Shown: positions 1 to 64,000 of the stretch, in pieces
Numbering within the stretch: position 1 is the stretch's first letter
How the letters are laid out: every line of letters starts with the position of its first letter
DNA from: Chelatococcus sp. YT9
GTDB lineage: Bacteria > Pseudomonadota > Alphaproteobacteria > Rhizobiales > Beijerinckiaceae
Length of the DNA: 64,000 bases
Assembly: GCF_018398315.1 (NCBI RefSeq)
Contig: NZ_JAHBRW010000002.1
Coordinates: forward strand, 46,637-110,636
Reading direction: 5' to 3'
The notes under the pieces: generated by a model
Database searches by the model: none
What the model was told of the DNA's origin: nothing
Seen by the model: the letters and a program-made list of their open reading frames with translations, nothing else
Made by a program: the position numbers and the translations under genes

Positions 1-570
1 ATTTACGAGGCACAGCACCGCCGCGCGATAGGTGGCGGCAGGCGTCGCAGCCATGGTCGCAACAGCGAGCGCCCTGCCCTCGCCATCGGGCGAAGGGCCC
101 ATCATGCCGTCGACCATCTCCGGCGCGAGGTCTGCCATGGTGCGTCCGCTTTCGAGCGGCGCAAGCCGCGCGGCCACGAACGCTTTCTGAAAGTCGCCCT
201 GCGGATTGCCGAAAGCCGGGCTCGTGCCGACCAAGACGGCGGCATGATAGGCGTCAGGCCGACGCCGCAGCATCGTCTGCACCACCATCCCGCCCATGGA
301 ATGGCCGACCAGGACGGGCTTCGGCTGGCCAACGCGCCCGATCGCCGCCTCGACGTCGGCGGCCAGATCCTCGAAATCCATGGCGGTGACGGCCGGCCGC
401 GCGCCGTAGCCCGGCATGTCGAGCGGCACGGGCCGGAAGCCCGCCGCCGCGAAAGCCGCCACCTGCGGTGTCCATACCCGCGCGCTGCCGCCGATGCCGT
501 GGATGAACACGACAGCCCGCTTTCCGTCATTCCCCTCGCCGGGGCGATCGCCCCTTGCGTCCGCGCTCAT
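1..570 (-). CDS. alpha/beta hydrolase, 3' part cut by window edge
   Basis: The leftward reading frame starts at an ATG at 570 and runs off the left edge, giving the first 190 residues. It shows the oxyanion-loop motif HGIGGS near residue 24 and the nucleophile elbow GHSMGG near residue 90, both hallmarks of the alpha/beta hydrolase fold (esterase, lactonase or C-C hydrolase types). The catalytic Asp and His lie outside the window. No signal peptide, so a cytoplasmic enzyme. It sits 190 bp downstream of the dihydroxyacetone-kinase gene in the same direction and may be the last gene of that operon. Substrate cannot be assigned. Confidence 0.85.
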   Translation of the reverse strand, partial: MSADARGDRPGEGNDGKRAVVFIHGIGGSARVWTPQVAAFAAAGFRPVPLDMPGYGARPAVTAMDFEDLAADVEAAIGRVGQPKPVLVGHSMGGMVVQTMLRRRPDAYHAAVLVGTSPAFGNPQGDFQKAFVAARLAPLESGRTMADLAPEMVDGMMGPSPDGEGRALAVATMAATPAATYRAAVLCLVN

Positions 571-761
571 ATGGGCCTCCCGAGCGTTCTTACGCGGGGT
601 CCATGCTAGCAAACCTAGGATATATGAAAAGGAATATTTCTAGGCAGCCATTTGACGCAAAAAGCAGGCGGGCGGGACCGGCCGCGTTGAATACGCGAGC
701 CGGGCCCACAACCGCTTGTGCATTTTTCATCGCGCCGGGATGGCGCTTCGGCCGCGACCGC

Positions 762-2468
762 TCAACGGCGCGCGACGCTTTCGGCCGCCGCCTTCAGCCA
801 GAGTGCGACGGCTTCCGCGCCCGGATCGGGATAGCCCAGCGCACGCTCGCCGATGTAGCTGGACCGCCCGCGGCGCGGCATCATCTCGGCCGTGCGGGCC
901 GCCCCCCGGCTCGCCGCATCGGCGGCGGCGGCCAGTTGCGCGGCCACCCCGCCACCCTGGGCGATCGCCTCGGCGGCAGGCAGAAGCGCGTCAACCATGG
1001 TCCGGTCGCCCGCCTTTGCGCCACCGAGCCGCGAGACGGAGGCCACTGCCGCGGAAAATGCCGTCGCCAAGGTCGCAGGGGCGTCCCCGGTGGCCTCCTT
1101 CAGGCTGTTGCTGGCGCTCAGCGCCATCGCCGCATAGAGCGGTCCCGACGTACCGCCCACGGCGCGGCGGATGGTCAGCGAGAGCTCGCGCAGCACGGCA
1201 TAGGTCGCGTAGCCCGGCATCGCGTCGAGCCGCGCCAGGATGGCTTCCGCGCCCTGCGCCAGCGAGCGGCCGATATCGCCGTCGCCGACATGGCGGTCCA
1301 TTTCAGTGAGCCGGTCCTCGGCCGCGAGCAGGGCCTCGCAGCCGCCGCGGATGGCGGCGATCACCGCGGGCGGGGCAGGCGTCGCGCGGCCGTCATCGGG
1401 GTTCACCTCGGCCTGCCCGGCGGGCACCGTCGCCACCCTGGCAAGCGGTGGCCGCGTGGCGCGGACGTTGCCGAGCCATGCGGGCGCTTCCGTCGCCGCG
1501 TCCAGCGCCTCGCGCAGGGACGCTTCGAGCTTCAGCAGGCTGAGCGACACGCCGTCCATCTCGATGGCGGTCAGGAAAGTGCCGCAATAGGCACGCTCGA
1601 CGACGATGCCATGGCCCTGCAGATGATCGAGCGCATTCTTCGCGACGATGTTCATCTCCATCGTCGGCGTGCCGCCGAGATTGTTGACGAGCAGCGCCAC
1701 CGCATCGCCGGACTTGATGGCCCGATCCGCGATGATGGTGTCGAGCAGGAGAGCGGTCAGCGTCGCGGCGCTGGCAATAGTGCGCCGCGCAACGCCCGGC
1801 TCGCCGTGGATGCCGAGCCCGAGCTCGATTTCATCCGCTCCGAGCTCGAAATTGGCCTTGCCCGACGCCGGCACGGTGCAGGGGGACAGCGCGACGCCCA
1901 TGGAGGCAAGCCCGGCGACCGCCGCCCGCGCACGCGCCGTCACGTCGGCGAGGCCGAGGCCCGCCTCAGCGGCCGCGCCCGCCACCTTGTGCACCAGCAC
2001 GGTGCCGGCGATGCCGCGCCGGCCGGCTGTCGCCTCGGCGCTGCCAAGCGCCGCGTCATCATCGACCACCACGGTTTCGACCGGAATGCCGTGCGGCCGC
2101 GCCATTTCCGCCGCGAGGCCGAAATTGATGCGGTCGCCCGTGTAGTTCTTGACCACCATGAGGACACCGGCCGGCGTGCCCACGGCCATCAGCGCCGCGA
2201 AAACCGCGTCCGTGCTCGGCGAGGCGAAGACATCGCCCGACACGGCCGCCGTCAGCATGCCGCGACCGACATAACCGGCATGAGCGGGCTCGTGGCCGGC
2301 GCCGCCGCCGGAAATGACGGCGACCTTGCCGCTTGCCCGGAAAGCCTCAATATCGCCGCGGATCACCGTGGCATAGCCGTCGAGCAGCGCCAGATCCGGA
2401 TGCAGGCGAACAAATCCCTCAAGCGTTTCCGGTACAACCTTCAGAACGTCGTTGATCAGCTTCTTCAA
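762..2468 (-). CDS. dihydroxyacetone kinase family protein, DhaK-DhaL fusion
   Basis: 568-residue cytoplasmic kinase. Residues 1-330 form a DhaK-like domain with GGGAGHEP at 54-61 and the substrate-binding histidine in the motif GIHGEPG (His221), which in this family forms a covalent hemiaminal with the keto sugar. Residues 370-568 form the ATP-binding DhaL domain with the Mg-binding aspartates in VGDGDIG (394-400). Fused single-chain kinases of this kind use ATP, unlike the PTS-dependent split type. The start is a TTG preceded by GAGCGAGGA. It lies about 95 bp downstream of a ketose-3-epimerase-like gene and a sugar ABC importer, so the likely substrate is dihydroxyacetone or a short ketose such as erythrulose; the exact one is inferred only. 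Confidence 0.92.
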   Translation of the reverse strand: MKKLINDVLKVVPETLEGFVRLHPDLALLDGYATVIRGDIEAFRASGKVAVISGGGAGHEPAHAGYVGRGMLTAAVSGDVFASPSTDAVFAALMAVGTPAGVLMVVKNYTGDRINFGLAAEMARPHGIPVETVVVDDDAALGSAEATAGRRGIAGTVLVHKVAGAAAEAGLGLADVTARARAAVAGLASMGVALSPCTVPASGKANFELGADEIELGLGIHGEPGVARRTIASAATLTALLLDTIIADRAIKSGDAVALLVNNLGGTPTMEMNIVAKNALDHLQGHGIVVERAYCGTFLTAIEMDGVSLSLLKLEASLREALDAATEAPAWLGNVRATRPPLARVATVPAGQAEVNPDDGRATPAPPAVIAAIRGGCEALLAAEDRLTEMDRHVGDGDIGRSLAQGAEAILARLDAMPGYATYAVLRELSLTIRRAVGGTSGPLYAAMALSASNSLKEATGDAPATLATAFSAAVASVSRLGGAKAGDRTMVDALLPAAEAIAQGGGVAAQLAAAADAASRGAARTAEMMPRRGRSSYIGERALGYPDPGAEAVALWLKAAAESVARR

Positions 2469-2563
2469 GGCATCCTCGCTCCGTTGATGCCTCGAGTATG
2501 ATCACATCGCCTGACCGATCAACCGGCAGAGGTCGTGAATGTTGCAGCCGGGTCCCGTTGCTG

Positions 2564-3415
2564 TCAGGCGAAGCCGGCCTGCTTCAGCACCGCGATGCCC
2601 GAGCGAGCAACGGCTGCGCCATCGTCGAACAGGTTGCGCCATGCGCCGACCCCGGCGGCCACCTCCGGGCCGGAAATAGCGCTCGAGAAGGCCTCGACGC
2701 CGATCATGTCGGTGTAGTTGGAGGCCTTGAGAAAAGCGAGCATAGGGGCGAAATCGATGACGCCGCGATCAAGCGGCCCCCGGTTACTCTGGTCGATCTC
2801 GAAATAGGCAAGATAGGGTCGCGCCGCCTTCAGTGCCTCTAGTGGGTCGTCTTCCTCGATATTCATGTGGAACGTGTCGAGATGAAGATGAAGATTGGGC
2901 GCGCCGACACGCCTGACCATGTCGATACCTTGGGCGGCCGTGTTGAGAAGATTGGTCTCGTAGCGATTGACGATCTCCAAGGCGATCCGCATGCCGAAGC
3001 CGGCGGCCTCGTCGGCGAGAAGCGCGAGCGCCTCCGCCGCGGCCTTCACATTCTCCTCCGTCGCGGCGCGCTGCGCCTTGCCGAACACGCTGTAGAGAAT
3101 GCCGCCCATGTGCTTGGCGCCGAGATCGCGCGCCAGCCGCAGGGAGAGGCGATGACGCTCCAGCCCCGCTGCCCAGATAGCGCGGTCGGTGCTCGAAATG
3201 TCCGCATCCGGTCGCTGATTGGCCGTCGTCACCGGCCGCAGACCCTCCCGCTCCATGATGCGAACGATGGCGGCGGCCTCGATAGCCTCATGATCGCGCA
3301 GTGGAATGACGAGGCACTGGTAGCCGGCGGCCCGTGCCTGACGGGCCGCTTCCTCGCCATACTGCGTCGTCCATGTCGGCAGGAACGTATAGGAGTGGAT
3401 GGAAAGCGGATTCAT
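2564..3415 (-). CDS. sugar phosphate isomerase/epimerase, D-tagatose/D-psicose 3-epimerase-like TIM barrel
   Basis: 283 residues, the usual length for xylose-isomerase-like TIM-barrel epimerases. The signature ALEIVNRYETNLLNTA supplies the first metal-binding glutamate and is typical of ketose 3-epimerases. LHLDTFHMN gives the metal-binding aspartate and histidine, and GVEAFSS the last glutamate. Such enzymes use Mn or Co to epimerise free ketoses or their phosphates at C3. The gene follows the two ABC permeases and precedes the DhaK-DhaL kinase, which suggests import, epimerisation, then phosphorylation. Substrate unknown. Confidence 0.88.
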   Translation of the reverse strand: MNPLSIHSYTFLPTWTTQYGEEAARQARAAGYQCLVIPLRDHEAIEAAAIVRIMEREGLRPVTTANQRPDADISSTDRAIWAAGLERHRLSLRLARDLGAKHMGGILYSVFGKAQRAATEENVKAAAEALALLADEAAGFGMRIALEIVNRYETNLLNTAAQGIDMVRRVGAPNLHLHLDTFHMNIEEDDPLEALKAARPYLAYFEIDQSNRGPLDRGVIDFAPMLAFLKASNYTDMIGVEAFSSAISGPEVAAGVGAWRNLFDDGAAVARSGIAVLKQAGFA

Positions 3416-3486
3416 TGCGACAACCTTCTGAAGCCTTCCGGTGACACCACCGAAGCCTAAATGCGAGACAAGCTGGAGGAGTGGGC

Positions 3487-4317
3487 TCAGTCCTTGACGG
3501 CGCTGCCAGTGAAGCCCTGCACCAGGTATTTCTGAAGAAAGACGTAAAGCGTGGCAGGTATGACGCTGCCGATAACGGTAGCCGCCATGATTTCAGACCA
3601 TTGCACGCGGAATTGACCGATGAGCCGGGTAATCCCGAGTGTCATGGTTTGCTTGGCCTGATCTTCAATGAGGCACAGAGCCCACAACAGATCGCCCCAG
3701 GCGAGAAGAAAGGCGAAGGTTGCGGTGGCGACGAAGCCCGGAATGATGTTCGGCGCGATGATCCGCAGCAGGATCTGCAGCCGGTTGGCACCATCGATCA
3801 TCGCCGCGTTGTCGATCTCGGCGGGGACGGTGTCGATGTATCCCTTCAGCATCCAGACGCTGAACGGCAGTGTAATCGTCGTCTGCGCAAGAATGAGACC
3901 GAACAGGGTGTCATAGAGCCCGGCGAAGGTCAGCATACGGAAATAGGCGCCGACCAGGAGTACGCCTGGCAGCATCTGGCTGCCGAGGAACAGGGACATC
4001 CATGCCATCCGCCCCTTGAACTTGAAACGGGAGAAGCCGTAGGCCGCGAAAAGGCCAACCCCGGACGACAGCAAGGCCGTGCTGAGCGACACGATCAGGC
4101 TGTTACGGAAATAGGCGACAAACCCTTCCTGCAGCCAGATGTTGCGGTAGGCGTCCGTCGTCCACGCCTGCGGCACGAGCGTCGCGGGATAAGAGACGAC
4201 CTCGAGCGAGCTTTTGAAGGAGGACGTCACCATCCAGTAGAAGGGAAACAGATTGAAGATCGCCACGGCGAGAAGCGCGACCCAGACGAAGAGATTGGAT
4301 TGAGGGGATTCGCGCAT
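3487..4317 (-). CDS. sugar ABC transporter permease, MalG/UgpE type
   Basis: 276 residues from the ATG at 4317, which has AAGGAGG ten bases upstream; a GTG at 4326 overlapping the previous stop is the alternative start. Six hydrophobic segments are visible, with a large periplasmic loop after the first. The cytoplasmic EAA loop (AEIDNAAMIDGANRLQ followed by an I-A-P turn) is the contact for the ATPase. It partners the adjacent MalF-type permease and the binding protein. No ATPase gene is present in the operon. Confidence 0.93.
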   Translation of the reverse strand: MRESPQSNLFVWVALLAVAIFNLFPFYWMVTSSFKSSLEVVSYPATLVPQAWTTDAYRNIWLQEGFVAYFRNSLIVSLSTALLSSGVGLFAAYGFSRFKFKGRMAWMSLFLGSQMLPGVLLVGAYFRMLTFAGLYDTLFGLILAQTTITLPFSVWMLKGYIDTVPAEIDNAAMIDGANRLQILLRIIAPNIIPGFVATATFAFLLAWGDLLWALCLIEDQAKQTMTLGITRLIGQFRVQWSEIMAATVIGSVIPATLYVFLQKYLVQGFTGSAVKD

Positions 4318-4322
4318 TGGTC

Positions 4323-5180
4323 TCACGCCTCCTTCCGCAGGCTGGAGCGCACATAGGGCACCGCGAAGACCAGCATGACTGCTGCTAGAACGACCGCCAT
4401 GGACGCCGCATAGCTCGCGTTGAAGAATTCAAAGTAATTGCGGTAAATCAGCAGCGGCATCACTTCAGTTGCATTGCCCGGGCCACCGCTCGTCATGCCG
4501 AACACAAGACCGAAGAGGCGTGCCTGCCAGATGAGATCCAGCACCGCGGCCACGAGCAGCATGGGCTTGAGGTTCGGGATCGTGACATGCAGGAAGCACT
4601 GCCAGGTCGAGGCGCCATCAAGCTGCGCCGCCTCGTATTGCTGCTGACCGATCGACTGCAGCCCTGCGAGCAGGATCAGCATGATGAAAGGATAGCCGCG
4701 CCAGCCCTCCGCGAAGACCACGGCGGCGAAGGCAAGCTGCGGATCGCCGAGCCAATCGATCGGCGCCGCGATGAGCCCGACCGTCGTCAGGAGCGCGTTC
4801 ACGAATCCGGCCAATGGATCGAACATGAACCGCCAGAGAATGCCGCTGATCACGTCAGGGACCGTCCACGGCAGGATCGCGGTAACGCGGAACAGCCACT
4901 TGCCCTTGACATCGGCGTTGAGCAGAAGCGCCACGCACAGGCCGAGCGTGATGTGGATGCTCACGGTGGATGCGACGAACAGCGTGGTATTCCGGAAGGC
5001 CTGCCAGAACTGCGGATCCATCGCGAGCTGAACGTAATTCGCGATGCCCGGCACGTCCCCCGACCCCCAGAGCACATCGAAGCTCTGGAGAATTGCCGCA
5101 ACCGCAGGGAAACCAAGAATGCCTACAAGAAGAATAATGGCAGGCAACGCGAAGAATAAGCCGACACGTTGATCAGTCAT
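4323..5180 (-). CDS. sugar ABC transporter permease, MalF/UgpA type
   Basis: 285 residues from the ATG at 5180, preceded by AGGGTGG; a TTG at 5201 in frame is possible but weaker. Several membrane helices and an EAA loop (QYEAAQLDGASTWQ) identify the first permease of a carbohydrate-uptake (CUT1) importer. Its stop lies a few bases before the start of the MalG-type gene, a coupled arrangement. It forms the inner-membrane channel with that protein. Confidence 0.92.
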   Translation of the reverse strand: MTDQRVGLFFALPAIILLVGILGFPAVAAILQSFDVLWGSGDVPGIANYVQLAMDPQFWQAFRNTTLFVASTVSIHITLGLCVALLLNADVKGKWLFRVTAILPWTVPDVISGILWRFMFDPLAGFVNALLTTVGLIAAPIDWLGDPQLAFAAVVFAEGWRGYPFIMLILLAGLQSIGQQQYEAAQLDGASTWQCFLHVTIPNLKPMLLVAAVLDLIWQARLFGLVFGMTSGGPGNATEVMPLLIYRNYFEFFNASYAASMAVVLAAVMLVFAVPYVRSSLRKEA

Positions 5181-5291
5181 TGCCACCCTGTCTTTGTCCA
5201 ATATGCGGCTTTACGCGACATGGAGCGCGGAGGGCCTTGACCCGCCGCGCGATATCAACGGCCCGCTGTTTTCAACAGGCTCGCCACACCC

Positions 5292-6608
5292 CTAGCGCGC
5301 CAGGATCGCCTCGATCTGGTTATGAGCGTCGGCGAGAGCGGCTTCCGGCGTCTTCGTCTGGGCAACGGCTGCCTGGAGGTTCTGCCGGAAGGCGGTCAGG
5401 ATTTCCGGCCATTGCGGGATCAGCGGCAGGAAGGACGCGTGGTCGATCTCGGCCTTCACGACCTGGGCGAACTTGCTGTCCTGGATCGGCTTGAACTCGT
5501 CGTTCACAGACTGACGGCCCGACAGCATGTTGTTGTCAACAAACCACTTTTCCATGCGCTGGCGATCAGTCATGAACTGGATCAGCTTCCACGCCGCATC
5601 CGCGTGCTTCGTGTTCGGGTTCATGAAGAGGCCGTCCACATAGAGCGTGGACCGCACCTTGGGGTCGGTTCCCGCTTTCACCGGGATCGGCGCCATGGCC
5701 AGCGTGTTCCAGGCGTCGAAGGCCGGGTTGATCGCCTGGATGATCGGCAGGGCCCAGAGTGTCTCGACGATCGTGCCCACCTTGCTCTGCGCCATGAACT
5801 GGCGAGCGGCGTTGGCATCCACCTGAGAGACGCCGGGGGGCATGACCTTGTCCTTCTGGATGAGGTCGACCACGTACTGGAAAGCTTCCTTTGCCTCAGG
5901 CGTGTTGAGCGCGGAGTGCTTGTTGTCCGGCGTCAGGAAATCAGCCCCGAAACCGCGCAGGATGACAGACACGCGCAGATCAAATCCGGCCGGCTGAAGA
6001 ATAAGCGCCGTGCCCCACTGGTCGACCGGGCCGCCTTCCTTTGTCGCGCGCGTCAGTTTCTGGGCGGCCGTGCGGAATTCTTCCCAGGTCGCAGGCGCCT
6101 GGCTGACGCCTGCCGCGTCGAAAAGCTTCTTGTTGTAGGTCAGGACCATCGCGGCGGTATTCTTCGGCACGCCATAGACCTTGCCGTCGTTGGTGACAGC
6201 GTCGCGGAGCGAGGGGTAGAAGTCCGCCATGAATGCCTTGGCGCCGCCCTCCTTCTCCATGTAGGGCGTCAGGTCCTTGACCCAGCCTTCCCGAATGTAC
6301 TGGCTGATAGGGTTGGCATCGAGCTGGAAGATGTCCGGCCCGCGCCCCGCCCGGATGGCGGTCGTCAGCGTGACGTCGCGCTGCCCGAGCGACACCGGCT
6401 GCGGCACGATCTTGATGCCCGGATTGAGCCGCTCGAATTCCGCGAAGCCTTCCTTGAGCGAGGTCGCCCAAGGCTCTTCCGCCAGATGCCAGCTCTGATA
6501 GGTCAGCCGGATGTCTTCCGCCTTTGCAGGCGTGAGCGAACCAAGCGCCGCGAGCGAGGCCCCGACCAGGGCGGCCTTCGCCAACCCGCGTATCCCAAAT
6601 CCCTTCAC
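5292..6608 (-). CDS. sugar ABC transporter substrate-binding protein (family 1 solute-binding)
   Basis: 438 residues from a GTG at 6608 with a near-perfect AAGGAGG five bases upstream; an earlier in-frame start at 6686 lacks this support. Residues 1-30 form a signal peptide ending in TPAKAED, so the mature protein is periplasmic. The body reads as a CUT1-type binding protein (TYQSWHLAEEPW near the mature N-terminus, later GRGPDIFQLDAN). It is the first gene of the leftward operon with two permeases, epimerase and DhaK-DhaL kinase. The divergent promoter region shared with the GntR gene holds TTGT/ACAA palindromes. Confidence 0.93.
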   Translation of the reverse strand: MKGFGIRGLAKAALVGASLAALGSLTPAKAEDIRLTYQSWHLAEEPWATSLKEGFAEFERLNPGIKIVPQPVSLGQRDVTLTTAIRAGRGPDIFQLDANPISQYIREGWVKDLTPYMEKEGGAKAFMADFYPSLRDAVTNDGKVYGVPKNTAAMVLTYNKKLFDAAGVSQAPATWEEFRTAAQKLTRATKEGGPVDQWGTALILQPAGFDLRVSVILRGFGADFLTPDNKHSALNTPEAKEAFQYVVDLIQKDKVMPPGVSQVDANAARQFMAQSKVGTIVETLWALPIIQAINPAFDAWNTLAMAPIPVKAGTDPKVRSTLYVDGLFMNPNTKHADAAWKLIQFMTDRQRMEKWFVDNNMLSGRQSVNDEFKPIQDSKFAQVVKAEIDHASFLPLIPQWPEILTAFRQNLQAAVAQTKTPEAALADAHNQIEAILAR

Positions 6609-6676
6609 CGCATCCTCCTTGGCTTCCACGGCTCTGTGACCGTCCTCGCGCCGGACAGTGCAGACGGCGTTTTCAT

Positions 6677-6709
6677 TTGTCAACAAGTACAGAATTTGTT
6701 GGACAACAA
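6677..6709. promoter_or_regulatory. candidate GntR operator pair in divergent promoter
   Basis: Two palindromes sit side by side in the divergent intergenic region: TTGTCAACAA (6677-6686) and TTGTTGGACAACAA (6696-6709). The TTGT-n-ACAA layout is what GntR/FCD regulators commonly bind. The site lies between the binding-protein gene (leftward) and the GntR gene (rightward), so control of both by that regulator is the natural inference. Confidence 0.55.
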
Positions 6710-6851
6710 TTTTCGGAGGCTAACACGTCATCGACGCAAATTTCTGAGTTATCTGATATTTTCCACAACCTGCGGGCGCGTCCTTGTATGATGACTTGAC
6801 GCTGGAGTGAAGCCGTCGTCTGTTGCGCAAAGGCAAGCGAGAGAGAGTTCG

Positions 6852-7562
6852 ATGTCGTCTGGCGATCTGTCCCCGGCTGGTAGCCAACCGTCACGCCGTA
6901 CCGCGTCCAGGGTCTATGATCATATCTTCGACCGCATCGCGGCTGGCGACTACCTGAAGGGACAGAAGCTCCCGACGGAGACGGAAATCGCGGAGCAGTT
7001 CAAGGTGTCGCGCACCGTGGTGCGGGAAGCGCTTGCCCGGCTCAGGGACGATGGCCTCATCCAGTCGCGGCAGGGCGCGGGCAGCTTCATCCTGGCGAGC
7101 GCGGACCAGGCGATTCGCCGCTTCGCGCCGGTGATGAGCATCGGCGACATCCAGCGCTGCTACGAGTTCCGCATGTTCATCGAGGAGGCCGCCTGCGGGC
7201 TCGCCGCCCTGCGCCGCACCGAGAACGAGCTGCAGGAGTTGCAAAAGCTTCTGCGCGCCACGGAGGACATCAACGATGTCAGCCTCGGCGTGGAAGCCGA
7301 CCTCGATTTTCACCTTGCCATCGCCTCGGCCTCGCACAACCGCTTTTTCGTCGACACGCTCGTGTCCATGCGCAGCCATATGACCGTCGGCATGGAGCTG
7401 ACGCGCAAGCTCTCTCTCACCCGCCCGCAGGATGCGCTGCAGCTGATGTATGCGGAGCATCAGCTCGTCTACGATGCGATCGCGGCCGGGCAGGTCGACG
7501 TCGCCTCGGCGGCCATGCGCAATCACCTGGAGGCCGCCCGCAAGCGCGTCTTCGAGGATTAG
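6852..7562 (+). CDS. GntR-family regulator, FadR/FCD subfamily
   Basis: 236 residues from the ATG at 6852 (GAGAGAGAG just upstream; an in-frame ATG at 6807 is the alternative). The N-terminal winged helix shows LPTETEIAEQFKVSRTVVREAL, the classic GntR recognition region, here about residues 35-57. The C-terminal half is an all-helical FCD ligand-binding domain with the metal/ligand residues in ADLDFHLAIASASHN. It is divergent from the sugar-importer/kinase operon and probably represses it until the sugar or a phosphate derivative is present. Confidence 0.92.
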   Translation: MSSGDLSPAGSQPSRRTASRVYDHIFDRIAAGDYLKGQKLPTETEIAEQFKVSRTVVREALARLRDDGLIQSRQGAGSFILASADQAIRRFAPVMSIGDIQRCYEFRMFIEEAACGLAALRRTENELQELQKLLRATEDINDVSLGVEADLDFHLAIASASHNRFFVDTLVSMRSHMTVGMELTRKLSLTRPQDALQLMYAEHQLVYDAIAAGQVDVASAAMRNHLEAARKRVFED

Positions 7563-7619
7563 AGCATAATCCGACCGGAGGGAAACGAGGTCGATATGAG
7601 TGCTTCAAATAAAACAGCT

Positions 7620-7660
7620 TAGAGCGCCGATCTGATTCAATCAGATCGAATCGCGCTCTA
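7620..7660. repeat. palindromic intergenic repeat
   Basis: TAGAGCGC at 7620-7627 pairs with GCGCTCTA at 7653-7660. Inside, GATCTGATT pairs with AATCAGATC, giving a long imperfect hairpin with a small bulge on one side. It follows the GntR stop by about 60 bp. The TAGAGC/GCTCTA ends resemble dispersed extragenic palindromes that I associate with Hyphomicrobiales genomes; copy number here is unverified. It may also act as a transcription terminator for the GntR gene. Confidence 0.55.
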
Positions 7661-7740
7661 GCGGGGCGCCCCGCCCTTTCGCCGCAGCGCAACATGGCCT
7701 ACATGCACGGGCTCAAGCATCCGCCAGGTCCCCGTAAGCC

Positions 7741-9363
<1,623 letters not shown>

Positions 9364-9682
9364 TGGCAGCCAAGCTTTGATTAGCCCACACTATAGCAAT
9401 GAGTTATTGCCGGATGATACCCCGCTCAGCGACGGCGAAAGCACAGTGAGACATTTTCCCGATCTGGTTGGCCATTGTCAATATGTAACTGTCGTATCGT
9501 CAATCGTCACGGCAATATTTGAACCAATCCTTATCTAGAATCGAAAATCGTCGATAAACCGGTCCGCAAAACTATGCTCGGATCTAAAGCGCCGCGGATG
9601 TCTATAAAATGTAAAATTTGCTGAAAAAAAGCTCGTCTGCTACCTTCCGTTAAGGGGCTTGATCTACTGGGGGCAGGAGCGA
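9364..9682. other. AT-richer intergenic region before the GHKL-nuclease gene
   Basis: About 320 bp without a convincing gene. Composition shifts from the GC-rich host style to A/T-rich sequence near 9480 (runs such as TATAAAATGTAAAATTTG at 9603-9620), marking the left boundary of the foreign-looking insert. The A/T-rich stretch just before 9620 could hold the promoter of the downstream gene. I see no attachment site, tRNA or inverted repeat at the boundary. Confidence 0.5.
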
Positions 9683-10240
9683 ATGAATAAGGAAGCTCAT
9701 TTTTCCGTCCATACGAGGTTGACTAGAATCCTTGGAGAAACATATCGCTCTAGTGAAGTCGCTATTAAGGAACTAGTTGATAATGCTTGGGATGCAGACG
9801 CCCAACATGTGTGGATCAATCTGCCCGATCCGCTATCAAACGAAGCTATTGTTGTAAAGGATGACGGCACCGGAATGACATCCCAAGAGATACGCAGTGA
9901 GTATCTCAATATAGCGAGTGATAAACGCACTCGGACTGGCGAGAGAACGCCAGTATACCGACGAAAAGTGAAGGGAAGAAAAGGAATTGGAAAATTCGCT
10001 GGCTTGACCATTGCTAATAAGATGGAAATATCTACAGCAGCACGCGGCTATATTTGCACCATTATTGTGGACAAGCAGGAGCTGATTGACAATCAAAACG
10101 ATCTTGAAGCAGTTCCCCTTCCCTTCACTGAAGCCCCGCAGAATGAATCCGCGACAGGAACCACCATTACACTTTCGTCGCTCGACGATCGCTTAAATTT
10201 TCCGAATCCTGATCGTCTTAGAGAGGTTTTGATATCTTAG
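9683..10240 (+). pseudogene. GHKL-type ATPase, N-terminal fragment of a split GHKL-nuclease gene
   Basis: 185 residues from the ATG at 9683 (CAGGAG upstream). The Bergerat fold is clear: N-box ELVDNAWDADA near residue 30, G1 box DDGTGM near 61, and G2 box GRKGIGKFAGL near 102. These bind ATP in Hsp90, MutL and MORC-like proteins. The frame ends at a TAG created inside a perfect 19-bp tandem duplication (10216-10253). Removing one copy fuses it in frame to the next open frame, giving a protein of about 590 residues. Codon use and G+C are lower than in all neighbours, so it is probably acquired. Whether it is dead, phase-variable or functional as two chains cannot be told from sequence. Confidence 0.8.
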
Positions 10241-10253
10241 AGAGGTTTTGATA
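10216..10253 (+). repeat. perfect 19-bp tandem duplication causing a frameshift
   Basis: The unit TCTTAGAGAGGTTTTGATA occurs twice back to back (10216-10234 and 10235-10253) with no mismatch. Because 19 is not a multiple of three, the extra copy shifts the frame by +1. It also creates the TAG stop at 10238-10240 that ends the upstream ATPase fragment. With one copy the frame reads continuously from the ATPase into the nuclease part. Confidence 0.95.
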
Positions 10254-11471
10254 CAAGAATACGGGCGAGAGGACAGATTCATCGTTTCTGTTAACGGAAC
10301 TGCGCTGTCGGTCGATGATGTGCCGGGCCAGACCTCCCAGGCAGAGGAGATTTTACCTAACGCCGGCAACATAAAGCTACACTTCACTATAGCCGACAGC
10401 AAACGTCTTCCAAAACTTCCAGGAATTATTTTAAAAGTTGATGGGAAGGCGGTCGGACGACCTTTACTATTTGGTCTGGATCAAGATGAGGAAATTCCCA
10501 CCAAACTCGCCCGTCGTGTCTATGGTGAAGTTAATCTCAGCGGACTGTCGGATTTTGTTACCGCCGATTGGGGAGGCTTTATCGAGAACAGCAAGGCGTT
10601 TCAGGAAGTGCAGACTTATGTGCAGCTTGAAATAAAGAAAGGGCTTAAGGATACGCATGCTCGCGAAATGAACCTCCAGCAGGCGCGATTAAAGAACGAA
10701 CTACGACAACGCCTGATGCGGCTTCCTGAACACCGCCGGCAGTATGCAGAAGAAGCCTTAAACCGCATTCTCAAGCGCTTTTACGGAGAAAGCGATGAAC
10801 GTGTTTCAACCATTGCAAGCGTGGCGCTGGACGCGATGGAACACGATGCGTACTGGGCCGTTTTTGAGCGCATCAGCGTATCCAGCCGTAGTGACGTTTG
10901 GTCATTTGCAGAGTCATTGGAGCAATTTGGCCTAGTCGAGCTATCTAGCATTGCCCAACAAGCGGTACGCCGCGTAAAATTCTTAGATTTTTTTGATCAA
11001 CTCGCCAACAATCCAGACACGCTTGAGAAAGATGTGCACAAAGCACTGGAAACAAACCTTTGGATTCTCGGCCGCAATTACTCTGCAATGTCGTCTAATG
11101 CGACGCTTCGCACCATAGTCGAGACTTATTGCGGGACTTCGTTAGAAAGCGGCAGAGCCTCAAAGCGGCCTGACCTGTTGCTTTCGCAGAGCTACGGGGA
11201 CGCCTACCTGCTAATCGAGTTTAAGCGCCCCAATCACAGCATATCGCGGGAAGATATCGCGCAAGCCGAGAAGTATCGGGATGATCTTTGCGTACGACTA
11301 TCATCAACTACAAAAATGGAGATAATGATGATAGGAAAAGGTAGAGTTAACACCTTAGATACGAAGAATCTTCTGGAAACGATAAAAATTATCTCCTATG
11401 CAAGCATGATATCTAATGCCCGGTCCGAATTAGAATGGCTTATTGCTTCCTTATCTAATCTTCGAGCCTAA
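10248..11471 (+). pseudogene. C-terminal part of the GHKL-nuclease gene with PD-(D/E)XK-like domain
   Basis: Open frame of 407 residues from a TTG that lies inside the second repeat copy. Residues 1-230 continue the GHKL protein (transducer-like and helical region). The last 160 residues resemble a PD-(D/E)XK nuclease of the DUF4263/Shedu kind: a helix EKDVHKALETNLWIL near 262, then RPDLLL (307-312), IEFKRP (323-328) and QAEKY, matching D...E-x-K...Q. GHKL ATPase plus nuclease in one chain recurs in antiphage and restriction-like systems. The TTG has AGAGAGG only two bases upstream, too close for good initiation, so independent translation is doubtful. AT-rich like its partner. Confidence 0.75.
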
Positions 11472-11546
11472 AGGTCAATTTGATACATCATAATCGCGCA
11501 CGAAAGCCCTTCACACCCCGCGCGGTCGTATATCATCATGTTTCCC

Positions 11547-12248
11547 TCACCCCCCATTCGCCTCCCGCACATGCACCAGGAGCCCCTGGCCGCCGCGTTC
11601 GATGTCCTCGCGGCTCGCGGCGCGGGCTTTGTCGGGGTCGCGTTCGCGCAGCGCGGTGATGAGGCGCAGATGCGGGTGGGGTTCCCAGTCCGGCAGGCCC
11701 TCGTCGTAGAGATGGGAGAGGATGGGCCCGCAGCGCACCCATAGGCCCTCGACGATGTCGTAGAGGATGGGCAGGCGCGCCATGCGGCAGAAGGTGAGGT
11801 GGAACTCCGTGTTGAGATCCACCGCCTGCACGAAGCTCCGGCTCGCGTGGCATTCGGAAATCTGCGCGTGGATGGCGACGAGGGTCTCGATCTCGGCCTC
11901 GGTGGCGATGAGGGCCGCGGCGGCGGCAGCGCGCCCTTCGAGATCCGTGCGGATGGCGCGGATCTCCTGCAGCTGCTCCAGCGTCAGGGTCGGCACCACC
12001 ACCGAATTGCGGGCATCGAGCGCCAGCGCCTTCTCGCCGACGAGCCGCAGCAGGGCCTCGCGCATCGGGGTCGCGCTGATGCCGAACCTCACCGACATGG
12101 GCCGGAGCCGCAGGCGCTCGCCGGGCCGCAGCCGCCCGCGCATGAGGGCCGCCCTCAAGTCCGTGTAGGCGCGCTCGCTCAGGTTCTCCTTGACGATCGG
12201 CTGCACCCAATCGCCCGTCGCCGGGGTTTTCTCTTTATTGTGTGGCAT
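11547..12248 (-). CDS. GntR-family regulator, FCD subfamily
   Basis: 233 residues from the ATG at 12248; a GTG at 12260 is the in-frame alternative. The winged helix shows LRPGERLRLRPMSVRFGIS followed by TPMREALLRL, the GntR recognition helix. The C-terminal FCD domain carries DLNTEFHLTFCRMA with the conserved Asp and His. It is divergent from the alcohol-dehydrogenase gene at 12400 and is the probable local regulator of the long rightward cluster. A perfect TGTTATAACA palindrome sits in the shared promoter. Confidence 0.9.
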   Translation of the reverse strand: MPHNKEKTPATGDWVQPIVKENLSERAYTDLRAALMRGRLRPGERLRLRPMSVRFGISATPMREALLRLVGEKALALDARNSVVVPTLTLEQLQEIRAIRTDLEGRAAAAAALIATEAEIETLVAIHAQISECHASRSFVQAVDLNTEFHLTFCRMARLPILYDIVEGLWVRCGPILSHLYDEGLPDWEPHPHLRLITALRERDPDKARAASREDIERGGQGLLVHVREANGG

Positions 12249-12283
12249 ACGACTTGACACGGGGCGGTTTCCTCGACCAAAAC

Positions 12284-12293
12284 TGTTATAACA
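12284..12293. promoter_or_regulatory. candidate operator palindrome TGTTATAACA
   Basis: A perfect 10-bp palindrome in an AT-rich patch of an otherwise GC-rich divergent intergenic region. It lies 36 bp from the GntR start and about 107 bp from the dehydrogenase start. The position suits a GntR-type operator controlling both directions; binding is inferred. Confidence 0.45.
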
Positions 12294-12399
12294 AATTACT
12301 TATTGCATCAACCCAACGCCCGGACCAATGCGATCGGGCAGCGACCGCCGGGGCCGATGAGGCCTCCGCCGGCGCACGGGCTGATAACGGGAGGAAGCG

Positions 12400-13473
12400 G
12401 TGATCGCGCTTCGCAAGACAACCACGGCCTTTGGGGCCGAACTGGTCGAGATGGACAAGGAGCCCGCGCCAGGCGAGGGCGAGGTCGTCATCGCGGTCGC
12501 CGCCGCCGGCATCTGCGGCAGCGACATCCACGCCTATGAGTGGACACCGGGCTACGAGTTCATGACGGCGTCGATGCCGCTCACCATCGGCCACGAGTTC
12601 GCGGGCACGGTGCGTGCGCTCGGCGCTGGTGTCACCGGCTTCAAGATCGGCGACCGCGTCACCTGCTGGCCGACGGTGAGCTGCGGCCACTGCCCCGCCT
12701 GCGATGCGGGCACGCCGGAGCACTGCCAGAACCGCAGCATCATCGGCCTGCATATCGACGGCGGCTTCGCCGATCTCGTGCGCGTGCCGGCCGCCAACTG
12801 CCGCCCCATTCCCGATGGCCTGCCCTTCAAGGTTGCCGCGCTGACGGAGCCGCTCTCGGTCGCCGTGAACGCGGTCGATGTGGGCGATGTCGGGCCGGGC
12901 GACCGGGTGGTGGTCCTCGGCCCGGGGCCGATCGGCCTCGGTATTGCCTTCGTGGCGCAGACACGCGGCGCCAAGGTGCTCTTGTGCGGGCTGAACGACG
13001 CGCTGCGTCTCGACAAGGGCCGCGAGATCGGCATCGCCCATTGCGTCGATCTCGCCGAGGAAAGCCTGGGTGATGCCGTGCAGCGCGTCTTCGCTGGCCC
13101 GGCCGACCGCGTCATCGAGGCGACCGGCGTCGCCCGCTCGGTCAGCGACGGGCTGGCCGTGCTGCGCTCGGGCGGCGTCCTGGTGGTGGCGGGCATTCAC
13201 TCCGGTCATCTCGATCTCGATCTGACGCGATTCGTGCGGGACAAGAAGCAGCTTCGTGCCGCGCACGATACCACCGCGCAAGCCCTTGAGAACGCCATCA
13301 CTCTGCTCGCCGCCCACGCGGATGTGCTGGCCCGCCTGATCACCCACGCGGAGCCGCTCAGCCGCGCCATCGAGGCCTTCGAGCTCGCGCGCAGCCGCCA
13401 GGCGGTGAAGGTTCTGCTGGTTCCGCAGACCCTGTCGCAAGATTTGCCCCAACCGGAAAGTGAAATCGCATGA
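12400..13473 (+). CDS. zinc-binding medium-chain alcohol/polyol dehydrogenase
   Basis: 357 residues from a GTG at 12400 (GGGAGGAAG upstream). Catalytic zinc ligands are Cys39 (ICGSD) and His65-Glu66 (GHEF). The four structural-zinc cysteines are Cys95, 98, 101 and 109. The Rossmann motif is GPGPIGLG. The pattern is that of sorbitol/threonine-type NAD-dependent dehydrogenases that oxidise a secondary alcohol. First gene of the rightward cluster; it overlaps the next gene by ATGA. Substrate unknown. Confidence 0.9.
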   Translation: MIALRKTTTAFGAELVEMDKEPAPGEGEVVIAVAAAGICGSDIHAYEWTPGYEFMTASMPLTIGHEFAGTVRALGAGVTGFKIGDRVTCWPTVSCGHCPACDAGTPEHCQNRSIIGLHIDGGFADLVRVPAANCRPIPDGLPFKVAALTEPLSVAVNAVDVGDVGPGDRVVVLGPGPIGLGIAFVAQTRGAKVLLCGLNDALRLDKGREIGIAHCVDLAEESLGDAVQRVFAGPADRVIEATGVARSVSDGLAVLRSGGVLVVAGIHSGHLDLDLTRFVRDKKQLRAAHDTTAQALENAITLLAAHADVLARLITHAEPLSRAIEAFELARSRQAVKVLLVPQTLSQDLPQPESEIA

Positions 13474-14471
13474 CCTCGGTCACACGCGTTGTTGTCGCGC
13501 CTGTCCCCGGTGGCCCGGACGCGCTCAAGATCGTCGAGCGGGAACGTCCGACGCCAGGTGAAGGCCAAGCGCTCGTCAGGGTGCATGCCGCAGGCATCAA
13601 CCGTCCGGACGTGATGCAGCGGCAGGGCAACTATCCGCCGCCGCCCGGCGCGAGCGATGTGCTCGGCCTCGAGCTCGCCGGCGTGGTCGAGAGCCTCGGC
13701 CCGGGCACGACGCGCCTCAAGCCCGGCGATCGCGTCATGGCCCTCGTCGCCAGCGGCGCCTATGCCGAATGGGCCGTCGTGGACGAGACGGTAGCGCTGC
13801 CGATCCCGGAGGGCATGTCCTTCGTCGAGGCCGGCGCCTTCCCCGAGACCTATTATACGGTCTGGTCGAACCTCTTTCAGCGCGCGGGCCTGAAGGCCGG
13901 CGAAACCGTGCTCATCCATGGCGGCACGTCCGGCATCGGCACCACGGCGATCCTGCTCGCCAAGGCGCTTGGGGCGCGGGTTCTGGTCACGGCCGGCTCG
14001 GACGAGAAATGCGCCGCGAGCCGCGCTGTCGGCGCTGATCTCGCCATCAACTATCGCACAGAAGATTTCGTCGCCGCCGCCCGCGCCGCCACCGACGGCC
14101 GGGGGCCGGAGGTGATCCTCGACATGGTCGGCGGGGACTACATCCCGCGCAATCTCGATTGCATCGCCGCCGATGGGCGCATCGCGCAGATCGCCTTCCA
14201 GCGCGGCTCGAAGCTCGAGCTGGATCTGCTGCCGCTTCTGATGAAGCGCATCACCCTCACGGGCGCCACGCTCAGGGCGCGGCCCGTCGCCATGAAGGCG
14301 GCGCTCACCGCATCGCTGGCCGAGCATGTGCTGCCGCTCCTCGCGGCGGGGAAAGCGAGGCCCCTCATCGACTCAACCTTCCCCTTCGACCGCGTTGCCG
14401 AGGCGCATGCCCGCATGGATGCCGGCGAGCACGTAGGGAAGATCGTTCTTGTCATGCAAGAGGGCGCGTGA
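13470..14471 (+). CDS. NAD(P)H:quinone oxidoreductase, zeta-crystallin/PIG3-type MDR
   Basis: 333 residues, zinc-free medium-chain reductase. It has the N-terminal GroES-like fold (NRPDVMQRQGNYPPPPG, a PIG3-type signature) and the NADP-binding motif GGTSGIG near residue 150. Family members reduce quinones or enones with NADPH. It starts within the stop of the alcohol dehydrogenase (ATGA overlap), so the two are translationally coupled. In this context it may reduce an enone intermediate; that is inference. Confidence 0.9.
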   Translation: MTSVTRVVVAPVPGGPDALKIVERERPTPGEGQALVRVHAAGINRPDVMQRQGNYPPPPGASDVLGLELAGVVESLGPGTTRLKPGDRVMALVASGAYAEWAVVDETVALPIPEGMSFVEAGAFPETYYTVWSNLFQRAGLKAGETVLIHGGTSGIGTTAILLAKALGARVLVTAGSDEKCAASRAVGADLAINYRTEDFVAAARAATDGRGPEVILDMVGGDYIPRNLDCIAADGRIAQIAFQRGSKLELDLLPLLMKRITLTGATLRARPVAMKAALTASLAEHVLPLLAAGKARPLIDSTFPFDRVAEAHARMDAGEHVGKIVLVMQEGA

Positions 14472-14518
14472 GCGCCACAGCAGCAGGGCGCATCTGCGCC
14501 ACGGAAGGAAACAGGAGC

Positions 14519-16261
14519 ATGAACGCAGTGACCAAGCCCGCGCCGCGCGCAGCCAGCAACATCACCGGCGCGCATCTCATCGCCGCGGCCTTGCAGCGCC
14601 ATGGCGTGCGGGAAATCTTCGGCCAGAGCATTCCCTCGGCGCTTTTTCTCGCCGCGCCCGACTACGGCATCCGGCAGGTCGGCTATCGCACGGAGAACGC
14701 CGGCGCGGCCATGGCAGATGCCTATGCGCGCATTTCCGGCAAGGTCGCCGTCGTCACGGCACAGAACGGCCCGGCCGCGACGCTCCTGGTGCCGGGCCTC
14801 GCCGAGGCGCTGAAGGCCTCGATCCCGGTCGTCGCCATCGTCCAGGACGTCAGCCGCAAATTCACGGACAAGAACGCCTTCCAGGAACTCGACCATTTCG
14901 CGCTGTTCGGTGGTGTTGCCAAATGGATCCGCCGGGTTGCCGATCCTGCGCGCATCGATGACTATGTGGACATGGCTTTCACGGCAGCCGCCAGCGGCCG
15001 CGCCGGCCCAGCCGTGCTGCTGGTGCCGCTCGACGTGCTCGACGAACGCCCGGATTTCGCGCCCGAGGCGCCCCAGCGCGCGAGCCATCTTGGCACCTTC
15101 CCGCTTGACCGCACGGCCGCTGATCCGGCGCGCGTGGCAGAGGCGGCTAAGCTGATCGCCGAGGCCAAGGCTCCTATCGTCATCGCCGGCGGCGGTGTGC
15201 ACGCCTCGCAGGCCTGTGCTGAACTCTCGGCCCTGCAGGCGCTTGGCATCCCCGTCGCGACGACCGTGATGGGCAAGGGAGTTGTGGACGAGACCAACCC
15301 GCTCTCCGTCGGGGTGGTTGGCTACTTCATGGCTCCACGCGGGCGCTCCTCCCATCTCAGGGATCTCGTCACCGAGGCCGATGTGGTTGTGCTGGTCGGC
15401 AACCGCACCAACCAGAACGGCACGGACAGCTGGTCGCTCTATCCGCCGCAGGCGCGTTATATTCACATCGATATCGACAGCCACGAAATCGGTCGCAACT
15501 ACGAAGCGCTCCGCCTCGCGGGCGATGCCAAGCTGACACTCGCTGCGCTGACTGCGGCCCTGGAAGCGGCTAAGCCGGCCTCGCTCGCGGCGCGCCGGCC
15601 CGCGCTCGAGGACAAGATCACCCGAGGTCGTGCACAGCACGCTGAGGACATGAAGCAGCTTGTCCATCTCGATGCGGTGCCGGTGCGTCCGGAACGGTTG
15701 ATGGCCGACATCGACAGCGTGCTCACGCCGGATAGCATCGTGGTCGCGGACGCGAGCTATTCGTCGATCTGGATTGCCAATTTCCTTACCGCCCGCAAGG
15801 CCGGTCAGCGTTTCCTCACGCCGCGCGGCCTGGCCGGCCTCGGCTGGGGCCTGCCTTTCGCACTCGGCGCGAAGGCCGCCCGCCCCGATGCTCCGGTCAT
15901 CGCGGTCACCGGTGATGGCGGCTTCGGCCATGTCTGGTCGGAGCTCGAAACAGCGCGCCGCATGAAGCTGCCCGTCGTCCTGGTCGTCCTGAACAATCAG
16001 ATCCTCGGCTATCAGAAGCATGCCGAGCTCAGCCTCTTCGGGAATTTCACCGATGTCGTGGACTTCGAGGCCGTGGACCATGCCGCCATCGCGCGGGCAT
16101 GCGGCTGCAGCGGCGTCCGCATCGAGAAGGCGTCTGACTTCCTGCCCGCCTTGAAGGAAGCGCTCGCGCGCAATGACGTCACCGTCATCGATGTAATCAC
16201 GGATGAGCACGCCTATCCGCCAATCACGGTCTTCGAAGGCAAGGATGCCTTGAACTACTGA
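14519..16261 (+). CDS. thiamine-diphosphate-dependent enzyme, acetolactate-synthase-like large subunit
   Basis: 580 residues from the ATG at 14519 (ACAGGAGC upstream). The three-domain layout of the AHAS/benzoylformate-decarboxylase superfamily is visible. The cofactor-activating Glu59 lies in YRTENAGAAMADAY, a central domain occupies about 195-330, and the ThDP/Mg motif runs from GDGGFG (465) to the NN pair near 493. No small regulatory subunit lies nearby, so a catabolic lyase or decarboxylase is as likely as acetolactate synthesis. It sits between the redox genes and a Liv importer. Confidence 0.87.
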   Translation: MNAVTKPAPRAASNITGAHLIAAALQRHGVREIFGQSIPSALFLAAPDYGIRQVGYRTENAGAAMADAYARISGKVAVVTAQNGPAATLLVPGLAEALKASIPVVAIVQDVSRKFTDKNAFQELDHFALFGGVAKWIRRVADPARIDDYVDMAFTAAASGRAGPAVLLVPLDVLDERPDFAPEAPQRASHLGTFPLDRTAADPARVAEAAKLIAEAKAPIVIAGGGVHASQACAELSALQALGIPVATTVMGKGVVDETNPLSVGVVGYFMAPRGRSSHLRDLVTEADVVVLVGNRTNQNGTDSWSLYPPQARYIHIDIDSHEIGRNYEALRLAGDAKLTLAALTAALEAAKPASLAARRPALEDKITRGRAQHAEDMKQLVHLDAVPVRPERLMADIDSVLTPDSIVVADASYSSIWIANFLTARKAGQRFLTPRGLAGLGWGLPFALGAKAARPDAPVIAVTGDGGFGHVWSELETARRMKLPVVLVVLNNQILGYQKHAELSLFGNFTDVVDFEAVDHAAIARACGCSGVRIEKASDFLPALKEALARNDVTVIDVITDEHAYPPITVFEGKDALNY

Positions 16262-16303
16262 TTTTAACGCCGCTCGATCAATAATATACGTGGGAGGGAT
16301 ATT

Positions 16304-17506
16304 ATGAAATTGTCACTGTTGCTGAAGACGGCTGCCGCGGCCGTGCTCTTCACGGCCACGGCAGCCCATGCCGACGTCAAATTCGGTGCGCTCTATCCGT
16401 TCAGTGGCCAGCTCGCGCTTCTCGGCGATGAAAGCGCGCGCGGACTGGAGATCGCAGTCGACGAGATCAATGCCGCGGGCGGCGTCCAGGGCGAAAAGGT
16501 GGTACTGATCCGCGGCGACGCCGTGGACAATAACCAGGCGATCGGCGAGGCCCGCCGGCTGATCTCCCGTGAGAAGGTCGCTGCCATATTCGGCTCCTAT
16601 TCGTCAGCGCGTTCCATCGCGGCGAGCCAGGTCGCCGAGTTGTCGGGCGTTCCCTATTTCGAGATGGGCGCGGTTGCCGACGAAGTGACCGGTCGCGGCT
16701 TGAAGTTTCTTTACCGCACCAATCCAACTGCCGAGGACATGGGCAAGTTGATCATCGAGATGATCGTCAACAAGGTGGCCCCCGGCATCGGCAAGAAACC
16801 AGAAGATCTCAAAATTGGAATCATTTATGAGGATTCCAGTTACGGCACGTCTGTTGCTGGCCACCAGAAGAAATATGCGACTGAAGCTGGCTTGAACGTC
16901 GTTGCCTCGCAGGGCTATCCCGCCTCGACGGTCGACATGTCGTCGCTGGTGCTGGATCTCAAGCAGCGCGGCGTCGATATCGTGCTGCAGACGTCGTACC
17001 AGAATGACTCGGTGCTGTTCCTCCAGCAGGCCAACGAGGCTAATTTCAAGCCCGCAGCCATTATTGGTGGCGGCGGTGGCTACTCCATGCAGCCGACGGC
17101 CGACGCGGTCGGGCACAAGGTGATCGATGGCGTCCTGGATGCGGATTTCACCCAGTTCCTTGTCAATACCAAGTATACGCCTGGTCTGGAAAACTTCGTC
17201 GACGCCTACAAGAAGAAGTACGGTGAGGCGCCCCGCTCGGGTCACTCGCTCAACAACTACGTGGGCGCGAAGGTTCTGCTAGAGGCGCTCAACAAGGGCA
17301 AGGGCTTTACGCCGGACGCTATCGTTGCGGCGGTCAACAACATCGACATCGGTGAAGGTGTGACGGCGGCCGGTTACGGCATGAAGTTCGGAAAGAACAA
17401 CCAGAACGAGCGTGCAAAGATGATGGGAATGCAGTGGCAGGATGGCAAGCTCGTCACGGTTTATCCGGATGCGGCCGCCGTCTCCCCGATGCGGCTCAAC
17501 AAGTAA
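16304..17506 (+). CDS. branched-chain amino acid-type ABC substrate-binding protein (LivK-like)
   Basis: 400 residues with a signal peptide (cleavage likely after ATAAHADV, about residue 24), hence periplasmic. The body is a type I periplasmic binding fold: FGALYPFSGQLALLGDE at the N-terminus and AAIFGSYSSARSIAAS, as in LivK relatives. A strong GGGAGGG precedes the ATG. Members of this family bind amino acids but also many aromatic and amide compounds. It serves the LivH/MG/F genes that follow. Confidence 0.9.
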   Translation: MKLSLLLKTAAAAVLFTATAAHADVKFGALYPFSGQLALLGDESARGLEIAVDEINAAGGVQGEKVVLIRGDAVDNNQAIGEARRLISREKVAAIFGSYSSARSIAASQVAELSGVPYFEMGAVADEVTGRGLKFLYRTNPTAEDMGKLIIEMIVNKVAPGIGKKPEDLKIGIIYEDSSYGTSVAGHQKKYATEAGLNVVASQGYPASTVDMSSLVLDLKQRGVDIVLQTSYQNDSVLFLQQANEANFKPAAIIGGGGGYSMQPTADAVGHKVIDGVLDADFTQFLVNTKYTPGLENFVDAYKKKYGEAPRSGHSLNNYVGAKVLLEALNKGKGFTPDAIVAAVNNIDIGEGVTAAGYGMKFGKNNQNERAKMMGMQWQDGKLVTVYPDAAAVSPMRLNK

Positions 17507-17666
17507 CCGAGTTCTTGGGGGATGCCCCGGCATCCTCCAACCTCTTGTCCAGAAAGCGAGACGCGATGCCCTGCATTCGCAATCGCGCTTTCCATTTTTT
17601 GGTTTTATCGCATGTCGATGACGCAAGATCTCTACGCACCTTTGTGCGACATGCTTTAGCGAGGGC

Positions 17667-18557
17667 GTGATGGATACCGTTCTCCAGTTGCTCGCCAATG
17701 GCTTGATGCTTGGCGGCCTCTTCGCGATCGTTGCGGTTGGACTGACGCTGATCTTCGGCATCGTCAAAGTCGTGAACTTCGCCCATGGCGAATTCCTGAT
17801 GGTCGGGATGTATCTCACCTTCCTGGTCACGCGTCTGCTTGGGCTCCATCCCTTCGTGGCGGTCATCGTTGTTGTGCCAGCGCTCTTCCTCCTCGGAGCC
17901 TTGACGCAGCGCCTCATTATTCAACCGCTGATGAGCGCGCGCGACGATCATATCCAGATCTTCGCGACAGTCGGCTTGTCGACAGCGCTGATAAACCTCG
18001 CCTTGCTGGTTTTCGGCGCCGATATCGCCAACACGCCGGCAAGCGGGCTCCGAACGCCCATTGAAATCGGGCCGGTTCGCGTCCTCAGCGGGCAGATCGT
18101 GATCTTTGCCGCTTCTATCCTGCTTGTCATCGGCTTGCAGGCGTTTCTGCAGAGCACGGCGACAGGCCGTGCCATTCGTGCCGTCGCCCAGAACCGCGCC
18201 GCCGCCCAGCTGATGGGCATCAACGTCGACCGGATCTATATCCTGACCTTCGGCATCGGCGCGGCCTGCGTAGGCGTCGCCTCAGTGCTGATCGCGCCGC
18301 TCTATCCGACCTCGCCGACCATCGGCACCTACTTCGTGCTGACTGCCTTCGTTGTCGTCGTTCTCGGCGGGCTGGGGTCCATTCCCGGGGCCTTCGTCGG
18401 TTCGCTGGTCATCGGATTGATCGACAGTTTCGCGGGCTTCTATGTTGGCTCGGACATGCGCGAAGTCGCGGTCTTCGGCATGTTCCTCATCATTCTCATC
18501 CTGAAGCCGGCAGGCCTGTTCGGAAAGCGTCTGAACCTGTCGCACGTATCGCCATGA
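17667..18557 (+). CDS. livH: branched-chain ABC transporter permease LivH-type
   Basis: 296 residues, about eight membrane helices. The N-terminal segment LLANGLMLGGLFAIVAVGL and the motif GIVKVVNFAHGEFLMVG are typical of LivH. GTG at 17667 and ATG at 17670 are adjacent possible starts. It forms the membrane channel with the LivM half of the next gene. The symbol denotes family, not proven substrate. Confidence 0.9.
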   Translation: MMDTVLQLLANGLMLGGLFAIVAVGLTLIFGIVKVVNFAHGEFLMVGMYLTFLVTRLLGLHPFVAVIVVVPALFLLGALTQRLIIQPLMSARDDHIQIFATVGLSTALINLALLVFGADIANTPASGLRTPIEIGPVRVLSGQIVIFAASILLVIGLQAFLQSTATGRAIRAVAQNRAAAQLMGINVDRIYILTFGIGAACVGVASVLIAPLYPTSPTIGTYFVLTAFVVVVLGGLGSIPGAFVGSLVIGLIDSFAGFYVGSDMREVAVFGMFLIILILKPAGLFGKRLNLSHVSP

Positions 18558-18578
18558 CAGCGCCATGACAGGATTGCC

Positions 18579-20390
18579 ATGACAGATATCACTCTCGCCT
18601 CCCCCGCTCCCTCGCGGTTCGCCGGCGTGACCTGGCGCAATCTGGTTGCGCTCGTCGTCTTCCTGGCTGCGCTCTTTATTATTCCGGTGATGATAGATGA
18701 TGACTTCATCTATCACATCTTCGTCACGCTGTTCATCTTCGCGGCACTGTCGACCGCATGGAACATCGTCGGTGGCTTTGCCGGACAGTTGTCGCTAGGC
18801 CATGCCATCTTCTATGGCCTCGGCGCCTATGTCGGCATCATCCTGATGAACATGGGCATCAGCCCTTGGCTCGGCATGTTCGCGGGCGCTGCGGTTTCGA
18901 TCGTCGTGGCAATCGCGATCAGCTATCCTTGCTTCAGGCTGCGCGGTCCCTTCTTCGCTTTGGCGACCATCGCCTTCCTGGAAGTGTTCCGCGTCATCGC
19001 GCTGCATTTCCGCGACCTTACGGGTGGCGCCACCGGTCTGATGATCCCGCTGAAATTCGGCTGGGAGTGGATGGTCTTCCGGGAGCGCCTGCCGCCGCTC
19101 ATCATCGCCTTCGGCATGCTTTTGGTTTGCCTGGCCGTTGCCTGGTGGATCCGTTCGCATCGCATCGGCTTCCAGCTGGTCGCCACGCGCGAGCGCGAAT
19201 CCGCCGCGAAAGCCGCCGGCGTCAATACCGTGAAGGTTCGCCTCATCGCCGTGTCGGTTTCGGCGGCGCTGACCGCCATGGTCGGCACCTTCCACGCCAT
19301 GTACCTCACCTTCATCGAGCCAGCGGCGATGTTCTCGCTGCCTCTCTCGATCCAGATCGCCATGTTCGCCCTCATCGGCGGCATCGGCACGGTCTTCGGC
19401 CCCTTGCTCGGGGCGGTGCTCCTGGTGCCGATCTCGGAGGTGGCGCGCGGCTGGCTCGGCGCGCACGCGCTCGGGCTGCACGGCTTCGTCTACGGCGCGG
19501 TGCTGATCCTCGTCGTGCTCTTCATGCCCAATGGTTTGATGGGTTTGCTCGCGCGGCTGAATGGCGGCGGCGCCACGGCCGTCTCCCGGCAAAAGCAGGC
19601 CAGCGCCGTCGCGGCGGCCCCGGCAGCGGCGACGCGGGCTCCGCTGGGAGAGGAGATCGTCAAGGTGGAAGCCCTGCAGAAGCACTTCGGCGGGCTGCAT
19701 GTCACCAACAATGTCGGCTTCACCCTGCGCGAGGGGGAGATCCTCGGCCTGATCGGCCCGAATGGCGCCGGCAAGACCACTGTGTTCAACATGATCTCGG
19801 GCTTTCTGGCGCCGGACAGCGGCTCGGTCACGGTGCGCGGCGCCGATGGCAATTGGCACAAACCCGTGACGCCGGCGGATTTCGCGGCGATCGGCGTCGG
19901 CCGCACCTTCCAGATCGTCCAGCCCTTCGCGGCCATGACCGTCGAGGAAAACATCATGGTCGGCGCGTTCCATCGCTTCAGCGACGTCCATGAGGCGCGC
20001 GAGGTGGCACGCGAGACGGCTCACCGGATGGGACTGGGTCCCTGGCTCGATGCCGAGGCCCGCGGCCTGACCATCGGCGGCCTGAAGCGGCTGGAGATGG
20101 CCCGCGTCATGGCGATGAAGCCCCGCGTCCTTCTGCTCGACGAGGTGATGGCTGGCATCAACCAGACGGATGTGCGCCGCGCCATCGACTTGACCCTGTC
20201 AATCCGCGACAGCGGCGTCAGCATCATCGCCATCGAGCATGTCATGCAGGCGGTGATGTCGCTCTCGGACCGGGTCATCGTGCTGTCCTCCGGACAGATT
20301 ATCGCTCAGGGCAAGCCGCAGGAGGTGGTGCGCGATCCCACGGTCATCGAAGCCTATCTCGGCAAGGAATTTGTCCATGCTCAAGCTTGA
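18579..20390 (+). CDS. fused LivM permease-LivG ATPase
   Basis: 603 residues. Residues 1-330 are a LivM-type permease (motif WNIVGGFAGQLSLGHA and GPFFALATIAF). A linker rich in Ala (about 331-352) leads to a LivG-type ABC ATPase (355-603) with Walker A GPNGAGKTT and the LivG-specific VGRTFQIVQPF. LivM and LivG are usually separate; the fusion makes one polypeptide. The ABC signature is degenerate (TIGGLKRLEMARVMA instead of LSGGQ), as is usual for LivG relatives. Three GCCATGACA copies precede the start. The end overlaps the LivF gene. Confidence 0.92.
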   Translation: MTDITLASPAPSRFAGVTWRNLVALVVFLAALFIIPVMIDDDFIYHIFVTLFIFAALSTAWNIVGGFAGQLSLGHAIFYGLGAYVGIILMNMGISPWLGMFAGAAVSIVVAIAISYPCFRLRGPFFALATIAFLEVFRVIALHFRDLTGGATGLMIPLKFGWEWMVFRERLPPLIIAFGMLLVCLAVAWWIRSHRIGFQLVATRERESAAKAAGVNTVKVRLIAVSVSAALTAMVGTFHAMYLTFIEPAAMFSLPLSIQIAMFALIGGIGTVFGPLLGAVLLVPISEVARGWLGAHALGLHGFVYGAVLILVVLFMPNGLMGLLARLNGGGATAVSRQKQASAVAAAPAAATRAPLGEEIVKVEALQKHFGGLHVTNNVGFTLREGEILGLIGPNGAGKTTVFNMISGFLAPDSGSVTVRGADGNWHKPVTPADFAAIGVGRTFQIVQPFAAMTVEENIMVGAFHRFSDVHEAREVARETAHRMGLGPWLDAEARGLTIGGLKRLEMARVMAMKPRVLLLDEVMAGINQTDVRRAIDLTLSIRDSGVSIIAIEHVMQAVMSLSDRVIVLSSGQIIAQGKPQEVVRDPTVIEAYLGKEFVHAQA

Positions 20391-21081
20391 GAACATCGAT
20401 GCCGGATACGGCGCCACCACGATCCTGCACGACGTCTCACTGGAGGTGAACGCCGGCGAGGTGGTGACGATCGTCGGCGCCAATGGCGCCGGCAAGACAA
20501 CCACGCTGCGCACGATCGCCGGACTGATCAGGCCAACGTCGGGTCGCATCCTCTTCGAGGGGCAGGACATCACGCGCCTCTCCGCTCACGAGACGGTCGA
20601 CCTCGGCATTACGCTCATTCCGGAAGGGCGCCAGCTCTTTCCGGAGATGACCGTGCACGAGAACCTGCTGATGGGGGCCTATCGCAGCGCAGCTCGTGAG
20701 AAGCAGGCCGATACGCTGGAGGAAGTGCTCACGTTGTTTCCGCGTGTGCGTGAGCGCCTTGACCAGAATGCCGCCTCGCTGTCCGGCGGCGAGCAGCAGA
20801 TGGTTGCCATCGCGCGGGGCATGATGGCCCGCCCGAAGCTCCTCATGTTCGATGAGCCCTCGCTTGGCCTTGCCCCCATCATCGTCGCGCAGGTCTTCGA
20901 CGTGATCGACTCGATCGTCAAGACGGGCGCGACGGTGTTGATCGTGGAGCAGAACGTCTTCCACACCCTGAAGGCGGCGGATCGTGGCTATGTGCTCGAG
21001 AACGGCGAGATCGTGCTAACGGACAGCGGCGAGGCCCTGCTCGCCAATGATCACGTCCGCCAGGCCTATCTGGGTATTTAG
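20377..21081 (+). CDS. livF: branched-chain ABC transporter ATPase LivF
   Basis: 234 residues from the ATG at 20377, which overlaps the 3' end of the LivM-LivG gene by 14 bp; a TTG at 20371 is the alternative. Walker A GANGAGKTT, signature LSGGEQQM, Walker B LLMFDEPSLGLAP and the LivF-type ITLIPEGRQLFPEMTV are all present. It is the second ATPase subunit of the importer. Confidence 0.93.
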   Translation: MLKLENIDAGYGATTILHDVSLEVNAGEVVTIVGANGAGKTTTLRTIAGLIRPTSGRILFEGQDITRLSAHETVDLGITLIPEGRQLFPEMTVHENLLMGAYRSAAREKQADTLEEVLTLFPRVRERLDQNAASLSGGEQQMVAIARGMMARPKLLMFDEPSLGLAPIIVAQVFDVIDSIVKTGATVLIVEQNVFHTLKAADRGYVLENGEIVLTDSGEALLANDHVRQAYLGI

Positions 21082-21170
21082 GCCTATCTCGGCATCTGCA
21101 TGCCTTCCACGCGTGAACTCCGCACAGAACTGCGCAATCCTGAGCAAGTTCCAAAGACTGGGCAATTGTC

Positions 21171-21977
21171 ATGGCAACACGTGAAGTCAATCCCGCCGAT
21201 ATCGCAGTCCGGCCGAGCCATCAGGGCCGCCGCGTCCTCGTCACCGGCGCCGGCCGCGGCATCGGGCAAGCGATCGCCCTCGGTTTCGCCCGCCGCGGCG
21301 CCACTGTCGGCGTCGCCGACGTGACGAAGGCCGATGTCGATGCCACGGTCGCGGCGATCGCGGCGGCGGGCGGCAAGGCCCTGCCGCTCGTTCTCGACGT
21401 CGCCGATTACGACGCGGTGGACAAGGGGCTGGCGGAGGCCGCCCGCGCGATCGGCGGACCGTTCGATACCATCATCAACAATGCAGGTATCTCGCCGAAG
21501 CACGACGGCGTCGCCCACAAGGTTTGGGAGATGGATCCTGCCGAATGGAGCCGCGTCGTCGCGGTCAACCTGTCCGGCCCCTTCAACACCATCCGCGCGC
21601 TGAGCCCTTTCATGCGCGAGGCCGGACGCGGCTGGATCGTCAATATGTCTTCCGTCGCCGGCAAGACCTATTCGCCGATCGTCGCCTGCCACTATGCGGC
21701 GACCAAGTCGGCGCTGATCGGCTTCACCAAGCATCTCGCCACCGAGTTCGGCCCATTCGGCATCCGCGTCAATGCGCTGGCCCCCGGCCGTATCGAGACG
21801 CCGATGGTCAAGGCCGTGGCCGGCGCCGTCAACGACGAACAGGTGCGCCTGACCCCCATGGGCCGCCTCGGCGGGCCGGACGAGGTCGCCGATGTCGCGC
21901 TCTATCTGACTTCGGCGGAGGCAAGCTTCGTCACCGGCCAGACGGTGGATGTCGCAGGCGGCCTCTATATGACCTGA
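21171..21977 (+). CDS. SDR family oxidoreductase (3-oxoacyl-ACP-reductase-like)
   Basis: 268 residues of a classical short-chain dehydrogenase. It has the cofactor motif TGAGRGIG near residue 26, NNAG near 105, a catalytic Ser in MSSVAG and the Tyr-x-x-x-Lys pair in YAATK. The C-terminal GQTVDVAGG is typical. Cytoplasmic NAD(P)-dependent alcohol/ketone interconversion. It follows the Liv importer by about 90 bp and precedes the AroE-like gene, so it probably acts on the imported compound. Confidence 0.9.
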   Translation: MATREVNPADIAVRPSHQGRRVLVTGAGRGIGQAIALGFARRGATVGVADVTKADVDATVAAIAAAGGKALPLVLDVADYDAVDKGLAEAARAIGGPFDTIINNAGISPKHDGVAHKVWEMDPAEWSRVVAVNLSGPFNTIRALSPFMREAGRGWIVNMSSVAGKTYSPIVACHYAATKSALIGFTKHLATEFGPFGIRVNALAPGRIETPMVKAVAGAVNDEQVRLTPMGRLGGPDEVADVALYLTSAEASFVTGQTVDVAGGLYMT

Positions 21978-22081
21978 GCTTGCGCCCGGTCTAGCCATCG
22001 GCAAAGCTGGGGCTCCGCAGCGGAGGCGAACGGCACGTCTGGAAGAACGGCAATACTGCCACAGCGGCATGGGACGGAACA

Positions 22082-22876
22082 ATGCAAGAGATTACCGGGC
22101 GCACGCGGATACTCGGCATCCTGGCCGACCCGATCTACCACGTGAAAACGCCGCAGGTGATGAATACGCTGCTCGCGCGGCACAACGTCGATGCCGTTCT
22201 CGTGCCCTTCCACGTGGCGCCCGGGCAGCTCCGGACGCTGCTGGACGGTCTTCGGACGATGCAGAACTTCGGCGGCTTCATTGCCACGGTGCCGCACAAG
22301 CCGGCGATGCTGGAGCTCTGCGACGAGACAACGCCGGAAGCACGGTACATCGGCGCCGTGAACTGTGTGCGGCGAGAAGCCGACGGTCGCATGGTCGGCG
22401 CCATGCTCGACGGCATCGGCTTCGTCGAGGCGCTGCGGACCTCCGGTGTGGAGCCGAAGGGCCTGCGCGCTTATCTCGCCGGCGCGGGCGGCGCAGCGAG
22501 CGCGATCGCCTTCGCGCTTGCCGAGGCCGGCGTTCGCGAGCTCACCATCGCCAACCGCACGCGGGACAAGGCCGAGGCGCTTGCTGGCCGTGTGCGCGGG
22601 ATTTATCCAACGCTCCCCGTGAGCACGGATGCGGACCAGGTCGCCGCGCAGGATATCATCGTCAACGGGACGTCGCTCGGCATGCGCCCGGACGATCCAC
22701 TGCCTCTCGACGTGGCGCAGATCGAGCCCCGGCAATTTGTCGCCGAGGTGATCATGGACCCTGAGATGACGCCTCTCCTGAAGGCCGCAGAAGCGAGGGG
22801 GTGCCGGATCCAACGGGGGCTGCCCATGCTGGAATCCCAGATCGTTCTCATGGCGCGGCACATGGGTGCGCTTTGA
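22082..22876 (+). CDS. shikimate dehydrogenase (AroE)-like protein
   Basis: 264 residues, AroE length. The catalytic lysine motif VPHK (about 63-66) and the DGIGF turn (about 111-115) are kept, and the Rossmann loop GAGGAASA is present. At the N-terminus, the usual SxS-P-H-N shikimate pocket is replaced by DPIYHVKTPQVMN, so the 1-carboxylate contact differs. This marks a catabolic AroE paralogue (quinate/shikimate-like or another ligand) rather than the housekeeping enzyme. Its setting in an importer/oxidoreductase cluster agrees. Confidence 0.82.
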   Translation: MQEITGRTRILGILADPIYHVKTPQVMNTLLARHNVDAVLVPFHVAPGQLRTLLDGLRTMQNFGGFIATVPHKPAMLELCDETTPEARYIGAVNCVRREADGRMVGAMLDGIGFVEALRTSGVEPKGLRAYLAGAGGAASAIAFALAEAGVRELTIANRTRDKAEALAGRVRGIYPTLPVSTDADQVAAQDIIVNGTSLGMRPDDPLPLDVAQIEPRQFVAEVIMDPEMTPLLKAAEARGCRIQRGLPMLESQIVLMARHMGAL

Positions 22877-22940
22877 CCCTTCTTGACTGCATTCGGCGGG
22901 ATCGCCGGCTTCTGTCGCAGTAACCCGGACGACACCGCCC

Positions 22941-24584
22941 ATGACCGATATCTCCGCTGAAACCTTCGACTACATCATTGTCGGCGGCGGCACCGCAGGT
23001 TGCGTCCTTGCCAATCGCCTCACCGCCTCGGGGCAGCATTCTGTCCTTCTGCTGGAGGCTGGTCGGGAGGCCAGAAGCCCATGGGTTCCCATACCCGCCG
23101 GCTTCAGCAAGCTTCTTACCAATCCGACTTACAACTGGCGCTTCCAGACCGAACCCGAGGAGGCCACCGGCAATCGCGTCATCGCGGTGCCGCGCGGCAA
23201 GGGGCTTGGTGGCTCTACCCTGATCAACGGCATGATCTATGTGCGCGGACAGCCGCAGGACTATGACGGCTGGGCGCAGCGGGGCTGTCTCGGCTGGAGC
23301 TTCGAGGATGTCCTGCCCTATTTCAAGCGGCTGGAGGACTATGAGGGCGTCACGGGCGGCCTGCGCGCCCGTGGCGGGCCGCTTCCCCTCGTCGAGGTGG
23401 CGGAGCGCCCGGCCATCGCCGAGGCGTTCATCGCGGCGGCCGGCCAGGCCGGCTTCCAGCGCAATCCCGACTACAACGGGGAAAGCCAGGACGGCTTCGG
23501 CTATTATCAGGTGAACCAGCGCAACGGCCGGCGCGTCAGCGCGGCGGAAGCCTATCTCAAACCTGCTCGGGGCCGCTCCAATCTCGCGGTGCGCACGGAT
23601 GCCCATGTGCTGCGCGTGGTCTTCGAGGGCGGCCGCGCGGTCGGCGTCATGGTGAACGTCGCCGGCCAGACCCAGCGCTTCTCGGCGCGCGCCGAGGTCA
23701 TCCTGGCGGCAGGCGCCGCGCAGACGCCCCAACTGCTGGAGCTCTCCGGCATCGGCGATCCCGCAATCCTGCAGGCGCTCGACATTCCCGTCCAGGCCGC
23801 GCTGCCTGGCGTTGGCGCGAACTACATCGATCATTTCTGCACACGTATGAACTGGCGGGTCAAGCAGCCCATCACACTCAACGAGCAGACGCGTGGGGCA
23901 AGGCTTGGTCTTTCAGTCCTGCAGTATCTGGCGACGCGGCGCGGCATCCTCACACTCGGCACCGGCCTCGCCTTCGGCTTCGTGCGTACGCGCCCTGAGC
24001 TTGCCGGGCCCGATGTGCAGTATTTCTTCATGCACGCGAGTTACGCCAACGCGGCTGAACGCAAGCTCGACCGTTTACCCGGCATGACCATTGGCGTCAC
24101 CCAGCTGCGTCCGGAATCGCGCGGCACCATCCACGCCATCTCACCCGACCCGCTGCGCGCACCCGCCATCCGCCCCAATTTCCTGGCCGCAGCGGAGGAT
24201 CGCCGCGCCATGGTGGAAGGCATGAAGATCGCACGCCATATCGTGGATCAGGCTGCCATGGACCCCTATCGCCAGATCGAGTTGGCACCGGGCCCGGACT
24301 GCCGCAGCGACGCAGACTGGCTCGCCTTTGCCCGCCGTGACGGCCAGACCATTTATCACATCTGCGGCACCTGCCGCATGGGGCGGGACAGTCTGGCGGT
24401 CACCGATCCAGAACTGCGGGTTCACGGTGTCGAAGGGCTGCGGATCGTCGACGCCTCGATCATGCCGACGATCGTCTCGGGCAATACGCAGGCGGCCGTC
24501 TTCATGATTGCCGAGAAAGCCGCGGACATGATCCTGTCCTCCGCGCGACAGACAGCGCGACCGAGCAGGGCTGCGGCGAGCTGA
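22941..24584 (+). CDS. GMC family FAD-dependent oxidoreductase (choline dehydrogenase-like)
   Basis: 547 residues. The FAD motif GGGTAGCVLANRL sits near residue 14. The GMC signature GGSTLINGMIYVRGQ lies near 89, and the second signature GAAQTPQLLELSGIG near 256. The C-terminal active-site region has YHICGTCRMG and SGNTQAAVFMIAEKAAD, giving the conserved His and Asn. Such enzymes oxidise primary alcohols or polyols and pass electrons to quinones or carriers. No signal peptide. Substrate unknown; annotation as choline dehydrogenase would be over-precise. Confidence 0.88.
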   Translation: MTDISAETFDYIIVGGGTAGCVLANRLTASGQHSVLLLEAGREARSPWVPIPAGFSKLLTNPTYNWRFQTEPEEATGNRVIAVPRGKGLGGSTLINGMIYVRGQPQDYDGWAQRGCLGWSFEDVLPYFKRLEDYEGVTGGLRARGGPLPLVEVAERPAIAEAFIAAAGQAGFQRNPDYNGESQDGFGYYQVNQRNGRRVSAAEAYLKPARGRSNLAVRTDAHVLRVVFEGGRAVGVMVNVAGQTQRFSARAEVILAAGAAQTPQLLELSGIGDPAILQALDIPVQAALPGVGANYIDHFCTRMNWRVKQPITLNEQTRGARLGLSVLQYLATRRGILTLGTGLAFGFVRTRPELAGPDVQYFFMHASYANAAERKLDRLPGMTIGVTQLRPESRGTIHAISPDPLRAPAIRPNFLAAAEDRRAMVEGMKIARHIVDQAAMDPYRQIELAPGPDCRSDADWLAFARRDGQTIYHICGTCRMGRDSLAVTDPELRVHGVEGLRIVDASIMPTIVSGNTQAAVFMIAEKAADMILSSARQTARPSRAAAS

Positions 24585-24686
24585 CCCCATGCCGACAAGG
24601 TGAACACATCCGCGTCCTTGCCTGGATCCATGATATGATCACCGCGCAGGTGAGCGCAGAAGGCTCTCATACAGGGAGACTAAGCC

Positions 24687-25859
24687 TTGGATAAAGATCC
24701 TATCGTCATTGCCGCCATCGCACGCACCCCGATGGGCGGGTTCCAGGGCGAACTCAAGGGGCACTCCGCTCCGGAACTCGGCGCCGTTGCCATCAAGGCG
24801 GCCGTGCAACGTGCGGCGCTCACCGGTGACGACATCGATGAGGTCTTGATGGGCAACGTGCTCAGCGCCGGCGTCGGCCAAGCCCCAGCGCGCCAGGCCG
24901 CTCTCGGCGCGGGCTTGCCACAAGCTGTTCCCTGCACGACCGTCAGCAAGGTCTGCGGGTCGGGCATGAAGGCCGTGATGCTCGGGCACGATCTGATCGC
25001 TGCCGGCAGTGCAAATGTCGTGGTGGCAGGCGGGATGGAGAGCATGACAAATGCGCCCTATCTGCTGGACCGTGCACGCCAGGGCCTGCGCCTCGGCCAC
25101 GGGCGCGCGCTCGACCACATGTTCCTCGACGGTCTCGAAGACGCGTACGACAAGGGCCGCCTGATGGGCAGCTTCGCCGAGGACACCGCGCAGCACTACC
25201 AGTTCACACGCGAGATGCAGGATCGCTATGCGCTGACCTCGCTGGAACGTGCCAACCGTGCCATCGCGGACGGGGAGTTTTCATCGGAGATCGTGCCTGT
25301 ACCAGCAGGTGTCGATGCCATCCGCATCGACGAACAGCCCGGGAAAGCGAAGCCCGATAAAATCCCAACGCTGAAGCCCGCGTTCCGCGCTGACGGCACC
25401 GTCACCGCCGCGAACGCCTCCTCCATCTCAGACGGCGCCGCTGCCCTCGTCTTGATGCGTCGGTCGGAAGCGGAGCGTCGGGGGATCACGCCTGTCGCGA
25501 TCATCCGCGGACAAGCCGGTCATGCGCGCGCGCCGGCCTGGTTCACAACAGCCCCCGTCGGCGCGCTCGAAGCCTTGTTCGCGAAGACGGGTTGGACCAA
25601 GGCCGACGTCGATCTCTTCGAGATCAACGAAGCATTCGCGGTGGTGGTACTCGCCGCGATGCGCGAGCTCGACCTGCCACATGACAAGATCAATGTGAAT
25701 GGCGGGGCCTGCGCACTCGGACATCCCATCGGCGCGTCCGGCGCGCGAATCCTCGTTACTCTCGCGGCTGCGCTTGAGCGACGCGGTCTCCGGAAAGGCG
25801 TCGCCACGCTCTGCATCGGAGGCGGAGAGGCAACAGCCGTCGCCATCGAGCGGCTGTAA
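24687..25859 (+). CDS. acetyl-CoA C-acyltransferase (thiolase)
   Basis: 390 residues from a TTG at 24687 with AGGGAGA upstream. Nucleophile Cys lies in KVCGSGM near residue 90. The histidine loop is GGACALGHPIGASG, and the second cysteine is in CIGGGEA. All thiolase catalytic residues are present. It either condenses two acetyl-CoA or cleaves a 3-ketoacyl-CoA. Last gene of the rightward run, about 100 bp after the GMC gene and convergent with the TRAP operon. Confidence 0.93.
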   Translation: MDKDPIVIAAIARTPMGGFQGELKGHSAPELGAVAIKAAVQRAALTGDDIDEVLMGNVLSAGVGQAPARQAALGAGLPQAVPCTTVSKVCGSGMKAVMLGHDLIAAGSANVVVAGGMESMTNAPYLLDRARQGLRLGHGRALDHMFLDGLEDAYDKGRLMGSFAEDTAQHYQFTREMQDRYALTSLERANRAIADGEFSSEIVPVPAGVDAIRIDEQPGKAKPDKIPTLKPAFRADGTVTAANASSISDGAAALVLMRRSEAERRGITPVAIIRGQAGHARAPAWFTTAPVGALEALFAKTGWTKADVDLFEINEAFAVVVLAAMRELDLPHDKINVNGGACALGHPIGASGARILVTLAAALERRGLRKGVATLCIGGGEATAVAIERL

Positions 25860-25945
25860 CTCCCGGATCGGCATCTATCACTTTTGCCAAACACATCCAT
25901 GCTGTGGAAGCGCCGTGCAGTCACGGCGCCCGCATTCTTGCCCAC

Positions 25946-27223
25946 TCAGCCATAGATCAGATTGGGCAGGAACAGGCTGATCGCCGGGACGTAAGTGATC
26001 AGCAGCAGCGCGAGCAGCAACATCGCGAAGATCAGCCAGAAGTAGCGCATGAACTCTGATGACGTGCATCCGACGATGGTGCTCGCCACGAAGATTAGAG
26101 TTGCTACCGGCGGCGTCAACGCGCCGAGCGTCAGGTTGAACACCAGAATGACGCCGAAATGGACGAGGTCCACGCCAAGGCCTGTCATGAGCGGCACCAG
26201 GATCGGCGTCAGTATGATCAGGAGCGGCGGCCCCTCCAGGGCGAGGCCAAGCAGGAGCAGCACCACGTTGATGATCATCAGGATGACGAACTTGTTGTCG
26301 CTGGCACTCAGGAACCAATTCGCAATAGCTTGCGGTAGCCTTTCCCAGGCAATGGCATAATTGAGACCTGTGCTCGAGGCCAGGATGAACATGATTATTG
26401 CTGTGAGAAGTGCCGACTCCTGGAATATCGCCGGGAGTTCCTTGAGTGTCAGCTCCTTGTACACGAAGACGCTGACGACAAGACAATAGAGGGCAACAAA
26501 CGCGCCTAGCTCGGTTGGGGTGAACAGCCCCCCGCGCAGGCCAACCCAGACAAAGACAGGGAACATCAGGGCCCAGAAGCCGCGCTTGACTGCCTGCAGG
26601 AGATCCCCGGCGGTCGCTTTGGGCTGCAGTGGGATTTCGATGGCATGCTGTTTCATGACGAGGAGATTGGCCATCATCAGCGCACCCGCCACGACTATGC
26701 CGGGTAGCACGCCCGCCATGAACAGCCGGCCGATCGACACCTCTGCCATGAGACCATAGAGGATCATCATGATGCTGGGCGGAATGAGGGGCCCGAGAAC
26801 ACCAGCGACCGCAGCCACCGAGGCGGCGAAGCCGCGCGGGTAGCCTTCGCGCACCATCTCCCGGGACACTGTCTTGGAGAGAATCGCCGTATCGGCGGTC
26901 GCCGATCCCGACACTGCGCTGATCAAGGCACCGCCCAGCACGCCGACCTGGGCGAGCCCACCCCGCATGTGGCCGACTGAGACACGGGCGACATCGATGA
27001 GACGCCTCGCTATGCCGCCGCGTTGCATGATCTCGCCAGCGAGCACGAAGAAGGGTATCGCCAACATGGGAAACGACGCCGTGCCACTCGCGATGCGCTG
27101 CGCAAACAAGGCCTCGGGCAGCCCAGCCGCAACGAAATACAGCGCGCAGGGAATAAGAACCGCAAAGGCGATCGGCATGCCGAGGCCGATCAGGACCATG
27201 ACACCGATGAGCATGAGCGTCAT
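25946..27223 (-). CDS. dctM: TRAP transporter large permease DctM
   Basis: 425 residues, strongly hydrophobic, with the DctM motifs GLPEALFAQRIASGT, FFVLAGEIMQRGG and PPSIMMILYG. It is the ion-coupled channel subunit of a tripartite ATP-independent periplasmic importer. The ATG follows the DctQ stop after one base, with GGAGG inside the DctQ tail, so translation is coupled. Confidence 0.94.
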   Translation of the reverse strand: MTLMLIGVMVLIGLGMPIAFAVLIPCALYFVAAGLPEALFAQRIASGTASFPMLAIPFFVLAGEIMQRGGIARRLIDVARVSVGHMRGGLAQVGVLGGALISAVSGSATADTAILSKTVSREMVREGYPRGFAASVAAVAGVLGPLIPPSIMMILYGLMAEVSIGRLFMAGVLPGIVVAGALMMANLLVMKQHAIEIPLQPKATAGDLLQAVKRGFWALMFPVFVWVGLRGGLFTPTELGAFVALYCLVVSVFVYKELTLKELPAIFQESALLTAIIMFILASSTGLNYAIAWERLPQAIANWFLSASDNKFVILMIINVVLLLLGLALEGPPLLIILTPILVPLMTGLGVDLVHFGVILVFNLTLGALTPPVATLIFVASTIVGCTSSEFMRYFWLIFAMLLLALLLITYVPAISLFLPNLIYG

Positions 27224-27224
27224 G

Positions 27225-27734
27225 TCAAACCTCCGGGTCGGTATTGTTTTTTAGTCGTACGCATTCAGCCTGTTGCCAGTTACGTAGAATATCGACGACC
27301 TGGGCGAGAGAATGGATAGCGATAAGAGCAAAGCTGATAGGAATGGCGATGTAGACGTAAAAATACGGCACACCGACCATGTCGATTTCACGGTCCCATG
27401 AATTCATGCTCAGGTTATAGCCGATCCTGACCATGTGGAGCGATACAACAAGGATTGCGCCGGACATCGCAAGATGCAGCCACGGCTTGCCCGCCTTCGG
27501 GATGAATATCGAGAAGCCTTCGATGCCGATGTGCTGCAGTTTTCGAACCGCGCCTGCGCTTCCAAGAAAGACGAGCCATACAAAGAGCGCGGTGGCAACC
27601 TCGGCGGAACCTGCAAAGCTCACATTCAGGACATAGCGACAGAGCACATCGATGATCACAAGAATTGTCATCAATGCCAGCAGTGAGCCGGGGAGAATAT
27701 TTTCCGCCCATTGCACGAAGCGCTTTGCAAACAT
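27225..27734 (-). CDS. dctQ: TRAP transporter small permease DctQ
   Basis: 169 residues from the ATG at 27734; longer in-frame starts up to 27824 would add a non-hydrophobic, improbable N-terminus. Four hydrophobic segments and the DctQ motif DVLCRYVLNVSFAGSAEV are present. It pairs with DctM in the inner membrane. Confidence 0.9.
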   Translation of the reverse strand: MFAKRFVQWAENILPGSLLALMTILVIIDVLCRYVLNVSFAGSAEVATALFVWLVFLGSAGAVRKLQHIGIEGFSIFIPKAGKPWLHLAMSGAILVVSLHMVRIGYNLSMNSWDREIDMVGVPYFYVYIAIPISFALIAIHSLAQVVDILRNWQQAECVRLKNNTDPEV

Positions 27735-27992
27735 GGGACCCCTATCGAGTGCATATCCGGTGGAAGCCGAGCCTGACGAGCGACCGCCTCGTAGAGCTAG
27801 GAACAATAAGCGGGCCAGCGGCACGCCCTCGAAGACGCGCCGCCGGTCACGTATGCCAATGGGTCAAGCCATATTTGGAGGGAACCACCCGGACGCAGAT
27901 CACGTTACGCTTAACGGAATGGGCCCAGGCTGAATGTCGGCTGCCTCTAGGCATATACTAGAGTCGAGGCGTGAGGTTGACGGTTTTATTTT

Positions 27993-28982
27993 TTACATCT
28001 GGGCGCCGATGATGGCACGAACCTTGTCCAGCAGCCCGGGGCTCCAGTCCTTATAGTCCTTGTAGATCGGCATGACGGCAGCCTTGTAGCCTTCTATGTC
28101 GGGCGTGACGAAGGTCGCGCCGGCCTTCTGCATCTGCGCCTGCAACTCGCCCTGACGATCTGCGCCCTGCTTGCTGTAGCGCTCGCCGCCAGCCAGCATT
28201 TCCTCGATCAGGATTGTGCGCTGGTCAGCGGGGAGGCTGTCGAACACCGTCTTGTTCATCATCAGCCCAAGCACCTGCTTGACATGCCCGGTCTTGGTGA
28301 TGAAGGGCGCGGGCTCGTAGAGTTTGGAACTGTAGATCGAACCCGTTGGGCCCTCGGCCGCGTCAACCACCCCCTGTTGAAGGGCGCTGTAAACCTCGGC
28401 GAAATCGAGCGTCACGGGCGAGACGCCAAGGGCTTTGAACGAATCGATGTAGATCGGGATCGGTGCGAGACGGAACTTCACGTGAGCGAGGTCGCTAACC
28501 TTCGGATAGCCCTTGCGACCTACAATGTGGCGATCGCCGAAGAACCAGTTGAAGGCGAGCATCTTCACGCCGTTCTTCTCACCTTGGGCGAGCCAGCTCT
28601 TGGCCAGATCTGATTTGAGCACCTTCGTCACTTCTTCGTAGTCCTTGAAGACGAAAGGTGCTGAGAGAATGCCGACGTCCTTGCTCGCGTAGCTGGCGAA
28701 ATAGCCGGAATCGACGATCGTGATGATGGGTGCACCCATCTTCACCTGCTCGTGCACATCACGCTCGCTGCCCAGCTGCCCGCCAGGGAAGAGCTCCAGC
28801 ACCAGCTTGCCACCTGTGCGCTCCTTCACCCGCGTGGCGACCTCCTGCAGAATGACGTTCTGCAGCTCGGCCGCCGCCTGTCCGGTGCCGATGCGCAGAA
28901 CCGTCTGCGCCTGGGCTGGCGCGGCCATTGCGAGCGCAGCCGCAGCCATGCAAACACCAACGAGTTTCTTGAATGATTTCAT
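27993..28982 (-). CDS. dctP: TRAP transporter substrate-binding protein DctP
   Basis: 329 residues from the ATG at 28982 (GGGAGGG upstream). A signal peptide ends near MAAPAQAQT (residue 25). Body motifs LELFPGGQLGSERD and VKFRLAPIPIYIDSFKALG, with the conserved arginine that binds substrate carboxylates, fit the DctP family. Periplasmic; delivers an organic acid to DctQM. The operon order is P-Q-M with a 258-bp gap between P and Q. No regulator is adjacent, so the ligand is unknown. Confidence 0.92.
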   Translation of the reverse strand: MKSFKKLVGVCMAAAALAMAAPAQAQTVLRIGTGQAAAELQNVILQEVATRVKERTGGKLVLELFPGGQLGSERDVHEQVKMGAPIITIVDSGYFASYASKDVGILSAPFVFKDYEEVTKVLKSDLAKSWLAQGEKNGVKMLAFNWFFGDRHIVGRKGYPKVSDLAHVKFRLAPIPIYIDSFKALGVSPVTLDFAEVYSALQQGVVDAAEGPTGSIYSSKLYEPAPFITKTGHVKQVLGLMMNKTVFDSLPADQRTILIEEMLAGGERYSKQGADRQGELQAQMQKAGATFVTPDIEGYKAAVMPIYKDYKDWSPGLLDKVRAIIGAQM

Positions 28983-29197
28983 GTGACCCTCCCGAATTCT
29001 TATGCAAGCGCGACCTAGCGTAAAAGCATCGTCGCAGTCTCTCTCCGCTGGCAGAAGCAACCCGCATGCCCGAGAACGGCTTGCACGAGACTTGCGGAGT
29101 GCAGACTGGTCATTGCCGGCCCTAGCGACCGATCTCATCATCTTGGGAGACTGGATCTCCGCTTACGTTCACTGTTTGCGTCGCGGCTGACGAATAC

Positions 29198-30403
29198 TTA
29201 GGCCGCAGCTTGGGCATGTGTGGCGTCCACGAGTTCCCGCATTGCCGTGAGCAACGCTGACCGCGTCGTCTCCTTTCTCAGGTAAGAACCGACATGGTGG
29301 CCGGCCTGCTTCTCAAAACGACCAAAGCCACGGAAGCGCGGACGGATCGCCGCATGCTGCAGCGTCTCTCCAACGGCAGAGAAATAGCCATTGAAGGCGC
29401 CATCGATCGTGCTGTCCCGCCAGGATGACATCGTCGCGGGCTGGCCGTGATGTCGGGCGAAAATGCCATCTTGAGTTTCATTGTGAAGCAGGAAGGCGAC
29501 ATAGGTTCTCGCAGCATCGGGATCGGTGCAATGCGCGGTTATACCGACAGCGGCGCCGCCGACCAATGTTCCTGCGCATTCCGGCGCCTCAAGCCCGGGG
29601 AAGGCTCCAAAGGCCAGGCGTCGCCGGCCGAAATCGGCCTCGCCATAGGTCGCGTAGCCGTAGGTCAGCGGACAATAGACAAGATCATCCCGGGCCGTCA
29701 TCGCGTCGTGCAAGGCGATGGAGTTGAAATGCCCGCTGTCCGGATGAGCAAAGCCGTTGACTTCATCAAGCGCATCGAGCGCCCGCGAGAACGCATCAAG
29801 ATCGAACACAAGCCCGCCTTCAGGCGTCTCCGTCCAGCGAGCACCCTGATTATGCATCAGCGTGCCTGCCGCCAGAAACCCGTGGTGATCGCCATTGGCG
29901 AGACCGAGCCACAGCCCTTGCCGGCGCGCGGCGCGGCCCAGCGCGATCACCTCCTCCCATCTCCGAGGCTCGGGACAATCCAAGGGTCTGAGCAGGTCCG
30001 GACGGAAAATCGCGTTCATGGTCGCCGCATCGACGGGGGCGCCCCAAACCTGCCCCTGCCACCGGTAGCTCCGTAACGATGGACCGGCGTAGGTCGCCTC
30101 AGCCGTGCCGCCAGGAACCCGTGCCAGCACGTCATCCAGCGGAAGGAACAGGCCGGAACCCGCAATTTCTCCGATGAACGGATGATCGAAGACGAGGAGA
30201 TCACAATCGCGGATGGCCTCAGCGAGCGGCTGATGCTCGAACGCCCTGAGATCCCGAACTGCCCATTGAACGCTCCGGCCGTGCTGGGCTTCAAATACGC
30301 GGCTTGCCTCGACAAGGGGGTTGATCGCCCGTCTGTGTCCCCACGTGATCCCTCTAAGCGGCGCGTGCGACCGGTTCGCAGATACCATGTCCGTCCCCAT
30401 CAC
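29198..30403 (-). CDS. solute-binding-protein-fold protein lacking a signal peptide
   Basis: 401 residues from a GTG at 30403 (GTGA overlap with the previous stop); an ATG at 30400 also fits. It reads as a family 1 extracellular solute-binding protein: PLVEASRVFEAQHG at the N-terminus, DLLVFDHPFIGEIAGSG, WGAPVDAATMN and a C-terminal YVAFLLHNETQDGIFARH. There is no hydrophobic signal sequence at any candidate start, so it should stay in the cytoplasm. It is the third gene of an operon with a CoA-transferase and an enoyl-CoA hydratase, with no permease. Role unknown: perhaps an intracellular ligand sensor, carrier or a recruited enzyme. Confidence 0.75.
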   Translation of the reverse strand: MMGTDMVSANRSHAPLRGITWGHRRAINPLVEASRVFEAQHGRSVQWAVRDLRAFEHQPLAEAIRDCDLLVFDHPFIGEIAGSGLFLPLDDVLARVPGGTAEATYAGPSLRSYRWQGQVWGAPVDAATMNAIFRPDLLRPLDCPEPRRWEEVIALGRAARRQGLWLGLANGDHHGFLAAGTLMHNQGARWTETPEGGLVFDLDAFSRALDALDEVNGFAHPDSGHFNSIALHDAMTARDDLVYCPLTYGYATYGEADFGRRRLAFGAFPGLEAPECAGTLVGGAAVGITAHCTDPDAARTYVAFLLHNETQDGIFARHHGQPATMSSWRDSTIDGAFNGYFSAVGETLQHAAIRPRFRGFGRFEKQAGHHVGSYLRKETTRSALLTAMRELVDATHAQAAA

Positions 30404-31155
30404 GGCGTCTTGCGCGCGTTGAACATCTGCGCACCCGCCTTGTCATTACCGGCTGCGAAGCACAGCGCCATCAGCTCGTTTTCAATCTGCAGACCCAGAT
30501 CGAGATTGCCGTTCATGCCCGCGCGCACCGCGGCTTTCGTCGCCTGGGTGGCGACAGGCGAATAACTGGCGATCTGCCGGGCAAGCTCACGGGCCCGCGG
30601 GAGTGCCGCGTCGTCGTCCACCACTTCCTCGACGAGGCCGATCCGCAGCGCTTCCTCGGCTGTGATGCGCTGACCCGTGAGCAGAATCCGCATTGCCTGT
30701 CCATAGCCGATCAAGCGAGGCAGATACTGGGAGGTCCCGCCGGCTCCCACCCAGCCGAGGCCGATTTCCGGGGAGCCGAGGATAGCACTGCGCGCGGCGA
30801 TGCGAATATCGGAGGCAACCGCGAGTTCATGCCCGCCGCCGAGAGCCCACCCGCGCAGGACCGCGATGACGGGTTGCCGAATAGCGCGGATCTGCGTGAC
30901 ATAGTCGACCCGATTGCGCCAATCCCAGAAGTCTTCGTATTCCTTGAGCGTATTGATATCGGTCCCGGCGCAGAAGGCACGCTCGCCCTCGCCTCTCAGC
31001 ACAACGACGTGGATCGAGCGCGTCTCGTTGATCTCCTGGCTCAATTCGCGCAACAGCTTGAACATCGCAGGGGTCATCGTGTTCAACTTGGCCGGTCGGT
31101 TGAGGACGAGTTCAGCGACGTGCCCGTCCTGTTCAACGTATATGTCCGCCTTCAT
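30400..31155 (-). CDS. enoyl-CoA hydratase/isomerase family protein
   Basis: 251 residues of the crotonase fold. The oxyanion-hole segments are ERAFCAGTDIN near residue 60 and ALGGGHELAVASDIRIA near 104. The active-site loop SPEIGLGWVGAGGTSQYLPRLIG follows. Four-base overlaps link it to the CoA-transferase upstream and the solute-binding-fold gene downstream. Likely hydrates or isomerises the acyl-CoA made by the transferase. Confidence 0.9.
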   Translation of the reverse strand: MKADIYVEQDGHVAELVLNRPAKLNTMTPAMFKLLRELSQEINETRSIHVVVLRGEGERAFCAGTDINTLKEYEDFWDWRNRVDYVTQIRAIRQPVIAVLRGWALGGGHELAVASDIRIAARSAILGSPEIGLGWVGAGGTSQYLPRLIGYGQAMRILLTGQRITAEEALRIGLVEEVVDDDAALPRARELARQIASYSPVATQATKAAVRAGMNGNLDLGLQIENELMALCFAAGNDKAGAQMFNARKTP

Positions 31156-32390
31156 CGGGCCGCTCCCGTGCTGTGCAGCGCCTGCCGCGCGTGCTCGTCA
31201 AAGCCGAGCTCAGCCAGCACCTCGTCGGTGTGCTCGCCGAGACGCGGCGCTGTCTTGAACGTACGCTTCTCGCCGGTGTCGATCGCCGGGGCCAGGGTGC
31301 GATACGGACCACCGGCATGGTTGATTTCCGTGACAAAGGGGCGAAACTGCTCGTGGCTTGCAAGCTCCGCGTAGCTCTGAACTGGATTGACCCAGATATC
31401 GAGCGGAGTCAGCCGGTTGATCAGCTCCTCCGTCGAATATTTGGCAACATGCCGCGCCACTAGGCCCGCCGCCTTGTCGCGCCAACGGCGACGCGCCTCG
31501 AGATCCGCGTGGGGCGGCGCTTCTTCACCGAGCCCGGCGAGCTCCGGATCTTCGAAGGCATTGGCGAGAGCCGGAAAGCGTGCCTGGGCGATCGCAAGAA
31601 AGCCGTCCGCTGTGCGGTAGATCCCGTAGGGCGGCTCCATATATACGCTGGCGAACGGCCGCTCGGAGCGCGGCGCCAGACGCCCGGTATTCAGAAAGGT
31701 GGAAATCTCCTGGATCTGGATCTCGAGCGCGGCAGCGAGCAGGGAGACTTTGAACTCACGCCCCTTTCCGGTGCGCTGGGCCTCGATGTAACCGGAAAGC
31801 GCCGCCTCCGTTGCCAAATGCGAGGCGCAGGTATCGACCATATAGACCGGCGACGGATGAGGCAGACCGTCGTCAGTACCCGCGTTGAACGCGAGACCCG
31901 AGAACGACTGCACCAGAAGGTCCTGGCCGGGCCTGTCGACCATCGGCCCCTCGTCGCCATAGCCGCTGATGGCCACATAGACGAGCTTCGGGTTGATGCG
32001 ACTGAGCGTCGCGAAATCGATGCCGAGCCTTGCGGCGACACGCGGCCGGAAATTCTGCACCAGAATGTCTGACTGGGCGACGAGCCGGTGCAAAACCTCC
32101 TGGGACGACGGCTGCTTCAGGTCGAGGCATATGCCGCGCTTGCCGCGATTGAGCATGAGGAACGCGCTCGACTCCTCACCGTGCCAATAACCGTCGATCG
32201 GCCACTGCCGTGAGAAGTCCCCGCTGGGGGACTCGATCTTGATGACGTCTGCGCCGAGATCGCTCATGCGCGACGTCGCCAATGGGCCTGCCATGGCAAT
32301 CGTCAAATCGAGCACTCTGACGCCCTCGAGGACGGAACTAGGTGAATGAGCTGCGGCCGACACGGGAACCTGCCTGGTTAAACAATCCAT
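31152..32390 (-). CDS. CaiB/BaiF (class III) CoA-transferase
   Basis: 412 residues. The N-terminal VLEGVRVLDLTIAMAGPLA and the catalytic aspartate in GQDLLVQSFSGL (about residue 165) identify family III CoA-transferases, which move CoA between carboxylic acids. The ATG at 32390 lies inside a palindromic operator. A GTG at 32363, preceded by GGCAGG, is therefore a serious alternative start and would remove nine residues. First gene of a three-gene leftward operon with a divergent GntR regulator. Confidence 0.9.
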   Translation of the reverse strand: MDCLTRQVPVSAAAHSPSSVLEGVRVLDLTIAMAGPLATSRMSDLGADVIKIESPSGDFSRQWPIDGYWHGEESSAFLMLNRGKRGICLDLKQPSSQEVLHRLVAQSDILVQNFRPRVAARLGIDFATLSRINPKLVYVAISGYGDEGPMVDRPGQDLLVQSFSGLAFNAGTDDGLPHPSPVYMVDTCASHLATEAALSGYIEAQRTGKGREFKVSLLAAALEIQIQEISTFLNTGRLAPRSERPFASVYMEPPYGIYRTADGFLAIAQARFPALANAFEDPELAGLGEEAPPHADLEARRRWRDKAAGLVARHVAKYSTEELINRLTPLDIWVNPVQSYAELASHEQFRPFVTEINHAGGPYRTLAPAIDTGEKRTFKTAPRLGEHTDEVLAELGFDEHARQALHSTGAAR

Positions 32391-32415
32391 AGATCATAAA
32401 TCATATATGATCTAT
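32389..32415. promoter_or_regulatory. candidate GntR operator, inverted repeat ATAGATCAT/ATGATCTAT
   Basis: ATAGATCAT (32389-32397) is the exact reverse complement of ATGATCTAT (32407-32415). The spacer also contains the core palindrome ATCATATATGAT (32399-32410). It lies in the divergent region between the CoA-transferase and the GntR gene. It overlaps the annotated first codon of the CoA-transferase, so either that start is wrong or the repressor blocks the transcription start directly. Confidence 0.65.
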
Positions 32416-32544
32416 GATCGCAAGCACCAAACGCGCCTCGATCCCGATTTTGTGCCGCCACGAAACGGATATGCTTCGCCGACGGCCCGTCGGATCCGTC
32501 GGCTTTTCCCTTCCGAGAATCGGGCAAAGGCTATAAAGGTCACG

Positions 32545-33246
32545 ATGATGGAGCCCATACGCGAGCCCGACTTACCCCTCTCAGCCCGCGCCGGCCGGAG
32601 TGATCTGCAGCGCTCCAATCTGGTCGACCAGATTCACGACGAGCTGCATCGGCGTATTACCGACAGGCTCATGGCCGCGGGTGAACGCATCGTCATCGAC
32701 AAGCTTGCAGCTGAATTCGGCGTGAGTCTCATTCCCGTGCGAGAGGCGCTCGCGCGCCTCAAGGTCGAGCGGCTCGTGACTCACGAATCGAACAAGGGCT
32801 ATCGTGTCGCGCCCTTTCCTGAGGGCTTCGAAATGCGCAAGCTCTTTGAGGCCCGGCTCGTCGTGGAGCTAGGGGCCCTCGAGCAGGGTTTCGATAATCT
32901 CTCCGACGCTCTTGTCGAACAGCTCGCCGCTATCAACGCCACCATTCGCAACGGCGACTATGGGCCGGAGTTTGCGAGCTTTCGGGACTTCATCGACCGC
33001 AATGCCAATTTTCACCGGCTCATCGTCGGCCTTGCGCAAAACCCGTTTATTGACGAGGCCTACAGCACGCTGGGCTATCATCAGCGGGTAGCCCAGACGC
33101 TGTTCGGGCGCGGCCCCGACAACCTCGATATGATCGTGACCGAACACGACAGCATCGTGGAGGCCCTGCGTCGACGCGATCTTGCAGCCGCGAAACAGGC
33201 GCTCGGCGATCATATTCGCCACGGGATGGACCCGTATCTGACATAA
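32545..33246 (+). CDS. GntR-family regulator, FCD subfamily
   Basis: 233 residues from paired ATGs at 32545/32548; an upstream in-frame start at 32407 lies within the operator and is improbable. The winged helix has LAAEFGVSLIPVREALARLK, the standard GntR recognition region. The C-terminal FCD domain includes DRNANFHRLIVGLAQN, with the conserved Asp/His ligand residues. Divergent from the CoA-transferase operon, which it probably controls through the palindrome upstream. Confidence 0.9.
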   Translation: MMEPIREPDLPLSARAGRSDLQRSNLVDQIHDELHRRITDRLMAAGERIVIDKLAAEFGVSLIPVREALARLKVERLVTHESNKGYRVAPFPEGFEMRKLFEARLVVELGALEQGFDNLSDALVEQLAAINATIRNGDYGPEFASFRDFIDRNANFHRLIVGLAQNPFIDEAYSTLGYHQRVAQTLFGRGPDNLDMIVTEHDSIVEALRRRDLAAAKQALGDHIRHGMDPYLT

Positions 33247-33384
33247 GCCAAGCGACACCGTCCGGCGCGAGAGGCAGTCGCATGAGCGAAGCCGCAACCA
33301 GCACTCCGTCTGCTCGCCCAACGATCGCAGCTTCGAACGCCCCGGCTCACGCGGAGCTTTCTCACCCGTGCGCATGCATTTTCT

Positions 33385-33421
33385 TTGTGACATCTCACAA
33401 ATGACTTGTGAGATGTCACAA
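33385..33421. promoter_or_regulatory. candidate operator, 16-bp perfect inverted repeat
   Basis: TTGTGACATCTCACAA (33385-33400) and TTGTGAGATGTCACAA (33406-33421) are perfect reverse complements separated by ATGAC. Each arm is itself a partial palindrome (TTGTGA/TCACAA), so two dimers could bind. The site ends 13 bp before the start of the GntR-like gene at 33435, a position suited to autorepression and control of the peptide-importer operon. It could also form an mRNA hairpin over the ribosome-binding site. Confidence 0.75.
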
Positions 33422-33434
33422 GCTGTGATGAGCT

Positions 33435-34235
33435 ATGCCCATGCTTGATCGATCCTCCCCATTTCTAACCGCGATACCGCCTGGTCCCGCCACCAAAAAC
33501 GCGGTGGCCGGGCAGGTGCTCCGCCATGCTCTGCTGACCTGTGACATCGCGCCGGGGGCGGCCTTTTCGGAGGTGGAGATCGAATTTCGATATCGGCTGG
33601 GGCGAGCCAGCATCCGTGGGGCACTCGCCGGCCTTGCCGGGGAAGGTCTCGTGACCCCGCTGCCGCGTCAGGGGTGGCGGGCCGCGCCGATCACCGTGGC
33701 GCTGATCACGAGCCTCATCGCGGCGCGGCGCCAGCTCGAGCCGATGTTGGCGAAACGCAAGCTCTCGGCTGCCGAAGTCTCTCGCCTAGATTCGCTTGTG
33801 ATGCTCGATGTCGCGCTTGCAGGGAGGGGCGACATTCAGGCCATCACGACCGCGCGCGTCACTGACCGCCAGATCATGGATGTCATCGCCCTTGAAAGCG
33901 GGGTTTTTCAACGCAAATGGCTTGCGGAAACGTGGGACCACTGCGCCCGAGTCCTGGCCTTCCTCGAAACCGGCGAATTAAAGTATCATCACGCATCGCG
34001 AGCCGATCTCGTGGCGGCCCTGCGAGCTGGTGACGCCAAGCAAGCCGGCGCTGAGCTGCTTCGCGATATCGCTGCTTTCGAGCGTTTTGTAGAACGGGCG
34101 GTGCTCAATCGCTCCGATTTCGCTTTGGGTGCTGTGGAAAAACGATCCGCACGCCGTATTCGCGACAAGTCGACATCAAATGCAACGACGAGCGTGTCAT
34201 CCATCGGGACATTGGGTTCGCCACGCAAATCTTGA
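33435..34235 (+). CDS. GntR-type regulator, divergent FCD-like
   Basis: 266 residues. The N-terminal half resembles a GntR winged helix (VLRHALLTCDIAPGAAFSE, then LGRASIRGALAGLAGEGLVT), though the usual VSRTPVREAL recognition helix has diverged to RLGRASIRGAL. The C-terminal half is helical and FCD-like (RRQLEPMLAKRKLS, later FERFVERAVLNR) but lacks an obvious His metal cluster. The last 35 residues are Ser/Arg-rich and probably disordered. It sits directly behind a perfect palindrome and just before the peptide ABC genes, the likely targets. Confidence 0.72.
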   Translation: MPMLDRSSPFLTAIPPGPATKNAVAGQVLRHALLTCDIAPGAAFSEVEIEFRYRLGRASIRGALAGLAGEGLVTPLPRQGWRAAPITVALITSLIAARRQLEPMLAKRKLSAAEVSRLDSLVMLDVALAGRGDIQAITTARVTDRQIMDVIALESGVFQRKWLAETWDHCARVLAFLETGELKYHHASRADLVAALRAGDAKQAGAELLRDIAAFERFVERAVLNRSDFALGAVEKRSARRIRDKSTSNATTSVSSIGTLGSPRKS

Positions 34236-34270
34236 GCATGACGGTCGAGCGTGTTTTGGGGAGAACTCAG

Positions 34271-35773
34271 ATGACGTCACTTAGCTCTAAAGTCGCAGCA
34301 ATTCTATTTGGACTGTCTCTTGCGTCCGCGCCAACCGCACTCTTCGCCAAAGACAGGCTGACGGTGGATCTCGTCAACGAGCCTTCCTCACTCGATCCTC
34401 AGGTGCAGTGGAACCCCGATAGCTATTACGTCTACCGCAATATCTTCGACAATCTGCTGACGCGTGACGACAAGGGCGATATTATTCCCCAGGTCGCGAC
34501 ATCCTGGAAATACCAGTCAGACACTGAGATCGAGTTTCAAATCCGCGACGACATCACCTTCCATGACGGCAAGAAACTGACCGCCGAAGATGTCGCCTTC
34601 AGCGTACAACGCATCACCGATCCGAAGTTCGGCAGCCCACAACTTGGGCAGTTCAACAAGATCATCAAGGCCGAGGCAACGAACCCAACGACGGTCAAGT
34701 TGACGACCGACGGCGCCTATCCAGCCCTGCTCGCCCAGCTCACGAAGCTGTCCATCGTGCCGAAACACGTGGTCGAGGCCGTGGGCAAGGATGCCTTCAA
34801 CCTCAAGCCCATCGGCAGCGGGCCCTACAAATTCGACAATTGGCAGCGCGGCGTCCAGGTGACGCTCACGGCCAACCCCGCCTACTGGGGTGAGAAGGGG
34901 CCCTTCCCGACCGCCGTGTTCCGGGCCGTGCCAGATGCGTCAACGCGCGTTGCCAATCTGCAGGCGGGCACCAGCGATATCGCCGTGACGCTGGATTCCG
35001 ATCTCGCGGAGCAGCTCAAGGCCTCAGCGAAAGCGAAAGTCCTTTCGGTGCTGACCGAGCGCGTCGCCTATCTTCGTCTTAACCCGACGAAGCCCCCCTT
35101 CGACAATGCGAAGGTCAGGCAGGCGGTGGCCTATGCGATAGACAAGGAGGGCCTGATCGACGGCATTCTCGGAGGTTATGACAAGCCCGTGCCGGAGATG
35201 CTGACGCCCTCGCATGTGGGCTGGGTCGCCGACATCAAGGCGCCCTCCTATGATCTCGACAAGGCCAAGGCGCTCGTCGCGGAGGCGGGTCCCGCGGCCA
35301 AGGCCGAGATCGAACTTGCGACGTCGCCGGTCTTCGACCAGCGTATCGTGCAGGCGATCCAGCAGATGCTGGCCGAGGCCGGCTTGAACGTGAAGATCAA
35401 CATGTCCGACATGGCCAATTATCTGAAGCGCGCGCAGGGCGGCCTCGACGCCACGCCAGCCCTCAGTTTTGGCCGCTGGTCGTGCTCGTGCCAGGATGCC
35501 GACGGCGTACTCTTCCCGCTGCTCCACAAGAGCAGTTCCTGGTCCGTCTATCGCAACGACAAGGCCGATGCCCTGCTCGAGGACGCCCGCGCTACGCTCG
35601 ACGAAAAAAAGCGGCTCGATGATTACCGGCAGATCCACGAAATCGTCGCCGAAGATGTGCCGCTTGCGCCGCTTTACCAGGTTGCGGCCATCTATGGCGC
35701 CGCCAAGCCTCTGCAGTGGCAGCCCTCGCCCGGCGAAAGCCTCTTCCTCAACCGCATGAGCTGGAAAGAGTAA
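34271..35773 (+). CDS. peptide/nickel-type ABC substrate-binding protein, copy 1
   Basis: 500 residues from the ATG at 34271 (GGGGAGAA upstream); a start at 34232 is possible but lacks a signal sequence. The signal peptide ends near TALFAKD. The family 5 pattern is clear: NEPSSLDPQVQWNPDS at the mature N-terminus, FHDGKKLTAEDVAFSVQR, and GSGPYKF. The extracytoplasmic protein feeds the Dpp-type permeases downstream. The next gene is a close paralogue of equal length. Confidence 0.93.
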   Translation: MTSLSSKVAAILFGLSLASAPTALFAKDRLTVDLVNEPSSLDPQVQWNPDSYYVYRNIFDNLLTRDDKGDIIPQVATSWKYQSDTEIEFQIRDDITFHDGKKLTAEDVAFSVQRITDPKFGSPQLGQFNKIIKAEATNPTTVKLTTDGAYPALLAQLTKLSIVPKHVVEAVGKDAFNLKPIGSGPYKFDNWQRGVQVTLTANPAYWGEKGPFPTAVFRAVPDASTRVANLQAGTSDIAVTLDSDLAEQLKASAKAKVLSVLTERVAYLRLNPTKPPFDNAKVRQAVAYAIDKEGLIDGILGGYDKPVPEMLTPSHVGWVADIKAPSYDLDKAKALVAEAGPAAKAEIELATSPVFDQRIVQAIQQMLAEAGLNVKINMSDMANYLKRAQGGLDATPALSFGRWSCSCQDADGVLFPLLHKSSSWSVYRNDKADALLEDARATLDEKKRLDDYRQIHEIVAEDVPLAPLYQVAAIYGAAKPLQWQPSPGESLFLNRMSWKE

Positions 35774-35865
35774 CCGAGGACCGGGGCAAGCCCTCCCCTG
35801 CTCGGCACATAACGATGGGCCTTTAAAACATACATTTTCAGATGGAACTCAATGGGAGAACGGTT

Positions 35866-37368
35866 ATGGCGATGCGAGGCAGGGGGCTCGTGGCGGCCCT
35901 TCTGGGACTATGCCTGACAGTCGCGCCGGGGGCGCTGATGGCAAAGGACAGGCTAACGGTGGATCTCGTCAACGAACCATCGTCGCTTGATCCGCAGGTA
36001 CAGTGGAATCCGGACAGCTATTTTGTCTATCGCAATATCTTTGACAACCTCGTCACGCGCGACGACAAGGGCGAGATCGTCCCGCAAATCGCGACATCCT
36101 GGAAATACTTGTCCGATACGGAAATCGAGTTCCAGATCCGCGATGACGTTACCTTCCACGACGGCAAGAAGCTGACCGCCGAGGATGTCGCTTTCAGCGT
36201 TCAGCGCATCACGGATCCAAAGTTCGGCAGCCCGCAGCTCAGCCAGTTCAACAAGATCATCAAAGCCGAGGCGACGAGCCCGACAACGGTGAAGTTGACG
36301 ACCGACGGCGCCTATCCCGCGCTGCTCGCCCAACTCGTCAAACTGTCGATTGTGCCGAAGCATGTGGTCGAGGCCGTCGGCAAGGATGAATTCAATCTGA
36401 AACCGGTCGGAAGCGGTCCCTACAAATTCGAGAACTGGCAGCGCGGCGTGCAGGTCACGCTCAGCGCCAATCCCAATTACTGGGGTCAGAAGGGGCCATT
36501 CCCCACAGCCGTGTTCCGGGCAGTTCCGGACGCCGCGACCCGCGTTGCCAACCTCCAGGCCGGCACTACGGATCTCGCCGTAACACTCGATTCCGATCTT
36601 GCTGCGCAGCTCAAGAATTCACCGCGGGCGAAGGTTCTCTCGGTTCTGACCGAACGCGTCGCCTATCTCGCCATGAATGTGCAGAAGCCGCCGCTCAACG
36701 ATCCGAAGCTGCGCGAGGCGGTAGCCTATGCCATCGACAAGGAAGGTCTCGTCGACGGCATCCTGGGTGGCTACGACAAGGCTGTGCCGCAGATGCTTTC
36801 TCCCGCGCATGTCGGCTGGGTCGAAGGCATCGAGGCGTTGCCGTTCGATCTGGCCAAGGCGAAGGCGCTCGTGGCCGAAGCCGGCCCCAAGGGAAAGCAG
36901 GAGATCGGGCTCCTGACCTCGCCGGTCTATGACCAGCGGGTGGTCCAGGCTATCCAGCAGATGCTGCGCGAGGCCGGCCTGAACGTCAAAATCGACATGA
37001 CGGACATGGCGACCTGGCTGAAGCAGATGCAGAGCGGGCCGGACGTCATCCCGCAGATGGCCTTCAGCCGCTGGTCCTGCGCCTGTCAGGACGCGGATGG
37101 GGTGCTGTTCCCGATCCTCCATTCATCGAGCGGCTGGGCCAATGCTAATGACAAGGCCATCGACAGTCTCCTGGTGGAGGCGCGTCAGACGCTCGATGAG
37201 AAGAAGCGCCTTGAGGCCTATCGCGGCGTGCACGAACGGGTGCGGACAGAGCGGTTCGTCATCCCCCTTTATCAGGTCGGCATCGTCTATGGCGCCGCGA
37301 AGGGCCTGCAATGGACGCCGACGCCTAACGAGAGCATGTTCATTAATCGCATGAGTTGGAAGGATTAA
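35866..37368 (+). CDS. peptide/nickel-type ABC substrate-binding protein, copy 2
   Basis: 500 residues from the ATG at 35866 (GGGAGAA upstream, the same layout as copy 1); an earlier ATG at 35842 lacks this support. It is nearly colinear with copy 1. Most of the first 300 residues are identical, while the signal peptide and the stretches around residues 270-300 and 320-345 differ most. It is a tandem duplicate probably tuned to a related ligand. Followed by a 155-bp palindromic element and then the permeases. Confidence 0.92.
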   Translation: MAMRGRGLVAALLGLCLTVAPGALMAKDRLTVDLVNEPSSLDPQVQWNPDSYFVYRNIFDNLVTRDDKGEIVPQIATSWKYLSDTEIEFQIRDDVTFHDGKKLTAEDVAFSVQRITDPKFGSPQLSQFNKIIKAEATSPTTVKLTTDGAYPALLAQLVKLSIVPKHVVEAVGKDEFNLKPVGSGPYKFENWQRGVQVTLSANPNYWGQKGPFPTAVFRAVPDAATRVANLQAGTTDLAVTLDSDLAAQLKNSPRAKVLSVLTERVAYLAMNVQKPPLNDPKLREAVAYAIDKEGLVDGILGGYDKAVPQMLSPAHVGWVEGIEALPFDLAKAKALVAEAGPKGKQEIGLLTSPVYDQRVVQAIQQMLREAGLNVKIDMTDMATWLKQMQSGPDVIPQMAFSRWSCACQDADGVLFPILHSSSGWANANDKAIDSLLVEARQTLDEKKRLEAYRGVHERVRTERFVIPLYQVGIVYGAAKGLQWTPTPNESMFINRMSWKD

Positions 37369-37397
37369 GATCGATCGACGTTCAAGGACTCGCGCCG

Positions 37398-37552
37398 GTC
37401 ATCCCGGGACGAGCGAAAGCCCGGGCCCGGGATCCAGAACCGAAACGGTTAGTTGATCATCAGTATCCATCAGCCTCTGCACAAGGCGCCTCTTTGCTGG
37501 AGGGGCAAGGTTTCTGGATCCCGGACAACGGCTTCGCCGTTTCCGGGATGAC
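37398..37552. repeat. 155-bp palindromic repeat element, ends GTCATCCCGG/CCGGGATGAC
   Basis: Occupies half of the 312-bp gap between the second binding protein and the first permease (37369-37680). The outer 10 bp (37398-37407 and 37543-37552) are perfect inverted repeats. An inner GGATCCAGAA / TTTCTGGATCC pair nests inside. Each arm folds into its own hairpin (CCCGGGAC...; AACGGC-TTCG-CCGTT). There is no coding capacity, so it resembles a non-autonomous palindromic element. The rest of the gap shows nothing recognisable. Confidence 0.75.
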
Positions 37553-37680
37553 ACCGAGGTTCCCGCCTGATTGCGGCAGATGCCTGAATGTCGGTCGATC
37601 CCACAGATCCTTCCGCGAACATCGCTCTCCCCGGAGCCGATACCATTACGTTTCACCTTGATCGGCAGGAATGCAGATAG

Positions 37681-38610
37681 ATGCGGCGGTTCCTTATTAG
37701 GCGGATAGGACAGGTGATCGGCACGATCTTTGGTGTCGTGACCCTGATCTTCTTTCTCCAGAGGCTGACTGGAGACCCGACGTTCCTCCTCGTGCCGGAG
37801 ACGGCGACGCAGGCGGATATCGACGCCTTGCGCCATTCGCTGGGCTTCGATCGGCCGCTCATCGTGCAGTATCTGGATTTTCTGAGGCAGATCGCCAGCT
37901 TTGACCTCGGCCGCTCCGTCATCCAGAATATCCCGGTCTGGGATATCATCGCGTCACGCCTGCCCTACACTTTGCAGCTCGCGGGCGGGGCCTTCCTCGT
38001 GGCCTTCGGGCTTGGCATCCCCGTGGGTATCGTGCTGGCGCTACACCGCGAACATATCGCGGCGCGCCTGCTTGCCGGCATCGTGCTGTCCGCCCAGAGC
38101 ATGCCGACCTTCTGGAGCGGCATCCTCCTCATCATGATCTTCGCGGTGACGCTCGGCTGGCTCCCCCCGTCGTCAGCCGGGGGCATCGACCATCTCATCA
38201 TGCCATCGGTCGCGCTCGGCCTGCTCAGCATGGCGACATTCGCGCGCATCACACGCACATCGCTGCTCGACGAGCTCTCCAAGGATTATGTGCGCACGGC
38301 GCGCTCACGCGGCGTGTCGATCGGCCGGCTGCTCGTCCGCCACCTCGCCCGCAACGCCTCCATCCCGATCATCACGGTCTCGGCGCTGGAAATTTCCAAC
38401 CTTCTCGCCGGTGCCGTGATCGTCGAGACGGTCTTCGCTTGGCCAGGCCTGGGGCAGGTCACGGTGCAATCCATCCTGGCGCGCGACTTCCTGGTCGTGC
38501 AGGGCGTCGTCCTGCTCGGCGCCTTCGTCACCGTCGCGCTCAATCTTGCCGCCGACCTTCTCTACAGCGCCGTCGATCCACGCATCCGTCTTGATGGGGC
38601 GAGCCGATGA
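37681..38610 (+). CDS. peptide ABC transporter permease, DppB type
   Basis: 309 residues with six membrane helices. The DppB N-terminus (RRFLIRRIGQVIGTIFGVVTL) and the EAA loop DYVRTARSRGVSIGRLL identify it. It pairs with the DppC-type product, with a four-base overlap. Inner membrane channel for the ligand carried by the twin binding proteins. Confidence 0.94.
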   Translation: MRRFLIRRIGQVIGTIFGVVTLIFFLQRLTGDPTFLLVPETATQADIDALRHSLGFDRPLIVQYLDFLRQIASFDLGRSVIQNIPVWDIIASRLPYTLQLAGGAFLVAFGLGIPVGIVLALHREHIAARLLAGIVLSAQSMPTFWSGILLIMIFAVTLGWLPPSSAGGIDHLIMPSVALGLLSMATFARITRTSLLDELSKDYVRTARSRGVSIGRLLVRHLARNASIPIITVSALEISNLLAGAVIVETVFAWPGLGQVTVQSILARDFLVVQGVVLLGAFVTVALNLAADLLYSAVDPRIRLDGASR

Positions 38611-39476
38611 GCGCGGTGATGTCAGCGCCGGCCCGCCGCAAGCCGAGAGTCAGCGTTGCCAAGCGGGTCCTTCAGTGGGCGCCTGTTGGCCTCATTGTAT
38701 TCGCCATTCTTGTCGCAGTCTTTGCGCCGTTCATCGCGCCATACGATCCGAATGCGCAAAATCTTCTTGGCCGGATGAAGCCGCCCGGCACGGTCTCACG
38801 CAGTTTCCATTACCTGCTCGGCAGCGATGAATTGGGTCGCGATCTCCTCAGCAGGCTGATCTTCGGCGCGCGCGTCTCCCTGTTTGTCGCCTTCGCCTCC
38901 GTCATCCTGTCTGGGGTTATCGGCGTGCTGCTTGGCATGCTCGCAGGCTATGCGCGCGGCTGGGTGGAAGTGGTCGTCATGCGGCTTGTCGATGTCTTCC
39001 TATCGATCCCCGCCATTTTGCTTGCGATCATCACAGTTGCCGTGCTCGGCCCGGGCCTCGTCAACGTCATCGTGGTGCTGGCGCTGACACGTTGGCCGCG
39101 CTACGCCCGCATCGCCTATGGCCAGACCCTCGGCGTTGCCAACATGCCCTACGTCCGTCTCGCCACCTTCATGGGCGCGTCCGCCCCACGGGTCCTGCTG
39201 CGCCACATCCTGCCCAACATCATCGGTGCCGTCACGGTGGTGGCGACGTTGGAATTCGGGCTGATGGTGCTGTTCGAAGCGGGGCTCTCCTTCCTTGGCA
39301 TGGGTGTGCAACCGCCGACGTCGAGCTGGGGCGCCATGTTGAGTTCGGGCCGCAATTATCTCGCCACTGCCTGGTGGATCGCCACCTTCCCCGGCATCTG
39401 CCTGTTTCTGCTCGTCCTGGCAGTCAATTTGATCGGCGACGATCTGCGCGATCGTTTCGATCCTCGTTCACAGTGA
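38607..39476 (+). CDS. peptide ABC transporter permease, DppC type
   Basis: 289 residues. A short basic N-terminus precedes the first helix. LLGSDELGRDLLSRLIFGARVSL is the DppC hallmark, and the C-terminal GDDLRDRFDPR is typical. It overlaps dppB-type stop by ATGA and is followed after 7 bp by an SDR gene, so the enzymes are in the same transcript as the transporter. Confidence 0.94.
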   Translation: MSAVMSAPARRKPRVSVAKRVLQWAPVGLIVFAILVAVFAPFIAPYDPNAQNLLGRMKPPGTVSRSFHYLLGSDELGRDLLSRLIFGARVSLFVAFASVILSGVIGVLLGMLAGYARGWVEVVVMRLVDVFLSIPAILLAIITVAVLGPGLVNVIVVLALTRWPRYARIAYGQTLGVANMPYVRLATFMGASAPRVLLRHILPNIIGAVTVVATLEFGLMVLFEAGLSFLGMGVQPPTSSWGAMLSSGRNYLATAWWIATFPGICLFLLVLAVNLIGDDLRDRFDPRSQ

Positions 39477-39483
39477 GGCATTC

Positions 39484-40275
39484 ATGGATTTCTTCTCCGA
39501 CATAGCCGGCAAGCGCGCCGTGGTCACCGGCGCATGCGGGGTCATTGGCCGCTGGATCGCGCAGTCTCTACGCGAAGCGGGCGCCGATCTCTGCCTCACG
39601 GATACGGACGCCGATGCGCTCAAGGTCTGTGCGGACGAGCTCGGGCTCGGCGGAACCGGCTTTACCCATGCCGCCGATCTGACGGACGAGGCTTCGATCA
39701 ACAGCCTCGTCAATGCTGTCGAGCAGCACTGGGGCGCCACGGATATTCTCGTGAATAATGCGGGGATCTATCCGAGCGGCTTTCTGCTCGATATTTCAAC
39801 GCAGGATTTCGATCGGATCTTCGCGATCAACCTGCGAGCGCCTTTCATCCTCACGAAGGGCATCGCCCTGCAGATGATCGCCAAGGGCATCAAGGGCTCG
39901 GTCATCAATATTTCGTCCGGCGCCTCGCGCAAGATGCGACGCACCGTCGTGCCCTACTGCACCTCGAAGACGGCGCTCGACCGGCTGACGAAGGGCTTCG
40001 CCATCGAGCTCGCCGAGTTCGGCATCCGCGTCAATGCGCTGGAGCCCGGCTTCGCCGCCGGCTCGTCGGTCAGCAGCCTCACCGAGGACCACATCAACAA
40101 TACTATCGCGGCGATCCCGCTCGGCCGTCCTTCGTCGCCGAGTGACGTCGCCAATGGCCTTCTTTATCTCGCGAGCGAGGCCTCAGCCTATGTCACCGGG
40201 GCGACCCTGACGATCGACGGCGGCAATTCCATCGGCTCGCTCGCCGTGCATCAGGCAAAGAAGCATCCGTTGTGA
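39484..40275 (+). CDS. SDR family oxidoreductase
   Basis: 263 residues of a classical SDR. It has the cofactor motif TGACGVIG near residue 17, NNAGIYPSG near 90, a Ser in NISSGAS and the active-site PYCTSK (Tyr-x-x-x-Lys). The C-terminal VTGATLTIDGGNS is typical. Embedded in the peptide-importer operon, so it should act on the imported compound or its hydrolysis product. Overlaps the deacetylase start by GTGA. Confidence 0.9.
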   Translation: MDFFSDIAGKRAVVTGACGVIGRWIAQSLREAGADLCLTDTDADALKVCADELGLGGTGFTHAADLTDEASINSLVNAVEQHWGATDILVNNAGIYPSGFLLDISTQDFDRIFAINLRAPFILTKGIALQMIAKGIKGSVINISSGASRKMRRTVVPYCTSKTALDRLTKGFAIELAEFGIRVNALEPGFAAGSSVSSLTEDHINNTIAAIPLGRPSSPSDVANGLLYLASEASAYVTGATLTIDGGNSIGSLAVHQAKKHPL

Positions 40276-41186
40276 GCGAGGCCGCCATGTCCGATCAATC
40301 CCGTGCTACCCCCTCGCCGCGCTACGTCTGGCCGGAGGGCAAGCAAAGCGCCTTTGCCTTCTCCATCGACGTCGATGCGGACGCGCCCCTTCTGTGGAAC
40401 GTCCGGGGCGAGCCGCCCTCTCGTTTGCTCGGCCATATGGAACAGCGGCTGTTCGGGCCACGTGTGGGCATCTGGCGCATTCTCGATCTGCTCGATCGTT
40501 TCGGGATAAAGGCGAGCTTCTATGTGCCCGGCGCCGTCGCCGAACAGCACCCGGATCTTCTGCCCGCCTTTGTCGCGCGCGGCCATGAAGTCGGCCTGCA
40601 CGGCTATTTCCACGAGATCGTTAGCCAAGTCTCCGACGAGGAGTTCACCGGCGCGCTGGAGGCATCTCTGGCGATCTTTCAGGCGCAAGTCGGCATCAAG
40701 CCGAAGGGGTTTCGCTCGCCGGCCTGGGAAATGACACCGCATATGCTGGCCGAGATCAGGAAGCATGGGCTCTACGACAGCTCCCTCTCCGGCTTCGACC
40801 ACCCCTATACGATCGGCGACGTGGTCGAGGTGCCGGTGCAGTGGGCCATCGACGATGCGATCTATTTCAAGTTCCTTGGCGGCGGCGCCGATTCCTGGCC
40901 GCCGCAGGCGACCCAGCCCATTCTCGACAACTGGCTCGACGAATGGGACATGCTCCATGCCGAAGGCGGCCTTTTGATGCTCACCATTCATGACTGGATC
41001 TCCGGGCGCGCCCACCGCATCCGGATGCTGGAGCGGCTGTTGACCCGCATCACGGCAACCCCGGGGGCCTGGACCGCGACCGTCGGCGAGATCGCGGCTC
41101 ACCACGCGGCCTCTGCCAATGCCACGCGGTTCACAGTGCCTGTGAGGACGCCCGAGCCGATCGCCGATCGGCGTTTCGGAAGATAG
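40272..41186 (+). CDS. polysaccharide deacetylase (NodB-homology) family protein, PuuE/allantoinase-like
   Basis: 304 residues from a GTG at 40272. The NodB motifs are: FSIDVDAD (metal Asp pair, motif 1), HGYFHE (H-x3-H type zinc ligands, motif 2), FRSPAWEM (motif 3) and a late LTIHDWISG (motif 5-like). There is no signal peptide, so it works in the cytoplasm on a small amide or cyclic amide, not on a wall polymer. Neighbouring importer and gamma-glutamyltransferase point to amide-bond catabolism. Confidence 0.85.
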   Translation: MSEAAMSDQSRATPSPRYVWPEGKQSAFAFSIDVDADAPLLWNVRGEPPSRLLGHMEQRLFGPRVGIWRILDLLDRFGIKASFYVPGAVAEQHPDLLPAFVARGHEVGLHGYFHEIVSQVSDEEFTGALEASLAIFQAQVGIKPKGFRSPAWEMTPHMLAEIRKHGLYDSSLSGFDHPYTIGDVVEVPVQWAIDDAIYFKFLGGGADSWPPQATQPILDNWLDEWDMLHAEGGLLMLTIHDWISGRAHRIRMLERLLTRITATPGAWTATVGEIAAHHAASANATRFTVPVRTPEPIADRRFGR

Positions 41187-41191
41187 ATATC

Positions 41192-42745
41192 ATGCAGACC
41201 TTCTCGATCCACAAGCCGGCCGTGCGCTCCCGCCACGGCCTTGTAGCCGCCCAGAACCGCTATGCGGCCGAGGCGGGCGCCGCCGTTCTCGCCCGGGGCG
41301 GCAATGCCATGGACGCGGCCATCGTCACGGCGCTGGTGCTCAGCGTCGTGGAACCCTGGCTCTCCGGCATCGGCGGCGGCGGTTTCCTGCTCCATGCGGA
41401 CGGCGCGACCGGCGAGGTCTCAACGCTCGATTTCAACGTCATGTCGCCGCGTGCGCTCGACCCGGCGGATTATCCCCTGTCCCGCGCCAAGATCGGCAAC
41501 TGGTTCGACTGGCCGACCGTCGAGGGCGAGCGCAATGTCTCGGGCTATACCTCCATGTGCGTTCCCGGCGCGATCGCCGGCTTCGCGGAGGCCTTGTCAC
41601 GCTTCGGCACCCTGTCCTGGGCGGAAGCGCTGCAACCGGCGATCGCCCATGCGGAACGCGGGCTGGAAGTGGACTGGTTCACATCCCTTTCGCTCGCCGT
41701 GGAAGCGGCGGCGCTTGCGCATTACCCGGCGAGCGCAGCCCTCTTCCTGGACGATGGCCGGGCACCTCGCGCCGGCGACACCACTCATCCGAACTTCCGC
41801 CCGATGCCGGAAAAGGCAGAGCTCCTGAAGCGCCTTGCCCATGCCGGCGCGCGTGACTTCTACGAGGGCGAGGTGGCTCGGCTTCTCCTTCAGGATCTTA
41901 CCGAAGGTGGATGTGTCATCGATGCCAGGGACCTCGCCGATTACCGTCCTGTTTGGCAGAAACCTGAAACCGGCCGTTACCGCGACCTCGATATCCACGT
42001 TATTCCCGGCCTCAGCGGCGGTCCGACCTTCCTCGACGCCTGCCAGCGGCTGACGGACCATGATCTCGCCGCCGCCGTGCCGATGGCCGATGCCGCGCTC
42101 GCCTATGCCACGGCCATCCGGCAGGCCTATGAGCATCGGCTGACGACGATGGGCCATGCGGCAACGCCCGAGGCAGGGTGCACCAGCCATCTCAGCGTCG
42201 TCGATGCTCAGGGCACGATGGTCTCGCTAACGAACACGCTGTTGTCGCGGTTCGGATCGAAAGTGGTGCTGCCACGCTCCGGAATCCTGATCAACAACGG
42301 CGTGATGTGGTTCGACCCGCGCCCGGGCCAGCCCAATTCCATCAAGGGTGGTGTCAAGCCGCTTGCGAATATGTGCCCGCTCATCGCCAGCCGGCGTGGC
42401 CAGCCCCTACTTGCGATTGGCGCGGCGGGCGGCCGTACCATCTTCCCAACCGTGCTCCAGATCATATCCTACATGGCGGACCGCGGGCTGACGCTGGAGG
42501 AGGCCTTCCATACGCCGCGCCTCGATGCGAGCACGCCGACGATCCGCATCAATGCCAAGGCCGATCGGGGCGTCGCCGCCACAGTCGGGACCCGCTATCC
42601 CGTGGAAATCGTCGAGGACACGCTCTATCCCGTCAATTTCGCGGTTCCGTCCGCTGTCATGCGTGAAGGCGGGAACAATATAGGCATGGCCCATCCGACA
42701 AGCCCATGGGCCTCTGTGGCCGTCGGAGAGCCCGATGGCCGCTGA
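41192..42745 (+). CDS. gamma-glutamyltransferase family protein without signal peptide
   Basis: 517 residues, Ntn-hydrolase fold. The autocleavage/nucleophile threonine is Thr331 in GCTSHLSVVDAQG, followed by the MVSLTNTLLSRFGS motif. The upstream SGIGGGGFLLHAD block belongs to the large subunit. Unlike the usual periplasmic or secreted enzyme, it starts MQTFSIHKPAVRSRHG with no signal sequence, so hydrolysis should occur in the cytoplasm after import. Lies between the Dpp-type permeases and ATPases in one operon. Confidence 0.9.
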   Translation: MQTFSIHKPAVRSRHGLVAAQNRYAAEAGAAVLARGGNAMDAAIVTALVLSVVEPWLSGIGGGGFLLHADGATGEVSTLDFNVMSPRALDPADYPLSRAKIGNWFDWPTVEGERNVSGYTSMCVPGAIAGFAEALSRFGTLSWAEALQPAIAHAERGLEVDWFTSLSLAVEAAALAHYPASAALFLDDGRAPRAGDTTHPNFRPMPEKAELLKRLAHAGARDFYEGEVARLLLQDLTEGGCVIDARDLADYRPVWQKPETGRYRDLDIHVIPGLSGGPTFLDACQRLTDHDLAAAVPMADAALAYATAIRQAYEHRLTTMGHAATPEAGCTSHLSVVDAQGTMVSLTNTLLSRFGSKVVLPRSGILINNGVMWFDPRPGQPNSIKGGVKPLANMCPLIASRRGQPLLAIGAAGGRTIFPTVLQIISYMADRGLTLEEAFHTPRLDASTPTIRINAKADRGVAATVGTRYPVEIVEDTLYPVNFAVPSAVMREGGNNIGMAHPTSPWASVAVGEPDGR

Positions 42746-43733
42746 GACCGCTGCGCGTGGCAACAAGCCCCTCCTCGCGATCGACAACCTGCGCATCACG
42801 ATCGCGGGGGTCGACGTGGTGGATGGCGTGTCGCTCACCGCCGATGCGGGACGGATTCTGGCCATCGTCGGCGAAAGCGGCTGCGGGAAAAGCCTGACCG
42901 CCCTATCAATCCTGCGTCTGCTTCCCAAGGCGGCCCGCATCACCGAAGGGGCGATCGATCTCGACGGCACCGATCTCATCCGCATCTCCGACGACGAATT
43001 GCAGAGCGTCCGTGGCAATCGCGCGTCGATCATCTTCCAGGAGCCGATCGCCTCGCTCAATCCCCTGATGCGGGTGGGCGCGCAGGTGGAGGAGGCGCTG
43101 CGCCTCCATCGCGGGATGTCGCACAGCGAAGCGCGTCGGGAGGCCGTCGGGATGCTGGCGAGCGTCGGCATTCCGGAACCCGAGCGGCGCGCACGACAAT
43201 ACCCCTTTGAGCTGTCCGGCGGGATGTGCCAGCGTGTCATGATCGCTGCAGCGCTCATTTGTCGCCCGCGGCTCCTGATCGCCGACGAGCCGACGACGGC
43301 GCTCGACGTGACGATCCAGGCGCAGATCCTCGATCTCATGAAGCGGCTTCGCGATGAGGTCGGCACCTCGATCATCATCATCACCCACGATATGGGTGTG
43401 GTAGCCGAAATGGCGGATGACGTGGCTGTCATGTATGGCGGGCGGGTCGTTGAGCGTGGAACGGCCGACGCGGTCTTTTCCACGCCGGCCCACCCTTACA
43501 CGCGCCTTCTGCTGGCGACGGTCCCGCGCCTCGATGGACATCGCAAGGAGATTTTGCGCACGATCGAGGGTATCGTTCCGAGTGTCGATCAATGGCCGCA
43601 GGGGTGTCGCTTCCGCAGCCGCTGCCCATTGGAGAGCGCGATCTGCGAAACGCGGCCGCCGTTGAGCCCGGTCGAGACGCCGGCCCACTCAGCCGCCTGC
43701 TGGCACACCGACCGCGTGGCGGAACTGGCGTGA
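42735..43733 (+). CDS. peptide ABC transporter ATPase, DppD type
   Basis: 332 residues. It has Walker A GESGCGKS, signature LSGGMCQR, Walker B LLIADEPTTALDV and the C-terminal oligopeptide-family cysteine motif CRFRSRCPLESAICE, which in relatives binds an Fe-S cluster or metal. Its start overlaps the gamma-glutamyltransferase stop by 11 bp. Energises the DppBC-type channel. Confidence 0.94.
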   Translation: MAAETAARGNKPLLAIDNLRITIAGVDVVDGVSLTADAGRILAIVGESGCGKSLTALSILRLLPKAARITEGAIDLDGTDLIRISDDELQSVRGNRASIIFQEPIASLNPLMRVGAQVEEALRLHRGMSHSEARREAVGMLASVGIPEPERRARQYPFELSGGMCQRVMIAAALICRPRLLIADEPTTALDVTIQAQILDLMKRLRDEVGTSIIIITHDMGVVAEMADDVAVMYGGRVVERGTADAVFSTPAHPYTRLLLATVPRLDGHRKEILRTIEGIVPSVDQWPQGCRFRSRCPLESAICETRPPLSPVETPAHSAACWHTDRVAELA

Positions 43734-43743
43734 GGAAGTGTCC

Positions 43744-44769
43744 ATGACGAACGCCGCAGGACCGCTTCTCAGCGTCCGCGATCTCAAGGTCCATTTTCGC
43801 GTTCGCGATGGCCGCAACGGCGTCGTGAAGGCAGTCGACGGCATCTCCTTCGACGTACCCGTCGGGCGCACCGTCGCCCTTGTCGGCGAGAGCGGTTGCG
43901 GGAAATCTACGACGGCCTACGGCATTATCGGGCTGGAACCGGTCACATCCGGCTCGGTCATCTTCGACGGGCGCGAGATCGCGCAGCTCGACAGGAAAGC
44001 GCGGCGTGCTCTCGCGACCGACATGCAGATTGTTTTTCAGGATCCGAGCGCGGCGCTCAATCCCAAAATGACGATCGGCGAGAGTATCGCTGAGCCGCTG
44101 ATCGTGCAGGGATGGCGTAAGCGCGACTGGCAAAAACGGGTCATGGAACTGCTCGACAGGGTCGGCCTGCCAGCCGCTTATGCGGAGCGAACGCCGAATG
44201 CGCTGTCCGGCGGCCAGCGCCAGCGCGTGGTCATCGCCCGGGCGCTTGCCCTCTCACCGAAACTGCTGGTGCTCGATGAACCGGTCTCGGCGCTCGATGT
44301 GTCCATCCGTTCTCAGATCCTCAACCTGCTCATGGTCCTGCAGAAAGAGCTCGGCCTGGCCTATCTCTTCATATCCCATGACCTGTCGGTCGTTCGCCAT
44401 ATCGCGGACGAGGTTATCGTCATGTACCTCGGCACCGTCGCCGAGCGCGGCGAAACAGGTATCCTCTTCGATCATCCGTGCCATCCCTACACCGAAGCGT
44501 TGATCTCCGCGATCCCGTTGCCGGACCCACGGGCGCAACGTGCACGCGAGCGCATCATTCTCAAGGGCGACTTGCCGAGCCCCTTCAACCCGCCTGCGGG
44601 TTGCCCATTCGTCAGCCGCTGCCCCATCCGGATCGAGCCGTGCGACACGATCCGCCCCACGCTGCAACCCGTGGAGAGCGGCACGGAAGCCGCTTGCATC
44701 GTCAGGGCGCCCGCAGCAGCAGCCGGCCACGCTACCCCGCCCACCCGCACCAAGGTCCTCAGTGCATGA
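43744..44769 (+). CDS. peptide ABC transporter ATPase, DppF type
   Basis: 341 residues from the ATG at 43744 (GAGGAAG upstream); a GTG at 43738 is the alternative. It has Walker [12 protein letters not shown], signature LSGGQRQR and Walker B LLVLDEPVSALDV. The C-terminal FVSRCPIRIEPCD is the oligopeptide-transporter extension. It completes the importer and overlaps the Rid gene by ATGA. Confidence 0.94.
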   Translation: MTNAAGPLLSVRDLKVHFRVRDGRNGVVKAVDGISFDVPVGRTVALVGESGCGKSTTAYGIIGLEPVTSGSVIFDGREIAQLDRKARRALATDMQIVFQDPSAALNPKMTIGESIAEPLIVQGWRKRDWQKRVMELLDRVGLPAAYAERTPNALSGGQRQRVVIARALALSPKLLVLDEPVSALDVSIRSQILNLLMVLQKELGLAYLFISHDLSVVRHIADEVIVMYLGTVAERGETGILFDHPCHPYTEALISAIPLPDPRAQRARERIILKGDLPSPFNPPAGCPFVSRCPIRIEPCDTIRPTLQPVESGTEAACIVRAPAAAAGHATPPTRTKVLSA

Positions 44770-45173
44770 TTGAACGCAAGAACCCGTCAAACCTCGCGCC
44801 GCCCGTCGGCCGCTACCATCATCTCACGGTCATCCCCGCCGGCAGCGATATTCTCGCGATCGCCGGTCAGGTCGGCCTCGATGAGAAGGGCGATCTCCCG
44901 GGCACGGTCGAGGAACAACTCGCCAACGCCTTCGCCAATGTCACACGGATTCTCGAGAGCGAAGGCCTCGATCATCGCTCTGTGTTCAAGATCAACATGT
45001 GGCTGACCAAGCCGGTGGCCCGCGAGCGCTATGTCGAGATCTGGCGGGCTTTCCATCACGACGAACCGCCCGCCAGCATGTTCGCCTATGTCGCGGCGCT
45101 GATCAGCCCGGAGTATCTCGTCGAAGTCGAGGCCTGGGCGGCCCGGCCCGCCAAGGCGACGCCCCCGGCCTGA
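44766..45173 (+). CDS. Rid family protein (YjgF-like), catalytic arginine absent
   Basis: 135 residues from the ATG at 44766, overlapping the DppF-type stop. The fold is Rid-like (LAIAGQVGLDEKGDLPGTVEEQLANAFANV). Canonical RidA has an arginine before the final strand (R-x-x-V-E-V), used to deaminate enamines. Here the segment reads PPASMFAYVAALISPEYLVEVE, with no arginine, so it belongs to a non-RidA subgroup of unknown chemistry. Last gene of the peptide-importer operon. Confidence 0.82.
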   Translation: MIERKNPSNLAPPVGRYHHLTVIPAGSDILAIAGQVGLDEKGDLPGTVEEQLANAFANVTRILESEGLDHRSVFKINMWLTKPVARERYVEIWRAFHHDEPPASMFAYVAALISPEYLVEVEAWAARPAKATPPA

Positions 45174-45415
45174 AGGGCGGAGGCTGTACAGCAACATCCG
45201 GATGAGCTTGGCGCCAGTCGGCATCCAGTGCTGTTGGCGGGAGACTCTGTGTCATCTCGGAAGCCGCAACGCCCGATCCCTCCCCGCGCATCTCCCGGCT
45301 CCTGGCGACGCGACGCCCCCGGGGATGACTGTCTGGGCTATCCTTGCATGGCGATTCAGCCTAGACCTTGCCTCAGCCTTCGTGGTGCAAGGCGGACGAC
45401 AAGGGGAGGATCAAC

Positions 45416-45886
45416 ATGACACCGGAGGACAGACTGGCTGCCTTGGGGATCACACTGCCGGACGCGCCGAAGCCCGTCGCGAACTACGTGCCCTACCGCC
45501 TCATAGGGGACATGCTGTATCTCTCCGGCCAAGGGCCCCGTCAGCCCGGAGGCGGCTACAGCGTCGGCCGCCTCGGCAGGGATGCGACCGTAGAGCAGGG
45601 CTACCAGGATGCCCGCGCCTCTGGGCTGCTTCTGCTCGCGGTTGCCAAGGACGCGCTGGGGGAGCTTTCCCGAGTCAAAGCCGTCGTCAAATTGCTCGGC
45701 ATGGTGAATGCCGAACCTGATTTCGGTGATCATCCCAAGGTCATCAACGGCTGTTCGGACCTGTTCGTCGAGGTGTTCGGCGAGGCGGGCCGCCACGCGC
45801 GCTCGGCTGTCGGTATGGGCTCCCTACCCAACCGGATGACGGTTGAAGTCGAAGCGATCCTGCAGATCGAGGCCCCGGGAAGCTGA
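45416..45886 (+). CDS. Rid family protein (YjgF/YER057c/UK114-like)
   Basis: 156 residues from the ATG at 45416 with a strong GGGGAGGA upstream. MLYLSGQGPRQPGGGYSVGRLG and the C-terminal ARSAVGMGSLPNRMTVEVEA fit the Rid superfamily. The arginine in ARSAVGM occupies the RidA catalytic position, so enamine/imine deaminase activity is plausible. It is separated by about 240 bp from the previous Rid gene and 240 bp from threonine deaminase, the main source of the toxic enamine that RidA removes. Confidence 0.85.
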   Translation: MTPEDRLAALGITLPDAPKPVANYVPYRLIGDMLYLSGQGPRQPGGGYSVGRLGRDATVEQGYQDARASGLLLLAVAKDALGELSRVKAVVKLLGMVNAEPDFGDHPKVINGCSDLFVEVFGEAGRHARSAVGMGSLPNRMTVEVEAILQIEAPGS

Positions 45887-46128
45887 CGCCCTCCGATGCC
45901 GGAACTTCGGCCAGTCTCCTGGCCAAGTGCTTGATTTTAGAAAGAATCCAGCCAGCATCGCACTATTGACCCCTCGTCGGGGGAGGACTAGACCAGTCAC
46001 GATCGGCAGGTCGCTCATACGCACCTCCCGAGACTGTCCTGTCCGCCACAATGAGGATGCTCGTGGTGCGGCATTGCGCGCGGACATCCCGTGGATGTCT
46101 CCACGATGTCTGGCACGCGGGCGATTGC

Positions 46129-47661
46129 ATGACCATGCTGGATTACATCAAGCGCATTCTGACCGCATCCGTCTATGACGTTGCGGTGGAGACCCCGCTC
46201 GACCCGATGCCCCGCCTGTCCCACCGGCTTGGTATCAAGGTGCTGCTGAAGCGCGAAGATCTCCAGCCGGTGTTCTCGTTCAAGCTGCGTGGCGCCTACA
46301 ACAAGATCGCCCAGCTTTCGGCTGACGAACGCGCCCGCGGGGTCGTGTGCGCGTCGGCGGGCAACCATGCGCAGGGCGTCGCCCTGTCAACGGCGCGGCT
46401 CGGCATTCGCGCCGTCGTGGTCATGCCGCGCACCACGCCGGGCATCAAGGTCAGCGCCGTGCGCAGCCATGGCGCCGAGGTGGTTCTGCACGGCGACACC
46501 TTTGATGAGGCGCGCGTCCATGCCGAAGAACTCGTGCGGCGCGATGGCCTCGTTTTCGTGCACCCGTATGACGATCCGGATGTCATTGCCGGCCAGGGCA
46601 CGATCGGTGTCGAGATCCTGCACCAATGCGCCGGTCCTCTCGACGCCGTTTTCCTACCGATCGGCGGCGGCGGATTGGCAGCTGGCGTCGCGGCATATGT
46701 GAAATTCCTGCGGCCTGAGGTGAAGGTGATCGGCGTCGAGCCCGATGACGCCGCCTGCATGGCTGCAGCCATTGAGGCGGGCGAACGCGTCATGCTGCAG
46801 CATGTCGGCCTGTTCGCCGACGGTGTCGCAGTTCGCCAGGCGGGCGCCGAGACGTTCCGGCTCTGCCGCGACCTGCTGGACGGGGTTGTGCGCGTAACCG
46901 GTGATGAAATCTGCGCCGCGATCAAAGATATCTTCGACGACACACGCGCCATCGCAGAGCCGGCCGGCGCAGTGGCCCTGGCCGGGTTGAAGCGCTATTG
47001 CGAGGACAATGCGGCCTTCGACCAGGTGATGATCGCCATCAACTCGGGCGCCAACCTCAATTTCGACCGTCTGCGCCATGTGGCGGAGCGCGCGGAGGTG
47101 GGCGAGCGCAGCGAAGCACTCCTCGCGGTCACGATCCCGGAACGGCCAGGAAGCTACCGCGCCTTCATCCGCATGCTGGGCGACCGATCCATCACGGAAT
47201 TCAACTATCGCTATGCGCCCGGCGCTGACGCCCGGATCTTCGTCGGCGTGAAACTCGCAGAAGGAGATCGGGAGAAGCAGCACATCATCGAGCATCTCAC
47301 CGGCAAGGGCTTCCCGGTGGTCGATATGACCGACAACGAACTCGCCAAGCTGCATGTCCGTCACATGGTCGGCGGCCGCGTCGCACAGTTGGACGACGAG
47401 CAGCTCTATCGCTTCCAGTTCCCAGAGCGGCCCGGTTCCCTTCTCGCCTTCCTCGAGGGCCTCAGGCCGGACTGGAACATCTCCCTGTTCCACTATCGCA
47501 ATCACGGTGCGGACTATGGGCGGGTTCTGGCCGGAGTACAGGTCCGCAATGGAGCCCAAGCGGCCTTCGAGCGCTACCTCGACACGCTCGACTGCCCCTA
47601 TTGGAACGAGACGGATAATCCGGCTTACCGCCTCTTCCTTGACGGACACCCCGCCAAGTGA
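46129..47661 (+). CDS. ilvA: threonine ammonia-lyase, biosynthetic type
   Basis: 510 residues from the ATG at 46129, close to the usual 514. The PLP lysine lies in SFKLRGAYNK near residue 49, and SAGNHAQGVALS binds the substrate. The PLP phosphate loop is GGGGLAAG. Two ACT-like regulatory domains follow (LAVTIPERPGSYRAF near 330 and FQFPERPGSLLAF near 425), as in the isoleucine-feedback-regulated enzyme. Converts threonine to 2-oxobutanoate. Neighbouring Rid protein fits the pathway. Confidence 0.95.
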   Translation: MTMLDYIKRILTASVYDVAVETPLDPMPRLSHRLGIKVLLKREDLQPVFSFKLRGAYNKIAQLSADERARGVVCASAGNHAQGVALSTARLGIRAVVVMPRTTPGIKVSAVRSHGAEVVLHGDTFDEARVHAEELVRRDGLVFVHPYDDPDVIAGQGTIGVEILHQCAGPLDAVFLPIGGGGLAAGVAAYVKFLRPEVKVIGVEPDDAACMAAAIEAGERVMLQHVGLFADGVAVRQAGAETFRLCRDLLDGVVRVTGDEICAAIKDIFDDTRAIAEPAGAVALAGLKRYCEDNAAFDQVMIAINSGANLNFDRLRHVAERAEVGERSEALLAVTIPERPGSYRAFIRMLGDRSITEFNYRYAPGADARIFVGVKLAEGDREKQHIIEHLTGKGFPVVDMTDNELAKLHVRHMVGGRVAQLDDEQLYRFQFPERPGSLLAFLEGLRPDWNISLFHYRNHGADYGRVLAGVQVRNGAQAAFERYLDTLDCPYWNETDNPAYRLFLDGHPAK

Positions 47662-47671
47662 GCGACTGTCC

Positions 47672-47914
47672 CTACCGCGCGTCGGCCAAGGCGCTCGCGA
47701 TGGCGTCCTTCAACGCAAGACGCCGCTTGCGCAAGGTTGTCTCGACCTCTTGGCTGACGGGCTCGATATTCGTCTCCGCCCGATGAACCTGATCATTCAC
47801 TTCGTCATATTCCTCCAGGATTTTCGCAAAGGCGGCATCCTTCACCTTAAGCGCATGGATGGCATCGACCTGATCGGGGAATTCCTCGCCAAGCGTATGG
47901 GGCGTATTCGACAT
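47672..47914 (-). CDS. YdcH-family (DUF465) small protein
   Basis: 80 residues, highly charged, predicted to form a helical hairpin/coiled coil (HALKVKDAAFAKILEEYDEVNDQVHRAE; TTLRKRRLALKDAI). Length and pattern match the YdcH family, widespread in proteobacteria and of unknown function. Convergent with ilvA with only 10 bp between stops. Monocistronic. Confidence 0.88.
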   Translation of the reverse strand: MSNTPHTLGEEFPDQVDAIHALKVKDAAFAKILEEYDEVNDQVHRAETNIEPVSQEVETTLRKRRLALKDAIASALADAR

Positions 47915-48445
47915 GTCATTTCCTCGTGCCGGTCTGTTCGGTCAACCTAAGGGTTGAGATGTAGACGACATTGATCGGCGTCAATGTGATGGTCGACTGT
48001 AACGCCCGAACGTGCTGACCAATCCTGCGTCGTATCCGTTGATAATGACAGCGGGTCGAGAAGGCGCGAGCGTTTCGATTCATACCACGTAGCAGCCCGA
48101 CACGCCTGCTTCGCACCTTTCTGCTCGGAAGATTGCCAGAACGCACGAACAGTATTTTTGGCCCCATCACCTACCCATCAGGCTAGCTGTCTCAGCAGGC
48201 TCCGGCGCACACAGGCGGCGGCGATCGGACGACGCCCGCCTCCGGCATACGCCTATGTCTGCGCCGGATAAGGTGACGAATTCCGTTCCATATGCGTCTG
48301 CCGAATGTTCATGACGCTGGCATCGCTGATGCAAGATTTGACACATCCATGAGAATGATAATTATATAACGATGTGAGACATTTAGACTGTAAATCATTG
48401 TAAAGATCGCCGCCACTTTTGTAAATTGAACTATCGGGACATAGC
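47915..48445. other. 530-bp intergenic region between YdcH-like and ScfR-like genes
   Basis: Contains divergent promoters for the flanking genes. An 84-codon leftward frame at 47916-48170 has no family resemblance and is Arg-rich, so I do not call it a gene. From about 48340 the sequence becomes A/T-rich and carries three TGTAAA direct repeats near the ScfR-like start. Otherwise nothing recognised. Confidence 0.6.
48389..48425. promoter_or_regulatory. three TGTAAA direct repeats upstream of the ScfR-like gene
   Basis: TGTAAA occurs at 48389, 48399 and 48420, ending 20 bp before the ATG at 48446. ScfR/RamB-type regulators often bind A/T-rich sites containing TGTAAA/TTTGCA-like cores and control their own gene. 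Spacing of 10 and 21 bp puts the repeats on one helix face. Function inferred. Confidence 0.4.
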
Positions 48446-49870
48446 ATGGCCAAAGAGAACCCGCAGATCGGCGCTCGTATCCAGCGGTTGCGCCGGCAGG
48501 CGAGGACGTCGCAGGCGGAGCTTGCTGCTATCCTCGGCATCTCGGCGAGCTATCTCAATCTGATCGAGCACAACCGGCGTCGTATCACTGTGCCGCTCCT
48601 GATGAAGATCGCCGGTCACTTCCGGGTAGAGCCAGGGGAACTCGTCGAGAATGACGAGACGCGACTCACCGGTGATCTCATGGAGATCTTCGGCGATGAC
48701 CTCTTCGCGGAAAGCGCATTGACCAACCAGGACATCCGCGATTTCGCTTTCTCTAATCCGTCCGTCGGACGGGCCGTCGTGCGTCTCTTCGACCAGTATC
48801 GCCAGCTCAAGACGAACAGCAGGCTTGGCACGGGAGCGCCCGCCGAAACGGGACACCATGTAGCGACCGATGCCGTCTCCGACTTCATCCAGCTCAACGC
48901 CAATCATTTTCCGACGCTCGAGGCAGCGGCGGAGCGCGTCCGCGCCGACATCGACCAGATGTCGGAGAACCTGGAGCACGGCCTGCGCTCCTATCTGTTC
49001 AATGTCTTCGGGCTCAATTGGCGTCTGGCCGCCTTGCCGACCGGCATCATGCAGCGGGTCGACACGGCCGGGCGCGAAATCCTGACGGCCGAGGCTCTGC
49101 CTGCGGAGACAAGCCTGTTCGCCGTTGCCCATCATCTGGGTCTGCTGGCGGCCACCCTCGATATCGAGAGACTGATCGACGAAAGCGAGCTGCCCGCCGA
49201 CGCGCCCGTGCTGGCGCGCAATGCGCTCGCCAGCTATTTCGCCGCCGCCCTGATCATGCCCTATGAGCCGTTTCTGAAGGCCTGCCGGGAAACGCGCTAC
49301 GATATCGAGCGGATCGGACGACGGTTCCGGGTCAGCTTCGAGCAGGTCTGCCACCGCATGACGACCCTCCAGCGCCCGGGCCAGGCCGGCATTCCGCTGC
49401 ATCTCGTGCGCACTGATATCGCCGGCAATATCTCCAAGCGCTTCTCGCTGTCGGGAATCCATATTCCCCGCCATTCCGGAGCCTGTCCGCGCTGGAACGT
49501 CTACGGCGCCTTCCTGCAGCAAGGACAGATCAACGTGCAGATCAGCCAGATGCCGGAGGGTCAGCGCTACTTCTGCATAGCGCGGACCCAGACGAAAAGC
49601 GGGCCGCAATACAACGCGCCCCGGCGACATTTCTCCATTGGCCTAGGCTGTCACATCAGCCAGGCCACGCAGATGATCTATTCAGATGGTATCGACCTCA
49701 ACAATCCGGCACTCGCCGTGCCGATCGGCGTCGGCTGCCGCATCTGCCCGCGCCTCGATTGCGAACAGCGCGCTCACCCGCCCGCCGACCATCGCTTCAC
49801 CTCCGATGGTCGCGAGGGCGAGCGCGGCGAAAGCATCTATGTGCGCCCGAATGCACAATGGGGAAGGTAG
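48446..49870 (+). CDS. XRE-family regulator, short-chain fatty acyl regulator type (ScfR-like)
   Basis: 474 residues. The N-terminal helix-turn-helix is RRQARTSQAELAAILGISASYLNLIEHNRR (recognition region near 20-45). The middle contains an IrrE/ImmA-like region (ETSLFAVAHHLGLLAATLD...ARNALASYFAAALIMPY), but without the HExxH zinc motif. The C-terminal domain has the conserved Cys pattern CRICPRLDCEQRAHPP. This architecture defines regulators such as RamB/ScfR that sense short-chain acyl-CoA pools and control acetate, propionate or glyoxylate metabolism. Confidence 0.88.
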   Translation: MAKENPQIGARIQRLRRQARTSQAELAAILGISASYLNLIEHNRRRITVPLLMKIAGHFRVEPGELVENDETRLTGDLMEIFGDDLFAESALTNQDIRDFAFSNPSVGRAVVRLFDQYRQLKTNSRLGTGAPAETGHHVATDAVSDFIQLNANHFPTLEAAAERVRADIDQMSENLEHGLRSYLFNVFGLNWRLAALPTGIMQRVDTAGREILTAEALPAETSLFAVAHHLGLLAATLDIERLIDESELPADAPVLARNALASYFAAALIMPYEPFLKACRETRYDIERIGRRFRVSFEQVCHRMTTLQRPGQAGIPLHLVRTDIAGNISKRFSLSGIHIPRHSGACPRWNVYGAFLQQGQINVQISQMPEGQRYFCIARTQTKSGPQYNAPRRHFSIGLGCHISQATQMIYSDGIDLNNPALAVPIGVGCRICPRLDCEQRAHPPADHRFTSDGREGERGESIYVRPNAQWGR

Positions 49871-49998
49871 ATCCAGGCGAGAGAACGCGAGGCGGACCAA
49901 TCGCTGACGAAAACTCCACGACAGCCCCCCAAACAGCCTTGCGGAACGCGGCATTCGTCGCCATTGTAGGCAATATAACTATATACGAGGCTCAGGCT

Positions 49999-50244
49999 AT
50001 GGAAGAACTCGTTTCGGCAGCGGATGCCAACCGCAAATTCTCTCTCATCCTGCGCAACGTGCGCGAGGGGCGCAGCTATGTCGTGACGAGCCACGGACGC
50101 CCTGTCGCTCGCATCGTTCCCGCCGACAAACACGGAAGCCTTGTGTCCGGCGCACGGGCGGCGCTGCTGTCGCGCCTTGAGCGCCAGCCCGCCGTCAGCG
50201 CCGGGCGCTGGACACGCGACGAGCTTTACGAAGACGAGCGTTGA
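49999..50244 (+). CDS. type II antitoxin, Phd/YefM family
   Basis: 81 residues from the ATG at 49999. SAADANRKFSLILRNVREGRSYVVTSHGRPVARIVPAD is the Phd/YefM DNA-binding fold; the remaining C-terminal tail (GRWTRDELYEDER) would wrap the toxin. Stop overlaps the TTG start of the PIN-domain toxin by four bases, the normal antitoxin-toxin order. Confidence 0.88.
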   Translation: MEELVSAADANRKFSLILRNVREGRSYVVTSHGRPVARIVPADKHGSLVSGARAALLSRLERQPAVSAGRWTRDELYEDER

Positions 50245-50696
50245 AACTCGCGCTCGACACCAATGTCCTCGCCTACGCGGAGGGCGTCAACGATGCCGCA
50301 AAGCGCGACATTGCCCTCGAGCTGGTGCGCAATCTGCCGCAAGAGGCAACTCTCATTCCGGTTCAGGTGCTTGGCGAACTGTTCAACGTCCTCACGCGCA
50401 AGGCCGGAAGGTCGCGGGCCGAAGCCCGCGAGGCCCTTCTGGGCTGGCGGGATACCTTTCCGATCGTCGAGACCGGGTCCGAGGCGATGCTGGCGGCAGC
50501 CGACCTTGCGATCGATCACCAGTTCAGCATCTGGGATGCGGTCATTCTTGCCGTTGCCTCGCAACACGGTTGCCGCTTGCTGCTCTCTGAAGACCTTCAA
50601 GACGGCTTCACATGGGGCGGGGTGACGGTCGCGAACCCGTTTGCCTCTCCGCGCCATGCTTTGCTGGAAGCACTGTTGGGAGGAGAAGCCGAATAA
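50241..50696 (+). CDS. PIN-domain toxin, VapC family
   Basis: 151 residues from a TTG overlapping the antitoxin stop. The PIN acidic residues are visible: Asp in LALDTNVLAYAEG, Glu in VLGELFNVL, Asp in SIWDAVILAVA and Asp in LLSEDLQDG. These coordinate Mg for RNA cleavage. Likely targets are tRNA or rRNA, as for other VapC toxins. Phd-type antitoxin with VapC toxin is a common mixed pair. Function in this strain unknown. Confidence 0.88.
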   Translation: MKLALDTNVLAYAEGVNDAAKRDIALELVRNLPQEATLIPVQVLGELFNVLTRKAGRSRAEAREALLGWRDTFPIVETGSEAMLAAADLAIDHQFSIWDAVILAVASQHGCRLLLSEDLQDGFTWGGVTVANPFASPRHALLEALLGGEAE

Positions 50697-50862
50697 AACC
50701 GACCCACCCTGTTTGCAGCCGATACTTCGCTACGGCCGCGTAGCCTGCGATTGCGTTTTTGCTTCTGCTCTCAAGGCTGCTTCATGCCTGTTCCAAGTCC
50801 AACGACTTACAGCAGCAGCCAGGCCCGAGCGTTCGGCTTTCGCGCGGGCGGCCCCGCCGCCC

Positions 50863-51993
50863 TCACGACCTGAAGAGGCGGCCATCGGCGGGCTCCCAGG
50901 TAAGGGTGACGGGGGTGCCTTGGGTGAAGACGGCAGCGCCGGCGCCGTGGGGCTGCTCGGCAGTGATCTCCACCGGCGCGGCGTCGAGCCCCACCACATA
51001 TTGCACGGTCGAACCGCCGAAGATCATCTGCCGCACCACGCCGGTGGCCCGCGCTGATCCCAGATGATCCAAGCCGGGATGATCCAAGCCGGGATTATCC
51101 AGGCCGGATGCACCAACGCCGGTCTGCGCCGCGCCGATGCGCACCCGCTCGAAGCGCAGCGCCAGGGTCGCCTCTCCGGCCAGCGCCTCGCGCGCCACCG
51201 CCACGAAGCCGAGATCGCCCAGCCGCACCCGCGCAAGCCCCTCGCCCGCCGGCCCCTCCACCGTCACCGGCAGCAGATTGGCATGGCCGATGAAACCCGC
51301 CACGAAGCGCGTCGCCGGCGCGTCATAGAGCTCCTGCGGCGAGGCGATCTGCTCCACCCGCCCGGCATTCATCACCGCCACCTTGTCCGACATGGCGAGC
51401 GCCTCGCCCTGGTCATGGGTGACGAAGATGAAGGTCGTTCCGATCTCCTGCTGGATACGCTTCAACTCGATCTGCATCTGGTGGCGCAGCTTGAGGTCGA
51501 GCGCGCTCAGGGGCTCGTCGAGCAAGAGCACCTTCGGCCGCTTCACCAGGGCCCGCGCCAGCGCCACGCGCTGCATCTGCCCGCCGGAGAGCTGGCCCGG
51601 CTTGCGGCCGGCAAAGCCCGAAAGCCCGACGAGCGCCAGCGCGTCACCCACCCGGCTGCGGATCTCGGCGCGCGGCCTTCCCTCCGCCTCCAGCCCGAAG
51701 GCGACATTGGCTTCCACGCTCATATGCGGAAACAGCGCCCAGCGCTGGAACACGATGTTGGTCGGCCGCCGGTAGGGCGGCACGTCGGTCATGTCCTGAC
51801 CGGCGATGCGGATCGCGCCTTCATCGGGCGCCTCGAAACCCGACAGCATCCGCAACGTCGTCGACTTGCCGCAGCCCGATGGCCCCAGCAGCGAGAAAAA
51901 CTCCCCGCTGCCGATCCCGAAGGAAATGTCGTCGACCGCAAGATGCGACCCGAAGCGCTTCGTCACGCCAACGATCTCTACCGTTCCTGACAC
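50863..51993 (-). CDS. ABC transporter ATPase, PotA/FbpC/MalK-type (orphan)
   Basis: 376 residues from a GTG at 51993 with AAGGGG upstream; an ATG at 52017 is possible. Walker [10 protein letters not shown], signature LSGGQMQR, Walker [13 protein letters not shown], and a C-terminal TOBE/OB region (about 245-376). The TOBE part holds a five-residue repeat [15 protein letters not shown] encoded by three 15-bp units. No permease or binding protein is adjacent on either side. It may serve an importer encoded elsewhere, including the ATPase-less sugar importer at 3.5-6.6 kb; that is speculation. Confidence 0.9.
51066..51110 (-). repeat. three 15-bp tandem repeats inside the ATPase gene
   Basis: Units at 51066-51080, 51081-51095 (both GATCCAAGCCGGGAT) and 51096-51110 (TATCCAGGCCGGATG, three changes). 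The array keeps the frame and encodes [15 protein letters not shown] in a loop of the TOBE region. The two identical units suggest recent slippage. Confidence 0.85.
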
Positions 51994-52146
51994 GTTGCAA
52001 GGTCCCCTTGCGATCACCCCGATGCGCCATCTCCATTGCCATGGGGGACAGCACTGCCGTCAAGCGATTCTCGCGCCGGCGGATGGCAGCATCCGTTGTG
52101 GCTTCCTGTAGCCGTTCCCGCGCTGATGGGATGCCTATGCGCGGAT

Positions 52147-53067
52147 CTAATGGGTATTGAGGAGTAATAGGCCGACGCCCACCACGATCAGAACCATGCC
52201 GGCGATGTCCCGCCGGCTGGTGCTCTGGGCCATAAGACGATGGGACACAGCCTGGGCGAACAGCACCTCGACGAGCGCCAGCGTGCGAACATTCGCGGCA
52301 CTCGTCAGCGAAAAGCCGATGAACCAGAACTGTGAAGCGAACGCCCCCGTCAGGCCGGCGAGGATCGAAACGCGCCAAGCCCGCAGCGTCGCCAGAAGCT
52401 GGGGCCGATTGAAGGCCAGCATCCAGACAACAAGGATCGCCGATTGCAGGAACAGGCTGAGCGCAAGGATCGTCGTCGCGCGGACCACGAAGGAGCCCGA
52501 CGGCAAATCGATGATCGCCCCACGAAAGCCGATGGCAGAAAGGGCGAAGAGCCCGCCGGCAATGACGCCCATGGCCACCGAGCGGCCGCTGAGCCAGCTC
52601 GCCGCCGATCCCGGCTTCACAGACAGCAGGACGACCCCCGCCGTCGCGATGACAATGCCCGCTGCGGCCCATGTTGTCGGGATATCCCCCAGGATGACCA
52701 TGCCGGCAAGCGCCACAAGGATAGGCTCGGTCTTGAGCAGCGCGATGGTGACAGAAAAGGAGCGTTCCTTCATCGTCACCAGCATCAAAGCCGTGGCGAG
52801 GATCTGTGAAATTGCCCCCATAGCCGTGAACAGCAGGGCTTGCAGACCAACCTGGGGCAGGCTTTCACCGCCGACGACAAGAACGAGGCCGAGGAAGAAG
52901 AGCGAGAAAGGGAGCCCATAGAGGAAGCGGACCTGTGTCGCGCCCACTGTGCCGAGTGCGCCCGTGAGGCCGCGCTGCATGGCATTACGGGCGGTTTGGG
53001 TCAAAGCCGCAATCAACGTTGCGGGAATCCACAAGAGCGACAAACTGAACACGCCGAACCTCGCCAT
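52147..53067 (-). CDS. EamA/DMT-superfamily transporter
   Basis: 306 residues from the ATG at 53067; an in-frame start at 53121 would add a soluble, unlikely N-terminus. About ten hydrophobic segments in two EamA repeats (TLIAALTQTARNAMQRGL...; GVIAGGLFALSAIGFRGAII...). Such proteins export or exchange metabolites across the inner membrane. Monocistronic; ligand unknown. Confidence 0.87.
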   Translation of the reverse strand: MARFGVFSLSLLWIPATLIAALTQTARNAMQRGLTGALGTVGATQVRFLYGLPFSLFFLGLVLVVGGESLPQVGLQALLFTAMGAISQILATALMLVTMKERSFSVTIALLKTEPILVALAGMVILGDIPTTWAAAGIVIATAGVVLLSVKPGSAASWLSGRSVAMGVIAGGLFALSAIGFRGAIIDLPSGSFVVRATTILALSLFLQSAILVVWMLAFNRPQLLATLRAWRVSILAGLTGAFASQFWFIGFSLTSAANVRTLALVEVLFAQAVSHRLMAQSTSRRDIAGMVLIVVGVGLLLLNTH

Positions 53068-53268
53068 CAATCCACGCCCGGCCGGGCAACCATGCCACCC
53101 GGGTTTCGGGTCGGTGATCACGCGCGGCGGGATCGATCATGCTGTGGCTTGGCGGGACGAGCGGGGCCAACACTAGTGCAAAGCCGGTATGGGACAACCG
53201 CCATCGAACGCAGGGCTGGCTTGCGTTGGTTCATATGCGCCACGTGACAGCGAAAGCTGCTCCCACCC

Positions 53269-55701
53269 TCAAATATCAGTAACACGCAGGCGCAACGCAT
53301 TCGCGATGACGCTGACGGAGGACAGCGCCATGGCCGCCGCCGCGATCACCGGCGACATGAGGATGCCGAACAGGGGATAGAGCACGCCGGCGGCGATGGG
53401 CACGCCTGCCGCGTTGTAGATGAAGGCAAAGAAGAGATTCTGCCGGATATTGGCCATCGTCGCCTGAGAGAGGAGCCGGGCGCGGACGATGCCGGTGAGA
53501 TCCCCCTTCAACAGCGTGACGCCCGCGCTCTCGATGGCGACGTCGGTGCCGGAACCCATCGCGATCCCGACATCGGCGGCGGCGAGTGCGGGCGCGTCAT
53601 TCACACCATCCCCAGCCATGGCAACCACCCTGCCCTCCTGCTTGAGTCTCTCGACGACGGCGCTCTTGGCGTCCGGCAGCACGTCGGCCTCGACGTCGTC
53701 GATCCCGAGGCGGCGCGCAACCGCGTCGGCGGTCGTGCGGTTGTCACCGGTCAGCATGACGACGCGGATACCATCCTTGCGCAGCGTCTCAAGCGCAGCC
53801 GGGGTCGTTGCCTTGACGGGATCAGCGATTGCGAAGATGCCGGCTGCCTTATCGGCGACGGCGATGAAGATAGCCGTCGCCCCTTCGGCGCGGAGCGCGT
53901 CCGCTCTTTCGACGAGTGCGTCCACCCGAACGCCATGTTCAGCTAGAAACCCCGCGTTGCCGAGTACGATCGACTTGCCCGCGACGGTGCCCAGCGCGCC
54001 CTTACCGGTTGGCGAGTCAAAATTGGTCACATCCGGGATGGTAATGGACCGGCCCTCCGCCGCTGCAACGATTGCCGCCGCCAGGGGATGCTCTGCCGCA
54101 CGCTCGACGCCGGCCGCCAGACGCAGGATCTCGTCCTCGGTCCAGCCATCGGCCGGAACGATGGCGGTCACCGACGGCTTGCCTTCGGTCAGCGTTCCCG
54201 TCTTGTCAACGACGAGGGTGTCCACCCTCTCCATGCGTTCGAGAGCTTCGGCATTCTTGATGAGAACGCCGAGCCCCGCGCCCTTCCCGACGCCGACCAT
54301 GATCGACATCGGAGTGGCGAGGCCGAGCGCACAGGGACAGGCGACGATCAGCACCGCAACGGCCGCCACCAGCCCATGGGCGAGGCGCGGTTCCGGCCCC
54401 CATACACCCCAGGCGATAAAAGCAAGCGCCGCGATCGCGATGACGAGGGGCACGAACCAGCCCGATACCGTGTCGGCGAGGCGTTGGATCGGCGCACGCG
54501 AACGCTGGGCATCGGCAACCATCTGGACAATGCGCGCGAGCATCGTCTCGCTGCCGACCTTCTCTGCACGGATCACCAGCGCACCAGTCTGGTTAAGCGT
54601 GCCCCCTGTGACACGATCGCCCACAGTCTTGGTCACAGGCATGGATTCGCCCGTGACCATGGCTTCATCCAGGGAGGAGCGCCCGTCCTCGACGATGCCG
54701 TCGACCGGCACTTTCTCGCCGGGCCGCACCCGAAGCTTCTCGCCGACCACGATGGTATCGAGTGGCACCTCCGCATCCCGGCCATCCGCCTCTATACGCC
54801 GCGCCGTCTTCGGCGCGAGATCAAGCAAGGCCTTGATGGCGCCGGATGTCTGCTCGCGAGCCCGGAGCTCCAGAACCTGTCCCAGCAGCACGAGCACGGT
54901 GATCACGGCCGCCGCCTCGAAATAAACGGCAACGGTGCCGTCCATACCCCTGAACGCCGCGGGAAAGAGGCCGGGCGCCAATGTGGCAACCACACTGTAA
55001 GCCCAGGCCACGCCGGTGCCCATTGCGATCAGCGTGAACATGTTCAGGCTGCGATTGACGAGGGATTGCCAGCCCCGCACGAAGAATGGCCAGCCTGCCC
55101 AAAGCACAACGGGCGTCGCCAGCGCGAACTGGGCCCAGATCGAGACGGCGGGCGGCACGAGGTGATGAATAACGGGCAGGAGATGGCCGCCCATCTCCAG
55201 TACGAAAACCGGCAACGACAGGACCAGACCAACCCAGAAGCGGCGCGTCATGTCCTGGAGTTCAGGACTTGGGCCTGTTTCAAGCGTCGCGACGATGGGC
55301 TCGAGCGCCATGCCGCAGATAGGACAACTGCCTGGGTCCGTGCGTCTGATCTCCGGATGCATCGGACAGGTATAAAGAGTTACAGGCGGCTGGGCGGTCA
55401 CGCCCGGCGCGCGCCCTCCATGACCGTGCTGGTGCCCCCCGTGGCAGGCCGTCTCCTTCGCGTCTTCATGGCCACATTCGTGACCGCCTTGCCCGTGGCC
55501 GTGGTCATGGCCATGCCCGGGGTCGTGGCCATGTCCGTGACGATGTCCATCATGCGCAGTTGTCGTCCCCGGCTCACCAGAGTGCCGTTCATCAGGGCCG
55601 CGATTGTGCTCGTGATGCCGCATCTCCTCGGGATCTTTACCCATCGGACGATGATGCTCGTGGCTCACCGCTGCTGGTGCGCTGGATTTGTCCATCTTCA
55701 T
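53269..55701 (-). CDS. heavy-metal P-type ATPase (P1B, copper-type) with His-rich N-terminus
   Basis: 810 residues. Residues 1-100 are packed with His, Gly and Asp (repeats like [15 protein letters not shown]). A heavy-metal-binding CPMHPEI...[10 protein letters not shown] domain follows at about 110-135. There is no CxxC HMA domain. The transport core has the CPC motif ([12 protein letters not shown]), phosphorylation site DKTGTLTEG, the P1B-type AEHPLAAA and [11 protein letters not shown]. The CPC motif indicates export of Cu(I)/Ag(I); the His-rich tail could buffer or sense Cu, Ni or Zn. Upstream, in the same direction, is a small conserved protein. Confidence 0.93.
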
Positions 55702-55799
55702 AACCGCCGCGTGTCGTTATGCGATGATACGTCAGATCTTCACAGATTGGGCTCCCTTCCGCGAATGTCCACCCGGGGCAACCGGCGAGACCCGAGCTG

Positions 55800-56180
55800 T
55801 CAAAGCGGCTCGACCGAAACAATCTGATAAGTATGCATATGCTCGTCATCGCGGATCGAGACATATTCTCCGGGCTGAAAGCTTTCCTTGTTGAAGCGGA
55901 AGCCGGATTCGTCGTCCGCATCGCTACCGCGGTCATAATCGAAATACCAGCTCCCGCCAGGCTTACGCGCGAGACGACCATGCTGATCGGCCTCATGCGC
56001 GCGAAAACGCCGGACGCGGCAATGCTCGGCATGCTTCTTCCAGGTCGTGGCGTCGATATGCCCGTCTGCCATGAGCGGCGCGGCAAATTCGTAGCCGTCG
56101 AGGGGGCTTCCCACTGGATGGCCCGGTTCGCGCGCCAGCTCCAACCTGATCCTGCGGAAATTCGCGGGTAGCTCAACCAT
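55800..56180 (-). CDS. conserved hypothetical protein
   Basis: 126 residues, no signal peptide or membrane segment. It starts MVELPANFRRIRLELAREPGHPVGS and has a middle rich in His and Arg (WKKHAEHCRVRRFRAHEADQHG) and a C-terminal beta-rich part (GEYVSIRDDEHMHTYQIVSVEPL). I do not recognise a characterised family. It lies 98 bp upstream of the metal ATPase in the same direction, so co-transcription is likely. A role in metal handling would be guesswork. Confidence 0.75.
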   Translation of the reverse strand: MVELPANFRRIRLELAREPGHPVGSPLDGYEFAAPLMADGHIDATTWKKHAEHCRVRRFRAHEADQHGRLARKPGGSWYFDYDRGSDADDESGFRFNKESFQPGEYVSIRDDEHMHTYQIVSVEPL

Positions 56181-56572
56181 GTCAACCTCCTCATCAGCCG
56201 GGCTGCTTTGACCGCCCCGAAATGCTCAATATCAACGCGGCACACCGCGCTGCCGTTGCGGTGATGCTTGCAGCTAAGCAGAAACTATCTGTCCCGTCCT
56301 GATCCTGATCAAGAAGTCGTTGTCGAGCGAGCCGACCGCCAGATACTCGCACCCGACGCCATTTGGTTGACTTACGCGGTTATCTTATGTCTTATATAAG
56401 ATAGGAATACCGACGGCCCACCGGGATGATGCGCCACACAAGCTGGTTCACGCCTCGCTGCCGTAGATCAAAGCCCTTCTCATTGGGACCGGGCTGGGAA
56501 AGGCGCTTGCGGCCCATCTCTGTGTCTCGGGCAAGGGCGGCGCGATCATCATAGGGAGGTTGGGACAGTCCC
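56181..56572. other. 391-bp divergent promoter region upstream of suyA
   Basis: Separates the conserved hypothetical gene (leftward) from suyA (rightward). The central part has an A/T-rich palindrome (56381-56403) that recurs elsewhere in the sulfolactate cluster. No small gene or RNA recognised. Confidence 0.6.
56381..56403. promoter_or_regulatory. candidate sulfolactate-regulon operator, site 1
   Basis: TATCTTAT (56381-56388) is the inverse of ATAAGATA (56396-56403). The core TCTTATATAAGA (56390-56401) is a perfect 12-bp palindrome. The 12-mer TTATATAAGATA (56392-56403) recurs exactly upstream of the Bug receptor gene and, with one change, upstream of the GntR/UTRA gene. It lies about 170 bp before suyA. 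Confidence 0.65.
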
Positions 56573-56860
56573 ATGAGCATTCCGCAATGCCTCGTTCACA
56601 CGCCCCAGGACAGCTGCGGGGTCGTGGTTGTTGAGGATCTGAAGGCCGGCAGCGAAATGCTGTGTCTGATCACCGAGAACGACACGACCTTCACGCTCAT
56701 GGCCGCCCATGACGTGCCGATCGGCCACAAGGTCGCCCTCAAGGACATCAAGGCTGGCGACACCATTGTCAAATACGGCGAGGACATCGGCAAGGCGATT
56801 GCTGACATCGCGAAGGGCGAGCACCTGCACGTTCATAACGTCAAGACAAAGCGCTGGTGA
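56573..56860 (+). CDS. suyA: sulfolactate sulfo-lyase small subunit (SAF domain)
   Basis: 95 residues forming a single SAF domain ([20 protein letters not shown]...[30 protein letters not shown]), as in the small subunit of UxaA-family lyases. Split UxaA-type enzymes include SuyAB, which cleaves (2R)-3-sulfolactate to pyruvate and sulfite, and some sugar-acid dehydratases. The adjacent pair of sulfolactate-dehydrogenase-like genes favours SuyA. The ATG follows a good GGGAGG. Confidence 0.78.
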
Positions 56861-56871
56861 GGATCAAGGCC

Positions 56872-58113
56872 ATGCAAAGCAATTCGGAAGCTGCGATCGC
56901 CGCTTCGGCCGCCCAGACAAAGGCCCTCTTTGCCAATGGCGATTACGGCAAGCTGACGTTCCATGGCTGGAAGCGCGAAAACGGGCGGGTGGGTGTACGT
57001 AACCACGTCGTCATCTTACCGCTGGACGACCTGTCCAACGCCGCCTGCGAAGCGGTTGCCAATGCGATCAAGGGTACGCTCGCGCTGCCGCACGCGTACG
57101 GCCGCCTGCAGTTCGGCGAAGACCTTGATGTCTTCTTCCGCACGCTGATCGGCGTCGGCTCGAATCCGAATGTCGCCGCGGTGGTCGTGATCGGCATCGA
57201 AGAGGGCTGGACCAAACGGGTGGTCGACGGCATCGCCAAGACTGGCAAACCCGTAACGGGCTTCGGCATCGAGGGCCACGGGGACATCGCGACGATCGCG
57301 CGCGCCTCCTATGTCGCCAAGCAATACCTGCAATGGGCAACCGAGCTGCAACGGGAAGAATTCCCGATCAGCGAGCTCTGGGTCTCGACGAAATGTGGCG
57401 AATCCGACACCACGACCGGCCTATCGTCTTGCCCGACTGTAGGCAACATGTACGACAAGCTGATCCCGAAAGGCATCTACGGAGTGTTCGGGGAAACCTC
57501 CGAGATTACGGGCGCCGAGCACCTCTGCAAAGCGCGCGCCGCGACGCCGGAGCTTGGTGAACGCTGGTACAAGATGTGGAAGGCCTATCAGGACGACGTG
57601 ATCGAGGCGCACAAAACTGATGACCTTTCCGACAGCCAGCCGACCAAGGGCAATATTGCCGGCGGGTTGACGACCATCGAGGAAAAGGCGCTCGGCAATC
57701 TCGAGAAGATCGGCCGAACGTCGAAATTCATCGATATTCTCGAGCCGGCCGAAATGCCTGCGCGAGGCCCCGGCCTCTACTACATGGACACCTCGTCGGC
57801 AGCCGCTGAATGCGTGACGCTCATGGCGGCTGGCGGCTATGTTGTCCACACCTTCCCAACGGGCCAGGGCAATGTGATCGGCAACCCGATCCTGCCGGTT
57901 ATCAAGATCACCGGCAATCCGAAGACCATGCGCACCATGTCCGAGCATATCGATCTCGACGTGACCGGTATTCTGCGCCGCGACCAGACGCTGGAAAGTG
58001 CTGGCGACGCCCTGATCAGCATGATCCAGCGCACGGCCAATGGCCGCCTGACCGCTGCGGAGTCCCTCGGTCACCGCGAGTTCGTCATGACGAAACTCTA
58101 CCGGAGCGCCTGA
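56872..58113 (+). CDS. suyB: sulfolactate sulfo-lyase large subunit (UxaA family)
   Basis: 413 residues from the ATG at 56872 (GAGG nine bases upstream); a GTG at 56857 overlapping the suyA stop is the alternative. The UxaA/SuyB pattern is clear: [20 protein letters not shown] at the N-terminus, [20 protein letters not shown] in the middle (iron-binding Cys region) and [22 protein letters not shown]. Acts with SuyA as a dehydratase-fold lyase releasing sulfite and pyruvate. Altronate or galactarate dehydratase remains possible, since the fold is shared; neighbours make sulfolactate the better reading. Confidence 0.8.
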
Positions 58114-58196
58114 GCCGTCTTCGAAATTGTTCCGAACCTTGTACTGAGCTCGGCGCCAGCCGGGCTCAGCTCTATGGACCTCTCGAGGCCAAGCCA

Positions 58197-59132
58197 ATGA
58201 TCGTGATCAGCGAATTCATGGATGAGGAAGCGATCCGCAGCGGCCTCAACGGGTTTGAGGTCCTCTACGATCCCAGTCTCGTCGACCGCCCGGACGATCT
58301 GGCCGTCGTGATCGGTCAGGCAGACGCGCTCATCGTCCGCAACCGCACGCAGCTGCGTGGCGCCCTGCTCGACGCGGCACGCAACCTCAAGGCAGTCGGA
58401 CGGCTCGGCGTCGGCCTCGACAATATCGATGTGGCTGCTTGCAAGGCACGCGGCATCGCCGTCTATCCGGCGTCCGGCGCCAACGACACATCTGTCGCGG
58501 AATACGTCATCGCCACGGCGATGTTGCTTCTGCGCGGCGCGTACGGCGCCAGCGCTGAGGTGGCGTCCGGAGCCTGGCCGCGCAATGCCCTTATCGGCCG
58601 CGAGATCGCCGGTAAGCGGCTCGGCCTCGTCGGCTTTGGCGCGATCGCCCGCGAAACCGCGAAGCGCGCGGCCGCCCTTGGCATGACGGTCACCGCTTAT
58701 GATCCCTATCTGCCGCCGTCCGCCGAGGCGTGGACGCAACCCTGGGGACGTGTCGAGGCGCAGCCTCTGGACAGGCTCCTGACCGAGGCTGACGTGGTAT
58801 CGCTGCATGTGCCGCTGACCGATGAAACGCGTGGGCTGATCGACAACGCCGCGATCGCCCGCATGAAGAAGGGCGCGCTCGTCATCAATGCGGCACGGGG
58901 CGGCGTGGTGGATGAAAGCGCCATCGCCGCCGCGCTTCGCGCCGGCCAGCTCGGCGGGGCGGCGCTCGACGTGTTCGCGGAAGAACCGCTCACCGCAGGC
59001 CGTGGTGCGGGCTTCGCGGGCACCCCCAACCTCATCTTGACGCCGCATATCGCCGGGGTAACGGTGGAATCGAATGTGCGCGTCTCGTGGGTGACGGTGG
59101 ACAACATCCGCCGCCATCTCGCCGGGGCATAA
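58197..59132 (+). CDS. slcC: D-2-hydroxyacid dehydrogenase, (S)-sulfolactate dehydrogenase-like
   Basis: 311 residues from the ATG at 58197. The NAD motif GLVGFGAIA lies near residue 145. Catalytic residues are visible: Arg in NAARGGVVDE, Glu in LDVFAEEP and His in LTPHIAG. It belongs to the D-isomer-specific dehydrogenase family (PGDH-like, without the regulatory ACT domain). SlcC of Chromohalobacter oxidises (S)-sulfolactate to 3-sulfopyruvate; position next to SuyAB and a ComC-like gene supports this. 83 bp after suyB. Confidence 0.75.
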   Translation: MIVISEFMDEEAIRSGLNGFEVLYDPSLVDRPDDLAVVIGQADALIVRNRTQLRGALLDAARNLKAVGRLGVGLDNIDVAACKARGIAVYPASGANDTSVAEYVIATAMLLLRGAYGASAEVASGAWPRNALIGREIAGKRLGLVGFGAIARETAKRAAALGMTVTAYDPYLPPSAEAWTQPWGRVEAQPLDRLLTEADVVSLHVPLTDETRGLIDNAAIARMKKGALVINAARGGVVDESAIAAALRAGQLGGAALDVFAEEPLTAGRGAGFAGTPNLILTPHIAGVTVESNVRVSWVTVDNIRRHLAGA

Positions 59133-59150
59133 CCCAGCCGAAAGCAAGCC

Positions 59151-60143
59151 ATGCCTGTCCTGTCACTCGTCGAAGCGCGAGATCTCGTCGCCGCAGCCCT
59201 CGTCCGCTCCCGCGTCAATGAGGCCAATGCCGCGAGCGTCGCCCGCGCGCTGGTCGCCGCCGAGGCGGACGGGCTGAAGGGCCACGGCCTGTCGCGCGTG
59301 CCGAGCTATGCAGCCCAGGCCAAGGTCGGCAAGGTGGATGGCTTTGCCCGGCCCGTCGTCACGCGGCCGGCCCCCGGCGTCGTCGCGGTCGATGCCGCCC
59401 ATGGCTTCGCCTATCCGGCACTCGATGCCGCGCTCGATGCCCTGCCGGAGGTCGCGCGCAGCCAGGGCGTCGCCGTCGCCCCCATCCGCCATTCGCATCA
59501 TTGCGGCGCTGCCGGCCACGCTGTCGAGAGGCTGGCGGAGGGTGGGCTTGTCGCCCTCATCTTCGCCAATACGCCGGCCGCCATCGCGCCCTGGGGCGGT
59601 TCCCGCGCGGTGTTCGGCACCAATCCCATCGCCTTCGCCTGCCCGCTCGCCAACGCGGCCCCCATCGTGGTGGACCTGTCCGTGTCCAAGGTGGCGCGCG
59701 GGAATATTCTCGCGGCCAAACAAAAGGGCGAGCCCATTCCCGCCGGCTGGGCCCTGGACGCATCCGGACAGCCGACGACTGATCCGGACGCAGCGCTCAA
59801 GGGCACGATGCTGCCCCTAGGCGACGCCAAGGGCACCGCGCTCGCGTTGATGGTGGAGCTTCTGGCCGCCGGCCTCACCGGCGCCCGCTATGCCGCGGAG
59901 GCTTCATCCTTTCTCGATGCCGAGGGGCCACCGCCGGACACCGGGCAACTGATCCTGGCGCTTGACCCCGCCCGCCTCGGTGGCCCCGGTGCCACCGCCC
60001 GTTTCGCCGTGCTCGCGGAGGCGATCACCGCGCAGGACGGCGCCCGCCTGCCGGGCTCCCGCCGCCTTGCCCTGCGCGCCAGGGCCGAAAAGGACGGCCT
60101 GACCGTCGCCGACGGCCTGCTCTCCGACATTCGGGGGCTTTAG
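59151..60143 (+). CDS. comC: malate/L-lactate-type dehydrogenase, (R)-sulfolactate dehydrogenase-like
   Basis: 330 residues of the Ldh2/MDH2 family, which has its own NAD(P) fold. Family features include the catalytic His region IRHSHHCGAAGHAVERL near residue 111, GTNPIAFACP, and VVDLSVSKVARGNILAAKQKGEPIPAGWALD. ComC in this family interconverts (R)-sulfolactate and sulfopyruvate. Together with the SlcC-like enzyme it would convert the (S) isomer to the (R) isomer that SuyAB cleaves. It begins 18 bp after slcC, so co-transcribed. Confidence 0.77.
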   Translation: MPVLSLVEARDLVAAALVRSRVNEANAASVARALVAAEADGLKGHGLSRVPSYAAQAKVGKVDGFARPVVTRPAPGVVAVDAAHGFAYPALDAALDALPEVARSQGVAVAPIRHSHHCGAAGHAVERLAEGGLVALIFANTPAAIAPWGGSRAVFGTNPIAFACPLANAAPIVVDLSVSKVARGNILAAKQKGEPIPAGWALDASGQPTTDPDAALKGTMLPLGDAKGTALALMVELLAAGLTGARYAAEASSFLDAEGPPPDTGQLILALDPARLGGPGATARFAVLAEAITAQDGARLPGSRRLALRARAEKDGLTVADGLLSDIRGL

Positions 60144-60495
60144 CCAACCGGCATTCCGACAGGACCAAGTAACCCTCCGTGTCATGTCATCGGCGCGCAG
60201 ATTCAACTAGCTTGATGACACGACAGAGCTGTCGCGTTGATCCCTCCCTAGGGGAGGGTGGCCTCGCGTCAGCGAGGTCGGGTGGGGATACGCTGGAGAA
60301 CGAACCCTCAAGCCGGCAGCCGTTCCTGCCCTTCGGTCGGATCAAAGTCAGCTGGCCCCACCCGGCGCCTGCGGCGCCACCCTCCCCGGAGGGGAGGGAT
60401 CATTGCGGCGCGAGTGACGTAGAGACACAAGGCGGACGGGCACGCCGGAACCGAAAGGCCCGCGTGCCCGGAACACTTGCATCAGTTCTTCTGCA
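60144..60495. other. 351-bp intergenic gap between convergent genes
   Basis: Lies between the comC-like stop and the Bug-receptor stop. Nearly half is a 165-bp palindromic element (60238-60402), which may also end transcription from both sides. Around 60480-60505, CTTGCATCAGTTCTTC and GCATCAGTTCTTC form a short direct repeat at the very end of the receptor gene. No gene recognised. Confidence 0.6.
60238..60402. repeat. 165-bp palindromic repeat element, ends TGATCCCTCCC/GGGAGGGATCA
   Basis: Outer inverted repeats of 11 bp are perfect (60238-60248 and 60392-60402). Next inward, AGGGGAGGGTGG pairs with CCACCCTCCCC and CGGGTGGGG with CCCCACCCGG. Two local hairpins sit inside (CCTCGCG-TCAG-CGAGG and GGCGCC-TGC-GGCGCC). 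Non-coding. It resembles the nested palindromes dispersed between genes in Hyphomicrobiales; copy number unchecked. Confidence 0.72.
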
Positions 60496-61473
60496 TCAGT
60501 TCTTCGGCCCGTTCTCTCCAATGACAGCGCGCCAGGTCGCGATCTCCTTGGCGAATTGGGCTTGATGCGCGGCTGGCGTTCGCTCTCCCGTGGGGAAAAG
60601 CTGCGTGCCGACTTCTGCGAAGCGTGTTTGCACGTTCTTGTCGTCCAACGCCTTCTGCAGCGCCGCATTGAGCTTGGCCACCACGTCGGGCGAGGTCCCC
60701 GCTGGGGCGTAGATTCCGTGCCAGATGGTAAAGGCGAAGTCCTTGAGGCCCGTCTCCTGCAATGTCGGCAAGTCCTTGAGAACCGGCAGCCTCTCCTGCG
60801 AGGTCACCGCGAACCCTTTGACAGTGTTACCCTCGATCTGCGGAACGGCTGTTGTCGACTGGTCACACAGCACGTCCACTTGCCCGCTCATCAGATCGTT
60901 CATCGCGGGGCCGGTGCCGCGATAGGCAACCTGCGTGAACGTGACGCCCAATGCCTTCTGCAAAAGCAGGGTGCAGAGATGTGAATTCGATCCGACGCCG
61001 GCATGGGCGAGCGTGGCCTTCATCCCGTCCGCCTTCAGTTTGGCTGTGAGGCCCGCGGCATCGGTCGCCAGATAATCCTTTTTCGACATCAGGACCATCG
61101 GCCCGGAATTGACAAGTCCGATGGGGGCGAAGGCCGTTGCCGTATCGTAGGCGAGCTTCGGATAGAGCGATGCTCCGGCCGCGAGAGCCACATGGTGGAT
61201 GAGCAGCGTGTAACCATCCGGATCCGCCTTGGCGACGCGCGCGGCACCGGACGTCCCGCCGGCCCCCGCGACATTCTCGATCACGACCTGTTGTCCAAGC
61301 GTTTCCGACATGGACTGGCCAATAAGGCGCGCGATCGCATCGCTCGGGCCTCCCGCCGCGAAAGGAACAACCAGTGTTATGGCTCGTGAGGGATAGGATT
61401 GCGCTTGGACCGCGCCACCCGCCGTCGCTACCGTCATAAGACCGGCCACAATCGCCTGCATCAATATTCGCAT
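60496..61473 (-). CDS. Bug-type tripartite tricarboxylate transporter receptor
   Basis: 325 residues from the ATG at 61473 (GGGAGGA upstream); longer in-frame starts add no signal sequence. Signal peptide ends near GGAVQAQS. The mature protein starts YPSRAITLVVPFAAGGPSDAIAR, the Bug/TctC signature, and has GTSGAARVAKADPDGYTLL. These receptors feed TctAB-type permeases. In Chromohalobacter the sulfolactate importer SlcHFG is of this type, so this may be the SlcH counterpart. No TctA or TctB gene lies within the window. Confidence 0.88.
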   Translation of the reverse strand: MRILMQAIVAGLMTVATAGGAVQAQSYPSRAITLVVPFAAGGPSDAIARLIGQSMSETLGQQVVIENVAGAGGTSGAARVAKADPDGYTLLIHHVALAAGASLYPKLAYDTATAFAPIGLVNSGPMVLMSKKDYLATDAAGLTAKLKADGMKATLAHAGVGSNSHLCTLLLQKALGVTFTQVAYRGTGPAMNDLMSGQVDVLCDQSTTAVPQIEGNTVKGFAVTSQERLPVLKDLPTLQETGLKDFAFTIWHGIYAPAGTSPDVVAKLNAALQKALDDKNVQTRFAEVGTQLFPTGERTPAAHQAQFAKEIATWRAVIGENGPKN

Positions 61474-61631
61474 CGATAAATTCCTCCCGCCGTTTGTTGG
61501 CGTTGCAATATGTCCGCCGTTGATACGCACGGTTCGTCGACCAGACTGACGCTGGCTTGGAACAAAAAAGATGTCGTTTAGCCGCCTCGGGTTGATACGC
61601 AGCCACGAGCGCGGAGCGATAATATAACAGA

Positions 61632-61643
61632 TATCTTATATAA
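61632..61643 (-). promoter_or_regulatory. candidate sulfolactate-regulon operator, site 2
   Basis: TATCTTATATAA on the plus strand, i.e. TTATATAAGATA on the minus strand: an exact 12/12 match to the site upstream of suyA, in otherwise GC-rich DNA. About 160 bp upstream of the Bug receptor ATG. Confidence 0.62.
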
Positions 61644-61831
61644 CACGAGGATTGGCTTGCGTCCGCCATAGGACTTCCATGAGGCCTGCAGGGCAACTTC
61701 AGCGCGTCCAGTTGACGAGGAACCCAGCCGTTCGCAGCCTCGTGGGGTTAATGGGCTGTCCGACGCACGTCCCATCCCAAAGCGCAGATCTCGGAAAGGC
61801 GAGCGAAGCTCTCTCTTTTGTCTCATAAATG

Positions 61832-61843
61832 ATATAAGATAAC
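61832..61843 (+). promoter_or_regulatory. candidate sulfolactate-regulon operator, site 3
   Basis: TGATATAAGATA, 11 of 12 matching the sites upstream of suyA and of the Bug receptor gene. About 120 bp upstream of the GntR/UTRA gene, so it could mediate autoregulation. Confidence 0.52.
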
Positions 61844-61961
61844 TCTTCCCGCGAACTTGCCGCGGAGCATGCGCGTCAGTGGCGCTGAAAATCGCACCTG
61901 ACCCTGGATGAGACAGACACAGTTTTGCGGGCATCTTGCCCGAGGGTATCAACGGAAACGC

Positions 61962-62696
61962 ATGACAGCGCCTCAAGACGATATCGAAACACTCGGCTTT
62001 CGGCCGCTCTACCGTCAGGTCCGAGACCGGCTCATCCGCAATCTGGTCGATGGCGTATGGGCTCCCGGCGAGGCGTTGCCCAGTGAGATGCAGCTTGCGG
62101 CGGATCTCGGCGTGAGCCAGGGCACCGTGCGCAAGGCGCTCGATGCGATGGCGGCCGAAAATCTCGTGGTACGCCGTCAGGGCCGTGGCACTTTCGTCGC
62201 CCGCCACGATGAAGAGCGCATCCTCTTCCAGTTCTTCAAGCTGGTTCCCGACAGCGGCGCGCCGAGCTTTCCCGACAGCCGGGTACTATCTCTGTCTCAG
62301 GGACGTGCTGATGCCAACGAACGCTCTCTGCTCGCCCTGGCGCCGGGAAGTCGGGTCATCCGCATCAAACGGGTGCGATCGATAGAGAACAGGCCGGTCA
62401 TCGCTGAGGCGATCACGCTTCCCGCTGCACTCTTTCCTGATCTCGCAGGCATGGCCGTGCCGAACAACCTCTATGGTCTCTATGCGATGCACTACGGCAT
62501 TACCATCGCCAACACACAGGAAAAGCTCAAAGCGGTCGGCGCGTCAGCCGATGACGCCGCCATTCTCGGCGTCGCGCCTGGGGCACCTGTCCTGCAGATC
62601 GACCGACTTGCGCTCGCCCTCGACAAGAACCCTGTCGAAAGGCGGCTCAGTATCTGCGTGACTCAAGATCTGCACTATCTGTCGGATTTGATGTGA
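61962..62696 (+). CDS. GntR-family regulator, HutC/UTRA subfamily
   Basis: 244 residues from the ATG at 61962; an in-frame ATG at 61908 adds a basic leader of doubtful reality. The winged helix has LPSEMQLAADLGVSQGTVRKALDAMAAENLVVRRQGRGTFV in its first 80 residues. The C-terminal domain is UTRA (FFKLVPDSGAPSFPDSRVLSL..., VIRIKRVRSIENRPVIAEAITLP), which binds small ligands. It is divergent from the Bug receptor gene. The shared TTATATAAGATA sites make it the probable regulator of the sulfolactate cluster. Confidence 0.88.
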   Translation: MTAPQDDIETLGFRPLYRQVRDRLIRNLVDGVWAPGEALPSEMQLAADLGVSQGTVRKALDAMAAENLVVRRQGRGTFVARHDEERILFQFFKLVPDSGAPSFPDSRVLSLSQGRADANERSLLALAPGSRVIRIKRVRSIENRPVIAEAITLPAALFPDLAGMAVPNNLYGLYAMHYGITIANTQEKLKAVGASADDAAILGVAPGAPVLQIDRLALALDKNPVERRLSICVTQDLHYLSDLM

Positions 62697-62750
62697 GGAG
62701 ACCGAGGGCTGGGGCAGCATACAGCTCAGATAAAAGTCCATTGAACGAGA

Positions 62751-63782
62751 CTAGGCGATGTCCCCCTCCTCCACAGGATATCGGCCGTCGACCACACCGC
62801 TGATGAGGTTCAGCCCGAGCAGCCGGCGCGCGTCGAGGTCCGGGCGGGCGGGCTTCAGGCGGCCCGCAAGCGATGCGATGGCGGCGCGATGCTGGCGGGC
62901 CAGTCGCACCGCCTCTTCCCGTTCGATCGCCCGGAACGTCAGCTCCGTGCCGGGCACGGATTGCGCCAGCCGATCAAGATCGGCGCTGATCACCGTCGCG
63001 ATTTTTGGGTAACCACCCGTCGTCTGTCGGTCGCGCATCAGCACGATCGGCTGGCCATGGCCCGGCACCTGCACATGGCCGCTGACGATGCCGTCGGATA
63101 CAATATTGTGGCCACCCGCGGCGATGAGCTTCGGCCCATCAAGTTGATAGCCCATGCGGTCGATACGCGGGGAAACGCGATATCTCTCCCCGAGAAAGCG
63201 GGCGATTGTCGCCGGCTCGAAATAGTCGTCCTGCGGGCCGAGAACAACACGGACAGGACCTCCCTCGACAGCCGGCCCGTCCGTGAACCGGCTCGGCCGG
63301 GCCTGCTCCGCGACGGGGCAGGGCAGCCGGTCGCCGGCGGCAAGCGGCCGGCCGACAAGGCCGCCCATGCCCGAGCGACGGTGCAAGGAAAGGCTGCCAA
63401 GTTCAGGCGCCGCATCAAAGCCACCCGCAACGGCCAGATAGGCGTAGAGCCCGGCGCGGCAGGCACTCACCGTCAGCACCTCGCCCTCGTGCAGCAGCAC
63501 GGAGGTGAGCGGCGCCAGGGGCGTGCCATCCACGGTAAGTGTCGCGCCGCCACCGGCGAGCGCCACATGAACAGGCCCTCCCTCGCAGATCATTGAGCCC
63601 CCCTGCACCATGAACTCGATGGCGGCAACGTCGGTGGCGTTTCCGACCAGCACATTGGCAACCGCGAGCCCGGACTGGTCCATCGCGCCCGCCGGGGAGA
63701 CGCCGAAGCGCTGGTAGCCAAACCGCCCGCCATCCTGAAGTGATGTCGCCGGCCCGCAATCGCGCAGAATGAGAGCGCTCAC
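62751..63782 (-). CDS. pxpC: 5-oxoprolinase subunit C (biotin-dependent carboxyltransferase/KipA family)
   Basis: 343 residues from a GTG at 63782 that overlaps the stop of the upstream gene (GTGA); an in-frame start at 63842 lies inside that gene and is unlikely. Family motifs include LQDGGRFGYQRFGVSPAGAMD at the N-terminus, SPRIDRMGYQLDGP and SDGIVSGHVQVPGHGQPIVLM. PxpABC hydrolyses 5-oxoproline to glutamate with ATP. Urea-amidolyase-like enzymes share the fold. Confidence 0.88.
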   Translation of the reverse strand: MSALILRDCGPATSLQDGGRFGYQRFGVSPAGAMDQSGLAVANVLVGNATDVAAIEFMVQGGSMICEGGPVHVALAGGGATLTVDGTPLAPLTSVLLHEGEVLTVSACRAGLYAYLAVAGGFDAAPELGSLSLHRRSGMGGLVGRPLAAGDRLPCPVAEQARPSRFTDGPAVEGGPVRVVLGPQDDYFEPATIARFLGERYRVSPRIDRMGYQLDGPKLIAAGGHNIVSDGIVSGHVQVPGHGQPIVLMRDRQTTGGYPKIATVISADLDRLAQSVPGTELTFRAIEREEAVRLARQHRAAIASLAGRLKPARPDLDARRLLGLNLISGVVDGRYPVEEGDIA

Positions 63783-64000
63783 GATGCCACAAGCTCCGCG
63801 ACCGGCTCGCCGGCGTCGGCGGCCTTGTCGAGGGCTGGCCAACGGTCGGCCGCGACCGGCTCGAATACGATCTCATCACCCGCCGCGATTAGGAAAGCGG
63901 GATCACGGCCAGGTTGATAGGGCCGAACGGGCGTGCGCCCCAGGAGATGCCAGCCGCTCGGCCCAGCGATCGAGCTGATCGCCGCCTGCGCGCCCCCGAT
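63779..64000 (-). CDS. pxpB: 5-oxoprolinase subunit B (KipI/allophanate hydrolase subunit 1 family), partial
   Basis: The last 73 codons of a leftward gene that continues beyond the right edge, ending at a TGA at 63779. It reads IAGPSGWHLLGRTPVRPYQP...FLIAAGDEIVFEP, the typical C-terminus of PxpB/KipI proteins. The stop overlaps pxpC, so the pair is translationally coupled. Confidence 0.85.
   Translation of the reverse strand: MGGAQAAISSIAGPSGWHLLGRTPVRPYQPGRDPAFLIAAGDEIVFEPVAADRWPALDKAADAGEPVAELVAS

What the first reader, a model, noticed from the sequence alone, without database searches (positions are those of the whole stretch)
9683..11471. GHKL ATPase plus PD-(D/E)XK nuclease in one chain: candidate single-gene defence system
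With the frame repaired, one AT-rich gene of about 590 codons carries a Bergerat-fold ATPase (ELVDNAWDADA, DDGTGM, GRKGIGKFAGL), a long helical middle and a C-terminal nuclease pattern RPDLLL...IEFKRP...QAEKY reminiscent of DUF4263/Shedu. The ATPase boxes are seen directly. The nuclease call rests on a short motif. ATP-gated nuclease architectures are recurrent in antiphage systems, and this one stands alone, with no partner gene.
Basis: partly seen in the sequence, partly recalled or inferred. Interest (0 to 1): 0.75.

Follow-up and report, generated by a model that had tools for sequence, protein, structure and literature searches.

The report
Broken ATP-gated anti-phage nuclease gene
This is a recently broken copy of a known kind of one-gene phage-defence nuclease in a Chelatococcus-like bacterium, and it sits in a small chromosomal slot where related genomes carry other, unrelated single genes, one of them also defence-like.

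Summary
Window 9683-11471 holds one gene in two frames, broken by a perfect 19-bp tandem duplication. Chelatococcus asaccharovorans has an open 589-aa copy, about 98% identical. The parts are a GHKL ATPase, an S5-like domain, helices and a PD-(D/E)XK nuclease; the nuclease model's best PDB match is the Bacillus cereus Shedu nuclease domain. This architecture is known: paraMORC3 (2008) and VcSduA, shown to be anti-phage and classed as Shedu type I-D (2025). So it is a new, disabled member of a known kind, under purifying selection until recently (dN/dS about 0.06). Two points add interest. (1) In 4 of 4 genus genomes held, the slot between the same two convergent genes carries one AT-rich gene: GHKL-Shedu twice, a Schlafen-AlbA_2 gene once (no PADLOC hit), an OLD-like ATPase once; against G002 and G003 it is the only two-sided replacement in the stretches compared. 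(2) Rhizobial copies mostly travel as near single-gene cassettes, and 9 of 23 loci examined (7 independent) have defence-type neighbours.

The parts
9683..10240 (+). First half: 185 codons, GHKL (Bergerat) ATPase domain, ends at TAG 10238-10240
   Evidence: Pfam HATPase_c_3 7.9e-28; NF050001 1.5e-32, below its cut-off
10216..10253 (+). Perfect 19-bp tandem duplication that shifts the frame and brings in the stop; the relative L005 has the 19-mer once
10242..11471 (+). Second half in another frame: open frame of 409 codons (first possible start TTG 10248): S5-like domain about 10272-10571, helical region about 10593-11009, nuclease about 11010-11468
   Evidence: domain borders carried over from the models of the intact relative; the S5 label is inferred
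11025..11264 (+). Predicted nuclease active-site residues: E (11025-11027), D of RPD (11172-11174), E-x-K (11217-11225), Q (11262-11264)
   Evidence: invariant in 20 of 20 intact relatives as E442, D491, E506, K508, Q521
9364..11546 (.). The slot: interval between two convergent conserved genes; 2183 bp, 47% GC; carries a different lone gene in G002 and in G003
7741..9363 (+). Left anchor: ABC-F type ATPase gene
   Evidence: homology to G002/G003 ends 2-3 bp after its stop; the name is read by eye from the two ABC cassettes in the translation, no HMM run on it
11547..12260 (-). Right anchor: GntR/FCD regulator gene
   Evidence: Pfam GntR and FCD; homology to G002/G003 resumes at 11544

Best explanation
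The gene is a broken copy of a one-gene anti-phage nuclease of the GHKL-Shedu kind (paraMORC3; Shedu type I-D, VcSduA-like), carried as the cargo of a small chromosomal slot. Inferred mechanism of the intact protein: two chains dimerise, and ATP binding closes the GHKL/S5 part as a clamp on DNA, as in MutL, MORC and topoisomerase VI. An unknown feature of phage DNA or of a phage-made DNA structure then licenses the C-terminal PD-(D/E)XK domain to cut that DNA, without a methylase partner. Shown here: the domain order, the conserved active-site residues, past purifying selection, patchy spread between lineages, the break, and the slot. Inferred: dimer, clamp, trigger and target. In the window's strain the duplication separates the ATPase from the rest, so the copy is most likely inactive and the break recent.
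For: Domain and fold. Published functional relative VcSduA with both active sites needed (passages). Whole copies in 21 of 29 distinct family copies examined. Purifying selection before the break: dN/dS 0.057 (first half) and 0.066 (second half) against the intact relative. No m5C methylase (PF00145) in the genome. Patchy distribution: 4 of 297 genomes of the order, the window's own included. Travel as a near single-gene cassette in Rhizobiaceae. Defence-type neighbours in 9 of 23 loci examined, 7 independent. Slot shared with an OLD-like gene and a Schlafen-AlbA_2 gene.
Against: Sequence membership of Shedu is weak: SduA_C stays below its gathering score for the window half (25.1 against 27) and for L005 (22.9), and 3 of 20 relatives do not reach E 1e-3; PADLOC SduA models match 15 of 20 and 3 of 20. 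Profile hits to solved Shedu chains are marginal (E 0.017 and 0.092; a coiled-coil chimera scores as well, 0.016). TM-scores to Shedu are only about 0.5 with rmsd about 7 A, and model confidence is moderate (pLDDT 78.4; in the full-length model the nuclease part runs 50-76 by block, mostly under 65). The full-length model matches Hsp90/MORC chains with TM about 0.26 and rmsd 12-17 A, so only parts superpose. PADLOC's stronger hits are to type II restriction enzymes, in L005 through the ATPase part (20 of 20 relatives). No activity was measured for any of the copies seen here. Many neighbours are housekeeping genes, and no background rate was taken. The AlbA_2 cargo of G002 has no PADLOC or NCBIfam hit, so its defence role is inferred from the domain alone.
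Confidence: 0.8

Rival explanations
1. A type II restriction enzyme of the BbrUII/HgiDII kind that cuts a fixed site and relies on a methylase.
For: NCBIfam NF050001 matches both halves collinearly and L005 with 161.3 bits; PADLOC REase_II matches 20 of 20 relatives.
Against: The curated cut-off is 550 bits. The known methylases of that kind are m5C enzymes (PMC5867850, passages), and the genome has no PF00145 match, while the same search rings in 10 of 14 control genomes. Rhizobial copies travel with little flanking DNA.
Confidence: 0.07
2. The tandem duplication is a reversible slipped-strand switch: most cells are off and a few are on.
For: Perfect directly adjacent 19-bp copies; coding sequence on both sides still looks constrained.
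Against: None of the 20 intact relatives aligned has an insertion there (A1). The other breaks lie elsewhere, and at the three inspected no perfect tandem repeat has a unit over 6 bp. Other short tandem duplications exist in the window, so the lesion type is not special.
Confidence: 0.1
3. Sequencing or assembly artefact: the strain's gene is really whole.
For: Single allele, no reads available; selection signal looks like that of a working gene. Two other broken copies (L019, L025) have several frame changes and may be assembly errors.
Against: A perfect 19-bp repeat unit is not a homopolymer error; the strain's whole assembly shows the same two-frame match, but that is the same assembly.
Confidence: 0.1
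4. The two frames are made as two chains that reassemble: ATPase chain and S5-nuclease chain.
For: The break lies at the ATPase/S5 border of the model; TTG 10248 begins 7 bases past the stop codon, with GAGG just upstream (sequence).
Against: Only 2 nt lie between GAGG and the TTG; none of the 21 whole relatives is made as two genes.
Confidence: 0.04
5. A MutL-like repair protein with a housekeeping role.
For: The GHKL part scores against MutL models (35.4 bits, cut-off 180); Iyer 2008 allowed a repair role for some versions outside R-M contexts.
Against: Patchy (4 of 297 genomes), horizontally moved, and absent from two of four genus genomes, where other genes stand in its place.
Confidence: 0.04

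Closest known systems
VcSduA of Vibrio cholerae (Shedu type I-D; PMC12137116, abstract and passages seen)
   Same: N-terminal GHKL ATPase, clamp-like middle, C-terminal PD-(D/E)XK DUF4263-type nuclease in one chain; single gene
paraMORC3 GHKL proteins (Iyer, Abhiman and Aravind 2008, PMC2292703, parts 1-3 of 4 read)
   Same: GHKL + S5 + C-terminal restriction-endonuclease-fold domain with E-D-ExK; standalone subset mainly in proteobacteria and Bacteroidetes
   Different: Grouping by their own alignment not tested; they left the standalone set's role open
Shedu of Bacillus cereus (PDB 8ti8/8ti9)
   Same: Nuclease domain is the best fold match
   Different: Not seen to carry a GHKL ATPase; sequence similarity marginal
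BbrUII/HgiDII restriction enzymes (NCBIfam NF050001)
   Same: Collinear similarity over ATPase and C-terminal parts
   Different: Far below the family cut-off; no m5C methylase in the genome
Defence hotspots of P2/P4-like phages (Rousset et al. 2022, PMC9122126, summary and passages seen)
   Same: Small (about 1-5 kb) loci between two conserved genes with swapped defence cargo
   Different: Here the anchors are chromosomal genes with no phage gene seen beside them, and each cargo is one gene

Membership tests
Shedu type I-D (VcSduA-like) | Shedu-type PD-(D/E)XK nuclease fold at the C-terminus | tested here: met
   Foldseek top hits 8ti9_C E 3.1e-5 and 8ti9_B 6.9e-5, the only two under 1e-3; TM about 0.5, rmsd about 7 A; model of the relative, pLDDT 78.4
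Shedu type I-D (VcSduA-like) | Pfam SduA_C above its gathering score | tested here: not met
   25.1 (window half) and 22.9 bits (L005) against 27; 17 of 20 relatives at E <= 1e-3, their bit scores not shown
Shedu type I-D (VcSduA-like) | N-terminal GHKL ATPase with its motifs | tested here: met
   HATPase_c_3 in 20 of 20 relatives; invariant boxes
Shedu type I-D (VcSduA-like) | Both domains in one chain | tested here: not met
   In the window split over two frames; met in the intact relatives
Shedu type I-D (VcSduA-like) | Anti-phage activity | not testable with these tools
   Published for VcSduA
paraMORC3 | GHKL domain plus RE-fold domain with E-D-ExK | tested here: met
   Searches (HATPase_c_3; fold), E442, D491, E506-x-K508 invariant
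paraMORC3 | S5 domain after the GHKL domain | tested here: inconclusive
   Alpha+beta region follows in the model and Hsp90/MORC chains align over about 370-450 columns, but TM is only about 0.26
paraMORC3 | Grouping with Iyer's paraMORC3 sequences | not tested
   Their alignment and supplement were not available
BbrUII/HgiDII restriction enzyme | NF050001 score over 550 | tested here: not met
   161.3 bits for L005
BbrUII/HgiDII restriction enzyme | m5C methylase partner | tested here: not met
   0 PF00145 matches in the genome; control rings in 10 of 14
MutL | TIGR00585 over cut-off | tested here: not met
   35.4 bits against 180 for the window's first half

The most novel reading that the evidence does not exclude
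The interval between the ABC-F gene and the GntR gene is a chromosomal exchange slot for one-gene defence cassettes. It has no integrase, and cargo is replaced by homologous recombination through the two anchor genes, so members of the genus swap one unrelated defence gene for another at the same address. A cargo can be switched off in place, as in the window, before it is swapped.
Probability: 0.45. Interest if true: 0.55.

Novelty: new member of a known kind. Interest (0 to 1): 0.4.

Why it matters
It extends the GHKL-Shedu kind to a clade found in a range of alphaproteobacteria, with an intact natural copy (C. asaccharovorans) ready for testing, and shows such a gene gained, exchanged and broken within one genus. 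The slot offers a simple address: reading the same interval in more Chelatococcus genomes may list further one-gene systems, including the Schlafen-AlbA_2 kind, for which PADLOC had no model hit here.

Tried and rejected
Phage origin: one weak phage hit (Pasteurella phage Pmp14, 24.6% over 45% of the query, E 9e-4) and none in viral contigs by the peptide patterns used, so no phage-borne version was found. Phase-variable cassette: the other breaks lie elsewhere, and at the three inspected the longest tandem unit is 6 bp. Element ends: no shared 8-mers between the outer 80 nt of the two slot ends in any of the four genomes, so no sign of a transposon or integron-like unit. Conserved partner: the PDC-S28-like helicase is divergent in L019, L049/L050 and L051 only, of the loci searched; a 41% similar helicase follows the remote homologue L004, so it is an optional companion at best. 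OLD-like cargo of G003: no match in 249 genomes of the order at E 1e-50, which without a positive control says little; the AlbA_2 cargo of G002 has 3 of 249. Promoters and terminators by consensus: 7 promoter-like sites (2.7 expected), none between 9364 and 9683 on the gene's strand; no terminator-like site (2.5 expected); uninformative. One search's orthologue test returned nothing usable, probably a BLAST setting, and was repeated. In print: 'paraMORC' 7 papers; GHKL + anti-phage + nuclease 5; two of Shedu/DUF4263/GHKL 5; Chelatococcus + anti-phage 0. PMC8011034 was seen in the listing only. Gu et al. 2025 and Loeff et al. 2025 are known only from the reference list of PMC12137116; the former is not held.

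Full report
What is there. At 9683-11471 there is one gene in two frames. The first frame (9683-10240) ends at a TAG inside the second copy of a perfect 19-bp tandem duplication, 10216-10234 and 10235-10253; the rest of the gene is open from 10242 to 11471. In C. asaccharovorans the same gene is one open frame of 589 codons from its ATG, and the 19-mer occurs once (checked again). The copies differ little: 175 of 177 residues identical before the repeat and 397 of 404 after it. dN/dS is 0.057 and 0.066, so both halves were under purifying selection for nearly all of their separate history and the break is recent.

What the protein is. The first half is a GHKL ATPase (HATPase_c_3 E 7.9e-28). 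On the second half Pfam gives only sub-threshold nuclease hits: SduA_C 2.2e-5 (25.1 bits, cut-off 27), HSDR_N_2 1.1e-4, VRR_NUC 1.2e-3. I aligned 20 intact relatives (A1; 44-73% identical to the first row, L005). The GHKL boxes are invariant, and so are E442, R489-P-D491, E506-x-K508 and Q521. Over the 20 relatives HATPase_c_3 is found in 20 and SduA_C in 17 at E <= 1e-3; PADLOC REase_II in 20, SduA in 15. By sequence profile the ATPase part reaches TRAP1/Hsp75 (E 3.5e-6) and MORC3 (7e-4). A model of the full L005 protein (16 rows, pLDDT 73.6, pTM 0.54) has TRAP1/Hsp90 and MORC chains as best matches, over about 370-450 alignment columns but with TM about 0.26 and rmsd 12-17 A, so only parts superpose; the S5 label for the second domain is inferred from this and from the alpha+beta pattern. 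A second model of the last 192 residues (19 rows, pLDDT 78.4, pTM 0.73) has only two PDB matches under E 1e-3, both the B. cereus Shedu nuclease domain (8ti9, 3.1e-5 and 6.9e-5; TM about 0.5); below come archaeal EndoMS-like nucleases, Cap4 and restriction enzymes. The sequence profile alone reaches Shedu chains only marginally (E 0.017 and 0.092; a coiled-coil chimera has 0.016).

What is known. Iyer, Abhiman and Aravind (2008; parts 1-3 of 4 read) described paraMORC3: GHKL + S5 + a C-terminal restriction-endonuclease-fold domain with E-D-ExK, with standalone copies mainly in proteobacteria and Bacteroidetes whose role they left open. The V. cholerae study PMC12137116 (abstract and passages) shows that VcSduA, a GHKL + DUF4263 protein, protects against T1-like phages and vibriophage X29, that changing E27 or K557 abolishes protection, and places it in Shedu type I-D, citing Gu et al. 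2025, which I could not read. The window gene matches that architecture. I did not have the VcSduA sequence, so a direct alignment is missing. The BbrUII/HgiDII restriction enzymes are cousins: NF050001 matches collinearly but L005 scores 161.3 bits against 550, and the genome has no PF00145 m5C methylase (control rings in 10 of 14 genomes).

How it spreads. In the order, 4 of 297 genomes have the protein at E <= 1e-40, the window's own included; 12 plasmid records match at E 1e-10, six of them at 41-72% identity and six at about 22%. A tree of the 20 intact copies separates an alphaproteobacterial group from one holding Chlorobiota, Bacteroidota and a betaproteobacterial plasmid (100/100; inner forks mostly unresolved, and the program warns of long branches in the second group). 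Among Rhizobiaceae copies at about 85-97% DNA identity, homology over the gene ends 87-464 bp upstream and at most 171 bp downstream, with these exceptions: L049/L050 (whole locus identical), L019/L049/L050/L051 (about 3.0-3.1 kb shared upstream) and L014/L019 (884 bp shared downstream); L011 and L048 are more distant (70-72% to the rest, 82% to each other) and share little beyond the gene; a few pairs share further blocks farther out. So it mostly moves as a near single-gene cassette.

How often it is broken. Of 29 distinct copies (window; 21 loci, a pattern-based and so not exhaustive sample; L047, L048, L049 with its duplicate L050, L051 and L052 from plasmids; G275 and G309; G348 counted with L016, which it appears to be), 21 are whole, 6 are split by frame changes (window, L011, L019, L025, L048, G275), one is cut by a contig end (L023) and one lacks the ATPase half (L024). 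L019 (a Brucella species, described only) and L025 have several frame changes, and in L019 the neighbouring helicase is also split, so these two may be assembly errors. Of the three other breaks inspected (L011, L048, G275) none has a perfect tandem repeat with a unit over 6 bp in the 160 bp around it, so the window's lesion is not a shared switch.

Neighbours. I looked at selected neighbours, by annotation or HMM, in 23 loci (not L011, L024, L025, G275; not the Chelatococcus pair; L019 through the helicase only). Nine have a defence-type neighbour: L012 Hachiman HamB (1864 bits), L015 type IIG R-M, L017 retron-type RT and a DpdF/GajB-like helicase, L022 type I specificity subunit, L060 SIR2 and HerA, L049, L051 and L019 one shared PDC-S28-type helicase unit (HEPN also at L051), and L048 toxin-antitoxin genes; counting the shared unit once, seven independent cases. 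L014 has a phage integrase next door. L006, L008, L013, L016, L018, L021 and L023 gave ordinary genes (PriA and transaldolase, UvrB, an Na/H antiporter, transketolase, GntR, radical SAM and HD, hydantoinase). In L007, L009, L010, L020, L047 and L052 the ORFs scanned matched no Pfam family and say nothing. The proteins for one search were mostly picked because they looked defence-like, and no background rate was taken, so I claim presence, not enrichment.

The slot. The gene lies between two convergent genes, an ABC-F gene ending at 9363 (named by eye) and a GntR/FCD gene ending at 11547. All four genomes of the genus held have this pair. G001 has the same cargo, intact. G002 has an unrelated 522-aa gene with a Schlafen AlbA_2 domain (8.1e-13), without a PADLOC or NCBIfam match. 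G003 has an unrelated 579-aa AAA/OLD-like gene on the other strand (best of 114 PADLOC families: Old, 3.8e-21). Slots are 1835-2221 bp at 46-48% GC, none is empty, and no shared end repeats were found. Against G002 over 64 kb, and against G003 over 37 kb, this is the only place where both sides hold over 300 bp of different DNA; one-sided differences are 5 for G002 and 1 for G003. Against G001, over 47 kb, the cargo is shared and the one two-sided difference is 6634 bp against 859 bp at 1020-7653. Synonymous divergence from the window is 0.12-0.20 in the two anchor genes, 0.22-0.48 in the three genes further out (the left GntR gene had no match in G001), and 0.09-0.12 in the cargo shared with G001, although the two anchor genes of G003 are closer to the window than those of G001. 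Lower divergence near the slot, and cargo shared by the more distant pair, fit exchange by homologous recombination through the anchors; codon bias in the ABC-F gene could explain part of it, and few genes were compared. Comparable small hotspots between two conserved genes are known in P2/P4-like phages (PMC9122126, passages).

Mechanism. Most likely (inferred from the family): the intact protein dimerises through its ATPase part, closes on DNA with ATP, and a feature of invading DNA lets the nuclease domain cut. VcSduA's protection at all tested phage doses, read by its authors as direct restriction that spares the host, is the nearest evidence. In the window's strain the two halves are separated, so protection is unlikely; I give small weights to an artefact, to a reversible repeat switch and to a two-chain form.

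Verdict. The fresh parts are the alphaproteobacterial clade with a natural intact copy to test, and the slot that holds three unrelated one-gene cargos in four related genomes.

Noticed in passing
window 9364-11546; L040, L041: The same intergenic slot holds a Schlafen-AlbA_2 gene in G002 and an OLD-like ATPase gene in G003.
   Followed up: yes
window 18550-18571 and 60478-60505: Two more short perfect tandem duplications (11 and 14 bp); the first is an extra copy relative to G002 and G003, the second sits at a gene end where the alignment to G002 shows a 13-bp gap.
   Followed up: partly
L049 4472-7000, L051 4494-7022, L019; L004: An 842-aa PDC-S28-like helicase lies divergently upstream of some copies, and a 41% similar helicase lies directly downstream of a remote GHKL-nuclease homologue in L004: a possible optional partner.
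   Followed up: partly
L060 (G309) 1934-11501: The GHKL-Shedu copy lies in an island with SIR2 and HerA genes, a weakly Lit-like gene (1.7e-7) and, by eye, a serine-recombinase-like gene.
   Followed up: partly
window 25858-25941 and 1020-7653: G001 has 11 kb of extra DNA at the first place and only 859 bp in place of 6.6 kb at the second.
   Followed up: no
L024 7986-8888: The Endozoicomonas copy keeps the helical and nuclease part but no ATPase half was found; either truncated or a nuclease-only form.
   Followed up: no
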